Source of the DNA: Bacillota bacterium
Lineage (GTDB): Bacteria; Bacillota; UBA994
Assembly (NCBI GenBank): GCA_009773495.1
Contig: WSXW01000002.1
Location: 62,001 to 126,000 of the forward strand
Direction of reading: 5' to 3'
DNA length: 64,000 nt
In this document: one piece after another, positions 1 through 64,000 of the stretch
How positions within the stretch are numbered: position 1 is the first letter of the stretch
How the letters are laid out: every line of letters starts with the position of its first letter
The notes under the pieces: model-generated
Told to the model about the DNA's origin: nothing
What the model saw: the letters and a program-made list of their open reading frames with translations, nothing else
The model's database searches: none
Translations under genes and position numbers: made by a program

Positions 1-195
1 GTCAGCTGGGGGAAAATCGATCCCACACAATTGTCGGACACAGTGGTGGTTTATTCCGACACCACTATTGCGATGCCGCTCATGGCATCGTATGCGCTCA
101 GCATAGTTCAGCCTCGTCAGCATTCGCGGCTTTTCAAACGGCGAGCAGAACTGATGGCTAATCTGCGCCGCGCTGCGTACGGAGAGAAGAAGTAA
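1..195 (+). CDS. C-terminal end of an unidentified protein (truncated by window start)
   Basis: Open frame 1 from the first base: VSWGKIDPTQLSDTVVVYSDTTIAMPLMASYALSIVQPRQHSRLFKRRAELMANLRRAAYGEKK*. Confidence 0.5.
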   Translation, partial: VSWGKIDPTQLSDTVVVYSDTTIAMPLMASYALSIVQPRQHSRLFKRRAELMANLRRAAYGEKK

Positions 196-198
196 CAC

Positions 199-238
199 AA
201 AGTGGGTGGGTCACCGTTGTGAACCACTCACTTTTCTG
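199..238. terminator. Imperfect hairpin, possible bidirectional terminator between convergent genes
   Basis: AGTGGGTGGGTC ... GAACCACTCACTTTT imperfect inverted repeat between convergent CDSs. Confidence 0.45.
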
Positions 239-264
239 CGCACGGATTTCATTGCATCCGACGT

Positions 265-1566
265 TTAATTGCCGACCGTTATAGTAGGCCATACAGGACT
301 TATATTTTGAGTTTGAATAGCTAAAAAAATAGACTCCATGGCTATGCCGCTCACCATACATATTCCTGCTAATAGTCCGCCTACGTGCGGGGCGAATCGA
401 GCTATAAGTAAAGACGTGATCAATATCGTCACAACATTTACAGCCTTCCCTGCGGTAAGGTACTTTGTTTGACCAGCAATTATTAGCAATCCAGCGCAGT
501 ACTCTGATATGCAAGTGAGAATAGGCATTAGTGAGAGGAGAGCGATAGCGCGTAGTGCCTGAACGGCAAGCTCCGGGGGTACACCTATCATGCGTGTTAG
601 CGCCATTGTACCCAAGGGGGTTACGGATACTATAAAGAGAATAACGGTACCGAGGGACCCCATTAACAGCGAAAACTTAAGAACTGAAATACGGTGTTCA
701 GCCTCGCGAGCAAAAACAATTACTAATTGATGGACGTTAAAAGCAACCGCCACAAAAATGTAACTAAAGCTCCATGCTATCTGGTACGAGGCTAGCGCTA
801 AGGAGGGGTCTGCGGTACGAGCAAGTCCTGCATTAATAACTGGACGGATAAAGGTATTAGTAACGGAAGCGAGAGCAAGGGGTAGAAAAAAAACCATGGC
901 CTGGGTCGTAGTTATTGCTTCTCCATCGGACTCAGGCAATTCCTTGCCAATATTGCGCCCCGTAATATAGGCCATCAGGCCTTCCGTGCCAATGCCAGCG
1001 CCTAGGATGAGTGCCCCCACAGCTCCGCCGGTGAGGGTAAGGTGCTGCAACACGGTAGCTAGTACAAGCATTACTCCTAGTCTAAACAACATATTCGTGG
1101 TTAGTTGAGCGGTGCGTTTATGAACTATCAGTAGCCCCTGGTAGAAGGATCTAGAGGCAGAAAAAGCGGGTAAGACCATGAACACACGGAAGCTGCGCAC
1201 AGTATCGGGGTAGAGTTCGGGGGGCACCCTCAGAATATCAAGAAATGCTATTCTGCTTAAAGGCGTAAACGCAAGGGCTAGCATTAATGTAGTTAGGCAC
1301 GCCCATACGATAAGAGAGGCCTGTTTTACGGCATAATAGGAGCCCTTATCCTTAAAAAGTGCGACGCACATGCGCTGTATTGTATAGCATGGCGATTCAA
1401 ACATGACAGCTAAACTTTGAGCGACTGCAAAAGCCGCTAGAGCTGCTGCAGCATCAGGCGTCCGAGCTAAACCAGAATTTACAATGGAATGTGAGGCCAT
1501 CATCAAAATAGATGTTGCAGCTAAGGGTAGGTAGAACTTGGCCATGTCAATTTGCCTGCTTGTCAT
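265..1566 (-). CDS. Polytopic membrane protein, MATE/MOP-flippase-like transporter
   Basis: ~430 aa, about 12 hydrophobic segments; two halves share FYLPLAATS..VNSGLARTPDAAAALAAF / FFLPLALAS..INAGLARTADPSLALASY. Start set at ATG 1566 preceded by GAGGTG. Confidence 0.7.
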   Translation of the reverse strand: MTSRQIDMAKFYLPLAATSILMMASHSIVNSGLARTPDAAAALAAFAVAQSLAVMFESPCYTIQRMCVALFKDKGSYYAVKQASLIVWACLTTLMLALAFTPLSRIAFLDILRVPPELYPDTVRSFRVFMVLPAFSASRSFYQGLLIVHKRTAQLTTNMLFRLGVMLVLATVLQHLTLTGGAVGALILGAGIGTEGLMAYITGRNIGKELPESDGEAITTTQAMVFFLPLALASVTNTFIRPVINAGLARTADPSLALASYQIAWSFSYIFVAVAFNVHQLVIVFAREAEHRISVLKFSLLMGSLGTVILFIVSVTPLGTMALTRMIGVPPELAVQALRAIALLSLMPILTCISEYCAGLLIIAGQTKYLTAGKAVNVVTILITSLLIARFAPHVGGLLAGICMVSGIAMESIFLAIQTQNISPVWPTITVGN

Positions 1567-1638
1567 TGCGCTCACCTCAAGATGAATATATCATCACTGG
1601 GGTACTTTCGTCATGCTAAACTTTCGATAGCAAAGGCG

Positions 1639-1660
1639 AGGAGGGGCCTTAGCCCCTCCA
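1639..1660 (-). terminator. Strong hairpin downstream of the small minus-strand ORF
   Basis: GGAGGGGC-CTTA-GCCCCTCC. Confidence 0.5.
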
Positions 1661-1686
1661 AAAATGTAACGTAAAGATTTTTCGTG

Positions 1687-1902
1687 TTAGAGAACGGTAG
1701 TGCCATTTAGCAGCAAGCAGTAGCGATCTAATTGACGCATAAGGTATCTGTGATTGTGGTGAGCGTAATGGGCTAGGAGCAACATGGTGTCGCGAACATC
1801 AGCGTTGGGAGCTTGACGGGCTAGGGCCCGGAAGCCAAGCATGGCACTCCTTTGATTGATGATCCCTCTACGGACGAGGCGGCAATATTCTGCACGTGTC
1901 AT
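1687..1902 (-). CDS. Small hypothetical protein (71 aa)
   Basis: ORF with GGGGGGA ribosome-binding site upstream of ATG 1902. Confidence 0.5.
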   Translation of the reverse strand: MTRAEYCRLVRRGIINQRSAMLGFRALARQAPNADVRDTMLLLAHYAHHNHRYLMRQLDRYCLLLNGTTVL

Positions 1903-2120
1903 TGTAAATCCCCCCTTCCGTTAACACATTACGTGCTCGCAAGGAAAAGGGTAACTCTTGGTACTAGCTCCGGCAATATTTTTCTTTTAAATAGAATTAT
2001 CTTCCCATCGCCATCGGCAACGCTAACTCTTCCATGCTAAAAAAAGGCAATATAGCCTCAGACATCACGCTACTTCAAGCGTTAGAGTATATGGGAACCG
2101 GCCGAGAGAGTGGGTGCTTA

Positions 2121-2669
2121 ATGCAAGACCGTGAGTTGGTGGCGCTTTGTCACCGAGGGAAGACTGCAGAATATGGGATTCTCGTGGAGCGGTACCAACG
2201 CTTAGTATTCAGCATCGCCTATCAATTGTTGCGCAGCCGGGAAGAGGCTGAGGATGCAGCACAAGAGGCCTTTGTGAAGGTGTATTCACGAATAATTTCT
2301 ACGGCCGACGTGGATTTCCTGCCGTACATCCGAACCACAGTGACGAACTTGTGTCTTGATCGTCTCAGGAGACAAAAAACGGCGGCGCGCCATCTGGCAG
2401 CTATTAAGGAAGAGGACTTGACCGAACATAGCACCCCTGAGACTAGCATGATGCGCAGTCTAGCGCAGCAATTGTTGCAAGAAGCCGTAGAGAGATTGCC
2501 AGACATGTATAGAGAAATTCTTGTTATGCACTATGTTGCGGGTCATAGCTACGAAGCCATAGCACAGATTATTGACCAGCCTATGTCAATCGTAAAGAAC
2601 CGCATCTTCCGCGGCAAAAATATTCTGCGTGAGATTTATCTGCAAATAGAAGGGGGTGTTAAAGGTTGA
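2121..2669 (+). CDS. RNA polymerase sigma factor, ECF/sigma-70 family
   Basis: LVERYQRLVFSIAYQLLRSREEAEDAAQEAFVKVY (region 2) and LPDMYREILVMHYVAGHSYEAIAQIIDQPMSIVKNRIFRGK (region 4). The in-frame start at 2034 is less likely. Confidence 0.9.
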   Translation: MQDRELVALCHRGKTAEYGILVERYQRLVFSIAYQLLRSREEAEDAAQEAFVKVYSRIISTADVDFLPYIRTTVTNLCLDRLRRQKTAARHLAAIKEEDLTEHSTPETSMMRSLAQQLLQEAVERLPDMYREILVMHYVAGHSYEAIAQIIDQPMSIVKNRIFRGKNILREIYLQIEGGVKG

Positions 2670-3175
2670 AGTGCAACGATGTAAATGGTCTGCTTGAGGA
2701 TTATCTGTCTGGCCGGCTAGCACAGAGCACTGCTAGTCACATAGAGGGTCATCTGGCTAGTTGCTCACATTGTTCGCAGCTATTATTAGTCGAGGATCAG
2801 GAACTAGACAATCTTTTATACTCCTCATGGCATTTAACCTCGCCATCTGCTGGTTTTACGGATAAAGTCATGCAACAAGTTGGGAGCGAAAAGAGGGTAT
2901 CCTGGCTTTGGTTGGTAGTTATGGGGTTAGGCTATATGTCGCTGTGGGCGTTAGCGGTTGCATCGATTATAGTGTGCAGACATTTTAACTGGGTAATGGA
3001 ACTGGCTAGTCATATGGTAAGTTTAATGCGCTCAATGGCACATGTGCTTCGCGTAATTGCAGAAGCCGTGGGACACTACAATATTAGCACAATAGGCCTA
3101 GTCTTTATCTTTGGTTCGGCTACTGTAATTTTCCTGGGAATTGGTTTTATAAGTAAGGGGGACTTTGCAAAATGA
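2666..3175 (+). CDS. Anti-sigma factor with N-terminal zinc finger (zf-HC2) and transmembrane segments
   Basis: MKCNDVNGLLEDYLSGRLAQSTASHIEGHLASCSHCSQLL; overlaps the sigma factor stop. Confidence 0.85.
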   Translation: MKCNDVNGLLEDYLSGRLAQSTASHIEGHLASCSHCSQLLLVEDQELDNLLYSSWHLTSPSAGFTDKVMQQVGSEKRVSWLWLVVMGLGYMSLWALAVASIIVCRHFNWVMELASHMVSLMRSMAHVLRVIAEAVGHYNISTIGLVFIFGSATVIFLGIGFISKGDFAK

Positions 3176-4002
3176 AAAAAATAATAATTCTGTTGGCATT
3201 GATAATAATGGTGTTTCCATCGTTTGCTGGGGCGGCGTCTCAGGACGATATCGTGATGATGGGTCAGGACGCACATGTTGCCGCAGGAAATGTGCTTTCC
3301 GGCAGTGTAGTAGTCATTGGGGCCGATGCCGTAATTGAAGGCCATGTGCGGGATAGCGTTGTCGTTATATTTGGCAATATTCGTCTGGAGTCAAATGCTA
3401 TTGTGGATGGTAGCGTAGTGTCGGTAGGCGGGTCACTCGATCGCAAAGAGGGCGCACAAGTAGGTGGCGAGCAAGTGAGCCTAGGACTCGGCGACATAAA
3501 CATCGGTCACCTACCACGTTTCAATATGTCATATGGGTTCTTTTCTCCTATTGCTTCCCTGTGGAAGGTTCTATCCATAGTGTTCCTCGGTTGGGTCATA
3601 TTCTGGTTGATTCCTGCCCCAATTCTAAAGATTGCTGGGGCAGCTCAAGGAGAACCTCTCAAGGCCGTGTTATTCGGACTGCTTGGCTATCTAGCAGTTA
3701 TACCAGTAAGCATAATGTTGTTAATCACACTTGTCGGTATACCCTTAATTCCCTTTTTCTGGTTAGCCCTTCTGGTAGGTCGTTTTATGGGGCAGGTGGC
3801 GCTTGGACTGTTGGCCGGCAGATACTTGGCTCAAAAGCTTAACCGCGAGATGACAGATTCCTTGGTAGTAGCCATGGGCTTGCTGGTGTTAGGTTTAGTT
3901 ACCATAATCCCAGTAGTAGGCGGATTAGTATCACTGTTCTATAGTTTACTCGGCTTCGGGGCTACACTCTGGACTAAATTTGGCCGCGTAGCTGCCGCAT
4001 AG
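3172..4002 (+). CDS. Bactofilin-like (polymer-forming) domain membrane protein
   Basis: Signal peptide, then VVVIGADAVIEGHVRDSVVVIFGNIRLESNAIVDGSVVSVGG repeats, then hydrophobic C-terminus. Confidence 0.75.
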   Translation: MKKIIILLALIIMVFPSFAGAASQDDIVMMGQDAHVAAGNVLSGSVVVIGADAVIEGHVRDSVVVIFGNIRLESNAIVDGSVVSVGGSLDRKEGAQVGGEQVSLGLGDINIGHLPRFNMSYGFFSPIASLWKVLSIVFLGWVIFWLIPAPILKIAGAAQGEPLKAVLFGLLGYLAVIPVSIMLLITLVGIPLIPFFWLALLVGRFMGQVALGLLAGRYLAQKLNREMTDSLVVAMGLLVLGLVTIIPVVGGLVSLFYSLLGFGATLWTKFGRVAAA

Positions 4003-4013
4003 GAGGTCCATAC

Positions 4014-4835
4014 ATGTCAAAATTGCTCAAAGCTTTCTTAGTAGTAGCATTACTATGGGTATTAGTCGTAGGTGCCGGATACTTCGCGTGGGGTCATTTC
4101 CAATCTTTTGTGCCTCGCCTGCTGCAGATAAATGAACGCGCAGAGGGTACAGAAACCATCACCCGCGTGGCCTCCGATATTACTAACATCAGTGTAGATA
4201 CAAGGAATGGTTCGGTCACAGTCGTAGCCACAGAGGGTGCAGATATTGTGATCAATGTATTCTACACCGCCCAAGGCAATTCCGTAGCCAATGCCAATGA
4301 TAGATTGAAGGCGCTCCGAACTGAAGTTTCTACCACTGGTACCACAATGAGTGTAGAAGGCATATATCCTTCAACAACGATTAATAATCAGTCTATCCGT
4401 TATGAAATTGCCATACCAAAAAGTCTGAACCTAAAGATAAGAACAAGCAACGGCAGAATCAACGTAGAGGAAATTGTCGGCAAGGTAGACCTGTATACCA
4501 GTAACGGCACTATCGACGTCGTATCTCAGGTTGGTCCAGAGGAACTCCTGGTCTACACTTCTAACGGCAAAATCAATGTTGCTGCTGCCCCAACTGGTGG
4601 AACATACAACTTGCGTACATCTAATGGCACTGTCACAGTAAGTCTTCCCGAGGATCTAGGCGTAAGTTTTAAAGCCACTACTAGCAACGGCTCTATCGAC
4701 CTAGGTTATGGTCAGTGGTCTTTCGTAGGGGGGCAGCTAACCAACAAGAATGTCACTGCCCAATTAGGTGACGGCAGCCTAGACCTCGACATTCAAACCT
4801 CAAACGGGAGTATAAAACTAACGAAGAGGGAGTAG
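4014..4835 (+). CDS. DUF4097-like beta-strand-rich repeat protein, membrane anchored
   Basis: N-terminal TM; repeated TSNGxIxV motifs (RTSNGRINV, YTSNGTIDV, YTSNGKINV, RTSNGTVTV, TTSNGSIDL, QTSNGSIKL). Confidence 0.8.
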   Translation: MSKLLKAFLVVALLWVLVVGAGYFAWGHFQSFVPRLLQINERAEGTETITRVASDITNISVDTRNGSVTVVATEGADIVINVFYTAQGNSVANANDRLKALRTEVSTTGTTMSVEGIYPSTTINNQSIRYEIAIPKSLNLKIRTSNGRINVEEIVGKVDLYTSNGTIDVVSQVGPEELLVYTSNGKINVAAAPTGGTYNLRTSNGTVTVSLPEDLGVSFKATTSNGSIDLGYGQWSFVGGQLTNKNVTAQLGDGSLDLDIQTSNGSIKLTKRE

Positions 4836-4876
4836 TCAACGTTAACTCACTCAGAAAATAGGTAAGGATTCTTGTG

Positions 4877-4912
4877 AAGCTGTCAGTATTTTTCGGCAGC
4901 TTTACTTTTTTG
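4877..4912 (+). terminator. Rho-independent terminator
   Basis: AAGCTGTC..GGCAGCTT followed by TACTTTTTT. Confidence 0.6.
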
Positions 4913-4982
4913 TTACTTAAGCAGGAAAACACTCTGTCCGATGGTAATTATGAAAGTACAATAGTCCGAGGAGGCAGACATA

Positions 4983-5978
4983 GTGAGAGCGCTTTTCATC
5001 ATATGTATGACAGTCTTAGTGGTCTTGCTCCCCATTCGTAGCTCTATCGGCTATGCCCCGAGTGCAGTTTCAGCCGCGGTAGGGGAGCCTTTCATTACGG
5101 CGAAGGAGATTAGAATAGGGGCAGATAAGTTCTACACTGTCGACTCACTCTTTCAAGACTTGCGGAAGTTAACAGCGCAGTACCCTGAGCTAAAGGTCGA
5201 ACAGGTGGGGAAATCTTATTGGGGTGACCCACTGTACGCATTGGTTATGGGGCAAGGCGACAAGACGTTGATGGTTACGGCTGGTATGCATGGTTGGGAA
5301 TCGGTAGGTAGTTACTTGAGTATGAGGGAAGTGGCAGAGTTACTGCAAAGTCACGCTCAGGGAGTTCCATCGGCATCCCTCGCCTTGGACGAGTACCGCA
5401 TTGTAGTGCTACCACTTATTAATCCTGATGGGGTGAGGATTGCTCAGGGGGAACGCCACCCACTGGTGGGTAATTATACCGCAGAACAGTTGCGGGGTTG
5501 GAAAGCCAACGCTTGGGGTGTAGATATTAATCGTAATTTTCCACACGGCTACTATAAGATGGCTAATTTCTTGCCGACAACTCCCGGCCCAAGCTTTTAT
5601 CCTGGCACTGCGCCAGCCAGTGAAAAAGAGACGCAAGCTGTATTGATAGCCCTAGAGACATATAAGCCAGATATGTTAGTTGATCTCCACTCTTCAGGCA
5701 ATATTGTTTTTTGGCACTACAATCAGGAACAAACCCTCGTTCCTAATCGTCAATTAGCTTATGCGGTGGGCAAGGTCTTCGGCTATGGGATATCCCACAA
5801 CCTGCAACAGGCAATAGGCGCACACCTTAAGGACCATTTTATTGGTACCTACGACAAACCAGCCTTCATTGTCGAAATTGGCTCATTCGACAATCGTTAC
5901 CAAATTCATAAGGAGTTTAATGACTTGTACCGACGTTTCAATAACTTCCTAGTCAAACTAGCCCATCTAATTCCTTAA
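4983..5978 (+). CDS. M14 family zinc carboxypeptidase (secreted)
   Basis: MVTAGMHGWES, INPDGV, DINRNFPHGY, DLHSSG, FIVEIGSF motifs; GTG start with GGAGG. Confidence 0.85.
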   Translation: MRALFIICMTVLVVLLPIRSSIGYAPSAVSAAVGEPFITAKEIRIGADKFYTVDSLFQDLRKLTAQYPELKVEQVGKSYWGDPLYALVMGQGDKTLMVTAGMHGWESVGSYLSMREVAELLQSHAQGVPSASLALDEYRIVVLPLINPDGVRIAQGERHPLVGNYTAEQLRGWKANAWGVDINRNFPHGYYKMANFLPTTPGPSFYPGTAPASEKETQAVLIALETYKPDMLVDLHSSGNIVFWHYNQEQTLVPNRQLAYAVGKVFGYGISHNLQQAIGAHLKDHFIGTYDKPAFIVEIGSFDNRYQIHKEFNDLYRRFNNFLVKLAHLIP

Positions 5979-6053
5979 CAATAATTACCACTAGAGCGGC
6001 CGTAAGAGCTAGTGTTACAATGAGTTGTGAATTATCTAGAACGGAGGTGGCCA

Positions 6054-7514
6054 ATGCTAAGACGCGTAGCTTTGTGGCTGGTGATCATGATGTTGACGAT
6101 TTCTGTGTCTGCAGTATGGGCAGCCACTCCCGGAGTTGTGGATGTTAATGCTCTTAATTTGCGCAGTGGTCCCGGACATGGGTATAAGATTATTAGTACT
6201 ATGTCGCGGAGCACACCACTAGTAATTATGTCTGAGTCAGGTGAATGGAAACAGGTCATGGCGTCGAGTGGCCTAATAGGCTGGGTTTTTGGACAGTACA
6301 TAGTTGCTGACCAATCTTTTCAGGCTGGAAACCATAATGTAGTAGTGAGAGCTAGCCGTTTAAACGTCCGTCAAGGTCCCGGAACAACATACCCTGTGGT
6401 CACTACATTAGTTCAAGATCAGTTAACACAGGTCACCGGAAAAATTGGCGAGTGGTTTCAGGTCAGAGTAAGCGGAAAAACTGGTTTCATCCATCAGGAA
6501 TGGGTGACTCCCGTTACTGAGGAAAACCCAGTACAGGGATCTGTCAGCGTTCCACTTGCTAGGGTACTGGTCAGCGTACTGAATATGCGTGGTGGTAAGG
6601 GGACTGAATTCCCCGTAGTAACAAAACTGAATTTAGGCATGTTAGTGGCGGTTTTGGAAGAGGGAACTTGGTCTAAAATAATGTTAGAGAATGGCGTTAT
6701 TGGATACGTTCTGTCAGAGTATGTTGAAAATGTGGGCGGACAAGCCCTAGCTAGAATTAGTGCTAACATGGTTAATGAGCGCAGTGGCCCCGATACTACG
6801 TTTTCAATCCTAGCGACTCATCCTGCCGGGAAGACGCTGGCGTTTAGTGGTTGGGACGGCAGCTGGGTAAAGGTTTCGTCTACATCCGGCACAGGATATA
6901 TCTTAGGAAATCTACTGTCGTTTGCATTTACCACGGCCCCTATCGACTTTACACTGCCCCCAGCTATAGGGATTCAAGGGTTTGTAGTCGCAGTAGATGC
7001 AGGACATGGCGGGCCAGATCCCGGCGCTATTGGAGTCAATGGCTTGCGTGAGAAGAATATAAACTTCACCATGGCATTGAAGCTTCGAGCCCTACTCGTA
7101 GCTGCCGGAGCTGAAGTTGTCATGACTCGCGTGGGCGATTATACTCTATCTATAGATGAGCGTATTGGAATTGCCCATAACGCTGGTGCCGATCTTTTTG
7201 TAAGCATCCATAATAATGCGCATCCTAGTTCCGCGGTCTCCGGCACTCAGACCTTCTATGGCGTGACTCTAGGTAGCTTTAATTTGGGGCACCAAGTGCA
7301 TCGTCGGCTGGTGGGTTTAGGAATGGAGGACAAAGGATTACTAAACGCTAACTTTGGAGTTTTGGTACGGACCAAAATCCCAGCGATTCTTACCGAGACA
7401 GGATTCCTCAGCAATCCTGATGATGCCGCCCTTTTGGCTCAGGAGACATTCATAAACCATGCAGTGCAGGCGCACTTCGAGGGCATACACGAATGGCTGG
7501 CAACTAAAAGGTAA
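6054..7514 (+). CDS. N-acetylmuramoyl-L-alanine amidase (amidase_3) with several SH3-like domains
   Basis: Signal peptide; SH3 repeats (VNALNLRSGPGHGYKII, ASRLNVRQGPGTTYPVV...); catalytic VAVDAGHGGPDPGAIG...SIHNNAHPS...ILTETGFLSNPDD. ATG 6054 preceded by ACGGAGGTGG. Confidence 0.92.
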   Translation: MLRRVALWLVIMMLTISVSAVWAATPGVVDVNALNLRSGPGHGYKIISTMSRSTPLVIMSESGEWKQVMASSGLIGWVFGQYIVADQSFQAGNHNVVVRASRLNVRQGPGTTYPVVTTLVQDQLTQVTGKIGEWFQVRVSGKTGFIHQEWVTPVTEENPVQGSVSVPLARVLVSVLNMRGGKGTEFPVVTKLNLGMLVAVLEEGTWSKIMLENGVIGYVLSEYVENVGGQALARISANMVNERSGPDTTFSILATHPAGKTLAFSGWDGSWVKVSSTSGTGYILGNLLSFAFTTAPIDFTLPPAIGIQGFVVAVDAGHGGPDPGAIGVNGLREKNINFTMALKLRALLVAAGAEVVMTRVGDYTLSIDERIGIAHNAGADLFVSIHNNAHPSSAVSGTQTFYGVTLGSFNLGHQVHRRLVGLGMEDKGLLNANFGVLVRTKIPAILTETGFLSNPDDAALLAQETFINHAVQAHFEGIHEWLATKR

Positions 7515-7547
7515 AAAAGAAGGCTGACACTAGTCAGCCTTCTTTTT
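7514..7547 (+). terminator. Rho-independent terminator, perfect 15-bp stem
   Basis: AAAAAGAAGGCTGAC-ACTA-GTCAGCCTTCTTTTT. Confidence 0.85.
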
Positions 7548-7625
7548 GGATGTATTTAATGCGCTTTTGACCTTCTTTTCAAAAGGCGTACCGATACTAA
7601 GAATCTTTTTACACTTTGCTCCCAT
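7530..7625 (-). CDS. Putative 31-aa basic small protein
   Basis: GGAGGTGACATAC-ATG...: MGAKCKKILSIGTPFEKKVKSALNTSKKKAD*; strong Shine-Dalgarno; its 3' end is within the convergent terminator. Confidence 0.55.
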   Translation of the reverse strand: MGAKCKKILSIGTPFEKKVKSALNTSKKKAD

Positions 7626-7771
7626 GTATGTCACCTCCTTATAGAGTATATCATGGGGAGGAGGTCTGCGATACAAATATGAAAGCCTGTCTGCTATACT
7701 GGGTGAAGAAAGTAGCGAGAAAAAGTCTATGGTGAGAAGTGCCGGAATTGAACAGATGGAGGGTGAGAAGC

Positions 7772-8275
7772 ATGGGTAAAGTTACGGGTAGAGTGGGCGG
7801 GATCATCGGAGGTTTTGATGTTGACTGTAATGTATCATCGCGGAGCATTGAAGGGCGTATTGGCGGATTATTCCTAGGTGCAGATGTTAATTTTGTAATC
7901 AATCAGCATGGCCTTATTACCGGGCGCATGGGTGGTGGAATCGTTGGACAGGACGTGCGCCTAAGGTTTACCGAGGAAGAGATTGGCGGCCGGGTGGGAG
8001 GAAATATCGTAGGTAAGGATGTCGCTCTAAAAGTTTCAGGCTACGAGGTCGGTGGTAGAGTAGGTGGGGATGCTATAGGATTTAGTTGTAGGCTCAAATA
8101 CAACCCTAATGGCGGAGAACTCCGTGGGCGGATGGGGGGACAGTTCATGGGGCACGACGTCAACCTTGTAGTCTCAGACTGTCCGTTGGTTGTAGCTGCG
8201 CTAATTGCTGCCTTAACATATAATTACTACCTTTCTACACGGAGTCCAAAAAGTACCTCAGGTTCTAATCCTTAA
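7772..8275 (+). CDS. GRVGG-repeat protein with C-terminal hydrophobic segment (hypothetical)
   Basis: Six copies of GR[VIM]GGxxxGxDVxLxx at ~22-24 aa spacing; ATG 7772 preceded by GGAGGGTGAGAAGC. Confidence 0.75.
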   Translation: MGKVTGRVGGIIGGFDVDCNVSSRSIEGRIGGLFLGADVNFVINQHGLITGRMGGGIVGQDVRLRFTEEEIGGRVGGNIVGKDVALKVSGYEVGGRVGGDAIGFSCRLKYNPNGGELRGRMGGQFMGHDVNLVVSDCPLVVAALIAALTYNYYLSTRSPKSTSGSNP

Positions 8276-8307
8276 CCTTGTGTGGGAAGAAAAAAACATC
8301 ATAAAAA

Positions 8308-8354
8308 GCAATCTCCCCCGTAATGTTGTAGAAAACAGTACGGGGTGATTTTAT
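8308..8354 (+). terminator. Imperfect hairpin terminator
   Basis: ATCTCCCCCGTA...TACGGGGTGAT followed by TTTATTT. Confidence 0.5.
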
Positions 8355-8357
8355 TTC

Positions 8358-9410
8358 ATGAGAGGCTTACTAGTGTTTCTCTGCTTAGTAGTGTTACTGA
8401 CATCCTGCAAAGCCGCCCCTACTCCGCCCATGGATGTATCGCTAGAGTTCATACATCTCGAGGGACAAATTGTTTCTAGAAAAGTGGAAGTTAGAAGATG
8501 GCATGCTGTTATGGAATTAGTTGGGGCGAGCCCAATATTTGAAGTTTTTCGTTTGAGGGTTGGGAGACGGGAATTTGTGTGCGACGATCTGTTAAACGTA
8601 TACAACCCTACGACCAAAAAGTGGGTAGTTGTGTCGCAACAAGCAAAAGACTTGTTAGCTGATATGTGGTCTGAGCTTAAGGCTACCGCGTGTGCAGTGC
8701 CATTAGCGTGGGTTGAAGCTCAAAGGATACTGGAGCGGATGGACAGGGCGGAGGTCTTGGACATGGAAACAGGTAAGAGTTTCATGGTACAGCGGCGAGG
8801 CGGAACAAACCATGCAGATGTACAACCTGTGACGGGGGCGGATACCGCTATTATGAAAGAAATTTACGGTGGGGTATGGAGCTGGGACCGCAGGGCGGTC
8901 ATAGTAAAAATAGAAGGGAAGACACTCGCCGCATCTATGAACGGAATGCCGCATGGGCAGGGGGCATTGGCCAATAATTTCCCCGGTCATTTCTGCATAC
9001 ATTTTTGGGGCTCTATCACACATGCGTCCCGTGCCAAGGACTTAGGGCATCATTTAATGATAAGTAAGGCGGCAGGCGAGATTTGGGGAGTTATTCGCGG
9101 AGCTACCCCAGAAGCACAAGTGAAAAACATGGCCGCAGCTCTTAACCAGAAAGATTGGTGGCTAACACAGCTATTCCTATTGCCATTCTCGACGGCCGAA
9201 CTAGAACACATGATGGCGAATGTAGAGGCAATAGAAATAGATGAAACGGTTTTAGTGGGTCTTGCCAATGACACCTGTGAAGTACAGATTAGCGGAGAAG
9301 TGATTTATCGAGGCGGTAGAAAAGCAAAGTTAAGTACAACGATGGAACTAAGATTCGTTGAGGGGGTATGGAAGGTTGACCCCCAAGCCCTTAAAAGACT
9401 AATCGGATAG
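8358..9410 (+). CDS. Hypothetical lipoprotein
   Basis: MRGLLVFLCLVVLLTSCKAAPTPP lipobox; no recognised domain. Confidence 0.65.
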   Translation: MRGLLVFLCLVVLLTSCKAAPTPPMDVSLEFIHLEGQIVSRKVEVRRWHAVMELVGASPIFEVFRLRVGRREFVCDDLLNVYNPTTKKWVVVSQQAKDLLADMWSELKATACAVPLAWVEAQRILERMDRAEVLDMETGKSFMVQRRGGTNHADVQPVTGADTAIMKEIYGGVWSWDRRAVIVKIEGKTLAASMNGMPHGQGALANNFPGHFCIHFWGSITHASRAKDLGHHLMISKAAGEIWGVIRGATPEAQVKNMAAALNQKDWWLTQLFLLPFSTAELEHMMANVEAIEIDETVLVGLANDTCEVQISGEVIYRGGRKAKLSTTMELRFVEGVWKVDPQALKRLIG

Positions 9411-9522
9411 TTCAATGTTCTGCTCAGTGTAGTCAGGTTGCTCAGTAGTACCGGTGCACTTAGAGCCCCAGATTCGGCAATTATGGTTCTATTTTCGGTA
9501 TGGTTAAGAGACATAGGCGGAA

Positions 9523-9553
9523 CGCTATAGTGGTAGCCTTTATTACTATAGCG
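9523..9553. promoter_or_regulatory. Inverted repeat overlapping the translation start region of the downstream gene
   Basis: CGCTATAGT-13nt-ACTATAGCG, immediately followed by AGGTGA Shine-Dalgarno. Confidence 0.45.
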
Positions 9554-9555
9554 AG

Positions 9556-10005
9556 GTGAAGCTTTTGAGTTTGCTCAGTGCAGTCCTTGCGGCTATTGCG
9601 GGAGCGCTTATGGCCATTCAAGGATCACTTAACGCCTCCTTAGGGAAATTGATCGGTGTCTTGCGCGCAACTCTCTTTGTCCATCTTATAGGCACAATCG
9701 TTGTTGTAATTTTACTGGTGCTACCCTTTCTGCGTGAGCCGCAGCAGCGAACGTTGCGGGATGTTCCTTGGTACTTATACCTAGGCGGAGTGATTGGCGT
9801 CGGAATCATTTACTTGGTAGCCGTGAGCATTCCCCGCTTAGGCGTAGCAGCGGCTACCACCTTAATTATTGTAGGGCAGGTTGGCACTGCTTTAGCGATA
9901 GACGAAATGGGGGCCTTTGGCCTGCAGAGTGCCCCCTTTACATGGCTTAAGGGACTAGGCTTGGTGTTGCTGGCAGCCGGCGCTTGCATGTTGTTAAAAA
10001 AGTAG
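9556..10005 (+). CDS. DMT family transporter (DUF606/YdcZ-like)
   Basis: AAIAGALMAIQGSLNASLGKLIG...LYLGGVIGVGIIYLVAV; start could be TTG 9565. Confidence 0.8.
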   Translation: MKLLSLLSAVLAAIAGALMAIQGSLNASLGKLIGVLRATLFVHLIGTIVVVILLVLPFLREPQQRTLRDVPWYLYLGGVIGVGIIYLVAVSIPRLGVAAATTLIIVGQVGTALAIDEMGAFGLQSAPFTWLKGLGLVLLAAGACMLLKK

Positions 10006-10030
10006 CAGGGTAGAATCCCTGCTGCTTTAT
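10002..10030 (+). terminator. Rho-independent terminator
   Basis: GTAGCAGGG-TAGAAT-CCCTGCTGC-TTTAT. Confidence 0.65.
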
Positions 10031-10128
10031 ATTTCGCCAAGTCCTTATTTTGCCTACCGAAATGTTGCAGGAAAAGGGGTCAAAAATAAAGAATGATAGG
10101 AGTGAATGTTTTTAAAGGAGTGTAAAAT

Positions 10129-12105
10129 ATGGTAAGAACGAAGCGAAAAGTGACTGCTGAGGATATTTGGGCGTTTAAGTTCGTAGGTGACCCACAGCTA
10201 TCTCCAGATGCCCAGACGGTTGCCTATACCATTACAGCTACTAACGTAGAACGCAATGGCTATGACTCAGCCATTTTCCTGCATAACGCTAATGGTGGTG
10301 CGCCGGATTTATTTACAACTGGCACTCGTAGCAATGATACAGTGAGGGAGCATACCGCACGTTGGTCTCCACAGGGGGATAAGTTATTCTTTTTGTCTAA
10401 CCGCAACGGTAAGGAGCAATTATTTGTTATTGGCGTCAGTGGTGGTGAAGCTCGTCAATTGACGCGTACAGAAGACGGCATTGGGAACCCTATGTGGTCA
10501 CCAGATGGTACAAAAATAGCCTTTACCATGAAGCTCCCCAAAGGGAAGGGCGAAGAACCCGGTAATCCTGATGTGCGGATAATACGCCGTTTGCGGCACA
10601 AGATGAATGGAATTGGGTTTCTGGATGAGCGAAACCGCCATGTGTGGGTTGTAGATGTTATGAGCGGCGAACTAAGGCAGGTTACAAGTGGGGACTTTGA
10701 TGTGAGTCAACCCAGTTGGTCTCCCTGTGGTACTCAATTCGCGTTAACAACCTGCACCAATTCAGATGCGGATCTTAGCTACATTCCGGATGTATTTACT
10801 GTGGGCCTTGACGGTAAAGGGTTACGAAAGCTCACTCAAGGTTTAGGACCCTGCGCAAGTCCGGCCTTCTCTCCTTGCGGTAAGTACGTCGCTTACACTG
10901 GACACGACAAGGGAGAAGTAGGATATCTCGACACTCATATTTTTGTAGTTGGCGTTAGTGGGGAAGATGCCCCTCGCAACCTCTTGGCAGATTTCCCGAG
11001 AAGCGTAGGTAATAGCGTCGGGTCAGATACCCGTGCAGACAGGGGTGGCGTGGAGCCTGCTTGGACCGGAGATAGCTCTGAGCTAGTATTTGGTGCTACT
11101 GATGGTGGCAATTCCAACCTGTATGCCGTCAACATGCAGGGAGAAGTACGGCAAATCACCTCTGGAGACCAGTCAATTACTTCGTTTAGTCTTACAGGCA
11201 ACAAGATTGCTTATACTGCTAACCATGTCCTCAACCCAGGGGACATTTACGTATCAGACCTCTTGGGGTCTGCGCCTACTCGCCTCAGCCATGTAAATGA
11301 GGCTGTGCTTAACGAATTGGAACTGGTTGAGCCTGAGCGAATCGTCTTTAAGAGTGCTCTCAGCTGGCAGATCGAGGGTTGGGTCATTAAGCCCGTAGAT
11401 TCTAAGACTGGTGAGTTGTATCCATTAGTGTTGCATATTCACGGTGGTCCACACGCTACTTCTGGTAATGCCTTCTTCCACGAGTACCAACTTCTAGCGG
11501 CGCAAGGCTACGGCGTAGTCTACACTAACCCGCGTGGTAGCAGGGGCTATGGCTCCGAATTTACGCGGGGCGTAGTAGGAGACTGGGGTGGCAACGACTA
11601 TGTGGACCTAATGGAAGCAGTGGATTATTGCATCGAACAAGGTTGGGTTGATCCACTGCGCTTAGGAGTAACCGGGGGTAGTTACGGTGGATACATGGTT
11701 AACTGGATGGTTACTCAGACTAATCGCTTTAAGGCTGCAGTTACCTTGCGCAGTATCAGTAACATGTATACCAAGTATGGCACTAGCGATATTGGTTTCT
11801 ACGGTAATAAAGCCGGCATGGGCGGGGCAGATCTTTGGGATGATGAAGAATTCATCATGGCCCGTTCTCCTATGCGTCACGCCCGGAACGTCCGTACCCC
11901 AATACTCATTATCCATAGTGACCAGGACCTGAGGTGTCCCATGGAGCAAGCAGAACAATGGTTTATCGCCCTCAAGCGCCTCGGTGTAACTACAGAATTT
12001 GTCCGTTTTTCCGGTGAAAATCATGAGCTCTCCCGTAGCGGTAAACCCCGTAACCGTGTCGACCGCTTGTTGTTTATACAGGATTGGTTTGAGAGGTATT
12101 TGTAA
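10129..12105 (+). CDS. S9 family prolyl oligopeptidase / acylaminoacyl-peptidase-like
   Basis: WD40-like TolB repeats (SPDGTKIAF, SPCGKYVAY), C-terminal hydrolase with GVTGGSYGGYMVNW, HSDQDLRCPMEQAEQ, GENHELSRSGKP. Confidence 0.92.
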   Translation: MVRTKRKVTAEDIWAFKFVGDPQLSPDAQTVAYTITATNVERNGYDSAIFLHNANGGAPDLFTTGTRSNDTVREHTARWSPQGDKLFFLSNRNGKEQLFVIGVSGGEARQLTRTEDGIGNPMWSPDGTKIAFTMKLPKGKGEEPGNPDVRIIRRLRHKMNGIGFLDERNRHVWVVDVMSGELRQVTSGDFDVSQPSWSPCGTQFALTTCTNSDADLSYIPDVFTVGLDGKGLRKLTQGLGPCASPAFSPCGKYVAYTGHDKGEVGYLDTHIFVVGVSGEDAPRNLLADFPRSVGNSVGSDTRADRGGVEPAWTGDSSELVFGATDGGNSNLYAVNMQGEVRQITSGDQSITSFSLTGNKIAYTANHVLNPGDIYVSDLLGSAPTRLSHVNEAVLNELELVEPERIVFKSALSWQIEGWVIKPVDSKTGELYPLVLHIHGGPHATSGNAFFHEYQLLAAQGYGVVYTNPRGSRGYGSEFTRGVVGDWGGNDYVDLMEAVDYCIEQGWVDPLRLGVTGGSYGGYMVNWMVTQTNRFKAAVTLRSISNMYTKYGTSDIGFYGNKAGMGGADLWDDEEFIMARSPMRHARNVRTPILIIHSDQDLRCPMEQAEQWFIALKRLGVTTEFVRFSGENHELSRSGKPRNRVDRLLFIQDWFERYL

Positions 12106-12110
12106 AAAGG

Positions 12111-12317
12111 GCGTTCCTTGTAGAGTGCGTTCCTGGTTCCTCGTAGAGCGTACACGGTACACAGGAGAGTGCCCAGAAGGGCGTACCTCGTACTTCGTAC
12201 CTTGTGCACCCGCAGGTAGATCATCAAGCTTCAGTCTCCAGAAGAACAGGCTCCTGAAGACTGGTTTCTGTCGTCTGAAGACTTCTACAGCCTAATGCCT
12301 CAAGCCTAATGCCTAAA
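12111..12317. repeat. Short-word degenerate repeat element (locus A)
   Basis: GTTCCTTGTAGAGTGCGTTCCTGGTTCCTCGTAGAGCGTA; CGTACCTCGTACTTCGTACCT; AGCCTAATGCCTCAAGCCTAATGCCTAA. Confidence 0.6.
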
Positions 12318-12389
12318 TCCCCTAAGCATGTTTACCATTTTCCCTAGGGGGCATACTGTAGCAGATAGTGGGAAAAGGAGGTGTGGGGA

Positions 12390-12542
12390 TTGGCCGTCAA
12401 ATGCTCTACCAAGGATTGTAAGTGGTGCGCCTCAGATGATCAGTGCAGTAACAATCAGCTTGTTAACCAAGTGCGCACAGGTGCTATGAGTAGATCGAGT
12501 TGCTCCGGTAAGTCATGTAAGGGTTATCAACTGAAGAGCTAG
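12390..12542 (+). CDS. Small Cys-rich protein, DUF1540-like (50 aa)
   Basis: AAAGGAGGTG then TTG start: LAVKCSTKDCKWCASDDQCSNNQLVNQVRTGAMSRSSCSGKSCKGYQLKS*; Cx4Cx2Cx5C...Cx4C. Confidence 0.7.
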   Translation: MAVKCSTKDCKWCASDDQCSNNQLVNQVRTGAMSRSSCSGKSCKGYQLKS

Positions 12543-12549
12543 GTCAAGA

Positions 12550-12585
12550 AGGGGGTGTCTCTCAAAATAAGAGCACTCCCTTTAG
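12550..12585 (+). terminator. Imperfect terminator hairpin after the small Cys-rich ORF
   Basis: GGGGGTGTCTCTCAAAATAAGAGCACTCCCTTT. Confidence 0.5.
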
Positions 12586-12751
12586 AATGTGCATACCCTG
12601 GGTACGGTAAGCCTGATGCAGCTGAGGGACTATCTATCCCTGATACAGAGGAGGTTGCTTCCGTTATTCTTGCCTCTTCTTTTATGTATAGGGACTGTTT
12701 TGCCGCTTCATAAAATGGTAAAATGGAAAAAGAGGCCAAGGGGGTGCAACG

Positions 12752-14062
12752 TTGCGTAAAGTAATAGTTGTGTTAGTTGTGGCGTTAGCTCTAGGGACTG
12801 TGGCATATCAGGTAAAATCACTTCTAGAGGTAGATCTAGCTCTCGTAACTGTTCAGGAGTCCAAGCTGCTCTCGGTGCAGGAGCCACTTGAGCTCGAGTT
12901 TAATCGAGCGACAAAACCGGAGGAGCAGCTGATATGGTTTGAACCACAAGTGGAAATTACTGTTTCCTGGAGTGCTGACGGCAAAACAGCTACAATTATA
13001 CCTAAGGAAGGGCTCTCCTATAACACCAGCTACACTCTGCGCGGCACAGGATTTGAGCTTAGCTTTACTACTGAACCCCTACCTACATTTACTATTGTTG
13101 CCGGGGGAGACGTTTTATTAGATAAACTTCCGGGGGAAAACGTAGCCCTATACGGGCCTGACTATGTCTTTGCCGGGATGGGCGATTTGCTTAAGAATGC
13201 GGATATTGCGTTTGCTAATTTAGAGAGTCCTGCTAGTCGACACGGAGAGAAAGTAACACCCAAGAATTTTACGTTTCGTAGTACTCCTGAGGCTTTAGAT
13301 GCGCTGGTGGCTGCTTCGATTGATGTGGTATCATTCACTAATAACCACTGCCTTGATTTTGGTATAGATGCTTTCCTAGACACCTTGGAGCACTTGCGTG
13401 AACGCGGAATCGCCTATGTTGGGGCGGGGAAAAATAGACACGAAGCTCTTAGCCCACATGTCCTAGAGGTAAACGGGGTGGAGGTAGCGTTTTTGGCCTT
13501 TACTCAGAAATCCTTTTTACCCGCTTGGAGCTATGACCTGTGGGAAGCGCAGGAAAACAAACCTGGAGTCATCTTTCTGGATGGTGAAAAGGGGCGCAGG
13601 GATATCCTCACGGCAGTGGCTGAGGCAGAGGCCCAAGCTGATGTTGTATTAGTCTCCTTACATTGGGGGTATGAGGGCACATTGGCTCCCCAAGTTTGGC
13701 AACAGGAGTTGGCTCAAGCGATTATTGATGCTGGCGCTACCGCGATTTTAGGGCATCACCCACACTTGCCTTTTGGCGTAGAGTTATATGCGGGCAAACC
13801 TATAATTTATAGTCTGGGTAACTATTTATTCCACCCCTACGATCCTGCTGCGCGCGAGAGTTTCGTGGCTCATTTGGAGATAGACCTACTAGGCGAAGTG
13901 CAAACAAAACTATACCCTATATTTATGGAGCAGGGCACAGTGAGGCTGCTTGAGGGGGAGCAGGCAACACGCATACTCCAGGTGATTGCCGATCGGTCAA
14001 CGCGTCTTGGGACGGAGTGCGCTGTCCGAGGCGATTATGTGGAGGTAATATCAGTTAGATAG
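12752..14062 (+). CDS. CapA family protein (PGA biosynthesis-like metallophosphatase fold) with N-terminal Big_5-like domain
   Basis: VAGGDVLLD...FANLESP...SFTNNHCLDFG...VSLHWGYEG...ILGHHPHLPFGVELYAGKPIIYSLGNYLF. Confidence 0.88.
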   Translation: MRKVIVVLVVALALGTVAYQVKSLLEVDLALVTVQESKLLSVQEPLELEFNRATKPEEQLIWFEPQVEITVSWSADGKTATIIPKEGLSYNTSYTLRGTGFELSFTTEPLPTFTIVAGGDVLLDKLPGENVALYGPDYVFAGMGDLLKNADIAFANLESPASRHGEKVTPKNFTFRSTPEALDALVAASIDVVSFTNNHCLDFGIDAFLDTLEHLRERGIAYVGAGKNRHEALSPHVLEVNGVEVAFLAFTQKSFLPAWSYDLWEAQENKPGVIFLDGEKGRRDILTAVAEAEAQADVVLVSLHWGYEGTLAPQVWQQELAQAIIDAGATAILGHHPHLPFGVELYAGKPIIYSLGNYLFHPYDPAARESFVAHLEIDLLGEVQTKLYPIFMEQGTVRLLEGEQATRILQVIADRSTRLGTECAVRGDYVEVISVR

Positions 14063-14076
14063 GAGTAGAATGCATA

Positions 14077-15258
14077 ATGCTAGACTTAGAGATCAATCTT
14101 TCAGAGCTGGTCCGGGCTTTATCTCAAGCGCTAGACTTAGCAGAGTACAATACATTTGTGCATCATGGGCAGCGCGTGGCCTACATCGCTGTGAGGGTAG
14201 GCCAGACCTTGGGCCTTAACGAGACAGGGCTTAGAGCGTTATACTACGGTGGATTGTTACATGATATCGGTGTAACAGGGGCCGGCGGGGTTAGGCGCCT
14301 TGAGGATGAACTATTTCTTAAGTCACATGGTACCATTGGTGCTTTGCTGGTGGCAAAGCTGCCGCTGCCGGAGGTGCCTCTTTTAGTTAAGCATCACCAT
14401 GAGTCCTATGATGGTAGCGGAGTAAATGGCTTGCGCGGAGACAACATTCCCATTGGAGCTCGCCTCTTGAACTTGGCCGATGCCGTAGACGCCTGTGTCG
14501 CAGGGCAGGAGCTAAGCTTGGTGCTGAAGGAATCTGTAGCAGCTATGGTGCAAGGTGGGCGTGGGAGCTCCTTTGATCCCGACGCCTGCGATGCTTTTCT
14601 ATCTACCATAAAGCAGGACCGGTTTTGGTTTGACCTGCAAGGAAGAAATCTTTATTCGGCCTTGCAGATGTTGCAAATGGATAGCACGTCGAAAGTGGAC
14701 TGTGATGAGCTTGAGTCAATCGCTCTGGTCTTTGCCGATATTATTGATAGCAAAAGCCGTTTTACTAGAACTCATTCGGTAGGACTAGCAGTTTTGGTGA
14801 GAAAAGTAGCTCAGGCCAACTCGTTATCTGAGCGCACAGATAAGCTACTCTTCAGTGCGGGGTTGCTGCACGATCTAGGTAAGCTGGCTGTCCCCAACGA
14901 GATACTGGAGAAACCAAGCGGACTAACGCCCGAAGAATATTACATCGTTAAGTCCCATGTTTATTATACGAAGGCCATTCTTAGTCAGGTTAGGGGGCTG
15001 AGCGAACTAGCCAATTGGGCGGGTAATCATCACGAACGTCTAGATGGCAGGGGGTATGCTGATAGGCTGCCCGCTAGTGCTCTAGGGGTGGAGGACAGGC
15101 TTATGGCGATTTGTGATGTATACCAGGCGCTAACAGAGGAGCGGCCCTATCGCCAGGGTGAATCACCACGGAAAGCATTGGAAATAATAGAATCAATGGT
15201 GAAGGGCGGCGGCCTCTGTCCTAAAGCGACAGGGATGGTAGCCAATACAGTGTTGTAG
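14077..15258 (+). CDS. HD-GYP / tandem HD-domain phosphohydrolase
   Basis: Two HD regions: GGLLHDIGVTG..LVKHHHESYDGSG and AGLLHDLGKLAVPNEIL..NHHERLDGRGY. Confidence 0.9.
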   Translation: MLDLEINLSELVRALSQALDLAEYNTFVHHGQRVAYIAVRVGQTLGLNETGLRALYYGGLLHDIGVTGAGGVRRLEDELFLKSHGTIGALLVAKLPLPEVPLLVKHHHESYDGSGVNGLRGDNIPIGARLLNLADAVDACVAGQELSLVLKESVAAMVQGGRGSSFDPDACDAFLSTIKQDRFWFDLQGRNLYSALQMLQMDSTSKVDCDELESIALVFADIIDSKSRFTRTHSVGLAVLVRKVAQANSLSERTDKLLFSAGLLHDLGKLAVPNEILEKPSGLTPEEYYIVKSHVYYTKAILSQVRGLSELANWAGNHHERLDGRGYADRLPASALGVEDRLMAICDVYQALTEERPYRQGESPRKALEIIESMVKGGGLCPKATGMVANTVL

Positions 15259-15266
15259 GAGGTTTT

Positions 15267-15485
15267 ATGCTTAGTAAAGAGAAGCTAGAGCGCATTAACT
15301 TGTTGGCACGCAAGAAAAGGGACGGTGTACTTAGCCAGCAGGAGATAGATGAGCAGAGTGCTTTGCGAAACGAATACATTAAGGCTTTTCGCACCCAATA
15401 TGAAGGGCACGCGAAGGCCATGGGCTTGCAGAAAGTTCCGAAGAAGCTTCACAGCTGTGGCTGTGGCTGCGGGCATAAGCACTAG
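15267..15485 (+). CDS. DUF896 (UPF0291/YnzC-like) protein with Cys/His-rich C-terminal tail
   Basis: MLSKEKLERINLLARKKRDGVLSQQEIDEQSALRNEYIKAFR...CGCGCGHKH. Confidence 0.85.
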   Translation: MLSKEKLERINLLARKKRDGVLSQQEIDEQSALRNEYIKAFRTQYEGHAKAMGLQKVPKKLHSCGCGCGHKH

Positions 15486-15494
15486 ACAGAGGGG

Positions 15495-15533
15495 CACGCA
15501 ACAGGGGAGGCATCTTGCCTCCCCTGTTGCGTG
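15495..15533 (+). terminator. Long perfect hairpin (18-bp stem)
   Basis: CACGCAACAGGGGAGGCA-TCT-TGCCTCCCCTGTTGCGTG. Confidence 0.75.
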
Positions 15534-15540
15534 TGCGGTT

Positions 15541-15605
15541 GTTCTTCGTAGAGTGCGTTCCTAGTTCCTTGCAACGAAGAACCAAGGAACCAAGAACGAG
15601 GAATG
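15541..15605. repeat. Short-word inverted-repeat element (locus B)
   Basis: GTTCTTCGTAGAGTGCGTTCCTAGTTCCTTGCAACGAAGAACCAAGGAACCAAGAACGAGGAA. Confidence 0.65.
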
Positions 15606-15621
15606 ACCAAGCAGAAACATC

Positions 15622-16779
15622 CTATCTTTCAAAAACTACGTTGCCATCAATTAGTACTTTCCAAGCCTTGCCGCTAATTTCAAGCGGGCTACCATCGAAG
15701 ATTACAACGTCGGCATCCTTGCCTGCTTCTAGGCTACCAACGCGGTCATCAAATCCGAGAATCTTAGCAGGATTGATAGTAATGGCGCGGAGGGCAGCCA
15801 TTTCATCCATACCTGCTGCTACAGCCATGCCAGCCATGAGTGGCAAGGAGGAGAGGGGGACAACCGCAGAGTCAGTGGTAATAGCTACAAGAACACCGGC
15901 TCTATCCAGCACACCAGGAGTGTCAAAGGTTTTATTCGCTAGTTCAAATTTGGAACGGTGACCGAAGCTAGGGCCAACTACGGCGGGGAGATTTTCCTTC
16001 TTAATATAGTCAGCTATAAGGTGCCCCTCGGTGCAATGTTCTAGGGTTATCCTTACGTTGAACTCCTTAGCGATGCGGATAGAGGTAAAGATGTCGTCCG
16101 TCCGGTGAGCATGAGCTTTTAGAGGGATCTCTTTGCGCAGAACAGGAATCAGCGCCTCAGATTGCATGTCGAAGGCGGGGAGCTTAGATGCGTCATCACT
16201 GGCACGCTCTATAGCCTCCATGTAGCGTTTTGCTTTCATCAATGCTTCTCGTATGATAGCAGCCGTACCCATACGGGTAGAGGGCATTTTCTTTTGTGCG
16301 TGATATACGCGCTTGGGGTTCTCACCGAAAGCGCATTTCATAGCGATAGGGTCTTTAATAATCATTTCGTCAACACAAACGCCATGGGTCTTCATAGCCA
16401 CAAAAGTGCCACCAATGACATTCGCGCTTCCAGGTCCAGTAGCACAGCTAGTCACACCAGCATCGCGGGCTTCTCTAAAAGCTATATCCATGGGGTTTAT
16501 GGCGTCAATTGCACGGAGATGTGCAGTTACGGGAGCAGTCATCTCGTTAGTGTCGTCGCCCTCAAAGCCAATGGAGCTTTCCCACATACCTACGTGACAA
16601 TGTGCTTCTACAAAACCCGGGTATACGCTGCGACCACCAGCGTCGATTACTTCTGCACCAGTAGGTGCATCGATGTGCTTAGCGACTTCGGCGATCTTGC
16701 CGCCATTAATCAGCACACACCCGTTCTCAAGCACAGGTCCGATCATAGTGTAAATTTTTCCATTCTGAATTAGAATCAA
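15622..16779 (-). CDS. Amidohydrolase (metal-dependent, imidazolonepropionase-like)
   Basis: VYPGFVEAHCHVGMWE, KAHAHRTDDI, TLEHCTEGH, ITTDSAVVP, AGKDADVVIFDG; TTG start 16779 after AGGAGG. Confidence 0.88.
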   Translation of the reverse strand: MILIQNGKIYTMIGPVLENGCVLINGGKIAEVAKHIDAPTGAEVIDAGGRSVYPGFVEAHCHVGMWESSIGFEGDDTNEMTAPVTAHLRAIDAINPMDIAFREARDAGVTSCATGPGSANVIGGTFVAMKTHGVCVDEMIIKDPIAMKCAFGENPKRVYHAQKKMPSTRMGTAAIIREALMKAKRYMEAIERASDDASKLPAFDMQSEALIPVLRKEIPLKAHAHRTDDIFTSIRIAKEFNVRITLEHCTEGHLIADYIKKENLPAVVGPSFGHRSKFELANKTFDTPGVLDRAGVLVAITTDSAVVPLSSLPLMAGMAVAAGMDEMAALRAITINPAKILGFDDRVGSLEAGKDADVVIFDGSPLEISGKAWKVLIDGNVVFER

Positions 16780-16866
16780 CTTTGTTGACCTCCTTTTGTC
16801 GAGTACCTTATATGTATTAGGCAAGGAAATAAGAATTCCTGCTTGGATATTTTGGTTATCGTATGA

Positions 16867-16986
16867 TTATGGGAGCGTTTTAGCCAACTCAATGGCCTTT
16901 GCGATCATAGTGTGCCAGCGCTCTGGCGGCGCATACTTAGCGAGAGCCTCAGCCAACATTTGCTCAGGCGAGAGGCCGTTGTCCAC
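16867..16986 (-). CDS. Possible small ORF directly downstream of the M55 peptidase (about 39 aa, start uncertain)
   Basis: VDNGLSPEQMLAEALAKYAPPERWHTMIAKAIELAKTLP*; protein-like composition, weak start. Confidence 0.3.
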   Translation of the reverse strand: MDNGLSPEQMLAEALAKYAPPERWHTMIAKAIELAKTLP

Positions 16987-17009
16987 CCATTCCTTAACTA
17001 ATGAAGTCG

Positions 17010-17822
17010 TTACTTTCCAGCTAGTGTAATCATGGCACGCAAGCCCTGAAACGCAGTCACATAGTTGTCGGCTGTATAATCCACAGTGCGCCCGTCAACC
17101 CGTACTGAGCCGGGTAAGAAGTTGGCAGCATCAGCCATGCCAGCGTTTAGAAACTCTAGGCGCATGGTGACCGGCATACCAAATACTAGAGGCTTCACAT
17201 CGCCGCGTTGTCTGAGGGCAGCTTCAGCTTGGTGTCTGATCAGGTCAACTGCTTTGGTGGGGTGCATGTTCTTAGCGCTATATCTCGTGATTGCCTCCTT
17301 CACGGCAGCGACTTGAATGGGACCAAGTATGGACTTGGCCTCTTCGGTTGCGTGCTTATCTCCGGTAACAAAGACAACTGGTATACCAAAATGCCCAGCC
17401 AAACCAGCATTAATGCCGATTTCGCCACAGATTACATCATTAACCCATACAGTGCTCACCACTGCGCCACTAATAGTATGTGACAGAATACCGTGGGAGT
17501 GCATCCGCGCGTGGTAGCCTACAAACATAGCTGCGTCACAGTCTGTAGCAATGCCTTCCATCATCATCATTGGCTTTGGTGTACCTAAGATAACCTGAGC
17601 CTGATGGTGAATGTCGCGGGCGAGGATATTGTTCATTCCTCCATGAGAATCATTTATTACAACTTCTGTAGCACCTGCTGCTAAAGCACCCTCGACTGCT
17701 GCGTTGACTTCATCTGTCATTTGCTTGCGGGCTTCGTCATAGGTCTTTCCACCGTGTCCGGTACTGTCGCTGTTGACTACGCCACAAACACCTTCGATAT
17801 CCACGCTAATAAATACTTTCAT
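17010..17822 (-). CDS. M55 family metallopeptidase (D-aminopeptidase DppA-like)
   Basis: MKVFISVDIEGVCGVV...VINDSHGGMNNI...MFVGYHARMHSHGILSHT; GGAGAGTG upstream of ATG 17822. Confidence 0.92.
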   Translation of the reverse strand: MKVFISVDIEGVCGVVNSDSTGHGGKTYDEARKQMTDEVNAAVEGALAAGATEVVINDSHGGMNNILARDIHHQAQVILGTPKPMMMMEGIATDCDAAMFVGYHARMHSHGILSHTISGAVVSTVWVNDVICGEIGINAGLAGHFGIPVVFVTGDKHATEEAKSILGPIQVAAVKEAITRYSAKNMHPTKAVDLIRHQAEAALRQRGDVKPLVFGMPVTMRLEFLNAGMADAANFLPGSVRVDGRTVDYTADNYVTAFQGLRAMITLAGK

Positions 17823-18024
17823 TTGGTCACTCTCCTCAAAATAGTCGCTAGTCACTTGTCGCGTGATGTCGGCCATACGCAATCTTTTATTTTTTCCACA
17901 GTCTATCTGTGAATCCTGCTATTAAGGGCGATTATTATACCGGGCAAACCCCAGTGAGTGCCAGAGAGATTTAATCAGTCTGTAACGAGGGCGGTATCTA
18001 TTCAGGTTATAATAGAGCAAGGGG

Positions 18025-19008
18025 GTGACGAAAATGCGATTTGGGTTGAAATTACTGTCTATCGTGCTGCTCGTATTTTTGGTCACCGTAGGTTGCGTCA
18101 ACACTAATGGCAGGCATATCCCGCCTTCCTTGCTACAGTCAATTTCGATTAATTCGGTGGAATACACAGCTTATGGCGATGCTGGATACGTAACGGTGTT
18201 TGTGCTGGAACGAGCCACAAGCTACTTAGTACCAGTTAGCTTAAGTAAACCAGCAGATGTACAGCCTATTGACTATGCGATTGCCATACTAAACGGGGAT
18301 GTTGAGGTTCCTGGGTTTCGTACTTTTGGGACGGTGCAGGCCAGAATAGAACGCGCCTCGTTTGTCGACGGTTTAGTAACTCTTGAAATGCCGAGCGGTT
18401 TTCAGAGCTGGGTAATGCGGAACCTAGTAGACGAACGGAACTTTGTCCAAGCGACAGTGCTCACCCTGACCGGATTTGTAGATGTAGAGGCTATACAGTT
18501 TTTTTCTAACGGCAGAGAAGTCCATGGTACGGTTTTTGTTTATCCTATGGATAGGCCAATTTTAAGGCCTCAAGTGGTAAACACAGCACCGAGCTCAGGA
18601 CTTAGCGCAATTCTATATGTGCGCCTGCGCAGTGCTAACTTGCTGGTACCTTATACAAAGCTAGTGGAGAGGCGTGATCCACTGTGGGTACTTAATGAAT
18701 TGTTCAAATTTAAAGGCAGCGATAACTTGGTTTCGCCCATACCAGGAACACTTATAGTTAAGGGATTGCGCATTGAGGACGGTACGGCGCTGCTCAATTT
18801 AGACAAAAGCGCGGTAACTCATATTATGCAAGGTGCTTTGGATGAGCAGTTGGTATTAGATGCAATAGTGCATACCCTGCTCGAGTTCTCCGAGATACGG
18901 CAGGTCCAGATATTAATTGACGGTAGAGTATTAGGCCCGCTGAGTACAAATATTGATTTGAGCAGAGCAATCGGCAAGACGCCCATTAACCAGCTTATTA
19001 TTCCATAA
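18025..19008 (+). CDS. GerMN-domain lipoprotein
   Basis: Lipobox VTVGCVNTN; two GerMN-like domains (LFKFKGSDNLVSPIPGTLIVKGLRIEDGTALLNLDKSAV...VHTLLEFSEIRQVQILIDGR). Confidence 0.75.
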   Translation: MTKMRFGLKLLSIVLLVFLVTVGCVNTNGRHIPPSLLQSISINSVEYTAYGDAGYVTVFVLERATSYLVPVSLSKPADVQPIDYAIAILNGDVEVPGFRTFGTVQARIERASFVDGLVTLEMPSGFQSWVMRNLVDERNFVQATVLTLTGFVDVEAIQFFSNGREVHGTVFVYPMDRPILRPQVVNTAPSSGLSAILYVRLRSANLLVPYTKLVERRDPLWVLNELFKFKGSDNLVSPIPGTLIVKGLRIEDGTALLNLDKSAVTHIMQGALDEQLVLDAIVHTLLEFSEIRQVQILIDGRVLGPLSTNIDLSRAIGKTPINQLIIP

Positions 19009-19063
19009 GATGTATACAATAATGAGTCACCTACGTGGTATCATGAAGCGGGGGTGACTTTAT

Positions 19064-21265
19064 ATGCGTTCACGACTCGTTCAGATAGGTTTAGCTGTGA
19101 TAAGTGCGGTATTATTAATCGGTTGCGGGCGCCAAAGCATTCCGGCGGTAGCTATGGGGGTAAACCTAGGTCAGGCCTTGCGCTCACAGGGTGGGTACTA
19201 CGTGCCATTAGCCACAACGGCAGCCACCATTATGGCACGCGTAGTTGTTGACGCCTCCAATGGCACTATCGAAATGATTTACGATGATGGTTTTCGTAGT
19301 ATGTATTCCACTGATGACGAGAAATTTATCATCAGTGATGGGCTAGCCTACGTTGAGTTGCATGCTGTACCGGCACTACTGGGGTTAGCCGGTAGTGTAA
19401 GTAATCAGGCCCTCAGCCTGGAGTTTGTGCGACCAAACCTGACGGTGCACTTAACAGACCAAGGACTAACCCTTGATGCCACATCGGCGATCAGTTATCA
19501 AGGCACTTGGTCAGACGATGGTCACTATGAGCTTGTGGTACCAGGTGCAGCCGTTGTTGGCGATACGGATAAATCTCTCGACATAAGTTATAGCGCTTTT
19601 ACTCAAGTTAATGTGAGGGTAAGGTCCGGTGACCTATACATTACTTTTAGTGGTTCCCGCGTAGCTGGGTATGAGCCTAGCGTTTACTTCAATTCAGGAC
19701 GAACTAGTGCGATTATTGATTGGCCTAGGCCGCTTGATGCGCCTATTAGTGTTAGTGAATCAGGACGTAATACGTTAGGACTCGTAGTTCCAGAAGGCCG
19801 GGTTGTGGTCGTTTTGCCCGAACCGGAAATTAAAAGTACTCCCACAGTGCGTTTACGCCGACGCGCTGACCTCCGGGCTGGGCCTAGTACTTATTTTCCT
19901 GTGGCAAAGGCCGGGGTTTCTTCTGGATCAGAGGGTACCATGTTGGAGCATACACCAGGGTGGGTTAAGGCAAGCGTACAAGGATATGAAGGCTGGTTTC
20001 GGGATGTAGAGGTGTCTATTAGTGTAAAAAGCCCTAATTTTCCTCTTACCTTGCGTAGCAGCATCAGGCTTACATCAGATGTAGTTGGAGTCATCGCCGC
20101 TAATGCAGACATTGTGCTGCGAGAAAAGGTTGATGGGGGTTACCTGGTCTCAGTTCCAGGGCAAGATATGCAAGGGTATATGCTAGACGGCCAGCTATTT
20201 CTGGACAAGCTGCTTTATTATCGGCCCCGTGGATTGACAAATGTGATTAGATTTGCGATTATGGGGTCTTTGCCTCCTGCCGAGATCCACACCGTGTATA
20301 GCATATTCCAAATTGCCGACATAGTTGTACATGAGGGCAGCACCATTTTTACAGTGTCTGTGCCGACGCTCATGAATCTGCATCTAGAACAGCAAGGTCC
20401 AAGTCTTAGTATTGCAGCAGGTATAGTACTAGATAGTGTTGATATTACCGAGGTGGCCAGCGGGCAACAACTCGCCTTTAACGTAGACGGAGCACATGAG
20501 CTTTATGTCAGTCGCACATTAACTGGGCTAATCATAACGCTGCCGTATGCCTCCTTAAGTTCGAGTTTTATGCAGCCTTCACCCACTGGCGCTATAACTG
20601 CAATAACAGTGGTTCAGCAGGCAGGCGGCGTTGAGCTCGCAGTGACCCTGCAGAGCCCGCTAGCCTACAGGATTTACGATTCACGCTTGGTCACCGTCAT
20701 GTCTTCTCACATAGCAGGGAAAACTATAGTGATTGACCCGGGCCATGGAGGGCGAGACCCCGGTGCGATCGGCAAGCTGGGCTGGAATGAGAAGGATTAT
20801 ACGCTAGATATTGCATTGCTTCTTGCCAGCGAACTAAAGAGGATGGGCGCGCTCCCCATATTGACTCATGAGGGCATTGCGCCAGAAAAAAAGGTTATGA
20901 ATGAGGAACGCCTATTGATAATTAATCAGCTTCAGAATGACCTCTTCGTGAGCATTCATTTAAATGCTTTTAGCATGTCGAGCTTAGGGGGCGCTGAAAC
21001 TTATTATAGGAATAGTGAGGAGAACCTGCGGCTAGCAAGACTTCTTCAGAATGGCATGGCAAACGCAGGGCTACGCAATCGGAGGGTCATTGATAATCAA
21101 ACTCTAGCGCTGCTACGGAGGGGGCAACCTCCGGGGGTTTTGTTAGAGGTTGCCTATATAACCAATCCAGACGATGAACGTCTGCTCAAAGACGTGAGTC
21201 GCAGAAAAAAACTGGCGGCTGAGCTCGCTGAAGCTATTGAAGCTTTTTTTGCTAGCCATAAATGA
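19064..21265 (+). CDS. N-acetylmuramoyl-L-alanine amidase with SH3-like and AMIN-like regions
   Basis: Lipobox ISAVLLIGCGRQ; LRAGPSTYFPVAKAG SH3; catalytic IVIDPGHGGRDPGAIG...SIHLNAFS...VLLEVAYITNPDDE. Confidence 0.92.
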   Translation: MRSRLVQIGLAVISAVLLIGCGRQSIPAVAMGVNLGQALRSQGGYYVPLATTAATIMARVVVDASNGTIEMIYDDGFRSMYSTDDEKFIISDGLAYVELHAVPALLGLAGSVSNQALSLEFVRPNLTVHLTDQGLTLDATSAISYQGTWSDDGHYELVVPGAAVVGDTDKSLDISYSAFTQVNVRVRSGDLYITFSGSRVAGYEPSVYFNSGRTSAIIDWPRPLDAPISVSESGRNTLGLVVPEGRVVVVLPEPEIKSTPTVRLRRRADLRAGPSTYFPVAKAGVSSGSEGTMLEHTPGWVKASVQGYEGWFRDVEVSISVKSPNFPLTLRSSIRLTSDVVGVIAANADIVLREKVDGGYLVSVPGQDMQGYMLDGQLFLDKLLYYRPRGLTNVIRFAIMGSLPPAEIHTVYSIFQIADIVVHEGSTIFTVSVPTLMNLHLEQQGPSLSIAAGIVLDSVDITEVASGQQLAFNVDGAHELYVSRTLTGLIITLPYASLSSSFMQPSPTGAITAITVVQQAGGVELAVTLQSPLAYRIYDSRLVTVMSSHIAGKTIVIDPGHGGRDPGAIGKLGWNEKDYTLDIALLLASELKRMGALPILTHEGIAPEKKVMNEERLLIINQLQNDLFVSIHLNAFSMSSLGGAETYYRNSEENLRLARLLQNGMANAGLRNRRVIDNQTLALLRRGQPPGVLLEVAYITNPDDERLLKDVSRRKKLAAELAEAIEAFFASHK

Positions 21266-21340
21266 CCGTATTTTCTGATTATAAGTTAAAAGAGTGAGGT
21301 ATATTGACGGGAGCACTAAGTTCTGGTAAACTTTACGTGA

Positions 21341-21358
21341 TATTCGATAGTCGAAATA
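21341..21358. promoter_or_regulatory. Inverted repeat, candidate MarR operator
   Basis: TATTCGATAGTCGAAATA; core TTCGA-TAG-TCGAA, about 35 bp upstream of the marR-like start. Confidence 0.45.
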
Positions 21359-21391
21359 TGGCGAGGAAAATTATAAGGGGGGAAAACGAAC

Positions 21392-21844
21392 ATGGTAGAG
21401 TTTGAAAATCACGTCGAGGACGTTGAAAGACTAATAAGGACCGTCAGTGCTATCATTAAGAAGAGGGGTCGCGAAATCTTAGCAGATTTTGATATTACTC
21501 CTCCTCAGTTTAACGCTTTGCTCACTCTTATCCAGTCAGGCAGCCTAACTATTGGCGAGCTAGGTGAACGCATGTATTTAGCATGTAGTACCGCTACGGA
21601 CTTGGTAGACCGTATGGAGCGTAATGGGTTAGTTGCACGCGAGCGTGATACTAACGATCGTCGGGTTATCCGACTAAAGGTTTTGGAACGTGGCCATCAA
21701 ATGCTAGACGAGGTTATGATGGCACGTAAGCGCTATCTCTCTAGCGTTTTAGAAAAAATCTCTGGAGACGAGATTAAGGCAATGATAGTAGCGTTGGTTC
21801 ATTTATCTGAACTTATGACTCAAGAAGAAGTGGCACAAGATTAG
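21392..21844 (+). CDS. MarR family transcriptional regulator
   Basis: FNALLTLIQSGSLTIGELGERMYLACSTATDLVDRMERNGLVARERDTNDRRVIRLKVLERG. Confidence 0.93.
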   Translation: MVEFENHVEDVERLIRTVSAIIKKRGREILADFDITPPQFNALLTLIQSGSLTIGELGERMYLACSTATDLVDRMERNGLVARERDTNDRRVIRLKVLERGHQMLDEVMMARKRYLSSVLEKISGDEIKAMIVALVHLSELMTQEEVAQD

Positions 21845-21867
21845 CCTGCGAGAGCAGGCTTTTTCTG
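21842..21867 (+). terminator. Rho-independent terminator
   Basis: AGCCTGC-GAGA-GCAGGCT-TTTTC. Confidence 0.85.
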
Positions 21868-21968
21868 TATGAACCCAGGAGGCTCGGGTAAGGTATTAAG
21901 GGGAAATGAGACCACGTACCAATAAGCAGCATATGATATAGCATCTTTGTTTTGAGGCGGTGCACATC

Positions 21969-22781
21969 TTGAGCGCAATTGGATTATTTGATTCCGGTGT
22001 GGGTGGATTGTCAGTTCTAAGAAGACTGTTGCAGGCAATGCCAGGTAGAGACTACAGGTATTTTGCAGATTCATTTCACATGCCTTATGGTTCTAGGTCA
22101 ACTGAGAATATCGAGAATATAGTTATGGCAATATGTGATTTTTTGATAGGTCAGGGATGTAAGGCTATAGTTATGGCCTGCAATACATCATCCGCCTTAG
22201 CCTTAGCTAAAGTACGTGGGCGGTACGATATCCCCATTATAGGTGTGCTTGAACCGGGTGCACGCGCGGCAGTTAATGCTACCCGCAACGGGAAGATAGG
22301 TGTCATGGCAACCGAAGGCACGGTTCGTTCAGGGGCCTACCTGCGGGCGGTGCATTGGCTTCGCACAGATTGTATAGTGTACAGTCAGCCATGCCCTAAG
22401 CTAGCTCCTCTCGTTGAACGTGGTCATTTTGGTGGCTCAGAAGTAATGTCGGCCTTGACGGAATATGTACCACCCTTGTTAGCACAAGGGGTTGACACTA
22501 TTGTCATGGGTTGCACACACTATCCCTTCTTGTATGAAGCGATTGCAAAGTTGTTACCGCCAGGAGTATGTATAGTTGACCCAGCCCTAGAGACGGTGTC
22601 CGAGGTAATGGCTATACTCGGTGCAACGCCTTTAGCGGGTGCAACCAACCTCTCTTTTTACGCCTCGGGATCTGTCGAAGACTTTATGAGAGTGGGTAGA
22701 GGGCTGATTGGTGTTGTACCAAACGCTCAGAAAGTATATTTTCGGGAACATCCGACCGGATTAACTGTCGAGCTCGAATAA
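21969..22781 (+). CDS. murI: Glutamate racemase
   Basis: IGLFDSGVGGLSVLRRL, YFADSFHMPYGSRS, IVMACNTSSA, GVLEPGARAA, TIVMGCTHYPFL. Confidence 0.95.
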   Translation: MSAIGLFDSGVGGLSVLRRLLQAMPGRDYRYFADSFHMPYGSRSTENIENIVMAICDFLIGQGCKAIVMACNTSSALALAKVRGRYDIPIIGVLEPGARAAVNATRNGKIGVMATEGTVRSGAYLRAVHWLRTDCIVYSQPCPKLAPLVERGHFGGSEVMSALTEYVPPLLAQGVDTIVMGCTHYPFLYEAIAKLLPPGVCIVDPALETVSEVMAILGATPLAGATNLSFYASGSVEDFMRVGRGLIGVVPNAQKVYFREHPTGLTVELE

Positions 22782-22836
22782 GCAAGTCTATCCTCGCATA
22801 TCCATGTATGGAAAATGAAACGCGAGGAGGCTCTCC

Positions 22837-23892
22837 ATGAATAATAGAAGGCTTGTGAGACTGCTAGCTTTAGTTGTGCTAATTGCGTTGTCTGCCTCTT
22901 TGTTGGTAGGCTGTTTACCCTGGCCTTTTAAGAAAAACTCAACAACAGTACTTACTCCCGGAGTGGAGATACGCATAGGCAGCTTTATTCCAATATCGTT
23001 GCCAGTCATGAATGCTGCTCAAGCGCATCAGCGCACGTTGTGGGTGTGGGATCATACTAAAAAATACGTTGTTCCTTTTGTATTGAGTGTTCCCAAGGTT
23101 GACGGCGTGGCTCGTGAAGCTATTAACCGCATTATAGACTCACCGGTTAATAGGCAATCCATTGGCAGTACTGGGCTGAAACTGCCACTGCCAGAAGGTA
23201 CAGCCGTCAGAGGATTGACGATTCGAGACGGGTTAGCTAAGGTTGATTTTAGCGAGGAGTTTCTTCGCTACTCGACCGCTAGGGAGAAGCTCGTGGTCGA
23301 TGCCGTAGTCTTAACACTAACCGAATTTCCCAATGTAGACCAGGTTCAAATTATGGTTGGGGGCAAGACAATTCCTAAGCTTCCCGGTGGCACAGACCTT
23401 GATAAGCCTATTCGCAGATCTAATATAAAGATCAACCCTGAGGCCGCGACTAGCATGTCTAGCCAAGGTACGCCGGTAACCCTGTATTTTAGTGCCGTTA
23501 GCACTGAGAACTATATTTACTTCGTGCCAGTAACACGGAGCATTGCCAATACAGATAACGTGCTAGTGGCAGTAGTTAACGAGCTAATTGCGGGTCCTGC
23601 AGAGGGCAGCGGTCTGCTCCGTGACGTGCCTGCAACAGCGAAGGTTAAGAGCGCCAGACTCAGTGCGATGAGGGTCGCAGAGCTTGACCTGACCGCTGAA
23701 ATCTACAATTTCGGAAAGGGAGCCATTGCCGAAATGGCAATGCTTGGTTCGATTATTCTCGCCTTAACAGAGCAGAAGGACGTAACTGGTGTCAAAATAA
23801 CAGTTGACGGTAAAACACCTATAATGCCCGCGGGAACAGATGTAAGCAAACCCGTACTTAGACCAATGTTCGTTAATCCATTTATTTTTTAG
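22837..23892 (+). CDS. GerMN-domain lipoprotein (second copy)
   Basis: Lipobox SLLVGCLPWP; two GerMN domains (RGLTIRDGLAKVDFSEEFL..., KVKSARLSAMRVAELDLTAEI...). Confidence 0.85.
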   Translation: MNNRRLVRLLALVVLIALSASLLVGCLPWPFKKNSTTVLTPGVEIRIGSFIPISLPVMNAAQAHQRTLWVWDHTKKYVVPFVLSVPKVDGVAREAINRIIDSPVNRQSIGSTGLKLPLPEGTAVRGLTIRDGLAKVDFSEEFLRYSTAREKLVVDAVVLTLTEFPNVDQVQIMVGGKTIPKLPGGTDLDKPIRRSNIKINPEAATSMSSQGTPVTLYFSAVSTENYIYFVPVTRSIANTDNVLVAVVNELIAGPAEGSGLLRDVPATAKVKSARLSAMRVAELDLTAEIYNFGKGAIAEMAMLGSIILALTEQKDVTGVKITVDGKTPIMPAGTDVSKPVLRPMFVNPFIF

Positions 23893-23899
23893 CCTGTAC

Positions 23900-23920
23900 C
23901 GGCGGTTAACCGCCGTTTTT
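23900..23920 (+). terminator. Rho-independent terminator (palindromic)
   Basis: CGGCGGTTAACCGCCG-TTTTT. Confidence 0.8.
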
Positions 23921-23955
23921 CTTGAAAAAGTCATGGACAAGTAAGGAGGATGCCA

Positions 23956-24726
23956 ATGCGAGTTGACGGAAGACAGCCACAGCAGTTGAGGACAGTGACG
24001 TTTACTAGAGGATTTATAAGTTCTGCCGATGGTTCCGTGTTAGTGGAAATGGGTAGAACTCGTGTCATTTGCACAATCTCTGTAGAGGATAAGGTCCCGC
24101 CCTTTATGAAGAACATGGGCAAGGGCTGGGTTACTGCGGAGTATGCCATGCTACCGAGAGCAACCCAAGTGCGCACACCAAGGGAGAGCACCAAGGGCCG
24201 AGTGGGTGGTCGCACCTATGAGATACAGCGCCTTATCGGCAGAGCGCTGCGTTCTGTTGTAGACTTAGAGGCCATAGGGGAGCGAACAATTTGGGTGGAC
24301 TGCGACGTTATTGAGGCAGATGGTGGAACTCGCACGGCCTCTATTACGGGTGCATTTGTAGCACTGTGTGACGCCATGCATAAGCTATATGTGCAGGGGT
24401 TAGTAAAGAAATTCCCTGTGACAAGTTTTCTGGCGGCTGTTAGCGTGGGAGTGGTAGAAGGCGTCTCGCTGCTTGATTTGTTTTATCCGGAAGATTCTGC
24501 GGCAGATGTAGATATGAACGTAGTGATGACCGGGGATGGCAGATTCGTCGAAGTCCAGGGCACCGGAGAAGAGGCCACATTTAGCCGCGAAGAATTAGCG
24601 GAGCTCCTAAAGTTAGCGGAGCAGGGCATTACACAATTAATAGCCATGCAAAAGCAAGTATTGGGAGAAATCGCAGATTTAGTTGGAGGGGCACATGGAG
24701 AGAATAGTGCTGGCCAGCACAAATAA
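23956..24726 (+). CDS. rph: Ribonuclease PH
   Basis: [97 protein letters not shown]. Confidence 0.96.
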
Positions 24727-25288
24727 AGGTAAGCTAAGGGAATTTGGAGACGCCTTTAACGCCTTAGGAATCGAGGTTGCATCCATAGGCCAGTACATTT
24801 CAGGGTGGGACGTCGAAGAGAATGGCGCAACATTCTATGCAAATGCTCAAATCAAGGCCGAGGCGGCAATGGAAATGACGGGCCTACCCTCCTTAGCGGA
24901 CGATTCTGGGCTATCGGTGTATTACATGGGGGGCGCGCCCGGAGTTTATTCTCAGCGTTATGCAGGCGAAAATTCTACCGATCAACTGAATAACGAGCTA
25001 TTATTAGACCGACTAGCGTATGCAAAAAACTATCGGCAGGCACACTTCACTGCAGTGCTAGCTTATGCGGCGCCAGGTGCTGTAACCCACTTTGCCTTAG
25101 GCAGATTATACGGCAGCATAACTACTGCACCGCGCGGTGACGCTGGGTTCGGGTATGATCCCCTCTTTGAAATCCGCGGCAGCACAAAGACGCTAGCGGA
25201 GATTACGCTTGAGGAAAAAAATAGGATTAGTCATCGAGCGCTGGCATTGCGTTCATTGTTCAAAGCTTGTGGTGCGTTCCGTGGCTAA
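24695..25288 (+). CDS. rdgB: XTP/dITP diphosphatase (RdgB/HAM1)
   Basis: [68 protein letters not shown]. Confidence 0.95.
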
Positions 25289-25775
25289 ATTGGTGCGAAT
25301 AGGCGTTCTCAGCGATTCTCATGGTGATTTCCCGTCGCTCGAGGGAGCTTTGTCAATTATGGGAGAAATTGACTTTGTTTTACATGCTGGAGACTATTTG
25401 CGCGACAGCATGCGCCTATCTCGGGTGCTTACCATACCTGTCATTGGAGTAGCGGGAAACTGTGATACCTTGCATCATCCTACTGAAGAAATAATAGAAC
25501 TAGGTGGGCAGCGTTTTTTTATTGCGCATGGTCATCACCACGGAGTCAAGGCAGATACGTCCGGCATAATTCATGCTGCGCGCCGTCATAGAGTGGATGT
25601 AGCAATTTACGGGCATACTCATGTGCCAGCACTTTTCGTCCAGTATGGCATCTTGTTTCTAAATCCCGGGTCAACCTCTGCCGGCCGCAAAGGCACGACA
25701 AGTAGTTGTGCAATATTAACTATTGAGGACACGCGAGTTGACGCAGCATTTTTAACACTCAAAAATGCCAAATAG
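25281..25775 (+). CDS. YfcE/MJ0936 family metallophosphoesterase
   Basis: IGVLSDSHGDFPS, LHAGD, GVAGNCD, FIAHGHHHGVK, IYGHTHVP, LNPGS. Confidence 0.92.
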   Translation: MAKLVRIGVLSDSHGDFPSLEGALSIMGEIDFVLHAGDYLRDSMRLSRVLTIPVIGVAGNCDTLHHPTEEIIELGGQRFFIAHGHHHGVKADTSGIIHAARRHRVDVAIYGHTHVPALFVQYGILFLNPGSTSAGRKGTTSSCAILTIEDTRVDAAFLTLKNAK

Positions 25776-25822
25776 AGCACATTGATATTTTCGCGTGACA
25801 TGGTACAATATTAAATGCGTGT

Positions 25823-25898
<76 letters not shown>

Positions 25899-26012
25899 TT
25901 TTACTAGAAGTTTGAGGTTGGATGTTGGAACTTGATACCTAGCGGCTGGACCCCAAGAACTGCTCATTGCAACGCGCAAGTATTTCTGTTAATATTAAGT
26001 TCGCGCTAACAT

Positions 26013-26090
26013 GGTGGATATAGCTCAGGTGGTTAGAGCACCAGATTGTGGCTCTGGGGGCCGTGGGTTCGAGTCCCATTATCCACCCCA
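26013..26090 (+). tRNA. tRNA-His (anticodon GTG), encoded G-1 and CCA
   Basis: G-1 with GTGGATA/TATCCAC acceptor and C73; CCAGA-TTGTGGC-TCTGG anticodon arm. Confidence 0.97.
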
Positions 26091-26096
26091 TTTTAT

Positions 26097-26173
26097 GCGC
26101 CCGTAGCTCAGCTGGATAGAGTAACGGACTACGAATCCGGGGGTCGCAGGTTCAAATCCTGCCGGGCGCGCCA
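26097..26173 (+). tRNA. tRNA-Arg (anticodon ACG), CCA encoded
   Basis: GCGCCCG/CGGGCGC acceptor; anticodon loop CTACGAA. Confidence 0.96.
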
Positions 26174-26203
26174 TAAAACAGCCAAGGCCACGCGAGATTC
26201 GAT

Positions 26204-26307
26204 TGTTCCTCGTTCTTAGTTCCTCGTTGCTTAGAACGGACTCACTTCTTAGGAACGCGCTCCACTAGGAACGAAACTCCACTAGGAACGCTCTCTACGA
26301 GGAACGC
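26204..26307. repeat. Short-word inverted-repeat element (locus C)
   Basis: GTTCCTCGTTCTTAGTTCCTCGTTGCTTAGAAC ... TAGGAACG(x3) ... ACGAGGAACG. Confidence 0.65.
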
Positions 26308-26350
26308 TTATCGCCCTAATAACATATTTGTCGAGTGTGGGTTTAACCCC

Positions 26351-26377
26351 GCTTACCATTGTGGTAAGCTTTTTTTA
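26351..26377 (+). terminator. Rho-independent terminator
   Basis: GCTTACCA-TTG-TGGTAAGC-TTTTTTT. Confidence 0.8.
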
Positions 26378-26448
26378 TGCTATAATGTAGTGGTTAAACT
26401 AGGCTCTATGCCCAATACCTTATTATTTGCACTGAGGAGGACCCTGTT

Positions 26449-27744
26449 TTGAAAATTGATGTAAAGAAGCTCGAACAGAACAAAATACAGTTTGAGGTGA
26501 CCGTCGAAGAGGCCGCAGTGGCGCGTGCTTTAGACAGCGCTTACAAGAAGGTTGTAGCAAAGGTCAACATGCCCGGTTTCCGTCGCGGCAAGGTTCCGCG
26601 TCCGATTTTGGAGGCTCGGTACGGTGTTGAAGTTCTTTATGAAGAAGCCATTGATATATTGCTTCCTGAGGCCTATGCAAAGGCTTTAGGGGAGTCCAAG
26701 GTAGAACCAATCGACCGCCCAGAGATTGATGTCGTTACTTTTGTTAAGGGCGAGGAAGCGAAGTTCAAGTTCATTGTAGAACTTCCTCCGGAAGTAATCG
26801 TCGGAGAATATAAGGGAATAGAAGTAATCAAGCCTCAAGCAGAAGTAGCCGACGAGCAAGTAGAAAAGGAACTCAAGAAGCTGCAAGAACGTCACACCAG
26901 ACTTATAAAGTCGCCAGATGGTGTCGTGCAGAATGGTGACACGGCTATTATTGACTATGTTGGTTCTGTCGATGGTATCGATTTCTCAGGAGGGAGTGCT
27001 AAGGGCCATAACCTTGAAATTGGCTCGGGGACCTTTATTCCCGGTTTTGAAGAACAAATTATAGGTATGGAATGTGGTCAAGAGAGAAACATCGAGGTTA
27101 TGTTTCCCGCAGACTACCGCGCTACAGAGTTAGCTGGCAAGCTTGCCGTTTTTCAGATTGTACTGCATGACATTAAGCGCAAGGAACTTCCGAATTTGGA
27201 CGACGAATTTGCCAAAGAAATATCGGAGCACGAGAACCTAGAGAGCTTAATCCAAGAAATTCGTGGCCGCTTGCTTGTCGCAGCCGAAAGCTCTGCCAAG
27301 ACGCAGCTAGAGAACATTGTTGTTGCAAAAGTAGTAGAGAATTTTGCGGTGGATGTTCCTCAGCTCTATGCTGAGCGTGAGATTGATTCTATGATTGAAG
27401 ACATGCGTTACAATATCGAGCGTAGTGGGATGACCCTGGAACAATACTTAGAGTTTTTACAAAAAACGATGGAAACGCTGCGTGAGGAATTCGCAGGGCA
27501 CGCGCGTACTCGTGTTAAGACTCGTCTGGTTATAGACAAGATTCGTGAACTAGAGAATATATTTATAGATGAGGCCGAGCTAGAATCTCACTTAGAGGAG
27601 ATGGCTAAGCCTTACGGACAAACAGCACTACAGGTGCGCCAGGTTCTCGTGGATCGCGGTCAGCTTGAAGCTGTGCGCGAGAGCGCTGCGACCGGAAAGA
27701 CTATAGACTTTTTAGTCAAGGAAGCAGACGTTAAATCGGAATAG
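26449..27744 (+). CDS. tig: Trigger factor
   Basis: [54 protein letters not shown]; PPIase [48 protein letters not shown] start after AGGAGG. Confidence 0.97.
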
Positions 27745-27757
27745 GAGGTTTTATGTC

Positions 27758-28345
27758 ATGGGCTTAATTCCGTTCGTCGTAGAACAAACTAGTCGTGGAG
27801 AGCGCAGTTACGATATCTTTTCGCGCTTGCTCAAGGATCGCATCATCATTCTCGGTTCTGCTATCGATGACCATGTGGCTAACCTAGTTGTTGCGCAAAT
27901 GCTGCATCTTGAAGGCGAAGACCCCACAAAGGATATAGAATTATATATCAATAGCCCCGGGGGTCATATCGACGCGGGTTTAGCCATTTACGACACTATG
28001 CAATATATTAAGTCTGACATCCGCACTACTTGTATTGGTATGGCCGCTAGCATGGCCGCAGTCTTGCTCGCAGCGGGTGCTCCTGGTAAGCGCATGATTC
28101 TTCCTAACGCCCGCGTGATGATCCATCAGCCGCATGGTGGCGCGTCAGGGCAGGCAGTCGACATAGAGATCCAGGCACGGGAAATATTGCGTATGCGTGA
28201 GTCACTTAATAAAATTCTTTCTCACCACACAGGTCAACCCCTGGAGAAGATTGCCAAGGATGTTGATCGCGATTTCTGGATGACAGCGGAATCCGCAAAG
28301 CAATACGGTGTGGTAGACGAGATTCTCGTTAAACGTTCCAAATAG
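27758..28345 (+). CDS. clpP: ATP-dependent Clp protease proteolytic subunit
   Basis: [60 protein letters not shown]. Confidence 0.98.
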
Positions 28346-28362
28346 CCGCTAGGAGGTGTTTC

Positions 28363-29628
28363 ATGTTCAAATTTGACGACAAGAACTCCGTAAAGTGTTC
28401 GTTCTGTGGCAAAGCTCAGGAACAAGTTAAGAAGCTCATTGCGGGACCTGGGGTTTATATCTGTGATGAGTGCGTTGAGCTATGTATGGAAATTGTGGAA
28501 GAGGAGTCCCACCACGAGAATGAGGGGGAATTAAAAGAGATTCCTAAGCCCAAGGAGATCAAGGAGTTTTTAGATCAGTGGGTTATTGGGCAGGACGATG
28601 CCAAGCGAGTTTTAGCTGTCGCTGTCTATAACCACTACAAGCGCATCTACTCCTCGGGCGGCAAGAGTGACGACGTTGAACTGACTAAGAGCAATATCGC
28701 CCTAATTGGCCCAACCGGTGTTGGTAAGACATTGCTAGCGCAAAGCCTAGCCAAGCTCCTCAATGTACCATTTGCTATTGCGGATGCTACTTCGTTGACA
28801 GAGGCAGGATATGTGGGAGAGGATGTTGAGAATATCCTCCTCAAGTTAATACAGAGCGCGGATTACGACATTGAGCGGGCAGAAAAGGGCATTGTGTATA
28901 TTGATGAAGTAGATAAGATTGCACGCAAGTCCGATAATCCTTCAATTACCCGCGATGTTTCTGGTGAAGGAGTGCAGCAGGCGCTGCTTAAAATACTTGA
29001 GGGCACGGTAGCCAGCGTACCGCCTCAAGGCGGACGTAAGCATCCGCACCAAGAGTTCCTGCAGATAGATACTACTAATATTTTGTTTATTTGTGGTGGC
29101 GCTTTTGATGGTTTGGATAAAATTATTCAGAACCGCATTGGTAAGAAGAACATGGGCTTCGGCGCTGAGATCAGATCGCGCACGGAGGCACCCATAGGAG
29201 AACTGCTCAAGCAAGTTCTTCCTGCGGATTTGCTAAAGTTCGGCCTTATTCCTGAGTTTGTCGGGCGCATACCAGTCATTGCCACCTTAGACCAGCTCGA
29301 TGAGCATACCTTAGTGCGCGTGTTGACCGAGCCTAAGAATGCTCTCACTAAGCAATTCGGAAAACTTCTTGAATATGATGGAGTCGTTCTTGAGTTTAGG
29401 GAAGAGGCCTTGCGGGCAATCGCGCGCGAGGCGATTAAGCGCAATACAGGCGCTAGGGGCCTTCGTGCGATTATGGAGAAAATTATGCTTGATGTGATGT
29501 ATGATGCACCATCAAATGGTGATATCAAAAAATGCATTGTGACCGAAGAAGTGATATTGAATGGTGAACCACCGTTACTTGTTCAAGATGTAGCTAAGAG
29601 CAAGAAGAAAAAGGGAGTAACCGCCTGA
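28363..29628 (+). CDS. clpX: ATP-dependent Clp protease ATP-binding subunit ClpX
   Basis: [31 protein letters not shown] zinc finger; [52 protein letters not shown]. Confidence 0.98.
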
Positions 29629-29684
29629 AATCGGTGAGGTAGTCAGTAGACTGCCTCATTTTTTTCTCGCCTTAGGCACACACT

Positions 29685-31349
29685 ATGTTAGAGGTGAGAG
29701 CGGTGGACTTTGGAAGCATGTTCTACGTAGTACAAGTGTTCTTCGCAATAGTAATCGGACTGTACTTTCTAAACCTACTTCGCTCGCAACAGGGAAGCAA
29801 AGTGGCGGTGGAAAAAGAATCCCGTAAAGAAACAGATAAGCTGCGTAAACTCAGGGGGATTACTTTAACCGAGCCGTTGTCTGAGCGCACCCGCCCCAGC
29901 AAATTTGCCGATGTTGTGGGTCAAGCAGATGGGGTCAAAACCCTCCGTGCGGCACTATGCGGGACTAATCCGCAGCATGTTATTATCTATGGTCCGCCGG
30001 GCGTAGGCAAAACAGCGGCGGCACGCCTTGTATTAGAGGAGGCTAGGCGGACACCAGGGTCACCATTTGGATCTGAGGCCAAATTCATTGAATTAGATGC
30101 TACGACAGCTCGTTTCGACGAAAGAGGAATCGCCGATCCCTTAATTGGGTCTGTTCATGACCCCATTTACCAAGGGGCCGGTGCCATGGGCATGGCCGGT
30201 ATACCTCAGCCCAAACCTGGTGCCGTCACTAAGGCTCATGGCGGGGTACTCTTTATAGATGAGATTGGCGAGCTTCATCCTATTCAAATGAATAAGCTCC
30301 TTAAGGTGCTTGAAGACCGTAAAGTTTTTTTGGAGAGTGCCTACTACTCATCTGAGGATAGCAATGTCCCATCTCATATTCATGATATCTTCCAAAATGG
30401 ACTTCCGGCAGACTTTCGTTTGGTAGGCGCAACTACCCGATCTCCGGAACAACTTCCCCCGGCTATCCGCTCACGTTGTCTGGAGATATTTTTTCGACCC
30501 CTCAGGAGTGAGCAGCTAGCTCAAATTGCCCAGAATGCCGCCGATAGAATCGGTATTATATTAGAAGATAGCGCCAACAACCTGTTGTCACGCTACGCTC
30601 ACAATGGGCGTGAAGCAGTGAACATTATCCAGATTGCCGCTGGTGTTGCTGGAGGCGAAGGGCGTAATCAGCTGTCCGCTTCGGACATTGAGTGGGTGAT
30701 CAACTCCACTAACTGTACACCGCGCCATGAACCGAAGATACCCTCAGAGCCTGCCATTGGTGTCGCAAACGGTCTAGCGGTGTTCGGTCCTGCCCTAGGT
30801 ACAATTCTTGAGTTAGAGGTCTTAGCGACCCCAGCTAGAGGCCGAGGGATAGTAAAGGTAACAGGCATAGCTGAAGAAGAAGAGATCGGCAACACGCAGC
30901 ACGTTATACGCCGCAAAAGCATGGTCTCTAATTCGGTAGACACAGTAATTACAGTGCTGAAAGGGCTTTTAGAAGAAGACCCGCGCAAGTACGACTTGCA
31001 CATCAACTTTCCTGGTGGAATTCCTGTAGATGGACCCTCAGCCGGAGTGGCCATGGCGGTTGCTTCTTACTCAGCCATTAAGAAAATACCCGTCAACAAT
31101 TTAGTTGCTATGACCGGTGAAATCTCTGTGCGGGGTTTAGTCAAGCCAGTAGGTGGAGTTGCGGCCAAGCTAGAGGCAGCCACCTTCGCAGGGGTGAAAG
31201 TGGCGCTAATCCCAGCCGAGAATTGGCAAGAAAGTTTCGCCAGAATTTCTGGCCTTAAGGTCATCCCTATCAAGCACATAAATGAGGCGTTAGAGCTCTG
31301 CTTTGTAGCAAGGCCAGATATACGAGTAGAATTAATCACTGCGACGTAA
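29685..31349 (+). CDS. lonB: ATP-dependent protease LonB
   Basis: N-terminal [33 protein letters not shown]; Lon protease domain FPGGIPVDGPSAGVAMAVA...GEISVRGLVKPVGGV. Confidence 0.94.
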   Translation: MLEVRAVDFGSMFYVVQVFFAIVIGLYFLNLLRSQQGSKVAVEKESRKETDKLRKLRGITLTEPLSERTRPSKFADVVGQADGVKTLRAALCGTNPQHVIIYGPPGVGKTAAARLVLEEARRTPGSPFGSEAKFIELDATTARFDERGIADPLIGSVHDPIYQGAGAMGMAGIPQPKPGAVTKAHGGVLFIDEIGELHPIQMNKLLKVLEDRKVFLESAYYSSEDSNVPSHIHDIFQNGLPADFRLVGATTRSPEQLPPAIRSRCLEIFFRPLRSEQLAQIAQNAADRIGIILEDSANNLLSRYAHNGREAVNIIQIAAGVAGGEGRNQLSASDIEWVINSTNCTPRHEPKIPSEPAIGVANGLAVFGPALGTILELEVLATPARGRGIVKVTGIAEEEEIGNTQHVIRRKSMVSNSVDTVITVLKGLLEEDPRKYDLHINFPGGIPVDGPSAGVAMAVASYSAIKKIPVNNLVAMTGEISVRGLVKPVGGVAAKLEAATFAGVKVALIPAENWQESFARISGLKVIPIKHINEALELCFVARPDIRVELITAT

Positions 31350-31443
31350 GCCCGCACTAGCGGGCTGTTTTTCTGTGGCGTATACTATTCTTACCGCATA
31401 TAACATAATCACGACACAAACGTAGCTCCTAGGAGGTGTCACC

Positions 31444-33768
31444 TTGAACATTAACCAACTTCCATTGCTCCCCCTGCGGGGCTACCTAGTATTCCCCCAT
31501 AGCATGTTGAACCTCGACGTCGGTAGGGTTAAGTCAGTCGATGCTGTCAATGCTGCTATGCAAGATGATGGGCAGATCATACTAGCGACTCAGGCTGATG
31601 TAAATGTCGAAGACCCCACTTCAGAGGATATTCATTCCGTAGGTACATTAGCGATTATTAGACAGGTCATTGCGCTACCCGGAGGCACAGTACGTGTTCT
31701 TGTAGAAGGTCAATCACGTGTTCTGATCAAACGGGTTGTTTCCGACCAGCCATACATGATAGCAGATGTCGAAGTACTGCCTGATCATATCGACGACGCT
31801 GTTTTTTGTGAGGCTCTTATGCGTCGTCTATTGGAGAGTTTCGAGCAGTTTGTCAAAGTAGGCAAGAAAATTGCTCACGAAGTCTATGCTACAGTGAGCT
31901 CAATTGATGCGCCGGGCCATATGGCGGATACTATTGCTTCGCACCTCAGTCTGGCGATTGAAGACAGGCAGAGTGTTTTAGCGACCCATGACGTTGCTGA
32001 GCGTCTAGAACGAGTAGACGAGTATGTGGCACGTGAACTCGAGATCTTGGAAATTGAAAAACGATTGGGTCAAAGAGTGCGTAAGCAAATGGAAAAAAAC
32101 CAACGGGAGTATTATCTGCGCGAGCAAATGAAGGCAATCCAAAAAGAACTCGGACAGAAAGACGAGCGAGTAGCCGAATCTGACGAGTTACGACTTAGAA
32201 TTGAGCAGCTGAAGTTACCAAAAGAAGTTGAGGAGCGGTGCCTTAAAGAAGTGGACCGCCTTGAACGCATGCCTCCTGGCGTGGCTGAGGCGGTTGTGGT
32301 ACGTAATTACCTCGACTGGACCTTGGCTTTGCCGTGGAATAATCAAACAGAAGACGAACTTGACATTCGCAAAGCTGAGGCTATTCTTAATGAAGACCAT
32401 TATGGCTTAGAGAAGGTAAAAGCCCGCATATTAGAGTTTTTGGCCGTTCGTCATCTCACAAATACACTCAAGGGTCCCATACTGTGTTTGGTAGGCCCCC
32501 CGGGTGTAGGCAAGACATCTTTAGCTCGATCTGTCGCTCGCTCTCTTTCACGCAACTTTGTACGTATGTCTCTCGGAGGCGTGCGTGACGAAGCTGAGAT
32601 TCGAGGTCATCGGCGTACCTATGTCGGCGCCATGCCCGGAAGAGTAATCCAAGGCTTGCGCCAGGTCAAAACTCGTAATCCCGTCTTCTTGCTCGACGAA
32701 ATAGACAAGATGAGTATGGATTTTCGTGGCGATCCATCGGCAGCTCTCTTAGAGGTGCTAGATCCAGAGCAGAATAATACCTTTGCGGATCACTACGTTG
32801 AATTATCATTTGACTTGTCGCAGGTATTGTTCATAACTACCGCTAATTCTCGATATAGCATCCCGCGGCCTCTGCTCGACCGTATGGAATTAATTACTAT
32901 TTCTGGCTATACAGAAGAGGAGAAAGTTCAAATAGCCCTGCGACACCTGATTCCCAAAGCCTTCGCTGCACATGGTCTGACTGAATCTCAGATATCTATT
33001 AGTGAAGCAGCGGTGCGAAAAATTACAAATGAGTACACACGTGAGGCCGGTGTGCGGAATTTAGAGCGTGAAATTGCTAGCGTGTGTCGAAAGGTTGCCA
33101 AGGAAATAGTTGGAGGGCATGCAAAAATCATAGCTATTAATGTGCAGAACCTGCATAGCTATTTGGGAGCTCCTCGTTTCCGCTATAACTTAGCTGAACA
33201 GCGCGATGAGGTTGGCATTTCGACCGGGTTAGTTTGGACCGAGGTGGGAGGCGATACAGCAACAATCGAGGTCACTGTGATGAATGGGAAGGGTAGCCTC
33301 ATTCTCACCGGACAGCTAGGTGAAGTAATGCGGGAATCAGCTCAAGCAGCCTATAGTTACATTCGGTCGCGCGCAGGCGAGCTTGGCATCGATACGGAGT
33401 TCTATCAAAACAACGATATCCACGTCCATATTCCTGAAGGGTCAATCCCTAAGGACGGACCTTCTGCAGGCATAACGCTAGCAACTGCGTTAGCATCAGC
33501 ATTGGCTAAAAGGCCTGTGCGTCACGAAGTAGCCATGACAGGGGAGATCACTTTGCGCGGGAGAGTCCTGCCTATTGGCGGGCTAAAAGAAAAACTCTTG
33601 GCGGCACATCGCTCTGGGGTGAAGACAGTGTTAGTGCCGCGGGACAACAAACGAGACCTAGACGAAGTCCCACGCAATATCTTACGTAAGCTTACGATTC
33701 ATCTAGTCGACAATATGTCAGAGGTATTAGACTTGGCACTGCTTCCCAGAATTGATAGTCATGTTTAA
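31444..33768 (+). CDS. lon: Endopeptidase La (Lon)
   Basis: [86 protein letters not shown]. Confidence 0.98.
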
Positions 33769-34402
33769 GGTTATGTCAGCGGAAATAGTACTCTCGGCTC
33801 TAAGGCTCAATCACATGCCTACAGAGGGGCTGCCTGAGATTGCTCTGATTGGCCGGAGCAATGTAGGAAAGTCTTCCTTGGTCAACGCTATGCTCGGAAG
33901 AAGAAGTCTGGCCCGCATTAGCTCTAGCCCCGGCAAAACACGTCTGATGAACTTTTACCTGATTAACCAAGAGTTCTACCTTGTAGATGTGCCTGGCTAT
34001 GGCTATGCGAAATTTGCACAAACCGAACGCTTAGAGCTGCGAAAATATCTTGAGGTATACTTGGCGAAACGAAATCAGCTACAGCTCGTAGTACAACTGG
34101 TGGACTTTCGCCACCCACCTTCGCGCGAGGATATCATTATGCACGTTCTCGTAAGAAATAGTGGGGTTGCTCTAAAGGTGGTGGCAACAAAGGCAGATAA
34201 AGTAGCTCGCTCGCAGCACCAAGCACATGAAAAAATGCTGCTAGAGGCCTTGCGGCTTCACCCTGGCGAGCTAATAGTGACGTCCGCTTCCGGGAAAAGC
34301 GGCATCGATGAGTTATGGACCCATATCGCTGATGCATTTCCCGATGTGTTAGGAGGTTGCAGCACTATTGAGCAGGTTGAGGATACTAAAGGTAGAAATT
34401 AG
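33767..34402 (+). CDS. ysxC: Ribosome biogenesis GTP-binding protein YsxC/EngB
   Basis: LPEIALIGRSNVGKSSLVNAMLGRRSLARISSSPGKTRLMNFY...VDVPGYGYAKF. Confidence 0.95.
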   Translation, partial: KVMSAEIVLSALRLNHMPTEGLPEIALIGRSNVGKSSLVNAMLGRRSLARISSSPGKTRLMNFYLINQEFYLVDVPGYGYAKFAQTERLELRKYLEVYLAKRNQLQLVVQLVDFRHPPSREDIIMHVLVRNSGVALKVVATKADKVARSQHQAHEKMLLEALRLHPGELIVTSASGKSGIDELWTHIADAFPDVLGGCSTIEQVEDTKGRN

Positions 34403-34448
34403 CGGTAAAAAAAATGGGATTTAGTAATTTAGAGTTTGGAATAATAAA

Positions 34449-35492
34449 ATGGAGGAAGGAATAAAAATGGGGCTAAAGGTGGTTCTCCTCTACAACCTTA
34501 TAGGAGAGGTGCAGGAGTCTGAAGAAGATCCTCCTGACTCGCAAGCGGAATTTGACTCAGAAAGTACAATACGCGCGATCAAGGACGCCTTAGAACAGCT
34601 TGGATGTGATGTGACATGTCTAGATGGTGGACCTACCGCATTCTTTCGCTTAGCCAACAGTAACTTTGACCTCGCCTTTAACATTTGCGAAGGACGCAAG
34701 GGTAGGAATCGGGAGGCACAGATCCCCGCCATCCTTGAGATGCTCGGCATCCCTTATACTGGATCAGATGTATTGACCTTAGCTGTCAGTCTAGATAAGG
34801 CCGCTACGAAGAAGTTATTGGCCTACGATGGGATACCAACCCCGTGCTTTCAAGTTTTTCACGACTCTTCGGAGCCATTAGACGCACACCTGCGCTTTCC
34901 CTTATTCGTAAAGCCTGTCCATGAGGGATCCTCCATGGGCATTAGTGCGAGTTCGAAGGTTAACGATGAGACTGAACTGCGGCGTCAGGTCGATTTCGTC
35001 TGTAGCACCTACCGTCAGCCAGCCTTAGTTGAAGAGTTTATTGCCGGCAGGGAGTTTACCATTGGAATTATTGGCAATGGTTTAGAGATTCGCACACTGC
35101 CTATCATGGAAATTGATTTTTCGAAGGTTTCTTCTGAAGCAAATGGTATTTACACCTATCAGTTTAAGAAGGAGTGGACAGCGCGGGAGAACTTTTTGTG
35201 TCCAGCTCCCGTCGATGGGGAAATTGCAGAGCACATGCGTTGTATAGCTCTCCGCGCATTTCATTCTATCGGCTGCAGAGACTATGCACGGGTCGACTTT
35301 AGGCTTTCAGAAGACGGCATACCTTATGTTATCGAGATTAATCCACTGCCTGGTTTAGCCCCAGGGTACAGTGACTTTCCCGTTTCAGCCGAAGCAGCAG
35401 GGCTACAGTTCCCGCAACTCATCGCTGAAATACTTAACACCGCTATTTGCCGCGTGCGCGGAGTCAGCTTACTGGCTAGAACGGCAACTTAG
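34449..35492 (+). CDS. ATP-grasp ligase, D-alanine--D-alanine ligase-like
   Basis: FDLAFNICEGRKGRNREAQIPAILEMLGIPYTGSDVLTLAVSLDKAATKKLL...LFVKPVHEGSSMGI...VEEFIAGREFTIGI...YARVDFRLSEDGIPYVIEINPLPGL. Confidence 0.87.
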   Translation: MEEGIKMGLKVVLLYNLIGEVQESEEDPPDSQAEFDSESTIRAIKDALEQLGCDVTCLDGGPTAFFRLANSNFDLAFNICEGRKGRNREAQIPAILEMLGIPYTGSDVLTLAVSLDKAATKKLLAYDGIPTPCFQVFHDSSEPLDAHLRFPLFVKPVHEGSSMGISASSKVNDETELRRQVDFVCSTYRQPALVEEFIAGREFTIGIIGNGLEIRTLPIMEIDFSKVSSEANGIYTYQFKKEWTARENFLCPAPVDGEIAEHMRCIALRAFHSIGCRDYARVDFRLSEDGIPYVIEINPLPGLAPGYSDFPVSAEAAGLQFPQLIAEILNTAICRVRGVSLLARTAT

Positions 35493-35599
35493 GAGCGTGG
35501 GGGACACACCGCTTTTTCTATAGTCTACAAATCACTAACCCAACTTTCGACCGATCTCCTCCAAAACACGCGAGTGGTAGGCAGCTCCTTTTGGCTCCT

Positions 35600-35798
35600 T
35601 AACTTATTCTTGGGAGAGATGTGCGCTACAGATCTTGACTGGAGTGGCCACAATTCTTGGTATTGATGCTCTATTCTATTGGTGCTCTGCCCTTTATACC
35701 GGACACCAGTGTTTTAGGCATTTTATATTACGATACCTATAGGAACTATTGTCTTCACACTGGGTGTCTCGAGAATTGAGTTATATCGTAAACACTAG
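35600..35798 (+). pseudogene. Decayed remnant of a membrane-protein C-terminus (approximate limits)
   Basis: Frame-shifted hydrophobic fragments VLMLYSIGALPFIPDTSVLGIL (frame of 35666) then TIPIGTIVFTLGVSRIELYRKH* (35730-35798); no intact ORF. Confidence 0.35.
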
Positions 35799-35823
35799 AG
35801 TCAGGATCGGTAGCCTCATACAA

Positions 35824-35861
35824 AAAGACAGTCTCCCTGGGATTCCAGAGAGACTGTCTTT
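35824..35861 (+). terminator. Hairpin terminator
   Basis: AAAGACAGTCTC-CCTGGGATTCCAGA-GAGACTGTCTTT. Confidence 0.75.
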
Positions 35862-35960
35862 CTTATTGCTAATCGGGATGGGTACTGGGCCTCCACGAGT
35901 CAGTGCCTCGTGGCTACACTAACGTGTGGTACGCTGAACGACGGTGTAATACACCGCCGC

Positions 35961-36014
35961 TACCAGCAGCTAGGAGCTAGGACCGCCATGCGCTATGCGC
36001 TATGTGCCATGTGC
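35961..36014. repeat. Short-word repeat element (locus D)
   Basis: CAGCAGCTAGGAGCTAGGACCGCCATGCGCTATGCGCTATGTGCCATGTGC. Confidence 0.5.
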
Positions 36015-36021
36015 AACCCCG

Positions 36022-36067
36022 TCAGTAGGAAAGCAGGAACGCTATCGCGCTCCTGCTTTCCTACTGA
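36022..36067 (-). terminator. Hairpin overlapping the stop codon of the minus-strand ABC operon
   Basis: TCAGTAGGAAAGCAGGA-12nt-TCCTGCTTTCCTACTGA (17-bp perfect stem). Confidence 0.7.
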
Positions 36068-36903
36068 TGGTGCGCCACTATTTTCTTTTCGAACAACACC
36101 ACAAGCTGATACATTACCGCTGCCGCTACTGCTAAGAGCAGCACACTGGTCATAACTAAGTGCATGTTGAGCACCTGGCCGCCGTAGATGGCAAGGTACC
36201 CAAGCCCCGCACGGGATACGAGGAACTCACCCACAATAACACCGACCCATGATAGCCCTACGTTGACCTTCAGCGCGGACAGGATCGTTGGCAGGCTCCC
36301 TGGTAGCACGATGTATTTGAATGCCTGCCACTTTGTAGCTCCAAAGGAATTTACCAGCTTAAGCTTTAATGGGTCTACCTCTTGAAAGCCGCTGTGCACG
36401 ACGAGAATAGTGGTGATCAAGGATATGGCTAAAGCCATAGCGACAATTGTGGTGGGGCTAGTACCTAACCACACAATAAACAAGGGGCCTAGAGCAATCT
36501 TAGGCAAGCTGTTAAGCACAACTAGGTAGGGATCCAAAGTGCGGCTGACATTTGGCCACCACCATAGAACGGCGGCAAGCAAGGTGCCGATTACAGTGCC
36601 ACCTATAAAGCCAATTACGGTCTCCAGGCTAGTTACGCCAACATGTAAATATAGGCTGCCATTTGCGTGTAAAGAAAGCACTGTTTGCCACACCCGGGTA
36701 GGACGACTGACTAGAAAGGCATCGACTATTTTGTGCTCTGCGGCGAATTCCCACAGGGTGAAGAAGCCCACAAGCAGAGCAATTTGTATTAAGGTAATTG
36801 TGGCACGGGTAAGTAACACCTTAGCAAGATAATCCGCATGCTCTTCTGTCTGCGCCTGCTTACTCAAGTAGTATCGTCTAAGAAGTTTTTTCAGTAGCAA
36901 CAC
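36061..36903 (-). CDS. ABC transporter permease (SsuC/TauC/ThiX-like)
   Basis: Hydrophobic; EAA-like loop FGATKWQAFKYIVLPGSLPTILSALKVNVGLSWVGVIVGEFL. Confidence 0.92.
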   Translation of the reverse strand: MLLLKKLLRRYYLSKQAQTEEHADYLAKVLLTRATITLIQIALLVGFFTLWEFAAEHKIVDAFLVSRPTRVWQTVLSLHANGSLYLHVGVTSLETVIGFIGGTVIGTLLAAVLWWWPNVSRTLDPYLVVLNSLPKIALGPLFIVWLGTSPTTIVAMALAISLITTILVVHSGFQEVDPLKLKLVNSFGATKWQAFKYIVLPGSLPTILSALKVNVGLSWVGVIVGEFLVSRAGLGYLAIYGGQVLNMHLVMTSVLLLAVAAAVMYQLVVLFEKKIVAHHQ

Positions 36904-37669
36904 TTAACTCCATCTCCTCCCAGATGCGGTTAAAGTACTTCCCGAACTCTGGAGCACGCCGCCGGAGCAATGGTTGCTTTTCTCCCGCAGAGAGTTCGAT
37001 AGGCAAATTCCATTTCACCCTACCAGGGCGGTTAGTTAAGACAATTACCCGGTCGCACATGGCGATGGCCTCAGGTATGTCGTGTGTAACCAGTACGCAA
37101 GTCTTGCCCGACTTTCTTAGGATGGTGCTTACATCATTCTGCAGGGTTAGTCTCGAGGTATAGTCTAGGGCTGAAAAGGGCTCATCTAGTAGGCAAATAG
37201 CGGGCTCGGTAGCCAGTGTGCGCACCAAAGCCACTCTCTGACGCATACCGCCTGATAACTGACGCGGGTACAAATGGCGGAATTCCTCCAAGCCATACTC
37301 ATTGAGTAGGGTTACGGTGGTCAGGCGCTTTTCGGCACTGACGCGGCCCATAATTTCAAGCCCGAGTAGAGCATTCCCTTCAATAGTGCGCCACTCCAGT
37401 AGGCAATCCTGTTGAAGCATATAGGCCGATTGACTACTTGGGCCCCGGACCTCTTGACCAAAGACTTCTACCCGGCCCGAAGTAGGCAGCAGTAAACCGG
37501 CAATGAGCGACAGCAGCGTCGATTTGCCGCTGCCGCTCGGTCCTACTATGCCCACGAACTCTCCCTGCTCTATCGCGAGATCTACGCTATTAACGGCATG
37601 GACTTCCCCTTTTTCGGTCATGTATTTGAGGCTGACGCGATTAAGGCGGATAGCAGTTGTCATGGGCAA
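36878..37669 (-). CDS. ABC transporter ATP-binding protein (nitrate/sulfonate/taurine type)
   Basis: GIVGPSGSGKSTLLSLIAGLL; LSGGMRQRVALVRTLATEPAICLLDEPFSALD. Confidence 0.95.
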   Translation of the reverse strand: MPMTTAIRLNRVSLKYMTEKGEVHAVNSVDLAIEQGEFVGIVGPSGSGKSTLLSLIAGLLLPTSGRVEVFGQEVRGPSSQSAYMLQQDCLLEWRTIEGNALLGLEIMGRVSAEKRLTTVTLLNEYGLEEFRHLYPRQLSGGMRQRVALVRTLATEPAICLLDEPFSALDYTSRLTLQNDVSTILRKSGKTCVLVTHDIPEAIAMCDRVIVLTNRPGRVKWNLPIELSAGEKQPLLRRRAPEFGKYFNRIWEEMELSVATEKTS

Positions 37670-37689
37670 CCTCCTTACAGCCGTGAGCC

Positions 37690-38694
37690 CTATTTAATGG
37701 CTTCTACAGCTTTTTGTGCAAATGTCGTGTTTACAACCTTTTCGTAAGGTACCTTGACTGTTAGTTCACCGGCTTGGATCATTAAGTTCTGCAAATTATC
37801 CAGGGCTTCTGCGGGTAATATAGGGTTAGCAGCCCAGACTCCTAGGATCTTGTAACGCTCAATTATCTCTGCCATATGGGACTGATCCATGTCTGGGAAT
37901 GAAGGTGCGATGGTTTTTGCGATGTCGGACGCAGAAGACTTATGCACCCATAATTGAGCCTTATAAATTGCACGGGTAAAATTCTCGATTACACTAGGGT
38001 TTTTCTCCATGTAGCTTTTGGTAGCATGGAATACAGTGTAGGGGAGAATACCGCTAGTCTTACTCATGGATGTGACTACGTAACCGGCTCCTGTTTTGAC
38101 GAGTAAGCTAGCGCCAGGTTCCCATACCTGTAAATAGTCGCCTATGCCTTCTTTAAAGGCGGCAGCTGTTGCTGTCAACCCTATATTCTGAACAATCTCT
38201 ACATCTTTCTGTGGGTTAAGGCCATTAATAAGCAGGCTGTGCTCTAGAACCATTTGGGGAACGCCGCCTTTGCGGCCTCCAATAATGACTTTCCCTCGAG
38301 TTTCAGTCCAAGCGAAATCATCACGTTGTTCGCGTCCTACGAGAAAGGAACCGTCTTTTTGGCATAAGAGCCCAAAGGCAATAATCGGGTTTCCCGCACC
38401 TTGGTTCCAAGTGTATACTGCCGCTTCGGAACCAAAAAGGGCAACTTGGGCACTGCCGGAGAGTAAGGCCGCCGCACCTTTATCAGCGCCATTGGCAACA
38501 TCAATACGTACATTGAGGCCTTCCTCTAAAAAGAACCCCTTATGTAAGGCCACGTATTGCGGAGTGTAAAAGATAGAGTGTATCACTTCAGACAGAACAA
38601 TGTCAGTAACAGTTTTTTCTTTTTTACAGCCTCCCAGTGTCAATACGCTGATCAGCATCGCCGCGAGCGCCATGAAAACAAGCAGTTTGCGCAT
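37690..38694 (-). CDS. ABC transporter substrate-binding lipoprotein (NMT1/THI5-like)
   Basis: Lipobox LTLGGCKKEK; EVIHSIFYTPQYVALHKGFFLEEGLNVRI. Confidence 0.9.
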   Translation of the reverse strand: MRKLLVFMALAAMLISVLTLGGCKKEKTVTDIVLSEVIHSIFYTPQYVALHKGFFLEEGLNVRIDVANGADKGAAALLSGSAQVALFGSEAAVYTWNQGAGNPIIAFGLLCQKDGSFLVGREQRDDFAWTETRGKVIIGGRKGGVPQMVLEHSLLINGLNPQKDVEIVQNIGLTATAAAFKEGIGDYLQVWEPGASLLVKTGAGYVVTSMSKTSGILPYTVFHATKSYMEKNPSVIENFTRAIYKAQLWVHKSSASDIAKTIAPSFPDMDQSHMAEIIERYKILGVWAANPILPAEALDNLQNLMIQAGELTVKVPYEKVVNTTFAQKAVEAIK

Positions 38695-38768
38695 TCTTTG
38701 ACCTCCTTCAAACTTTCGATGTCACATAGTATGCAGAGGGGCATGTTCGAGTTACTGAACAAATAGGG

Positions 38769-38784
38769 TTTAGCTATTGCTAAA
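38769..38784. promoter_or_regulatory. Inverted repeat upstream of the oadA-like gene
   Basis: TTTAGC-TATT-GCTAAA. Confidence 0.3.
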
Positions 38785-38841
38785 TTGCTTTGTATACATT
38801 ATTCTTTGTGCTAAAGGGATCTAATTTGAGGAGTGATAATT

Positions 38842-40224
38842 TTGAAAGTGCGCATAACAGACACAACCCTCCGGGACGGGCAGCAGTCTCTACTAGCTAC
38901 CCGGATGAGAACAGAGGATATGCTTCCTCTCTGTGCTGAGCTCAATAGGGCTGGATTTTTTTCCCTAGAAGTATGGGGTGGGGCTACATTTGATAGCTGT
39001 CTACGTTTCCTAAACGAAGATCCCTGGGAAAGACTCCGTAGCCTGCGTAAAGCTCTGCCTGATACAAAGTTGCAGATGCTCCTGCGCGGCCAAAATATCC
39101 TTGGTTACAAACACTATGCGGACGATGTAGTGCGTGAGTTTGTGCGCCTGGCCATTAAGAATGGTATTGACATCATTCGCGTATTCGACGCTCTAAACGA
39201 TACTCGCAACATGGAAACAGCTATTAAAGCTATAAAAGAGTTCGGCGGGCATGCACAAGGCACAGTTGTTTACACCATTAGCCCTTTGCATAGCGCAGAC
39301 AAATTTGTAGAGACCGCTCGAACCTTAGTCGGCATGGGCGTGGACTCACTCTGTCTTAAGGATATGGCCGGTCTTATCTCCCCGACAGTTGCTTATGATC
39401 TAGTTAAGCGCTTCAAGAAAGAATTCAATATGCATGTTGCTCTGCACTCGCATTATACTAGTGGCATGGCATCTATGGCTTATCTTAAGGCCGTGGAAGC
39501 AGGGGTAGACTCCATTGATACAGCTCTATCACCGCTTGCTCTTGGCAGCAGCCAACCGTGCACAGAGACTATGGTGGCTGCGCTACAAGGAACAGAGTAT
39601 GACACAGGACTAGATATCGCCTTGCTCTCTAGTATAAGTGAAAGATTAAAGAAGTTTAAGGATGCCTACCCTGAGGCCAAGATAGCTACTTTCTCTGTGG
39701 ACACCAATGTTTTAACCTATCAGATCCCTGGCGGTATGATATCTAACTTTATTTCGCAGTTAGGCGATCAAATCGATAAGTTGCCACAGGTATTAGAGGA
39801 AGTCCCCCGTGTTCGTGCCGATCTAGGCTTCCCCCCCCTGGTGACTCCAACTAGCCAGATCGTCGGGTCGCAATCTGTACTTAATGTCGTAGGTGGAGGA
39901 CGCTACAAAATGGTATCTAACGAGGTAAAGAATTACCTTGCCGGTCAATACGGTCGTCCACCAGGTAAGATTGATGAGGCTTTCCGCAAGATCCTGATAG
40001 GAGATATGCCTGTTATCGACCACCGTCCCGCTGATTCGCTGGCGCCTGAACTTCCCGCCGCCAAGAAGGAAATCGCCGCCTTCATGGAGAACGAAGAAGA
40101 TGTGCTATCATATGCACTCTTCCCACAGGTGGCGCTCAAGTTCCTCAAGGAACGGCAGGCTCGTAAATATGGGGTTGATTTTGACCTCGCAGAATCTGCT
40201 AAAAAAGAGGGTTACCCTGTCTAG
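38842..40224 (+). CDS. oadA: Oxaloacetate decarboxylase alpha / pyruvate carboxylase subunit B-like carboxyltransferase (no biotinyl domain)
   Basis: ITDTTLRDGQQSLLATRMRTEDMLP...FDALNDTRN...LHSHYTSGMASMAYLKAVEAGVDSIDTALSPLALGSSQP; ends without an MKM biotinyl domain. Confidence 0.88.
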   Translation: MKVRITDTTLRDGQQSLLATRMRTEDMLPLCAELNRAGFFSLEVWGGATFDSCLRFLNEDPWERLRSLRKALPDTKLQMLLRGQNILGYKHYADDVVREFVRLAIKNGIDIIRVFDALNDTRNMETAIKAIKEFGGHAQGTVVYTISPLHSADKFVETARTLVGMGVDSLCLKDMAGLISPTVAYDLVKRFKKEFNMHVALHSHYTSGMASMAYLKAVEAGVDSIDTALSPLALGSSQPCTETMVAALQGTEYDTGLDIALLSSISERLKKFKDAYPEAKIATFSVDTNVLTYQIPGGMISNFISQLGDQIDKLPQVLEEVPRVRADLGFPPLVTPTSQIVGSQSVLNVVGGGRYKMVSNEVKNYLAGQYGRPPGKIDEAFRKILIGDMPVIDHRPADSLAPELPAAKKEIAAFMENEEDVLSYALFPQVALKFLKERQARKYGVDFDLAESAKKEGYPV

Positions 40225-40231
40225 TAGTAAA

Positions 40232-40262
40232 AGGGGAAGAGCTTAGTCTCTTCCCCTATTTT
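40232..40262 (+). terminator. Rho-independent terminator
   Basis: AGGGGAAGAG-CTTAGT-CTCTTCCCCT-ATTTTATT. Confidence 0.75.
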
Positions 40263-40275
40263 ATTGGAGGTGCGC

Positions 40276-41583
40276 ATGGTTTCTTTGTATTTGTTCGCAA
40301 TAGTCGTCGTCTTATTTATGGTGTGGCGCGTTTTGTCCCCAGGTGATGTCCGGCTAAATCGAGTTTATCTCAGCCGTTATCTGAAGGACGGCGATGGTAA
40401 CGGCCCTAGGAAGCTTAGTGTTAAACGCATTCCAGTAGTCATTCCTGCAGGGCAACCGGAAGAAAAAGTCTGTTATCATGTTGAGGCCTCTTTTGCCGAT
40501 GGGAGCCACCAACAGTTAACTGCACAGGTCTTCTACCCGCTAGAAGCCCTGCAGATGGAAAGGGACAAACAGCGTAAACCCTTAGTTACCGATGATCTAA
40601 ATCCCACCAGCCAACTCTCCGGATCTCCTAGCACCCCTCATTCTGACGAGATAGATAAACTCAAAGAGGATCCCCTTAAGGAGATCAACGAAGAGTATCG
40701 GATTGTGGAGCAAAAGACCGGCCTATTACAGGCAGAGATTGAGCAGTTGCGCCTGCTCAACCAATACACTGACTTCTTTCCAAAGTTCATTAATCATGAC
40801 GTAAAAAAACACATCACACTAATGGGGGCTGTGGGCGCGACCCGTTTGGATGACTTACTGAATCAGAAGAATGTGCAGGAGGGGACAATATTACTTAGGG
40901 GCGTAGTCGAGAATTTAGCTCGTTTTCATAAAGAAGGCCAGATAATAGCAGACAACTTATTGCCTGGCATGAGTCATAACGAAGAACTCATACGCTCCCA
41001 AATAAGTGGAGCTCTTCAAGGTTTTGTGTTAGCAGGAGTGGATTTATCTGAGGTAGATATTCACGAGGCCATTGACGCCGCGCGGGTCCTTATAGATATT
41101 AGTACAGCGGAGGTAGGACCTAAGCTGATGGATGCGTCACCCCGGGCCTTTTTCTCCCATCTAGGAGTAGTGAGGCCGTTAGACTTTGGTCGGGTTCGCA
41201 GTGACATTTCTGCCATTGATGTAGTAGAGCTCTTATGTGACCCTTCCACCGGTATTAGCCCCGAGGCAGAGATGCAGTTGTATGAGCACTATTCCAATAC
41301 TCGTTTTGAGGGAGTAGAAGAACAGGCGTTGCAACTACAAATCTTGCTACGCCTAGGTATCTACTATCGCATGGTTTTATCAGGGTTCCTAGTAATGCAT
41401 TTAATGTCCTTAGCTAAGCCTGAGTCTAGGCAGCGCCCAGCCCTAGAGATAAAGTACTGGACGCCAGCAGCTCTACCACGCGCAGTGGAGAGCCTTAAGT
41501 TCTTCCTAGCACAAGACCCAGAACTCGCACGTCTGCACGCCTTACTCGCGCCAAAGCTTGACGAGTTGGCGAAGTATAAGTAG
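40276..41583 (+). CDS. Membrane-anchored hypothetical protein with kinase/APH-like motif
   Basis: N-terminal TM; LMDASPRAFFSHLGVVRPLDFGRVRSDISAIDVVELLCDP resembles a degenerate catalytic loop + DFG-like segment. Confidence 0.6.
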   Translation: MVSLYLFAIVVVLFMVWRVLSPGDVRLNRVYLSRYLKDGDGNGPRKLSVKRIPVVIPAGQPEEKVCYHVEASFADGSHQQLTAQVFYPLEALQMERDKQRKPLVTDDLNPTSQLSGSPSTPHSDEIDKLKEDPLKEINEEYRIVEQKTGLLQAEIEQLRLLNQYTDFFPKFINHDVKKHITLMGAVGATRLDDLLNQKNVQEGTILLRGVVENLARFHKEGQIIADNLLPGMSHNEELIRSQISGALQGFVLAGVDLSEVDIHEAIDAARVLIDISTAEVGPKLMDASPRAFFSHLGVVRPLDFGRVRSDISAIDVVELLCDPSTGISPEAEMQLYEHYSNTRFEGVEEQALQLQILLRLGIYYRMVLSGFLVMHLMSLAKPESRQRPALEIKYWTPAALPRAVESLKFFLAQDPELARLHALLAPKLDELAKYK

Positions 41584-41639
41584 ACGGAACAATCAAAAAT
41601 CCAATTGGATACGTACGGATGTGGACTGATGGCTGGGTG

Positions 41640-41800
41640 TACTCACTACTCATTAATCACTAAGGAGCGCTTTCCCGTTTTCCGCTTTCCGCTCAAGCTC
41701 CCGGCCGCGCCTCCGTGTACCGTGTACGCTCCACGAGGAACGCACTACGCGCTATGCGCCATGTGCTATCTGCCCTGCGCGGCTGCTCTTGACTTTCCCA
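41640..41800. repeat. Short-word repeat element (locus E)
   Basis: CCCGTTTTCCGCTTTCCGCTC; GTGTACCGTGTACG; CCACGAGGAACGCACTACGCGCTATGCGCCATGTGCTATC. Confidence 0.5.
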
Positions 41801-41825
41801 TTCCCCGCGCATATACTATTTCAAA

Positions 41826-42047
41826 GGCTGTGATGGAAACAAAGGTCTTGACAAAGGCTCTAGAGAGGGAGACCTTGGCTGCAAGTCTCCTGCCGCTTAT
41901 CATGTACCGAGGTCGTTCCGGAGCCCTTGGCGTGAATTTGAGTAACGCTGAGCGGGTATGCCCGTTAAAGCTTTGAGCTGTCGTATGACAGAAATTAAGG
42001 TGGTACCGCGGGACGCCCCCGCCCTTTTGGGCAGGGGCGTTTTTATT
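41826..42047 (+). promoter_or_regulatory. T-box leader (probably valine) with terminator
   Basis: Stem I AGAGAGGGAGACCTTGGCTGCAAGTCTCCT; T-box AAGGTGGTACCGCGGGA; terminator ACGCCCCCGCCCTTTTGGGCAGGGGCGTTTTTATT; next cellular gene is valS. Confidence 0.92.
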
Positions 42048-43943
42048 GTGCGCCCGGCATGGGTGTTATCTATAGGGTGGAAGTCCCGAACGGTGAAGGT
42101 AGCAGTAACCGTAGCTTAAGGCAAGGGCTGGTCGCAGACAAAGTCTGCTGCTCGCCCATGCGCCTGGGTGTCCGTGGCGACGCGGAATCTGAAGGAAGGC
42201 TTTCCTCTGGTCCGAGGAACACGAACCTCAAGTGAGGCTAGTGACAGATGGATGAGTCTGCAGTGTAAGACAAAGTCCTTGCTGCCAAAGTCTGTCGAGA
42301 GTAAATGAGGCGGGTAGATGGAGGGAAAGGTAACACTCTTACCCGGGGAGGCCTGCCAGCGTACCGACTAATTTGGGAACTCGCACAGCGATGTGCGATT
42401 GAACTGGCAGGAGTCAGCAGAGGCCATAGTACCCGCTTTACGGGGAAGGGCCGAACATGAAACGAGGTGAGCAAATGACAAGTTCGCGGAAAGAGCAAGG
42501 ACAGCAGAAAACCCTTAACAGGTGCTCCTCGCAGGAGGAAGTGGTGAATACACAGGGGACTGTGAGAGCGCAGAGCTCTTACCCGGCACAAGTCAGGAGC
42601 TATACCTGCGGGACCGAGTATACCCTGCTGGAAGAGATGCTGAAGCTAGATAACATGATGGTAGCTCTCAAGCGCGTAGAGCAGAACAAAGGTGCAGCTG
42701 GAGTAGATAAGGTAGACGTAAAATCCTTACGCCCCTACCTCAAAGAACACTGGTTTCGCATCCGAGAAGAGTTGCTAGAGGGAACCTACAAGCCCCAGCC
42801 AGTCCGTCGAGTCGAAATCCCGAAATCCGACGGTGGCATAAGGCTCTTAGGTATTCCCACTCTAGTCGATCGTCTAATTCAGCAGGGCCTCGCACAAGTC
42901 CTAACACCAATCTTTGAACCCAGCTTCTCAAACAGTAGCTACGGCTTCAGGCCGAACCGTAGCACCCACCAGGCAGTCAAGCAAGCCAAGCAGTACATTG
43001 AGGAAGGTTACAGGTACGTCGTGGACCTAGATCTGGAGAAGTTCTTCGACCGAGTCAACCACGACATCCTAATGGCCCGAGTCGCCCGCAAGGTCCAAGA
43101 CAAGCGGACACTTGGACTCATCAGAGCCTACCTCAATGCTGGAGTCATGGCCAATGGAGTGTGCGTAAGAAGCGAACAAGGAGTTCCGCAGGGCGCCCCT
43201 CTGAGTCCAATTCTATCGAACATAATCCTTGATGACTTAGATAAGGAACTAGAGAGAAGAGGACACCTCTTTGTCCGTTACGCCGACGACTGCAATATCT
43301 ACGTCAAGACGGCACGGGCAGGGCAAAGAGTCATGGAGGGTGTAAAGAGATTTGTAGAGGACGTACTAAAACTCAAGGTCAATGAGCAGAAAAGTGCTGT
43401 TGACCGCCCCTGGAAACGAAAGTTCCTAGGGTTCTCGTTCACACCTGAGCGTAAAACACGTACACGAATAGCACCCAAAGCTCGTGCTAAGTTCGAGGAT
43501 AAGGTGAGGGAACTCACTAGACGTTCGCGGAGCATGAGTATGGAGAAACGAGTTGACCAGCTAAACGTGTACCTACGAGGGTGGATGGGGTACAGACACC
43601 CGAAGCGTTATTGGATCGCTAGACCAGTGGACTCGCCGACGCCTCCGCATGTGCTATTTAAAGCAGTGGAAGAAACCCCAAACAGTCTACCGCAATCTCG
43701 TCAAGCTCGGCTTAAGCCCAGACTTCGCCCGACAGCTCAGTGGCTCGGGAAAAGGATATTGGCGTTTAGCCAACACGCCTCAGGTGAACAAAGCCCTCGG
43801 TCTAGCCTTTTGGGCCAACCAAGGGCTCTTGAGTTTGGTTCAGTTATACGACAAGCACCGTAGTGTTTCGTGAACCGCCGTATACCGAACGGTACGTACG
43901 GTGGTGTGAGAGGACGGGGGTTAGTCACCCCCTCCTACTCGAT
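42048..43943 (+). mobile_element. Group II intron, class IIC
   Basis: 5' GTGCGCCCGGCATGGGTG..AGGGTGGAAGTCCCGAAC; 3' domain V/VI GAACCGCCGTATACCGAACGGTACGTACGGTGGTGTGAGAGGACGGGGGTTAGTCACCCCCTCCTACTCGAT; closely resembles the known Oceanobacillus iheyensis IIC intron; IEP in domain IV. Confidence 0.93.
42457..43871 (+). pseudogene. ltrA: Group II intron reverse transcriptase/maturase, apparently frameshifted near 43590
   Basis: RT motifs GIPTLVDRLIQQGLAQVL, YADDCNIYV; after LRGWMGY (frame 1) the conserved C-terminus DTRSVIGSLDQWTRRRLRMCYLKQWKKPQTVYRNLVKLG..GKGYWRLANTPQVNKALG..YDKHRSVS* continues in another frame. Confidence 0.85.
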
Positions 43944-43967
43944 TTACGTAAAAAGGAGTGTATTAAT

Positions 43968-46607
43968 ATGTCCGCGCAAATTCCTAAGAATTATGACCCC
44001 GCTATAGTGGAGAGTAAATGGTACAAGGTGTGGACTGATGAAGGGTATTTTATCCCAGGTCCAGAGTCCAAAGGGAAGCCCTTCACGATTGTGATTCCGC
44101 CGCCTAACGTAACTGACCGTCTGCATGTCGGCCACGCCCTAAATAATGGGCTGCAAGATGCTATTATACGTATGAAAAGAATGCAGGGCTTTGATACGCT
44201 GTGGGTACCGGGCACAGATCATGCTGGCATAGCCACTCAAAATGTAGTAGAAAGAAAGCTAGCGCGCGAGGGTAAGACTAGGCACGACTTGGGTCGCGAC
44301 GCTTTCGTGACTGAGGTTTGGAAATGGAAAGAGCAGTACGGCGCCGAAATCATCAATCAGCTCAAAACTATCGGCGCATCCTGTGACTTTACCCGTGAAC
44401 GGTTCACTATGGATGAGGGCTGTTCTAAAGCTGTACGGGAGACCTTTGTTCGACTGTACGAGAAGGGGCTAATTTATCGCGGCAGCTATATAGTAAATTG
44501 GTGTCCGCATTGCCGCACTGCTATCTCGGACGACGAGGTAGAGCACGAGGAAAAGCAAGGTAAATTATGGCATGTACGGTATCTACTAGCGAATAATGGT
44601 GGCTATATCACAATTGCCACCACCCGCCCAGAGACAATTCTCGGCGATACTGCAGTTGCCGTTAACCCAGAGGATGAACGCTACGCGCACCTCATTGGCA
44701 AGGAAGTTGTAGTTCCAGCTATCGAAAGACGTATTCCCATCGTTGCAGACGCTTATGTCGATAAAGCATTCGGCTCTGGTGCGGTAAAAGTAACCCCAGC
44801 CCACGACCCCAATGATTTCGCTATTGGTGAGCGTCACAACCTACCACAAATCAACGTAATGAACCAAGATGGGACCATGAATGAGTACGCCGGACCATTT
44901 GCAGGGCTAGACCGCTACGAATGCCGTCAGAAAGTCGTGGCTTATCTAGAGGAACAAGGCTTAGTGGACAAAATAGTTGACCATGGTATGAGCGTAGGTC
45001 AGTGCTACCGGTGTGATACTATAATTGAGCCGATTGTTTCCAAGCAATGGTTTGTTCGCATGCGTCCATTAGCGGAGCCTGCTATCCAGGCAGTAAAGGA
45101 CGGTACAGTTAAATTTGTGCCGGAACGTTTCGCTAAGACTTACTTACATTGGGTAGAGAACGTTAAGGATTGGTGCATTTCACGGCAAATTTGGTGGGGT
45201 CACACACTGCCTGTGTGGTATTGCCAGTGTGGCGAAGTATTAGTGGCGACAGAGACACCCACTACCTGCGCCAAGTGCGGTTCCCATGACCTTACTCAGG
45301 AAACAGATGTGCTCGATACTTGGTTTAGCTCCGCGTTGTGGCCCTTTGAAACCTTGGGCTGGCCCGAGGACACAACGGACCTCAAGCGTTTCTTCCCTAC
45401 CAGTGTTTTGGTCACAGCCTACGAGATCATCTATTTCTGGGTGGCTCGCATGGTGTTTATGTCGCTAGAGTTGACCGGTAAGCCGCCATTTAGTCAGGTT
45501 CTGATTCATGGCCTGGTACGGGATGGACAAGGTCGAAAAATGAGCAAGTCTCTTGGCAATGGTATTGACCCACTAGAAGTAGTAAGGCAATATGGGGCCG
45601 ACACCTTGCGATTTGCTTTGCTTAGCGGTAATACTCCGGGTAATGATATGAGGTTTTATACGGAGCGTCTTGAGCCAATTCGCAACTTCTGCAACAAAAT
45701 ATGGAACGCTTCCCGCTTCGTGCTTATGAACATGGAGGGAATAGAATTTGAGACAGGATCTCTGCCGTCAGCCGAGGAATTGACATTAGCCGACAAGTAT
45801 ATCTTGTCGCGCCTTGCTGATACAACTTCTCAGGTTACCAAGTTTGCTGAGAGGTTTGAATTTGGCGAAGTCACAAGGTTGCTTTACGATTTCTTGTGGA
45901 GCGAATTTTGTGATTGGTACATTGAGATGACTAAAGCAGAACTGTGGGCCGGCGGAGAGCGGAAACTAAGCACGCTTAAAGTGCTGTGCTTCACACTTTC
46001 ACGTACCTTAGAGCTCCTGCACCCCTTTATGCCGTTTATCACGGAAGAAATTTGGCAGGTTTTGCCTCGCATGGGCAAAACCATAACTATGACTGCATGG
46101 CCGACAGAAATACCCTTCGCTGATGAAAAAGCGGCGAAGAGTATGGGGTTAGTAATGGACGCTATTCGCGCTATTCGTAACATCAGAGCAGAAATGGGAG
46201 TTATACCATCCAAGCGCGCCGACATTGTAATAGTACCAACTGACAGTGACTACGAGGCTGTCTACGCGGCAGGCGCACACTACGTTAAACTTTTGGCCTC
46301 TGGCAAGGAGGTAAGTGTAGCATCCCGAAGTCCGTTTGCTAAGGGCGAGGCAGTTGCTATAGTCGTCACAGGGGCTGAGGTGTATTTGCCTTTAAGCGAG
46401 TTGGTAGATGTAGCCGCAGAAATCTCACGCCTAGAAAAGGAACATGCGACGCTAGTGGCTGAGGTAAGCCGTGCATCCACGAAGCTTCAGAATGAGGGTT
46501 TCTTAGCCAAGGCCAGAGCTCCCTTGATTGAGCAGGAACAGGCTAAGCTTGCTGAATACGAGGCTAAGCTCGCACAAGTGGAAAGGAGGTTGTCCGAACT
46601 TAAATGA
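43968..46607 (+). CDS. valS: Valyl-tRNA synthetase
   Basis: IPKNYDPAIVESKWYKVW; IVIPPPNVTDRLHVGHALNNGLQDAIIR; GRKMSKSLGNGIDPLEV; ATG 43968 after AAAAAGGAGTG. Confidence 0.97.
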   Translation: MSAQIPKNYDPAIVESKWYKVWTDEGYFIPGPESKGKPFTIVIPPPNVTDRLHVGHALNNGLQDAIIRMKRMQGFDTLWVPGTDHAGIATQNVVERKLAREGKTRHDLGRDAFVTEVWKWKEQYGAEIINQLKTIGASCDFTRERFTMDEGCSKAVRETFVRLYEKGLIYRGSYIVNWCPHCRTAISDDEVEHEEKQGKLWHVRYLLANNGGYITIATTRPETILGDTAVAVNPEDERYAHLIGKEVVVPAIERRIPIVADAYVDKAFGSGAVKVTPAHDPNDFAIGERHNLPQINVMNQDGTMNEYAGPFAGLDRYECRQKVVAYLEEQGLVDKIVDHGMSVGQCYRCDTIIEPIVSKQWFVRMRPLAEPAIQAVKDGTVKFVPERFAKTYLHWVENVKDWCISRQIWWGHTLPVWYCQCGEVLVATETPTTCAKCGSHDLTQETDVLDTWFSSALWPFETLGWPEDTTDLKRFFPTSVLVTAYEIIYFWVARMVFMSLELTGKPPFSQVLIHGLVRDGQGRKMSKSLGNGIDPLEVVRQYGADTLRFALLSGNTPGNDMRFYTERLEPIRNFCNKIWNASRFVLMNMEGIEFETGSLPSAEELTLADKYILSRLADTTSQVTKFAERFEFGEVTRLLYDFLWSEFCDWYIEMTKAELWAGGERKLSTLKVLCFTLSRTLELLHPFMPFITEEIWQVLPRMGKTITMTAWPTEIPFADEKAAKSMGLVMDAIRAIRNIRAEMGVIPSKRADIVIVPTDSDYEAVYAAGAHYVKLLASGKEVSVASRSPFAKGEAVAIVVTGAEVYLPLSELVDVAAEISRLEKEHATLVAEVSRASTKLQNEGFLAKARAPLIEQEQAKLAEYEAKLAQVERRLSELK

Positions 46608-47866
46608 AGTATTCTCAGGTAGTTGACTACATCCATGGATTAGGGCGTTTTGGTAGCAGACCGGGCCTTTCGCGCATTTCTGCAGCCTTAGCACACTTAG
46701 GCAACCCACATGAGGGGTTAAACGTTGTTCATGTAGCAGGTACTAACGGCAAAGGCTCAACCTGTAGCATGATGGCCAGCATCTTTCGGGCAGCAGGTTT
46801 GCATACTGGCCTCTATACCTCGCCCTATCTCGATTCCTTTACCAATCGCTTTGGGTTAGACGGGCAGGATATTACCCCAGATGAACTTGTCGCAGTGGTG
46901 GAAGATATTAGGCCTGTGGCCGAAAGAGAGGGTCTTACACAGTTTGAGTTTATCACCGCGTTAGCGTTCTATTACTATAAATCTCGGCAAATAGACATGT
47001 TGGTCCTCGAAGTCGGGCTTGGAGGTAGACTCGATGCCACCAACGTAGTCACGCCCCTAGTCAGCGCAATCACTAACATTGGATTTGATCATATGGAGAT
47101 CTTGGGTAATACATTAGGCAAGATTGCCTATGAGAAAGCCGGTATTATTAAGCCTGGTGTCCCGGTAGTTACATCAGTAGACGCCCTTGAGGCCTTGCAT
47201 GTTATTGCAGGTATTGCTCAAGCTAAGTCAGCACCACTTAGGGTATGGGGGAAGGATTTTTACAGTAGGCCTATCTCGGGGGATTTAAATAGTCAAACCT
47301 TTGATTACTCTGGTTGGGTAAACTTGGGAAGTCTCGAGTTGAAACTGTTAGGACCTCATCAGGTAGTCAATGCCGGGCTTGCTGTAGACGTTGCTCTAGG
47401 ATTACAGCTATCGATTACTGCGGGGCAGATACGACAGGGGTTAAGGGAGGCCCTCTGGCCTGGGCGTTTTGAGATCATGCGCACTTGCCCATGGGTAATT
47501 ATGGATGGTGCTCATAACAGCCATGGCGCTCTTGCACTAAGTCGTACTCTTGATGCGCTCCTGCCGAATCGTAAGATACGGCTTGTAACAGGAATTCTAA
47601 GTGACAAAGAACCTGCGGAGTTGCTAAGATTGTTAAAGCCCCATGTTTTACAAGTCTACGCCTGTGCTCCAAGTATACCTCGCGCTACGAATGCAACAGA
47701 ACTTGCGAGTATAGCAAGTGAGTTAGGTCTAGCAGCCGCACCGTATGAAAGCGTGGCTATTGCACTCCAAACGGCAGTACGTGACGCGTCCCCCGAGGAT
47801 GTCGTTTTGGTAGCGGGTTCGCTCTATACTGTTTCCGAAGCAAGAGTAGGGTTGGCGGCTCTTTGA
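46604..47866 (+). CDS. folC: Folylpolyglutamate synthase / dihydrofolate synthase
   Basis: VHVAGTNGKGSTCSMMASI; GLYTSPYLDSFTNRF; LEVGLGGRLDATNVV; MDGAHNSHGA. Confidence 0.95.
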   Translation: MKYSQVVDYIHGLGRFGSRPGLSRISAALAHLGNPHEGLNVVHVAGTNGKGSTCSMMASIFRAAGLHTGLYTSPYLDSFTNRFGLDGQDITPDELVAVVEDIRPVAEREGLTQFEFITALAFYYYKSRQIDMLVLEVGLGGRLDATNVVTPLVSAITNIGFDHMEILGNTLGKIAYEKAGIIKPGVPVVTSVDALEALHVIAGIAQAKSAPLRVWGKDFYSRPISGDLNSQTFDYSGWVNLGSLELKLLGPHQVVNAGLAVDVALGLQLSITAGQIRQGLREALWPGRFEIMRTCPWVIMDGAHNSHGALALSRTLDALLPNRKIRLVTGILSDKEPAELLRLLKPHVLQVYACAPSIPRATNATELASIASELGLAAAPYESVAIALQTAVRDASPEDVVLVAGSLYTVSEARVGLAAL

Positions 47867-48002
47867 GATGCCAACCCTTTCTCCTAGGCAGGAAAAACAG
47901 AGCTTCGTGTCGAAAAAACGATATAGTCTGAAATCTAAGTTTTTGGTATTGCTAACGATATAATAAGGTTGATTTTTACATGCTTTTGAATGGAGGAGCG
48001 GC

Positions 48003-48449
48003 GTGGTAGACAACGGAGTTTTAGATGTTGCATATCCGGTAGTCGGAGGCGATTTCGGTCAAGCAGGGGAGGGCGCGTCTAAACTCAAGCGTGTCCTCCA
48101 GCAAATCGGGCTTGCGCCAAGCATGGTAAGGCGCATTGCGGTAGCCTCCTATGAGGCCGAGCTAAATATTGTAATTCACGCTTTTAGTGGGATGCTCAAG
48201 GCGAAAATAACGGCGAGCAAAGTAGAAGTCTGGGCAGAAGATCAAGGTCCGGGTATTCCCAATGTGGAGTTGGCTATGACTGAAGGTTATTCTACTGCAC
48301 CCGATCACATTCGAGCTCTCGGCTTTGGTGCGGGTTTGGGCTTACCTAATATTCGCCGCAATGCAGACGCCATGGAGATAACAACAGCTTTGGGCACAGG
48401 TACTACAGTATATATGGCGTTCAGCAATGTAGTGAGGAAAGAGCAGTGA
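48003..48449 (+). CDS. RsbW-like ATP-binding protein (GHKL, anti-sigma regulatory type)
   Basis: VASYEAELNIVIHAFSG N-box; VWAEDQGPGIPN; ALGFGAGLGLPNIRRNADAM; GTG start. Confidence 0.85.
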   Translation: MVDNGVLDVAYPVVGGDFGQAGEGASKLKRVLQQIGLAPSMVRRIAVASYEAELNIVIHAFSGMLKAKITASKVEVWAEDQGPGIPNVELAMTEGYSTAPDHIRALGFGAGLGLPNIRRNADAMEITTALGTGTTVYMAFSNVVRKEQ

Positions 48450-49756
48450 GTTCTTACTTTCATTCGGTACAACTTGATGAAAGCAAATGCCGAGGTTGCA
48501 CCAACTGCATAAAGCGTTGCCCTACCGAGGCTATCCGGGTTCGCAAAGGCAAAGCGCGCATTAACAACGCCCGTTGTGTTGACTGTGGGGAGTGCATAAA
48601 GGCGTGTCCTAATAGGGCTAAATCAGTGGTTACAGACCAACGTTCAGTGTTGAGCCAGTATAAGTATACCGTTTGCTTACCAGCTCCCTCCTTCTTTGGG
48701 CAGTTCCGCAGCGACCTTTCCTTGGGAAGAGTGATAGGCGCACTGAAACAGGCTGGTTTTACCCACGTGTTTGAAGTGAGTATCGCAGCTGACATAGTGG
48801 CTCAAGCCATTGCGAAGCACCTCGCTTTGAGTGATGGTCCATTCCCGCGTATATCAACTAGCTGCCCTGCTGTTGTTCGTTTGATTCAGGTGAGATTTCC
48901 AGATCTTATAGATCATCTTGTACCGATAGAGGCGCCGATGGAAGTTGCTGCGTATCTCGCTCGAGAAGAAGTCCGAGCAAAGACAGGTTGCCTTGATAAA
49001 GAGATAGGAGTGTTCTTTACTACCCCTTGCCCAGCGAAAGTAACTGCGGTTCACCAGCCAGTAGGGCAAGGCAAATCCTATCTCAATGGAGCTTTCTCTA
49101 TGGCAGAAATTTATACGGACGCCTTTCGCCTTTTGCCTAACGTTACTCAGGAAGAAACGGTGCGGGGTACCGCCCGGGGGCTCAATTGGGCCAGAACTGG
49201 TGGGGAGGGTGAGTCTATAACCGCTGATGACTATCTAGCCGTCGACGGCATGCATAACGTCATATCTGTATTAGAGGAGTTAGAACTAGGTCGTTTACGC
49301 AACCTCAAGTATATTGAGGGGCAGGCCTGTAACGGCGGCTGCGTAGGGGGAGCCTTGGTTGTGGAGAATCCATTCATAGCGCGAGTTCGTGTTGCCCGAC
49401 TAGCGCAGCGGCTCAGTAAAGGTCCTGTGGAGAATTTCGTCATTCCAGATGAAGTGTTAGCACTTAGGCAAACCCTCCAGGCACGGCCCTTTTTGCAGCT
49501 CGATTCAAATATAGAAATCGCACTGCAAAAGCTAGCCGACCTCGAACAGCTGCTTGGTAAATTGCCTATGCTTGATTGTGGAGCCTGTGGCGCACCGCAC
49601 TGTAGAGCTTTGGCAGAAGATATTGTTAGAGAGACAGCCAGTCTGTCAGATTGTGTTTTTTTACTGCGTTCCCGACTTAGTGCGCAGATGGTGTCTCAAG
49701 ATTTAGGCGGTCAGCGCGAGGAAGGTGATGACAATGAATCTAAAGCAAATTGTTGA
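48446..49756 (+). CDS. 4Fe-4S / [FeFe]-hydrogenase large-subunit-C-terminal-like protein (putative sensory hydrogenase)
   Basis: Two ferredoxin motifs CRGCTNCIKRCP, CVDCGECIKACP; TSCPAVVRL, TTPCPAKV, GQACNGGCVGG; C-terminal CGACGAPHC. Confidence 0.85.
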   Translation: MSSYFHSVQLDESKCRGCTNCIKRCPTEAIRVRKGKARINNARCVDCGECIKACPNRAKSVVTDQRSVLSQYKYTVCLPAPSFFGQFRSDLSLGRVIGALKQAGFTHVFEVSIAADIVAQAIAKHLALSDGPFPRISTSCPAVVRLIQVRFPDLIDHLVPIEAPMEVAAYLAREEVRAKTGCLDKEIGVFFTTPCPAKVTAVHQPVGQGKSYLNGAFSMAEIYTDAFRLLPNVTQEETVRGTARGLNWARTGGEGESITADDYLAVDGMHNVISVLEELELGRLRNLKYIEGQACNGGCVGGALVVENPFIARVRVARLAQRLSKGPVENFVIPDEVLALRQTLQARPFLQLDSNIEIALQKLADLEQLLGKLPMLDCGACGAPHCRALAEDIVRETASLSDCVFLLRSRLSAQMVSQDLGGQREEGDDNESKANC

Positions 49757-50084
49757 GAGTCTAGGTCTTAGAGTTCTTGTGGGTGGAGATTTGCTTGATC
49801 GGATGGTGTCTGGTGGCTATGTTTCAGACATGCTCAGCGATGTACTCGCCAATGGAACAGTTGATTGTCTTTGGATTACTAGGCAGTCGCACCAAAACGT
49901 GATTGCTGTAGCCTCCCTGTTAGGGCTGGCTGGAGTGATTCTTGTGAATTGTCCTGAGCCTGCTCCCGCTTTGGTTGAAAAGGCCAAGGAGGAAGGCGTG
50001 GCGCTCTTGATGTATGAAGGTACAACCTTTGAGTTGGTTGGCACAATGTATGAGGAGGGCCTCAGGGGGTGTAAGCGTGCCTAA
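49725..50084 (+). CDS. DRTGG-domain-like protein
   Basis: LGLRVLVGGDLLDRMVSGGYVSDMLSDVLANGTVDCLWITRQSHQNVIAVASLLGLAGVILV. Confidence 0.75.
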   Translation: MMTMNLKQIVESLGLRVLVGGDLLDRMVSGGYVSDMLSDVLANGTVDCLWITRQSHQNVIAVASLLGLAGVILVNCPEPAPALVEKAKEEGVALLMYEGTTFELVGTMYEEGLRGCKRA

Positions 50085-50784
50085 GGTCCGCTGTGACCTT
50101 CATATACACACCGCTTTATCACCGTGTGCCGCTCCAGAGATGACCCCGAAGAATATTGTCAATATGGCAACTCTAGCGGGTGCAAGTGTAATTGCTATTA
50201 CAGATCACAATTCTGTACGTAACGTTTGGGCAGTTACCGCGGCGGCAGGGAACAAGCTAGTGGTTATCCCTGGCATGGAGGTGTGGACACGAGAAGATGT
50301 GCACCTGTTATGCCTTTTCCCACACTTAATGGCGGCGGAGACTTTTGGTCGTAAAGTTTATGCGGCTTTGCCTAATCGCCGCGGCGATGCGGATTTGTTT
50401 GGGCAGCAATATCTTTTTGACAGCGAGAACAAAATCATCGGGTGGGAGGAGCGCCTGCTGCTTTCACCAGTAGAGCTAAGCATAGATGACGCCTGCAAAG
50501 AGGTGACGCTTTTAGGGGGGGTGGTAATACCAGCCCATGTAGATAGAACTTATAGTGTCGTTACGCAGTTAGGTTTTATACCTCCACACCTGCCCATAGG
50601 TTTAGTAGAAGTATCAAGGCGAGGCAAACAGCCAGAGAAGGTACGCGCATACCCGTACGTTACTAATTCTGACGCCCACAGCCTAGCAGCATTAGCCGGG
50701 AGCATACCATGGGAATTGGAAGTGGCTGTCTCTACAATAGAAGGCGTAATTGAAGCGTTAAGGCTTAAAATTAAGCAACGCTAA
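50077..50784 (+). CDS. PHP-domain metal-dependent phosphoesterase
   Basis: CDLHIHTALSPCA; AITDHNS; PGMEVWTREDVHLLCLF; IPAHVDR; VTNSDAHSL; GTG start. Confidence 0.88.
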   Translation: MPKVRCDLHIHTALSPCAAPEMTPKNIVNMATLAGASVIAITDHNSVRNVWAVTAAAGNKLVVIPGMEVWTREDVHLLCLFPHLMAAETFGRKVYAALPNRRGDADLFGQQYLFDSENKIIGWEERLLLSPVELSIDDACKEVTLLGGVVIPAHVDRTYSVVTQLGFIPPHLPIGLVEVSRRGKQPEKVRAYPYVTNSDAHSLAALAGSIPWELEVAVSTIEGVIEALRLKIKQR

Positions 50785-50812
50785 CGGGGCATTACATGTC
50801 CCGTAATATAAT
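50784..50812 (+). terminator. Hairpin at the end of the PHP gene
   Basis: ACGGGGCAT-TAC-ATGTCCCGT followed by AATATAATT. Confidence 0.45.
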
Positions 50813-50820
50813 TAATTACC

Positions 50821-50838
50821 TAGTGAAATATTTCACCC
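50821..50838. promoter_or_regulatory. Candidate Rex operator
   Basis: TAGTGAAATATTTCACCC: perfect palindrome GTGAAATATTTCAC, matching core of the known Rex consensus TTGTGAANNNNTTCACAA; preceded by TATAAT. Confidence 0.65.
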
Positions 50839-50860
50839 AGAAAGTTAAGGAGGTAACAAG

Positions 50861-51352
50861 ATGACTGATCAATGTAAATGTTGTTCATTTAAGGAAACCG
50901 ACCCGCGTTGGCTGGAGCTAGAACGTATTTTAGAGCCGTGCCGGGGGGACACAGGTGCCTTAATCCAGGCTCTACACAAGGCTCAAGACCTTTTCGGGTT
51001 TGTATCACCCGAAGTACAGGAGAAGGTAGCAGAAGTGCTCAATGTTCCGCTAAGCGAGGTATATGGCGTGGCTACTTTCTATTCTCTGTTTTCTCTTAAG
51101 CCTCGCGGTGAGAATAAAATCGGTGTATGTTTAGGTACTGCGTGTTACGTGCGCGGCGCAGCGCAAGTGCTAGCTGAGCTAGAGAAACAATTAAACATCA
51201 AGCTTAACGATACAACGCAAGACGGCAAGTTTACTTTAGAAATAACCCGCTGTATTGGCGCTTGTGGCCTTGCGCCCGTTATAACTATTAACGAAGATGT
51301 ATATGGTCGTCTGCAACCCGACAAAATCAAGGAAATACTGGATAAGTATTAA
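50861..51352 (+). CDS. NuoE-like [2Fe-2S] subunit of bifurcating hydrogenase (HydC/HndA-like)
   Basis: LPGVSEVYGVATFYSLF-type motif (LSEVYGVATFYSLFSLKPRG); VCLGTACYVRGA; RCIGACGLAPV. Confidence 0.93.
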   Translation: MTDQCKCCSFKETDPRWLELERILEPCRGDTGALIQALHKAQDLFGFVSPEVQEKVAEVLNVPLSEVYGVATFYSLFSLKPRGENKIGVCLGTACYVRGAAQVLAELEKQLNIKLNDTTQDGKFTLEITRCIGACGLAPVITINEDVYGRLQPDKIKEILDKY

Positions 51353-51897
51353 TGGAAGAACTAGCCTTACACATCTTAGACCTAGTACAGAACTGCGCCG
51401 AGGCCGGAGCATCCATGGTGGAGATTACCATCATTGAAGACTTTAGCTCTAATCTCTTATTGATTGAGATTAGAGATAACGGTAGGGGCATGAGCCCAGA
51501 AGTCTTGGCTAATGTTGAAGACCCCTTCTTCACAACGCGCACAACTCGCCATGTGGGATTAGGCATTCCTTTGCTCAAGGCAGCAGCAGAACAGGCCGGG
51601 GGTAGCTTCGTAATTACCTCATCGCCTGGTAAAGGCACAACAGTAAGAGCTGAATTTGAGCATGATAATATCGACCGCGCGCCTCTTGGGAGCGTGTGTG
51701 ATACCGTTGTTGCGCTCCTCGCTGTACATCCCCGCTTAGATCTCGTGTATACCCACAGTGTAAACGGCACGGAGTTCGTGTTAGACGGTAGAGAAATTAG
51801 GGAGATCTGTGGGGAGGACCTAAACCACCCTAAGATTATTCAGTGGCTTAAAAGCTACATCGCTGAACAGGAAAAACAGTTAGGAGGAGACCAATGA
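51352..51897 (+). CDS. GHKL ATPase-domain protein (histidine-kinase-like, no H-box)
   Basis: HILDLVQNCAEAGASMVEITI; IEIRDNGRGMSPE; RHVGLGIPLLKAAAEQAGGSF; SSPGKGTTV. Confidence 0.88.
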   Translation: MEELALHILDLVQNCAEAGASMVEITIIEDFSSNLLLIEIRDNGRGMSPEVLANVEDPFFTTRTTRHVGLGIPLLKAAAEQAGGSFVITSSPGKGTTVRAEFEHDNIDRAPLGSVCDTVVALLAVHPRLDLVYTHSVNGTEFVLDGREIREICGEDLNHPKIIQWLKSYIAEQEKQLGGDQ

Positions 51898-52250
51898 AAA
51901 CTGTAGAAGACCTGCGCAAATTGCGTGAAGAAGTCCAACAGATGACCAAACTCCGGGACGGAGGAGCAGAGGTGAAAATTGTTGTAGGCATGGGCACGTG
52001 TGGCATTGCCGCCGGGGCTAGAGAAACATTAAACGCTTTCGTTCAGGAGATTGCCGTAAAATCTTTGTCAGGTGTTGTAGTAACACAAGCAGGGTGCGTC
52101 GGCCTGTGTGACAGGGAGCCTATTGTAGAAGTGAATGCAAAAGACGGCAGAACCATCTATGCCCGTGTTACACCCGAGAAAGCACGGCGTATTATCTCAG
52201 AGCATGTTCAAGGTGGCCGAGTCATTGAAGACTGGGTTACCCGTAACTAG
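51894..52250 (+). CDS. Thioredoxin-like [2Fe-2S] ferredoxin (HndB-like)
   Basis: VGMGTCGIAAGARE...VTQAGCVGLCDREP. Confidence 0.88.
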   Translation: MKTVEDLRKLREEVQQMTKLRDGGAEVKIVVGMGTCGIAAGARETLNAFVQEIAVKSLSGVVVTQAGCVGLCDREPIVEVNAKDGRTIYARVTPEKARRIISEHVQGGRVIEDWVTRN

Positions 52251-52255
52251 GAGGG

Positions 52256-54055
52256 GTGACCGTGAATCTATATAGAGCGCATGTATTGGTATGTGCGGGT
52301 GCTGGTTGTGTATCTTCGGGCTGCCAAGACACCCAGAATGCACTGATAGACGAGATAGCAAAGCAGGGACTAGATAGAGAAATAAAAGTCATCGAGACAG
52401 GTTGTATCGGTACCTGTGACCTAGGACCGGTAATTGTGGTTTACCCTGAGGGGGTCTTTTATCGTAAGGTCGGAGCCGATGGTGCTAGAGAAATAGTAAA
52501 AGAGCATCTGTTAAAGGGGCGCGTTGTAAATAGTCTGCTTTATCGCAACCCCTTAACCAGTCAATTAGTTCAGACATACGGAGAGATGGAATTCTTTAAT
52601 CGTCAATTGCGTGTCGCGCTACGCAACACGGGTATAATAAACCCGGACGTCATTGAGGAGTACATTGCACGCGATGGGTACGAAGCACTAGCTAGGGTTC
52701 TGACGACTATGAGCCGTGAAGATGTTATCTCGACCCTTAAACAGTCTGGGTTAAGAGGACGAGGTGGCGCAGGCTTCCCTACAGGCTTGAAGTGGCAGTT
52801 TGCTTACAATGAGGCCGGACCAGTCAAGTACGTGGTCTGTAATGCCGACGAGGGCGACCCCGGAGCATTTATGGACCGCAGCATCCTTGAGGGCGACCCT
52901 CACACAGTAATTGAGGCCATGGCCATTGCTGGCTACGCCATTGGGTCTGAACAAGGTTATGTGTATGTCAGGGCCGAATACCCGCTTGCTGTGAGACGTT
53001 TGCAGCACGCCATTAATCAAGCTCGTTCATATGGATTGTTAGGTCAAGGTATATTCGGCACATCGTTTACTTTTGACTTAGATATCAGAGTTGGTGCGGG
53101 CGCATTTGTATGTGGTGAAGAGACTGCCCTTATCGCGTCCATTGAAGGGAAACGTGGTGAGCCTCGTACACGGCCCCCATTCCCAGCAGTTAAAGGTCTG
53201 TGGGGCAAGCCTACTATTGTTAACAACGTGGAGACGTTCGCTAACATCTGCCCAATTATTATTTACGGTCCGGAGTGGTACTCCCGTATCGGGACAGAAA
53301 AAAGCAAAGGCACAAAGGTCTTTGCTGTTGCCGGTAACATTAATAACACTGGTTTAGTAGAGGTGCCAATGGGGATGACCTTACGCCAGTTGATATTCGA
53401 TGTGTGCGGTGGCATTCCTGACGGCAAAGAGTTTAAGGCTGCGCAAACCGGTGGCCCTTCGGGCGGTTGCCTAACTAAGGAACACCTTGACGTTACAATG
53501 GAATACGACAGTCTAGTAGAATTAGGCAGTATGATGGGCTCAGGCGGGCTGATTGTCATGGATGAGAACACTTGCATGGTGGATATCGCCCGTTATTTTT
53601 TAGATTTCACTCAGGATGAGTCCTGTGGTAAATGCACTCCTTGTCGCGTTGGCACCAAGCGCATGTTAGAGATATTGGAACGTATTACAGCGGGTGAGGG
53701 ACAGGACAGTGATATTGATACCTTAATGGCTTTAGCGAACAACATTAGGACAACATCCTTGTGCGGGCTTGGTCAATCTGCACCTAACCCCGTCCTATCT
53801 ACTTTGAAGTACTTCCGTGCAGAATACGAGGCACATATTAAGGAGAAACGGTGTCCGGCAGGCGTATGTCAGTCGCTGTTAAGTTATAATATTGCTGGTG
53901 CCAAGTGTAGAGGTTGCGGCCTATGCGCACGTGTATGTCCTACATCAGCCATCATCGGCAAGCCCAAGGAAGTATACAAGATCGAACGCAACAAGTGCGT
54001 GAAGTGTGGCGCATGCGTCGAGAAGTGTCCCTTTGGCGCCGTGGCGCGAGCTTAA
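52256..54055 (+). CDS. NuoF-like NADH-binding hydrogenase subunit (HydB/HndC-like)
   Basis: VCAGAGCVSSG; GLRGRGGAGFPTGLKW; CNADEGDPGAFMDRSILEGDPH; ESCGKCTPCRVGT; C-terminal CRGCGLCARVCP and CVKCGACVEKCP. Confidence 0.95.
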   Translation: MTVNLYRAHVLVCAGAGCVSSGCQDTQNALIDEIAKQGLDREIKVIETGCIGTCDLGPVIVVYPEGVFYRKVGADGAREIVKEHLLKGRVVNSLLYRNPLTSQLVQTYGEMEFFNRQLRVALRNTGIINPDVIEEYIARDGYEALARVLTTMSREDVISTLKQSGLRGRGGAGFPTGLKWQFAYNEAGPVKYVVCNADEGDPGAFMDRSILEGDPHTVIEAMAIAGYAIGSEQGYVYVRAEYPLAVRRLQHAINQARSYGLLGQGIFGTSFTFDLDIRVGAGAFVCGEETALIASIEGKRGEPRTRPPFPAVKGLWGKPTIVNNVETFANICPIIIYGPEWYSRIGTEKSKGTKVFAVAGNINNTGLVEVPMGMTLRQLIFDVCGGIPDGKEFKAAQTGGPSGGCLTKEHLDVTMEYDSLVELGSMMGSGGLIVMDENTCMVDIARYFLDFTQDESCGKCTPCRVGTKRMLEILERITAGEGQDSDIDTLMALANNIRTTSLCGLGQSAPNPVLSTLKYFRAEYEAHIKEKRCPAGVCQSLLSYNIAGAKCRGCGLCARVCPTSAIIGKPKEVYKIERNKCVKCGACVEKCPFGAVARA

Positions 54056-54067
54056 CGGAGGTGTCAT

Positions 54068-55822
54068 ATGGGAGATAACATTAAACTAACGGTAGACGGC
54101 CAAGGGGTTGAAGTTACGAAGGGCACCACTGTACTACAAGCAGCTAAGGTTGCAGGCATTGAAATCCCTACTCTATGTTTTCTAGAAAAGATCAACGAAA
54201 TTGGTGCTTGCCGCGTATGTATGGTTCAGGTACAAGGTTGGCGCGGGTTGCAGGCTTCGTGTGTGCTGCCGGTCCAAGAGGGTATGGTAATACGTACAAA
54301 TACACCAGAGATCAGGCAGGCTAGGAGAGTCAATATCGAGCTGATTTTGTCAAACCATCCTAATAATTGTCTGACATGTGGTCGTAACACCACGTGCGAA
54401 CTGCAAAAGCTGGCCTCAGATCTTCACGTTAACGCCGACGCCTATAAAGGTGAAAAGTCCGAGTGGCCTCTTGACCTCAGTAACCCGTCTTTAATACGTG
54501 ACCCTAACAAATGTATTCTTTGCCGTAGGTGTGTAGCTGTCTGTCATCAAGTGCAGTCTGTGGGTGCATTGTCACCCGTTGAACGGGGTTTTGGCTCGGT
54601 AATAAGCCCTGACGCCAATAGACAGTTAGCTGAAGCTGCTTGTGCGTATTGTGGGCAGTGTGCAGCAGTTTGTCCGACAGGAGCGCTGGCGGAAGTAGAT
54701 AATACTGAGATTGTTTTTAAGGCTATCGGCGATAAAAAACACGTAGTGGTTCAAGTGGCACCCGCTGTGCGCGTTGCCATCGGTGAAGAGTTTGGCTTGG
54801 CGCGGGGCGCCATTTCCACAGGTCAAATGGTCACTGGGCTACGCATGCTAGGGTTCTCTGCCGTGTTTGACACTGACTTTGCAGCAGATCTAACTATTCT
54901 AGAAGAAGCCCATGAGTTAATTGAGCGTGTTAAGTGGGGCGGTAAACTCCCCCTCATCACTTCTTGTAGCCCAGGTTGGGTTAAGTTTGTGGAGCACTTT
55001 TATCCAGAGTTTCTACCTAATCTATCATCGTGTAAATCGCCGCAGCAGATGCTTGGCGCTCTTATCAAGAGTTACTATGCAACTGATGTAGTGAAGCTCC
55101 CGCTTGAACAGATATATTCTGTTTCAGTCATGCCTTGCACCGCTAAAAAGTACGAGGCGAGCCGTGCAGAGATGGGCCATGGTAACGTGCAGGACGTCGA
55201 CGCTGTCCTGACAACTCGAGAGTTAGCCCGTATGTTCAGGATCGCAGGGATAGATTTAGCTAGGCTGCCGGCGGGAGAGTTTGATATGCCGCTTGGCATG
55301 TCTACGGGCGCCGGTGTCATATTTGGCGCTAGTGGAGGTGTAATGGAGGCAGCCCTGCGCACCGCATTTGAGTGGATAGCTGGGGTTCCCTTAGAAAAGC
55401 TTGACCTAGTGGCAGTACGTGGTCTTGAAGGCGTTAAAGAAGCTCAAATAGCCATCCCTAATTTAGGGTTAGTCAAGGTAGCTGTTGCCAATGGGCTTGG
55501 CAATGCTCGCAGCCTCTTAGAACGAATTAAGGACAAAGAAGTCGAATACCACTTTGTAGAGATTATGGCGTGCCCGGGTGGTTGCTTAGGTGGCGGTGGC
55601 CAGCCTCGTTCTAGGTATGAGGACAATGTAAGCACCAAACAGGCCCGACTAGAGAGTATCTACAAAATCGACCGCGAACTACCGTTGCGCCGCAGTCATG
55701 AAAACCCAGCTGTAAAAAAACTATACGCAGAATACCTAGGTAGCATAGGTGGGGAGAAAGCACACCACCTTTTGCATACCACCTACGTTGCTAGGGGACG
55801 CTTTCCGTGGCGCAATAAGTAA
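54068..55822 (+). CDS. hydA: NADH-dependent [FeFe] hydrogenase catalytic subunit (group A, HydA/HndD-like)
   Basis: N-terminal 2Fe-2S; H-cluster motifs TSCSPGWVKF, MPCTAKKYE, MACPGGCLGGGGQP. Confidence 0.95.
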   Translation: MGDNIKLTVDGQGVEVTKGTTVLQAAKVAGIEIPTLCFLEKINEIGACRVCMVQVQGWRGLQASCVLPVQEGMVIRTNTPEIRQARRVNIELILSNHPNNCLTCGRNTTCELQKLASDLHVNADAYKGEKSEWPLDLSNPSLIRDPNKCILCRRCVAVCHQVQSVGALSPVERGFGSVISPDANRQLAEAACAYCGQCAAVCPTGALAEVDNTEIVFKAIGDKKHVVVQVAPAVRVAIGEEFGLARGAISTGQMVTGLRMLGFSAVFDTDFAADLTILEEAHELIERVKWGGKLPLITSCSPGWVKFVEHFYPEFLPNLSSCKSPQQMLGALIKSYYATDVVKLPLEQIYSVSVMPCTAKKYEASRAEMGHGNVQDVDAVLTTRELARMFRIAGIDLARLPAGEFDMPLGMSTGAGVIFGASGGVMEAALRTAFEWIAGVPLEKLDLVAVRGLEGVKEAQIAIPNLGLVKVAVANGLGNARSLLERIKDKEVEYHFVEIMACPGGCLGGGGQPRSRYEDNVSTKQARLESIYKIDRELPLRRSHENPAVKKLYAEYLGSIGGEKAHHLLHTTYVARGRFPWRNK

Positions 55823-55824
55823 CG

Positions 55825-55850
55825 AAAAGCCGACGCAAGTCGGCTTTCTT
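55825..55850 (+). terminator. Rho-independent terminator
   Basis: AAAGCCGAC-GCAA-GTCGGCTTT-CTTT. Confidence 0.75.
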
Positions 55851-55891
55851 TATGAACGGATTATAGTTATCTTATTCACGATTTTCTAAGG

Positions 55892-55924
55892 CCTAAAGCC
55901 TAGCTCCGTGCTAGGTTTTAGGCA
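55892..55924. repeat. Inverted repeat built from GCCTAAA/TTTAGGC words
   Basis: GCCTAAAGCCTAGC-TCCGT-GCTAGGTTTTAGGC. Confidence 0.45.
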
Positions 55925-56067
55925 AATCATTCGTCACCTTCTCCTCATTAACTGGATTTTTCATAAATTATTGTTTTGCACGTGTTACTCGTGTAGACTA
56001 AGTAATGAATTGCTTTAGTATCATTGTACAAAACTCACAATAATGTGCAAATCAAGGGGTGAACTCA

Positions 56068-57375
56068 ATGGTAAAATCCTTCCCGGGCGGAATTCATCCT
56101 CCCTATCGTAAGGAGGCAACCTCCGCACTAGCGATTGAGCGTATGAATCCTCCCAAAACGGTGGCCATTCCGCTCCAGCAACACATTGGTTCTAGATGTG
56201 ATCCCTTAGTTGCAGTGGGTGACCGCGTACTAATGGGACAAAAAATTGGTGACAGTTCGGCACCAATAAGCGCGCCAGTCCACTCTTCAGTTTCAGGCAA
56301 AGTGACAGCTATCGAGCAGCGTCCCCATCCAAATGGGCGAACCGTCTTATCTGTGGTCATTGCAAATGATTTCCAAGATGAAATGGTTGCATTAATGCCC
56401 GCTCCAAAGCTCGAACAACTTACAGCAGAACAGTTGACTGCACTGATTCGTGAGGCTGGTATTGTAGGTATGGGTGGAGGCGGTTTTCCGACTCATGCGA
56501 AACTTAAGCCCCCACAGGGTGTGGTCTTGGATGCTGTGCTCCTTAACGGCGCTGAGTGCGAGCCTTACCTAACAACTGACCATCGTGTTATGCTCGAATG
56601 GTCTGCAGATGTTGTATATGGTCTCAGGTGCTTAATGAAAGCCGCAAGGGTGGAAAAGGGCTATATCGGCATTGAGGTAAACAAGCCCGATGCAATAGAA
56701 GCTCTTAAGGCTGAAGCGAAGGACTATAGTAGTATTGAAATTGTCTCCTTAGCCGTAAAGTACCCTCAGGGAGCTGAGATTCAGCTGATCGATGCCTGCT
56801 TGGGGCGCAAGGTTCCTTCTGGTAAGCTGCCGCTCCATGTGGGGGTTGTTGTTAATAATGTGCATACAGCGCAGGCTGTGGCTAAGAGTTTGCGTACGGG
56901 TGTGCCTTCTATAGAGCGAGTCATAACCGTTGCGGGCAATTGCATGGAGCGCCCCGGCAATCTCTTAGTTCGTGTTGGCACTACGTTTGCCGACATTCTA
57001 GCCGATCGTGGTCTTAAATGTGAGCCTTATAAGCTCATTTCGGGCGGACCCATGATGGGGATCGCTATGTATAGTGCTGACGTTGCTGTTTGCAAGTGTA
57101 CATCAGGTATCTTGGCACTAAGCAAGGATGAAGCTACTTATAGGATCCCTGGCAACTGTGTGCGGTGTGCAAAATGCGTTGATGTTTGCCCAATGCTGTT
57201 GCATCCTACGTTTATTGCGCAGTACGCAGAGCGCGGTATGATGGAACGGGCTGAGGAATATGGTGCAGTGGATTGTCGTGAGTGCGGCGCCTGTACTTAC
57301 GTTTGTCCCGTTAATTTGCCGTTAACCCAGCACATTCGCTTAGCTAAGTCAGACATTTACGCGAAAAGGAAGTAA
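56068..57375 (+). CDS. rnfC: Rnf complex subunit RnfC
   Basis: GGIHPPYRKEAT; GIVGMGGGGFPTHAKL; NGAECEPYLTTDHRVM; GPMMGIA; CVRCAKCVDVCPMLLHP; CRECGACTYVCPVNLPL. Confidence 0.95.
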   Translation: MVKSFPGGIHPPYRKEATSALAIERMNPPKTVAIPLQQHIGSRCDPLVAVGDRVLMGQKIGDSSAPISAPVHSSVSGKVTAIEQRPHPNGRTVLSVVIANDFQDEMVALMPAPKLEQLTAEQLTALIREAGIVGMGGGGFPTHAKLKPPQGVVLDAVLLNGAECEPYLTTDHRVMLEWSADVVYGLRCLMKAARVEKGYIGIEVNKPDAIEALKAEAKDYSSIEIVSLAVKYPQGAEIQLIDACLGRKVPSGKLPLHVGVVVNNVHTAQAVAKSLRTGVPSIERVITVAGNCMERPGNLLVRVGTTFADILADRGLKCEPYKLISGGPMMGIAMYSADVAVCKCTSGILALSKDEATYRIPGNCVRCAKCVDVCPMLLHPTFIAQYAERGMMERAEEYGAVDCRECGACTYVCPVNLPLTQHIRLAKSDIYAKRK

Positions 57376-57446
57376 ATACTCGTTCCTTGCTCCTCGTTCT
57401 TTGTTCCTGTGGAAGAACTACTAGGAACTAAGAACTAGGAACTAGC
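57376..57446. repeat. Short-word inverted-repeat element (locus F), inside the rnf cluster
   Basis: CGTTCCTTGCTCCTCGTTCTTTGTTCCTGTGGAAGAACTACTAGGAACTAAGAACTAGGAACTAG. Confidence 0.65.
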
Positions 57447-57472
57447 GAAGATATCCAGGAGGAGGAGAAACC

Positions 57473-58414
57473 GTGGAGATAAAGAGACTTGCGGTATCAT
57501 CTTCACCACATTTGCATAGCGGGGACTCAGTGCAAAGCGCAATGCTACATGTACTCATAGCCCTAGCCCCAGCTGCGGCATTTGCGGTGTATCATTTTGG
57601 TTTACATGTATTATTTGTATTATTGACAGGAATGGCTGTGGCTATCGCCGCGGAAGCCTTAATTTTACGGTTAGTGAAGAAGCCTATGACAGCTATTCGC
57701 GACGGTAGCGCGGCCGTGACGGGCTTATTGCTAGCTATGAACTTACCAGCTGGTATTCCCTTATGGACCATTACCATTGGCGCTGGTCTGGCTATTGGCA
57801 TCGGCAAGCATGTCTTTGGTGGTCTTGGGCATAACCCCTTTAACCCAGCCCTCGTGGCCAGAGCCATTCTATTAGTTTCATGGCCAGAGCGTATGACCGC
57901 GTGGGTAGGGCCGATGCTGATTTCCGCTGCAACCCCCTTGTCTGAGTTTAGGACAAGCAGAATTGTCCCGGCGTATGGTGACCTCCTTTTTGGATTCAAG
58001 GCAGGTAGCATCGGTGAAATTGCCGTGTTCCTGCTCTTGTTAGGAGGGGCCTATCTAATCTACCGTCGCATTATCGACTGGAAGATTCCTGTGAGTTTTA
58101 TTGGCACAGTAGCCTTGCTCACTTATATTCTTCCCGCACGGGAGCAGTCGTCTTATTTTGCAGGTAACCCCTTGTTTCATGTTCTCTCCGGTGGCTTAGT
58201 GTTAGGAGCCTTCTTTATGGCTACCGACTGGACGACCTCTCCGGTGACTAAACGTGGTCGAGTTATCATGGGCGTAGGCTGTGGTATCCTTACTTCTGTT
58301 ATCAGGCTTTATGGCGGGATGCCTGAGGGTGTAAGCTATGCTATCCTTATCATGAACGGTCTCACTCCCTTGATCGACCGCTATACTTTGGGCAGCCGCA
58401 GCGGCGCTCGCTAG
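57473..58414 (+). CDS. rnfD: Rnf complex subunit RnfD
   Basis: SSPHLHSGDSVQSAMLHVLIALAPAA; GLGHNPFNPALVARAILLVSWP; SAATPLS; FMATDWTTSPVTKRG. Confidence 0.94.
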   Translation: MEIKRLAVSSSPHLHSGDSVQSAMLHVLIALAPAAAFAVYHFGLHVLFVLLTGMAVAIAAEALILRLVKKPMTAIRDGSAAVTGLLLAMNLPAGIPLWTITIGAGLAIGIGKHVFGGLGHNPFNPALVARAILLVSWPERMTAWVGPMLISAATPLSEFRTSRIVPAYGDLLFGFKAGSIGEIAVFLLLLGGAYLIYRRIIDWKIPVSFIGTVALLTYILPAREQSSYFAGNPLFHVLSGGLVLGAFFMATDWTTSPVTKRGRVIMGVGCGILTSVIRLYGGMPEGVSYAILIMNGLTPLIDRYTLGSRSGAR

Positions 58415-58425
58415 GAGGCAATAGA

Positions 58426-59019
58426 ATGCGAAATTTCCGTGTTTTGATGAGCGGTATTATTGACGAGAACCCCACATTTAGACTCCTATTAGGCATGTGT
58501 CCCACTCTAGCTGTTTCCACCGCGGCTTTTAATGGCTTAGGTATGGGCTTGGCAGCCACAGCAGTTTTGTTGGCCAGTAACGTTTTAATTTCGCTTATGA
58601 AGCCAGTTATACCAGACAAAATTCGTATTCCTTGTTATGTTGTAGTTATTGCTACCTTCGTTACCATGGTAGATATGGTTATGGGTGCCTTTGTGCCGGA
58701 CTTGCACAGTGTACTTGGTATATTCATCCCTCTTATCGTTGTTAACTGTATTATTCTCCAGCGTGCCGAGGCTTTTGCTTCTAAGAATAGCGTATTGAGT
58801 TCCGCCTTCGACGGCATTGGTATGGGGCTTGGTTTTACTTTAGCTCTCGTGGCCTTATCTTCAGTCCGTGAGCTCCTAGGTGCTGGCAGCATCTTTGGTG
58901 TAAACATCATGTGGCATTCCTTCGAGCCCATGCGTCTAATGGTATCTCCACCGGGTGCGTTTATCGGTCTTGGTCTAATCATCGGCCTGATTAATACCCT
59001 CAGGCCCAAGAAGGCATAG
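58426..59019 (+). CDS. rnfE: Rnf complex subunit RnfE
   Basis: GIIDENPTFRLLLGMCPTLAVSTAAFNGLGMG; GIFIPLIVVNCIILQRAEAFASKN; GLGFTLAL. Confidence 0.95.
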   Translation: MRNFRVLMSGIIDENPTFRLLLGMCPTLAVSTAAFNGLGMGLAATAVLLASNVLISLMKPVIPDKIRIPCYVVVIATFVTMVDMVMGAFVPDLHSVLGIFIPLIVVNCIILQRAEAFASKNSVLSSAFDGIGMGLGFTLALVALSSVRELLGAGSIFGVNIMWHSFEPMRLMVSPPGAFIGLGLIIGLINTLRPKKA

Positions 59020-59030
59020 GGGGGTAGGAC

Positions 59031-59612
59031 ATGAGCTCTTCAAATTTAGTCGTTATTTTCCTTAGCGCTATTCTTATCAATAACTTTGTATTGTCTCGCT
59101 TCCTAGGCATATGCCCGTTTTTAGGTATTTCCAATAAGATTGAAACGGCAGTGGGCATGAGCTTAGCAGTTATCTTTGTAATGACCGTGGCCTCGCTGGC
59201 TACATGGGTTGTGCAGACCTATGTACTGGACCTGTTTGGTCTAGGCTACCTACGCACTATTGCTTTCATCTTGGTCATTGCTGTGCTGGTTCAATTCGTG
59301 GAAATGGTTATTCAGAAGTCTAGCCCTACTCTGTACCAGGCGCTTGGTGTTTATTTGCCTCTCATCACAACTAACTGCGCGGTTATGGGTGTAACCCTTA
59401 TCAACATGAACGAGGGTTATACACTCGTTCAATCACTAGTAAACGGGTTCGCCGCAGCCGTCGGATTTGGGTTGGCTATAGTAATTTTTGCAGGGATACG
59501 TGAGCGGTTAGAACTAGCAGATATTCCAGAGGCTTTGCAGGGCTTCCCCATCGCTTTGATTACTGCAGGACTCTTATCTATCTCATTTTTTGGCTTTCAA
59601 GGCTTGTTATAA
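59031..59612 (+). CDS. rnfA: Rnf complex subunit RnfA
   Basis: [54 protein letters not shown]. Confidence 0.96.
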
Positions 59613-59624
59613 GGAGGTGTTCAC

Positions 59625-60611
59625 ATGCAATTTGATACTCGTGCGGTGCTTACAGCACTAGGCGCCTTAGGCGGCTTTGGCTTGTTATTCGGTGCAGGCT
59701 TAGCTGTGGCCTCGAGGAAATTCGCAGTTGAGACAGATCCCAAGTATGATGAGATTATGGCGGTACTTCCTGGCGCGAACTGTGGCGGTTGTGGATACCC
59801 CGGTTGCGCAGGTTATGCTACAGCCGTGGCTAAAGGTGAGAGAGTTGATAAGTGCCCGGTAGGTGGCAGGAATCTGTTACAGGATTTGGGCCGTATAATG
59901 GGCGTAAGTACAGATGCTGCGGCTGAGCGCCTAGTCGCTACACCGTATTGCGACGGCGGTTGTGCCGAAGCTCCCACTCGCTTTGAATATGAGGGCATAC
60001 AGGACTGTTACGCGGTAGCTGCGTTAGGCGGCGGTGACAAGGCTTGCCAATTTGCTTGCTTGGGTTATGGAACATGCGTTAAGCTTTGTCCCTTCGGTGC
60101 TATTACTATGGATGATAACCGTATTCCGGCTGTAGACCCCGCTAAGTGCACAGCATGCAATAAGTGTGTTGTTGGGTGTCCCAAGACTATTTTTAGCTTG
60201 CGCCCGGCGCCGAAGAGAGTCCATATTCGCTGCCGTTCCCACGATAAGGGGGCGGAAGTGCGCAAAAAGTGCAAAGTGGGTTGTATCGCTTGCGGTATCT
60301 GTGTTAAGATCTGTCCCTTTAATGCCATATCTATGGATAACAACTTGGCTGTTATAGATTACGAGAAGTGCCGCAACTGTGGTCTTTGTGTGGAAAAATG
60401 TCCGACCAAGACCATTCACGGCGACTTAGATGGTAGACCTAAGGCTTATATTGATCCGGGTTGTATTGGGTGTACAATTTGCAAGAAGGTATGTCCAGTA
60501 GGCGCAATTACAGGAGAACTCAAGCAGGAGCATAAAGTAGACCATGAGAAGTGCGTGAGTTGTTCTCTGTGCGCGGAAAAATGTCCTAAGAAAGTCATTA
60601 ATATGAGGTAA
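59625..60611 (+). CDS. rnfB: Rnf complex subunit RnfB
   Basis: LPGANCGGCGYPGCAGYATAV; multiple CxxCxxCxxxCP ferredoxin motifs. Confidence 0.95.
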   Translation: MQFDTRAVLTALGALGGFGLLFGAGLAVASRKFAVETDPKYDEIMAVLPGANCGGCGYPGCAGYATAVAKGERVDKCPVGGRNLLQDLGRIMGVSTDAAAERLVATPYCDGGCAEAPTRFEYEGIQDCYAVAALGGGDKACQFACLGYGTCVKLCPFGAITMDDNRIPAVDPAKCTACNKCVVGCPKTIFSLRPAPKRVHIRCRSHDKGAEVRKKCKVGCIACGICVKICPFNAISMDNNLAVIDYEKCRNCGLCVEKCPTKTIHGDLDGRPKAYIDPGCIGCTICKKVCPVGAITGELKQEHKVDHEKCVSCSLCAEKCPKKVINMR

Positions 60612-60617
60612 GCTAAT

Positions 60618-60637
60618 GCCGGGCCCATGGGCTCGGC
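60618..60637. promoter_or_regulatory. Near-perfect palindrome between rnfB and apbE
   Basis: GCCGGGCCCATGGGCTCGGC. Confidence 0.35.
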
Positions 60638-60659
60638 TCATCCTTTAGGAGGAAGAGCT

Positions 60660-61682
60660 ATGACACTTAAACCAGTTATGTTGGGTATAGTAGCGGTTAT
60701 AGTCGTATTTGGCGTGGTCATAGGACAGGACTATGCAGTTATTCGGACAGCACAGGAAGATGTTTTGTTGATGGATACCTTTGTCCGACTGGTAGCAGAA
60801 GGCCGGGAGGCAGAGTCAGTGCTTGTGCAGGCGGTGGCAGAGATGTCTCGCTTGGAGAGCTTACTGTCGGCTCACATTCCAGGAAGTGATGTCTGGCGTA
60901 TAAATGAGTCACAGGGGGAACCTGTGGTCGTGTCCCCAGAAATCATCGACGTACTAGAACTTGCAACCTTAGTTTACGACAAGAGCGATGGTACCTTTGA
61001 TGTAACCGTGGGTGCAGTAATGCGCACGTGGGGCTTTGGTACTGATACCTTGGCTGTGCCATCCGCTGAGGCCTTGGCTGAAGCGATGCGGGGGGTTGGT
61101 TTTGATAGTGTTGCCATTGATTCTGACACTCGCACCGTGCAACTCACCAATCCCTATACCAGACTCGATCTAGGCGGAATTGCCAAAGGCTATATCGTCG
61201 ATCGGGCCTTAGAGTTTATCCGCTCCCAAGGTATAAAACACGCCATTGTAGACGCGGGGGGCGACGTGCGCGTTATGGGGGGCAGGCCTGGTAAATACCT
61301 GTGGGACAAGTCTCGTCCTGCGCGGGTGGGAGTACAGGATCCATTCTCGCCGGAGGGCTTAATCGCTATCGTTGAAGTTAGCGAAGGCAGTGTATTAACT
61401 TCAGGCGATTATGAGCGTTTCTTCGTGCAAGATGAAGTGCGTTATACGCATATTATTGACCCCCGCACTGGTTACCCTGCGCGAGGCATTACTAGTGCCA
61501 CTATTGTGACGGAAGAGGCGGCTTTGGCGGATGCCATAGCTACAGCTGTCATGGTCCTTGGCAGAGACGAAGGGATGAAGCTAATAAATTCTTGGGCCGG
61601 CGTAGAAGGTATGCTTATCACTGAAGACGAAGAGATACTAATATCCAACGGGTTAAAAAACACAATTCAGGTTTTAAGGTAA
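60660..61682 (+). CDS. apbE: FAD:protein FMN transferase (ApbE)
   Basis: N-terminal TM; DKSDGTFDVTVGAVMRTWGFG; LDLGGIAKGYIVDRAL; VDAGGDVRVMGG; YTHIIDPRTGYPARG; ADAIATAVMVLG; ATG 60660 after AGGAGGAAGAG. Confidence 0.95.
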   Translation: MTLKPVMLGIVAVIVVFGVVIGQDYAVIRTAQEDVLLMDTFVRLVAEGREAESVLVQAVAEMSRLESLLSAHIPGSDVWRINESQGEPVVVSPEIIDVLELATLVYDKSDGTFDVTVGAVMRTWGFGTDTLAVPSAEALAEAMRGVGFDSVAIDSDTRTVQLTNPYTRLDLGGIAKGYIVDRALEFIRSQGIKHAIVDAGGDVRVMGGRPGKYLWDKSRPARVGVQDPFSPEGLIAIVEVSEGSVLTSGDYERFFVQDEVRYTHIIDPRTGYPARGITSATIVTEEAALADAIATAVMVLGRDEGMKLINSWAGVEGMLITEDEEILISNGLKNTIQVLR

Positions 61683-61689
61683 GAAATTG

Positions 61690-62214
61690 ATGGGAAGACT
61701 TAAGATGCAGAAGATGGTCCGACTGTCTTTACTCGTCAGTGGAGCAGCTGTACTACACGTGGTAGAGAGCTGGCTACCAAATCCCTTTGTGTTTTTACTG
61801 GGTCCAGGAGCTAAGCTTGGTCTGGCTAATGTGGTAACGCTGGCAGTAGTGTTAGCCTATGGGTGGAGAGAGGCTTTTGTAGTGGCAGTGCTTCGCTCCT
61901 TTCTCGGCAGTCTCGTTGCAGGCACGTTTTTGACCTTTGGCTTTTACATGAGCTTAGCGGGTGCTATCACTAGCGCCTTAGCCATGGGGGTTTTACGTGC
62001 TCTGCAGGGGAACAAGCTCAGCGCCATCGGGCTGAGTATCGTTGGAGCCGTTACGCATATTGTGACTCAGCTCACAGTGGCGGCCTTGGCAGTGTCTCAT
62101 TTTGGCCTTTTCGTTCAGTTACCTTGGCTATTATTGTTTGCGATTCCCACAGGATGTTTCGTAGGAGTGGTCGGAGGGCTGTTATACAAGACCATGCCTA
62201 AAGAGACAGATTGA
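61690..62214 (+). CDS. Gx transporter family protein (heptaprenyl diphosphate synthase component I-like)
   Basis: LVSGAAVLHVVESWLPNPFVFLLGPGAKLGLANVVTLAVVLAYGWREAFVVAVLRSFLGSLVAGTF. Confidence 0.88.
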   Translation: MGRLKMQKMVRLSLLVSGAAVLHVVESWLPNPFVFLLGPGAKLGLANVVTLAVVLAYGWREAFVVAVLRSFLGSLVAGTFLTFGFYMSLAGAITSALAMGVLRALQGNKLSAIGLSIVGAVTHIVTQLTVAALAVSHFGLFVQLPWLLLFAIPTGCFVGVVGGLLYKTMPKETD

Positions 62215-62220
62215 GAAAGG

Positions 62221-62481
62221 ATGGGTAGGATGAAGTCTAGACGTAATGGGTGGATACTACTGTTGTTTCTAATTGTCGGCGCTTTCCTAGGTGGGTTACT
62301 CGGTAAAGTGCTCGGGTCCTATGCGCCTTTTTTGAATTGGTCAAGCCCTACCTATGGCATAAGCCCTCCTTTTTGCATTAATCTAGACATGCTATCCTTG
62401 ACTTTCGGTTTAACTTTGCGTCTCACCGTGGCTGGCGTTATTGGCCTCATTCTGAGTTATTTCGCCTACCGCGCCTTGTAA
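62221..62481 (+). CDS. DUF4321-like membrane protein
   Basis: LFLIVGAFLGGLLGKVLGSYAPFLNWSSPTYGISPPFCINLDMLSLTFGLTLRL. Confidence 0.8.
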   Translation: MGRMKSRRNGWILLLFLIVGAFLGGLLGKVLGSYAPFLNWSSPTYGISPPFCINLDMLSLTFGLTLRLTVAGVIGLILSYFAYRAL

Positions 62482-63065
62482 TGAAGACGCTGTATCTGGC
62501 TTCTGCTTCACCACGACGTAACGAATTGTTACGTCAGGTGGGCATCACCCCAATAATAGTGCCGTCGAGCTTTAATGAGGCCATCTTTCTTGACGGGGAC
62601 CCACAGAAAATCACCATGGATTACGCCTTAGGTAAGGTGCAACATGCTTTTCCGTTGCCACAGCCAGGGTTATGTATTGGTGCAGACACCGTGGTAGCTG
62701 TGCGTGGCCAGGTCTTGGCGAAGCCTGAGAGTTTTGAGCATGCTTGTGAGATGCTGCGTGAGCTCTCGGGGGTAGAGCACGAGGTAGTAACTGGGATTGC
62801 TATTGCTGACTCGCCATCGCACTACTTAGTTGAGTATGAGGTTACCAAGGTGCGTTTTCGTCAGCTAAGTGAAGCAGATATTGCCGCTTATGTCAGTACA
62901 GGAGAACCTATGGATAAGGCGGGGGCCTACGCCATTCAGGGTAAGGCGGCCATATTCGTTGAAGGAATCTCAGGTTGTTATTCTAACGTCGTTGGGTTGC
63001 CTTTAGCTCGCCTGAATGTAATGCTTAACAAGTGGGGCTTGAACCTAACGTCCGCTTGGAGGTAG
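62481..63065 (+). CDS. maf: Maf-like nucleotide pyrophosphatase
   Basis: LYLASASPRRNELLRQVG; GADTVVAV; GEPMDKAGAYAIQGKAAIFVEGISGCYSNVVGLPL. Confidence 0.95.
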   Translation: MKTLYLASASPRRNELLRQVGITPIIVPSSFNEAIFLDGDPQKITMDYALGKVQHAFPLPQPGLCIGADTVVAVRGQVLAKPESFEHACEMLRELSGVEHEVVTGIAIADSPSHYLVEYEVTKVRFRQLSEADIAAYVSTGEPMDKAGAYAIQGKAAIFVEGISGCYSNVVGLPLARLNVMLNKWGLNLTSAWR

Positions 63066-63067
63066 GT

Positions 63068-63742
63068 ATGTTAATTAGAGAACTTCCGGAACGTGAACGT
63101 CCGCGTGAGCGTCTATTAAGTCGTGGAGCAGCACAGCTCTCTAATGCCGAGTTACTAGCTATCCTTATGGCGACATCAGGGCAGAGAGGCGAAAATGTTA
63201 TCGATTTAGCACAACGTGTGCTCACAAAACTAGGGGATTTACAGAACCTAACACGTTACACTTTCGAGGAGCTATGTGATATTAAAGGCATAGGTCCTGC
63301 TAAGGCCGTGTCAATTATGGCTGTAGTAGAACTGTCCCGTCGCCTTAATCTCGACGGAGCAGTTCCCACAACTGTTCGCTCCCCCCAAGACGTCAAGCGC
63401 CTGCTGATAGACCGTTTTCGCTTTGAGGAGCGAGAGCGCTTTTTCGCAGTTCTTCTGAACACCAAGAATCACTGCATGGGCGTAGAGGAGATTTCGGTGG
63501 GGAGCCTTAATTCTTCGATTGTGCACCCTCGTGAAGTGTTTAAAGCAGCGATTAGGCGTAGTGCAGCGTCCCTCATCGTCGCTCACAACCATCCCAGTGG
63601 AGATTGTACCCCATCACGGGAGGATGTTGAAGTGACTCGCAGGTTGTGTGAGACTGGCCGTGTTATAGGTATTGAGGTCCTAGACCATGTTATTTTTGGT
63701 GATGGGGTTATACTAAGCCTAAAGGAAAAGGGTCTCATGTAA
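63068..63742 (+). CDS. radC: RadC-family JAB-domain protein
   Basis: RERPRERLLSRGAAQLSNAELLAILM; HPREVFKAAIRRSAASLIVAHNHPSGDCTPSREDVEVTRRL; DHVIFGDG. Confidence 0.95.
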   Translation: MLIRELPERERPRERLLSRGAAQLSNAELLAILMATSGQRGENVIDLAQRVLTKLGDLQNLTRYTFEELCDIKGIGPAKAVSIMAVVELSRRLNLDGAVPTTVRSPQDVKRLLIDRFRFEERERFFAVLLNTKNHCMGVEEISVGSLNSSIVHPREVFKAAIRRSAASLIVAHNHPSGDCTPSREDVEVTRRLCETGRVIGIEVLDHVIFGDGVILSLKEKGLM

Positions 63743-63750
63743 AGGAGTAG

Positions 63751-64000
<250 letters not shown>

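Follow-up and report, generated by a model that had tools for sequence, protein, structure and literature searches.

What do four overlapping genes do together when they stand directly ahead of a catalytic hydrogenase operon? The genes occupy positions 48003-50784 of the window, by which we mean the whole 64,000-nt stretch that was analysed. A sequence-only reading had described them as a putative H2/redox-sensing module in which an Fe-S protein with H-cluster-like motifs gates an RsbW-like ATPase, together with a DRTGG protein and a PHP phosphoesterase. All four of its ORFs were found where it had placed them, and the overlaps are real: 4 nt between GHKL1 and HydS, about 20-30 nt between HydS and DRTGG2, and 8 nt between DRTGG2 and PHP. 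The operon that it expected downstream, hydC-GHKL2-2Fe2S-hydB-hydA, does follow at 50861-55822, after a gap of 76 nt, and its HydA matches NF040763, the NADH-dependent group A6 family. The four genes share one strand, and the order in the window is valS, folC, GHKL1, HydS, DRTGG2, PHP, hydC, GHKL2, 2Fe-2S, hydB, hydA and Rnf-type genes (Table 1 gives GHKL1 to hydA).

Table 1. Features of the four-gene set and of the hydrogenase operon behind it, in window positions
Feature	Position	Strand	Basis
GHKL1: stand-alone SpoIIAB/RsbW-like GHKL ATPase	48003..48449	+	GTG start; Pfam HATPase_c_2 1.4e-8
HydS: group D (M2e) putative sensory [FeFe]-hydrogenase	48446..49756	+	Pfam, ligands, AlphaFold model, tree
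DRTGG2: DRTGG-domain protein	49725..50084	+	Pfam DRTGG 4e-5; homologues support call
PHP-family metal phosphoesterase	50077..50784	+	GTG start 50077; Pfam PHP 4e-6
Rex-operator-like palindrome TAGTGAAATATTTCACCC, 14-bp perfect core	50821..50838	.	Between PHP and hydC
HydC/NuoE-like subunit, opens catalytic hydrogenase operon	50861..51352	+	Pfam 2Fe-2S_thioredx 1e-52
GHKL2: second stand-alone HATPase	51352..51897	+	Pfam HATPase_c 8e-17
2Fe-2S ferredoxin-like protein, hyd operon	51894..52250	+	Pfam
HydB/NuoF-like subunit	52256..54055	+	Pfam Complex1_51K, NADH_4Fe-4S
HydA: catalytic group A [FeFe]-hydrogenase	54068..55822	+	NCBIfam NF040763 852 bits, above cut-off

Two starts needed attention. 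The true start of DRTGG2 is more likely the ATG at 49728 or 49734, and the ATG at 50014 given for PHP by the ORF tool was rejected as an over-extension in favour of the GTG listed. Linkage of folC to the gene set recurs in several families (window 43863-48449, L132, L134, L158 and L168; L numbers are loci, G numbers genomes), often with valS and sometimes with rex alongside.

The product of the second gene, HydS, was characterized through its domains and ligands. Pfam matched Fe_hyd_lg_C (3.6e-28), two Fer4 domains and FeS (PF04060, 3e-12). Two N-terminal 4Fe-4S sites (C15/18/21/25 and C44/47/50/54) are followed by the H-domain and a C-terminal Cx2Cx4Cx16C site (C378/381/386/403), all with exact spacing. 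The TSCP, TPCPAK and ACNGGC motifs provide all four H-cluster cysteines (C140, C195, C295 and C299), each found in 108/108 relatives. Retention of these ligands in an alignment was one of the points on which the sequence-only reading hinged, and they are invariant; the AlphaFold model that it had proposed as a check reached a pLDDT of 88.6, with [FeFe]-hydrogenases as the nearest folds. The position of Cys299 in CpI is S139 in HydS (mostly A/S in relatives), the Met353 position is T193 (mostly T/S) and the Met497 position is Gln. E254, E291 and D267 are the equivalents of TamHydS E252, E289 and D265, residues of group D with a described proton-path role (PMC10407848). HydS matches the published marks of group D/M2e in these respects (PMC8163306, PMC10407848, PMC13104023).

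HydS does not belong to group C, whose members carry a C-terminal PAS domain: Pfam matched no PAS in HydS, whereas the group C controls do show it. In a tree that included proteins of groups A and B and PAS-bearing ones of group C, with groups set by domain content and TamHydS itself absent, HydS fell inside a 26-row clade that is separate from all three groups and has 100/100 support. We conclude that the 48446 product is a full putative sensory [FeFe]-hydrogenase of group D (M2e, TamHydS-type). The earlier term "H-cluster-like" was right about the site, but its wording fell short, as the protein is a member of a described family. A sensory role proposed for group D and its location next to hydrogenases have been published (PMC8163306, PMC10407848, PMC13104023). 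The same genome encodes the HydE, HydF and HydG maturases and, therefore, the H-cluster can be built. Besides hydS it has another group D gene (C70, at L031:7345-13169 of G000), which lies with DRTGG2 and a HydABC set, without GHKL1, PHP or GHKL2. A PAS-bearing group C gene (L170) is present as well. Group C homologues in the same genomes have PAS, and one has PAS-HisKA-HATPase; at L039:13646-15991 such a fused group C sensory hydrogenase lies near a group D cassette whose HydS and DRTGG2 are fused.

The description of the first gene as an RsbW-like ATPase was borne out by its HATPase match and its solved relatives. The best of these is the anti-sigma F factor SpoIIAB (3e-10), with which the N-box Glu/Asn and the G1/G2 boxes align, and RsbW is among the weaker structural matches. 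The YEAExN, DxGPGI and GFGAGxGLxN motifs are at least 95% conserved in 108 relatives. NCBIfam scores were 47.4 bits against a cut-off of 135 for SpoIIAB (1.7e-12) and 20.4 against 145 for RsbW, and GHKL1 forms a tight family of its own. It is probably a protein kinase. GHKL2 usually sits between hydC and the 2Fe-2S gene.

Of the other two genes, the call of a PHP phosphoesterase was upheld, and that of a DRTGG protein is supported through relatives. DRTGG2 of the window scores 23.8 bits, just under the Pfam gathering cut-off of 25.2 (PF07085), and its homologues support the call, with the relatives in L142 and L070 at 27.3 and 28.5 bits. An Asp and a Ser are near-invariant in the DRTGG2 family, the Ser within a D-x-x-S motif. 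The top PDB matches of the DRTGG profile, designed "Pizza" proteins, were rejected as artefacts because they sum many weak repeats; the real relatives are AF_1212 and a CBS-DRTGG pyrophosphatase. PHP scores 27.7 bits against a gathering cut-off of 26.4 (PF02811), and its metal-ligand His/Asp/Glu residues (HxH, DH, E, H, H, SDAH) are about 100% conserved in 95 relatives. Its relatives with solved structures are PHP phosphoesterases, nucleases and a 5'-3' exoribonuclease.

Conservation of the neighbourhood was assessed in 80 named group D loci from a scan of one genome per species, in Bacillota, Atribacterota and Spirochaetota. Neighbours were searched with profiles built from the window family, and only loci with enough flank were scored. 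Because the loci were chosen for their likeness to the query and share ancestry, the counts are not independent. The usual order is DRTGG1-GHKL1-HydS-DRTGG2-PHP, and this cassette is seen in Clostridia, as the sequence-only reading had anticipated, and in Atribacterota as well. Upstream of HydS, GHKL1 was found close by in 71/74 loci and DRTGG1 in 69/74; downstream, DRTGG2 and PHP were each found in 62/72. This very strong co-occurrence is what the proposed neighbourhood analysis had sought. The window cassette is without DRTGG1, the gene that usually opens it and that this family has lost. The two Spirochaetaceae loci have GHKL1 and HydS, with the other cassette genes not seen. A CheW-like gene lies directly upstream of a reduced (DRTGG1)-GHKL1-HydS set at L115:7065-7532, L161:606-1082 and L159:5484-5936 (Pfam CheW 1e-37 for L115 and L161; sequence likeness for L159), hinting at a link to chemotaxis.

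Of 120 genomes in the phylum, 40 have group D, and all 40 also have the DRTGG family; among the 80 without group D, 6 have it (hypergeometric 8e-26, which ignores relatedness). GHKL1 is present in the same 40/40 genomes. The DRTGG family has just two genes in the source genome, and each lies next to one of its group D genes. In the 44 loci flanked by about 8 kb on each side, HydB was scored near the cassette: 19 loci have it on the cassette's strand, 7 have it on the opposite one and 18 lack it. HydABC is thus missing within about 8 kb of 18 cassettes, from which it follows that the cassette is an independent unit.

Gene fusions and variants show how these parts are combined. Ten loci have a DRTGG1-GHKL1 fusion, and two (G046 and G123) a HydS-DRTGG2 fusion. 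An N-terminal CBS pair is found on GHKL1 in 11 loci, 7 without HydS and 4 with it, and some of the HydS-free loci are full DRTGG1-[CBS-GHKL1]-DRTGG2-PHP cassettes. A strict exchange of HydS for CBS was ruled out by the four CBS-GHKL1 loci that keep HydS and by genomes G023 and G049, where GHKL1 has neither; the replacement is thus a tendency and no rule. Nor is the pairing of GHKL1 with HydS absolute, given those two genomes and the three loci with HydS and no GHKL1 (L078, L087 and L112). Together, the fusions and the seven HydS-free CBS-GHKL1 loci suggest that GHKL1 is a hub fed by exchangeable sensors. This hub may also serve Rnf: DRTGG1-[CBS-GHKL1]-2Fe2S stands directly ahead of Rnf-type genes in G129 (L137:8160-9946) and G325 (L162:3628-5295). 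A single-sequence AlphaFold model of the DRTGG1-GHKL1 fusion had a pLDDT of 32, and no interface claim was drawn from it.

HydS is disrupted next to intact hyd genes in G050 and G015. At L134:8165-9971 the cassette is decaying, with HydS and PHP broken, GHKL1 missing and hydC to hydA intact. At L151:3100-4257 an opposite-strand transposase-like gene lies between DRTGG1 and CBS-GHKL1 in an otherwise complete cassette.

A separate ribosome-binding site and a Rex-like palindrome are found in the 76-nt hydC leader, so the hyd operon may be transcribed apart from the four-gene set. The palindrome, TAGTGAAATATTTCACCC, is the sole match in the window at three or fewer mismatches to TTGTGAAATATTTCACAA, with 0.03 expected. 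At two or fewer mismatches to the consensus, 14/88 loci have a Rex-type site upstream of hydC (0.8 expected), and 10/120 have one upstream of the cassette (0.7 expected), the expected numbers coming from single-base shuffles. A rex gene is present in the source genome, and in several relatives rex is directly upstream of DRTGG1. The generic open-centre Rex pattern did no better than chance in the window, where the specific palindrome alone is set off from background. One sequence with a single mismatch to it, TTGTGACTCAGCTCACAG at 62060-62077, is probably a chance match because it is located in ORF 61687-62214. Scans for promoters and terminators gave site numbers no higher than in shuffles. 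Rex control of a hyd operon has been shown by gel shift in Caldicellulosiruptor bescii (PMC6391272).

We favour, as somewhat the more probable account, that the four genes represent a conserved cassette in slightly reduced form, one that senses the redox state of H2/ferredoxin and tunes the adjacent electron-bifurcating hydrogenase or wider redox metabolism. The cassette, strongly conserved in many anaerobes, probably forms a hydrogen/redox signalling unit. Of the module first proposed, sensing is supported, as the simplest reading of one conserved unit, and the classical partner switch is not. HydS, with its intact H-cluster site and altered proton path, would react with H2, and its redox or conformational state would be the signal. 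Published work on TamHydS describes low turnover, raised H2 affinity and an H2-induced structural change (PMC8163306); the redox state of its C-terminal cluster is unchanged under H2, which counts against this signal route (PMC13104023). HydS would then act in trans on GHKL1, as group C sensors presumably do on fused histidine kinases, a step proposed because of the co-conservation, the fusion patterns and the CBS-GHKL1 proteins of HydS-free loci. In what would be the weakest step, GHKL1 may bind or phosphorylate the DRTGG proteins, with the Ser of D-x-x-S as a candidate phosphosite or a structural residue; DRTGG as the switch partner of GHKL1 is our guess. PHP could reset the system by stripping phosphate from a protein or degrading a nucleotide ligand. 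The output would fall on HydABC activity or expression, with HydA the likely target, and Rex at its predicted operator upstream of hydC would exert a separate control at the level of NADH. Against this account, none of the constant neighbours of the cassette is a transcription factor, a sigma factor or a STAS protein.

Other explanations were weighed against this one. HydS could be a low-activity catalytic or electron-transfer hydrogenase that works with HydABC in H2 uptake or as a redox valve, with GHKL1, DRTGG and PHP as loosely linked housekeeping genes. Its H-cluster site is complete, TamHydS interconverts H+ and H2 (PMC8163306), and the paralogous cluster L031 retains just HydS-DRTGG2 with HydABC. 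We nevertheless regard this as unlikely, given the cassettes that lack HydABC, the near-constant GHKL1 beside HydS, the DRTGG family in every HydS genome and the cassettes kept by CBS-GHKL1 proteins where HydS is absent. The cassette could instead serve [FeFe]-hydrogenase assembly, repair or activity gating, acting post-translationally on HydABC or Rnf with no signal cascade; GHKL would be a chaperone or switch, DRTGG a nucleotide-responsive adaptor and PHP a processor of nucleotides. HydEFG are encoded separately and the cassette is missing from many genomes that have group A hydrogenases, which makes this rather improbable too, even with a second GHKL protein inside the hyd operon itself, DRTGG1-CBS-GHKL1 ahead of Rnf genes in two genomes and no constant DNA-binding output gene.

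Another possible explanation is a classical partner switch, with GHKL1 as an anti-sigma factor that is antagonised by an anti-anti-sigma factor to release a sigma factor. The closest solved relatives of GHKL1, which are SpoIIAB, and its NCBIfam similarity to SpoIIAB favour it. However, GHKL1 scores far below the cut-off within a tight family of its own, and neither the cassette nor the inspected flanks, whose genes are partly annotated, showed a recognisable STAS or sigma gene. The partner-switch output of the sequence-only reading found no partner in the neighbourhoods inspected, and we consider this explanation very unlikely.

A broader form of the sensing account is put forward only tentatively. 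At its centre would be a stand-alone GHKL kinase whose switch partners are the DRTGG proteins and whose reset is PHP. This hub would take interchangeable sensors, with H2 read by a group D [FeFe]-hydrogenase and adenine nucleotides/NAD by a CBS pair, and control bifurcating hydrogenases and Rnf, which would be an undescribed kind of signalling in anaerobic redox metabolism. The open-access texts searched yielded no account of the five-gene cassette, of its independence from HydABC, of the fusions or of the CBS variant. How a group D protein without a PAS or kinase domain relays its signal is a question posed by its discoverers (PMC8163306). The conserved neighbours name concrete candidate partners (GHKL1, DRTGG1/2 and PHP), and specific pairs emerge from the fusions. 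What is fermented to which products, and how much hydrogen is made, depend on H2 sensing, a matter of industrial interest; ethanol yield rose after hfsB deletion in several thermophiles (PMC5707799).

The closest known system is TamHydS of Thermoanaerobacter mathranii, which shares with HydS the domain order, the Cx2Cx4Cx16C site, the lack of PAS, the loss of Cys299, a Thr/Ser at the Met353 position and the conserved E252/E289/D265 equivalents. It too lies upstream of a bifurcating group A hydrogenase with a histidine-kinase-like ATPase at its flank, which Land et al. (2020) noted when they proposed its sensory role (PMC8163306). Its reported flanks are that ATPase and an "AraC family regulator", whereas in the window a DRTGG protein without any match to AraC lies downstream; our guess is that the "AraC" gene is a misnamed DRTGG gene. 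As far as the TamHydS papers are searchable, no mention of DRTGG1, DRTGG2, PHP or the CBS variant was found in them. Group C sensors (TmHydS, R. albus HydS and Thermoanaerobacterium HfsB) resemble HydS in their H-domain with an altered proton path, their C-terminal Fe-S site and an operon often shared with a catalytic hydrogenase. They differ in their PAS domain, a sometimes fused histidine kinase and a separate clade, whereas the kinase-like protein here is separate. For HfsB there is genetic evidence of regulation, as hfsB deletion led to higher adhE expression and ethanol yield (PMC5707799). SpoIIAB and RsbW share with GHKL1 the sequence family, the N-box and G boxes and the form of a small stand-alone ATPase; GHKL1 differs in scoring far below the cut-offs of both and in having no recognised STAS or sigma partner in the inspected flanks. 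In the C. bescii hyd operon, as in the window, a Rex-type palindrome is directly upstream of the hyd structural genes (PMC6391272). Rex senses NADH/NAD+, whereas the reading of HydS concerns H2, and Rex would thus be a second layer of control.
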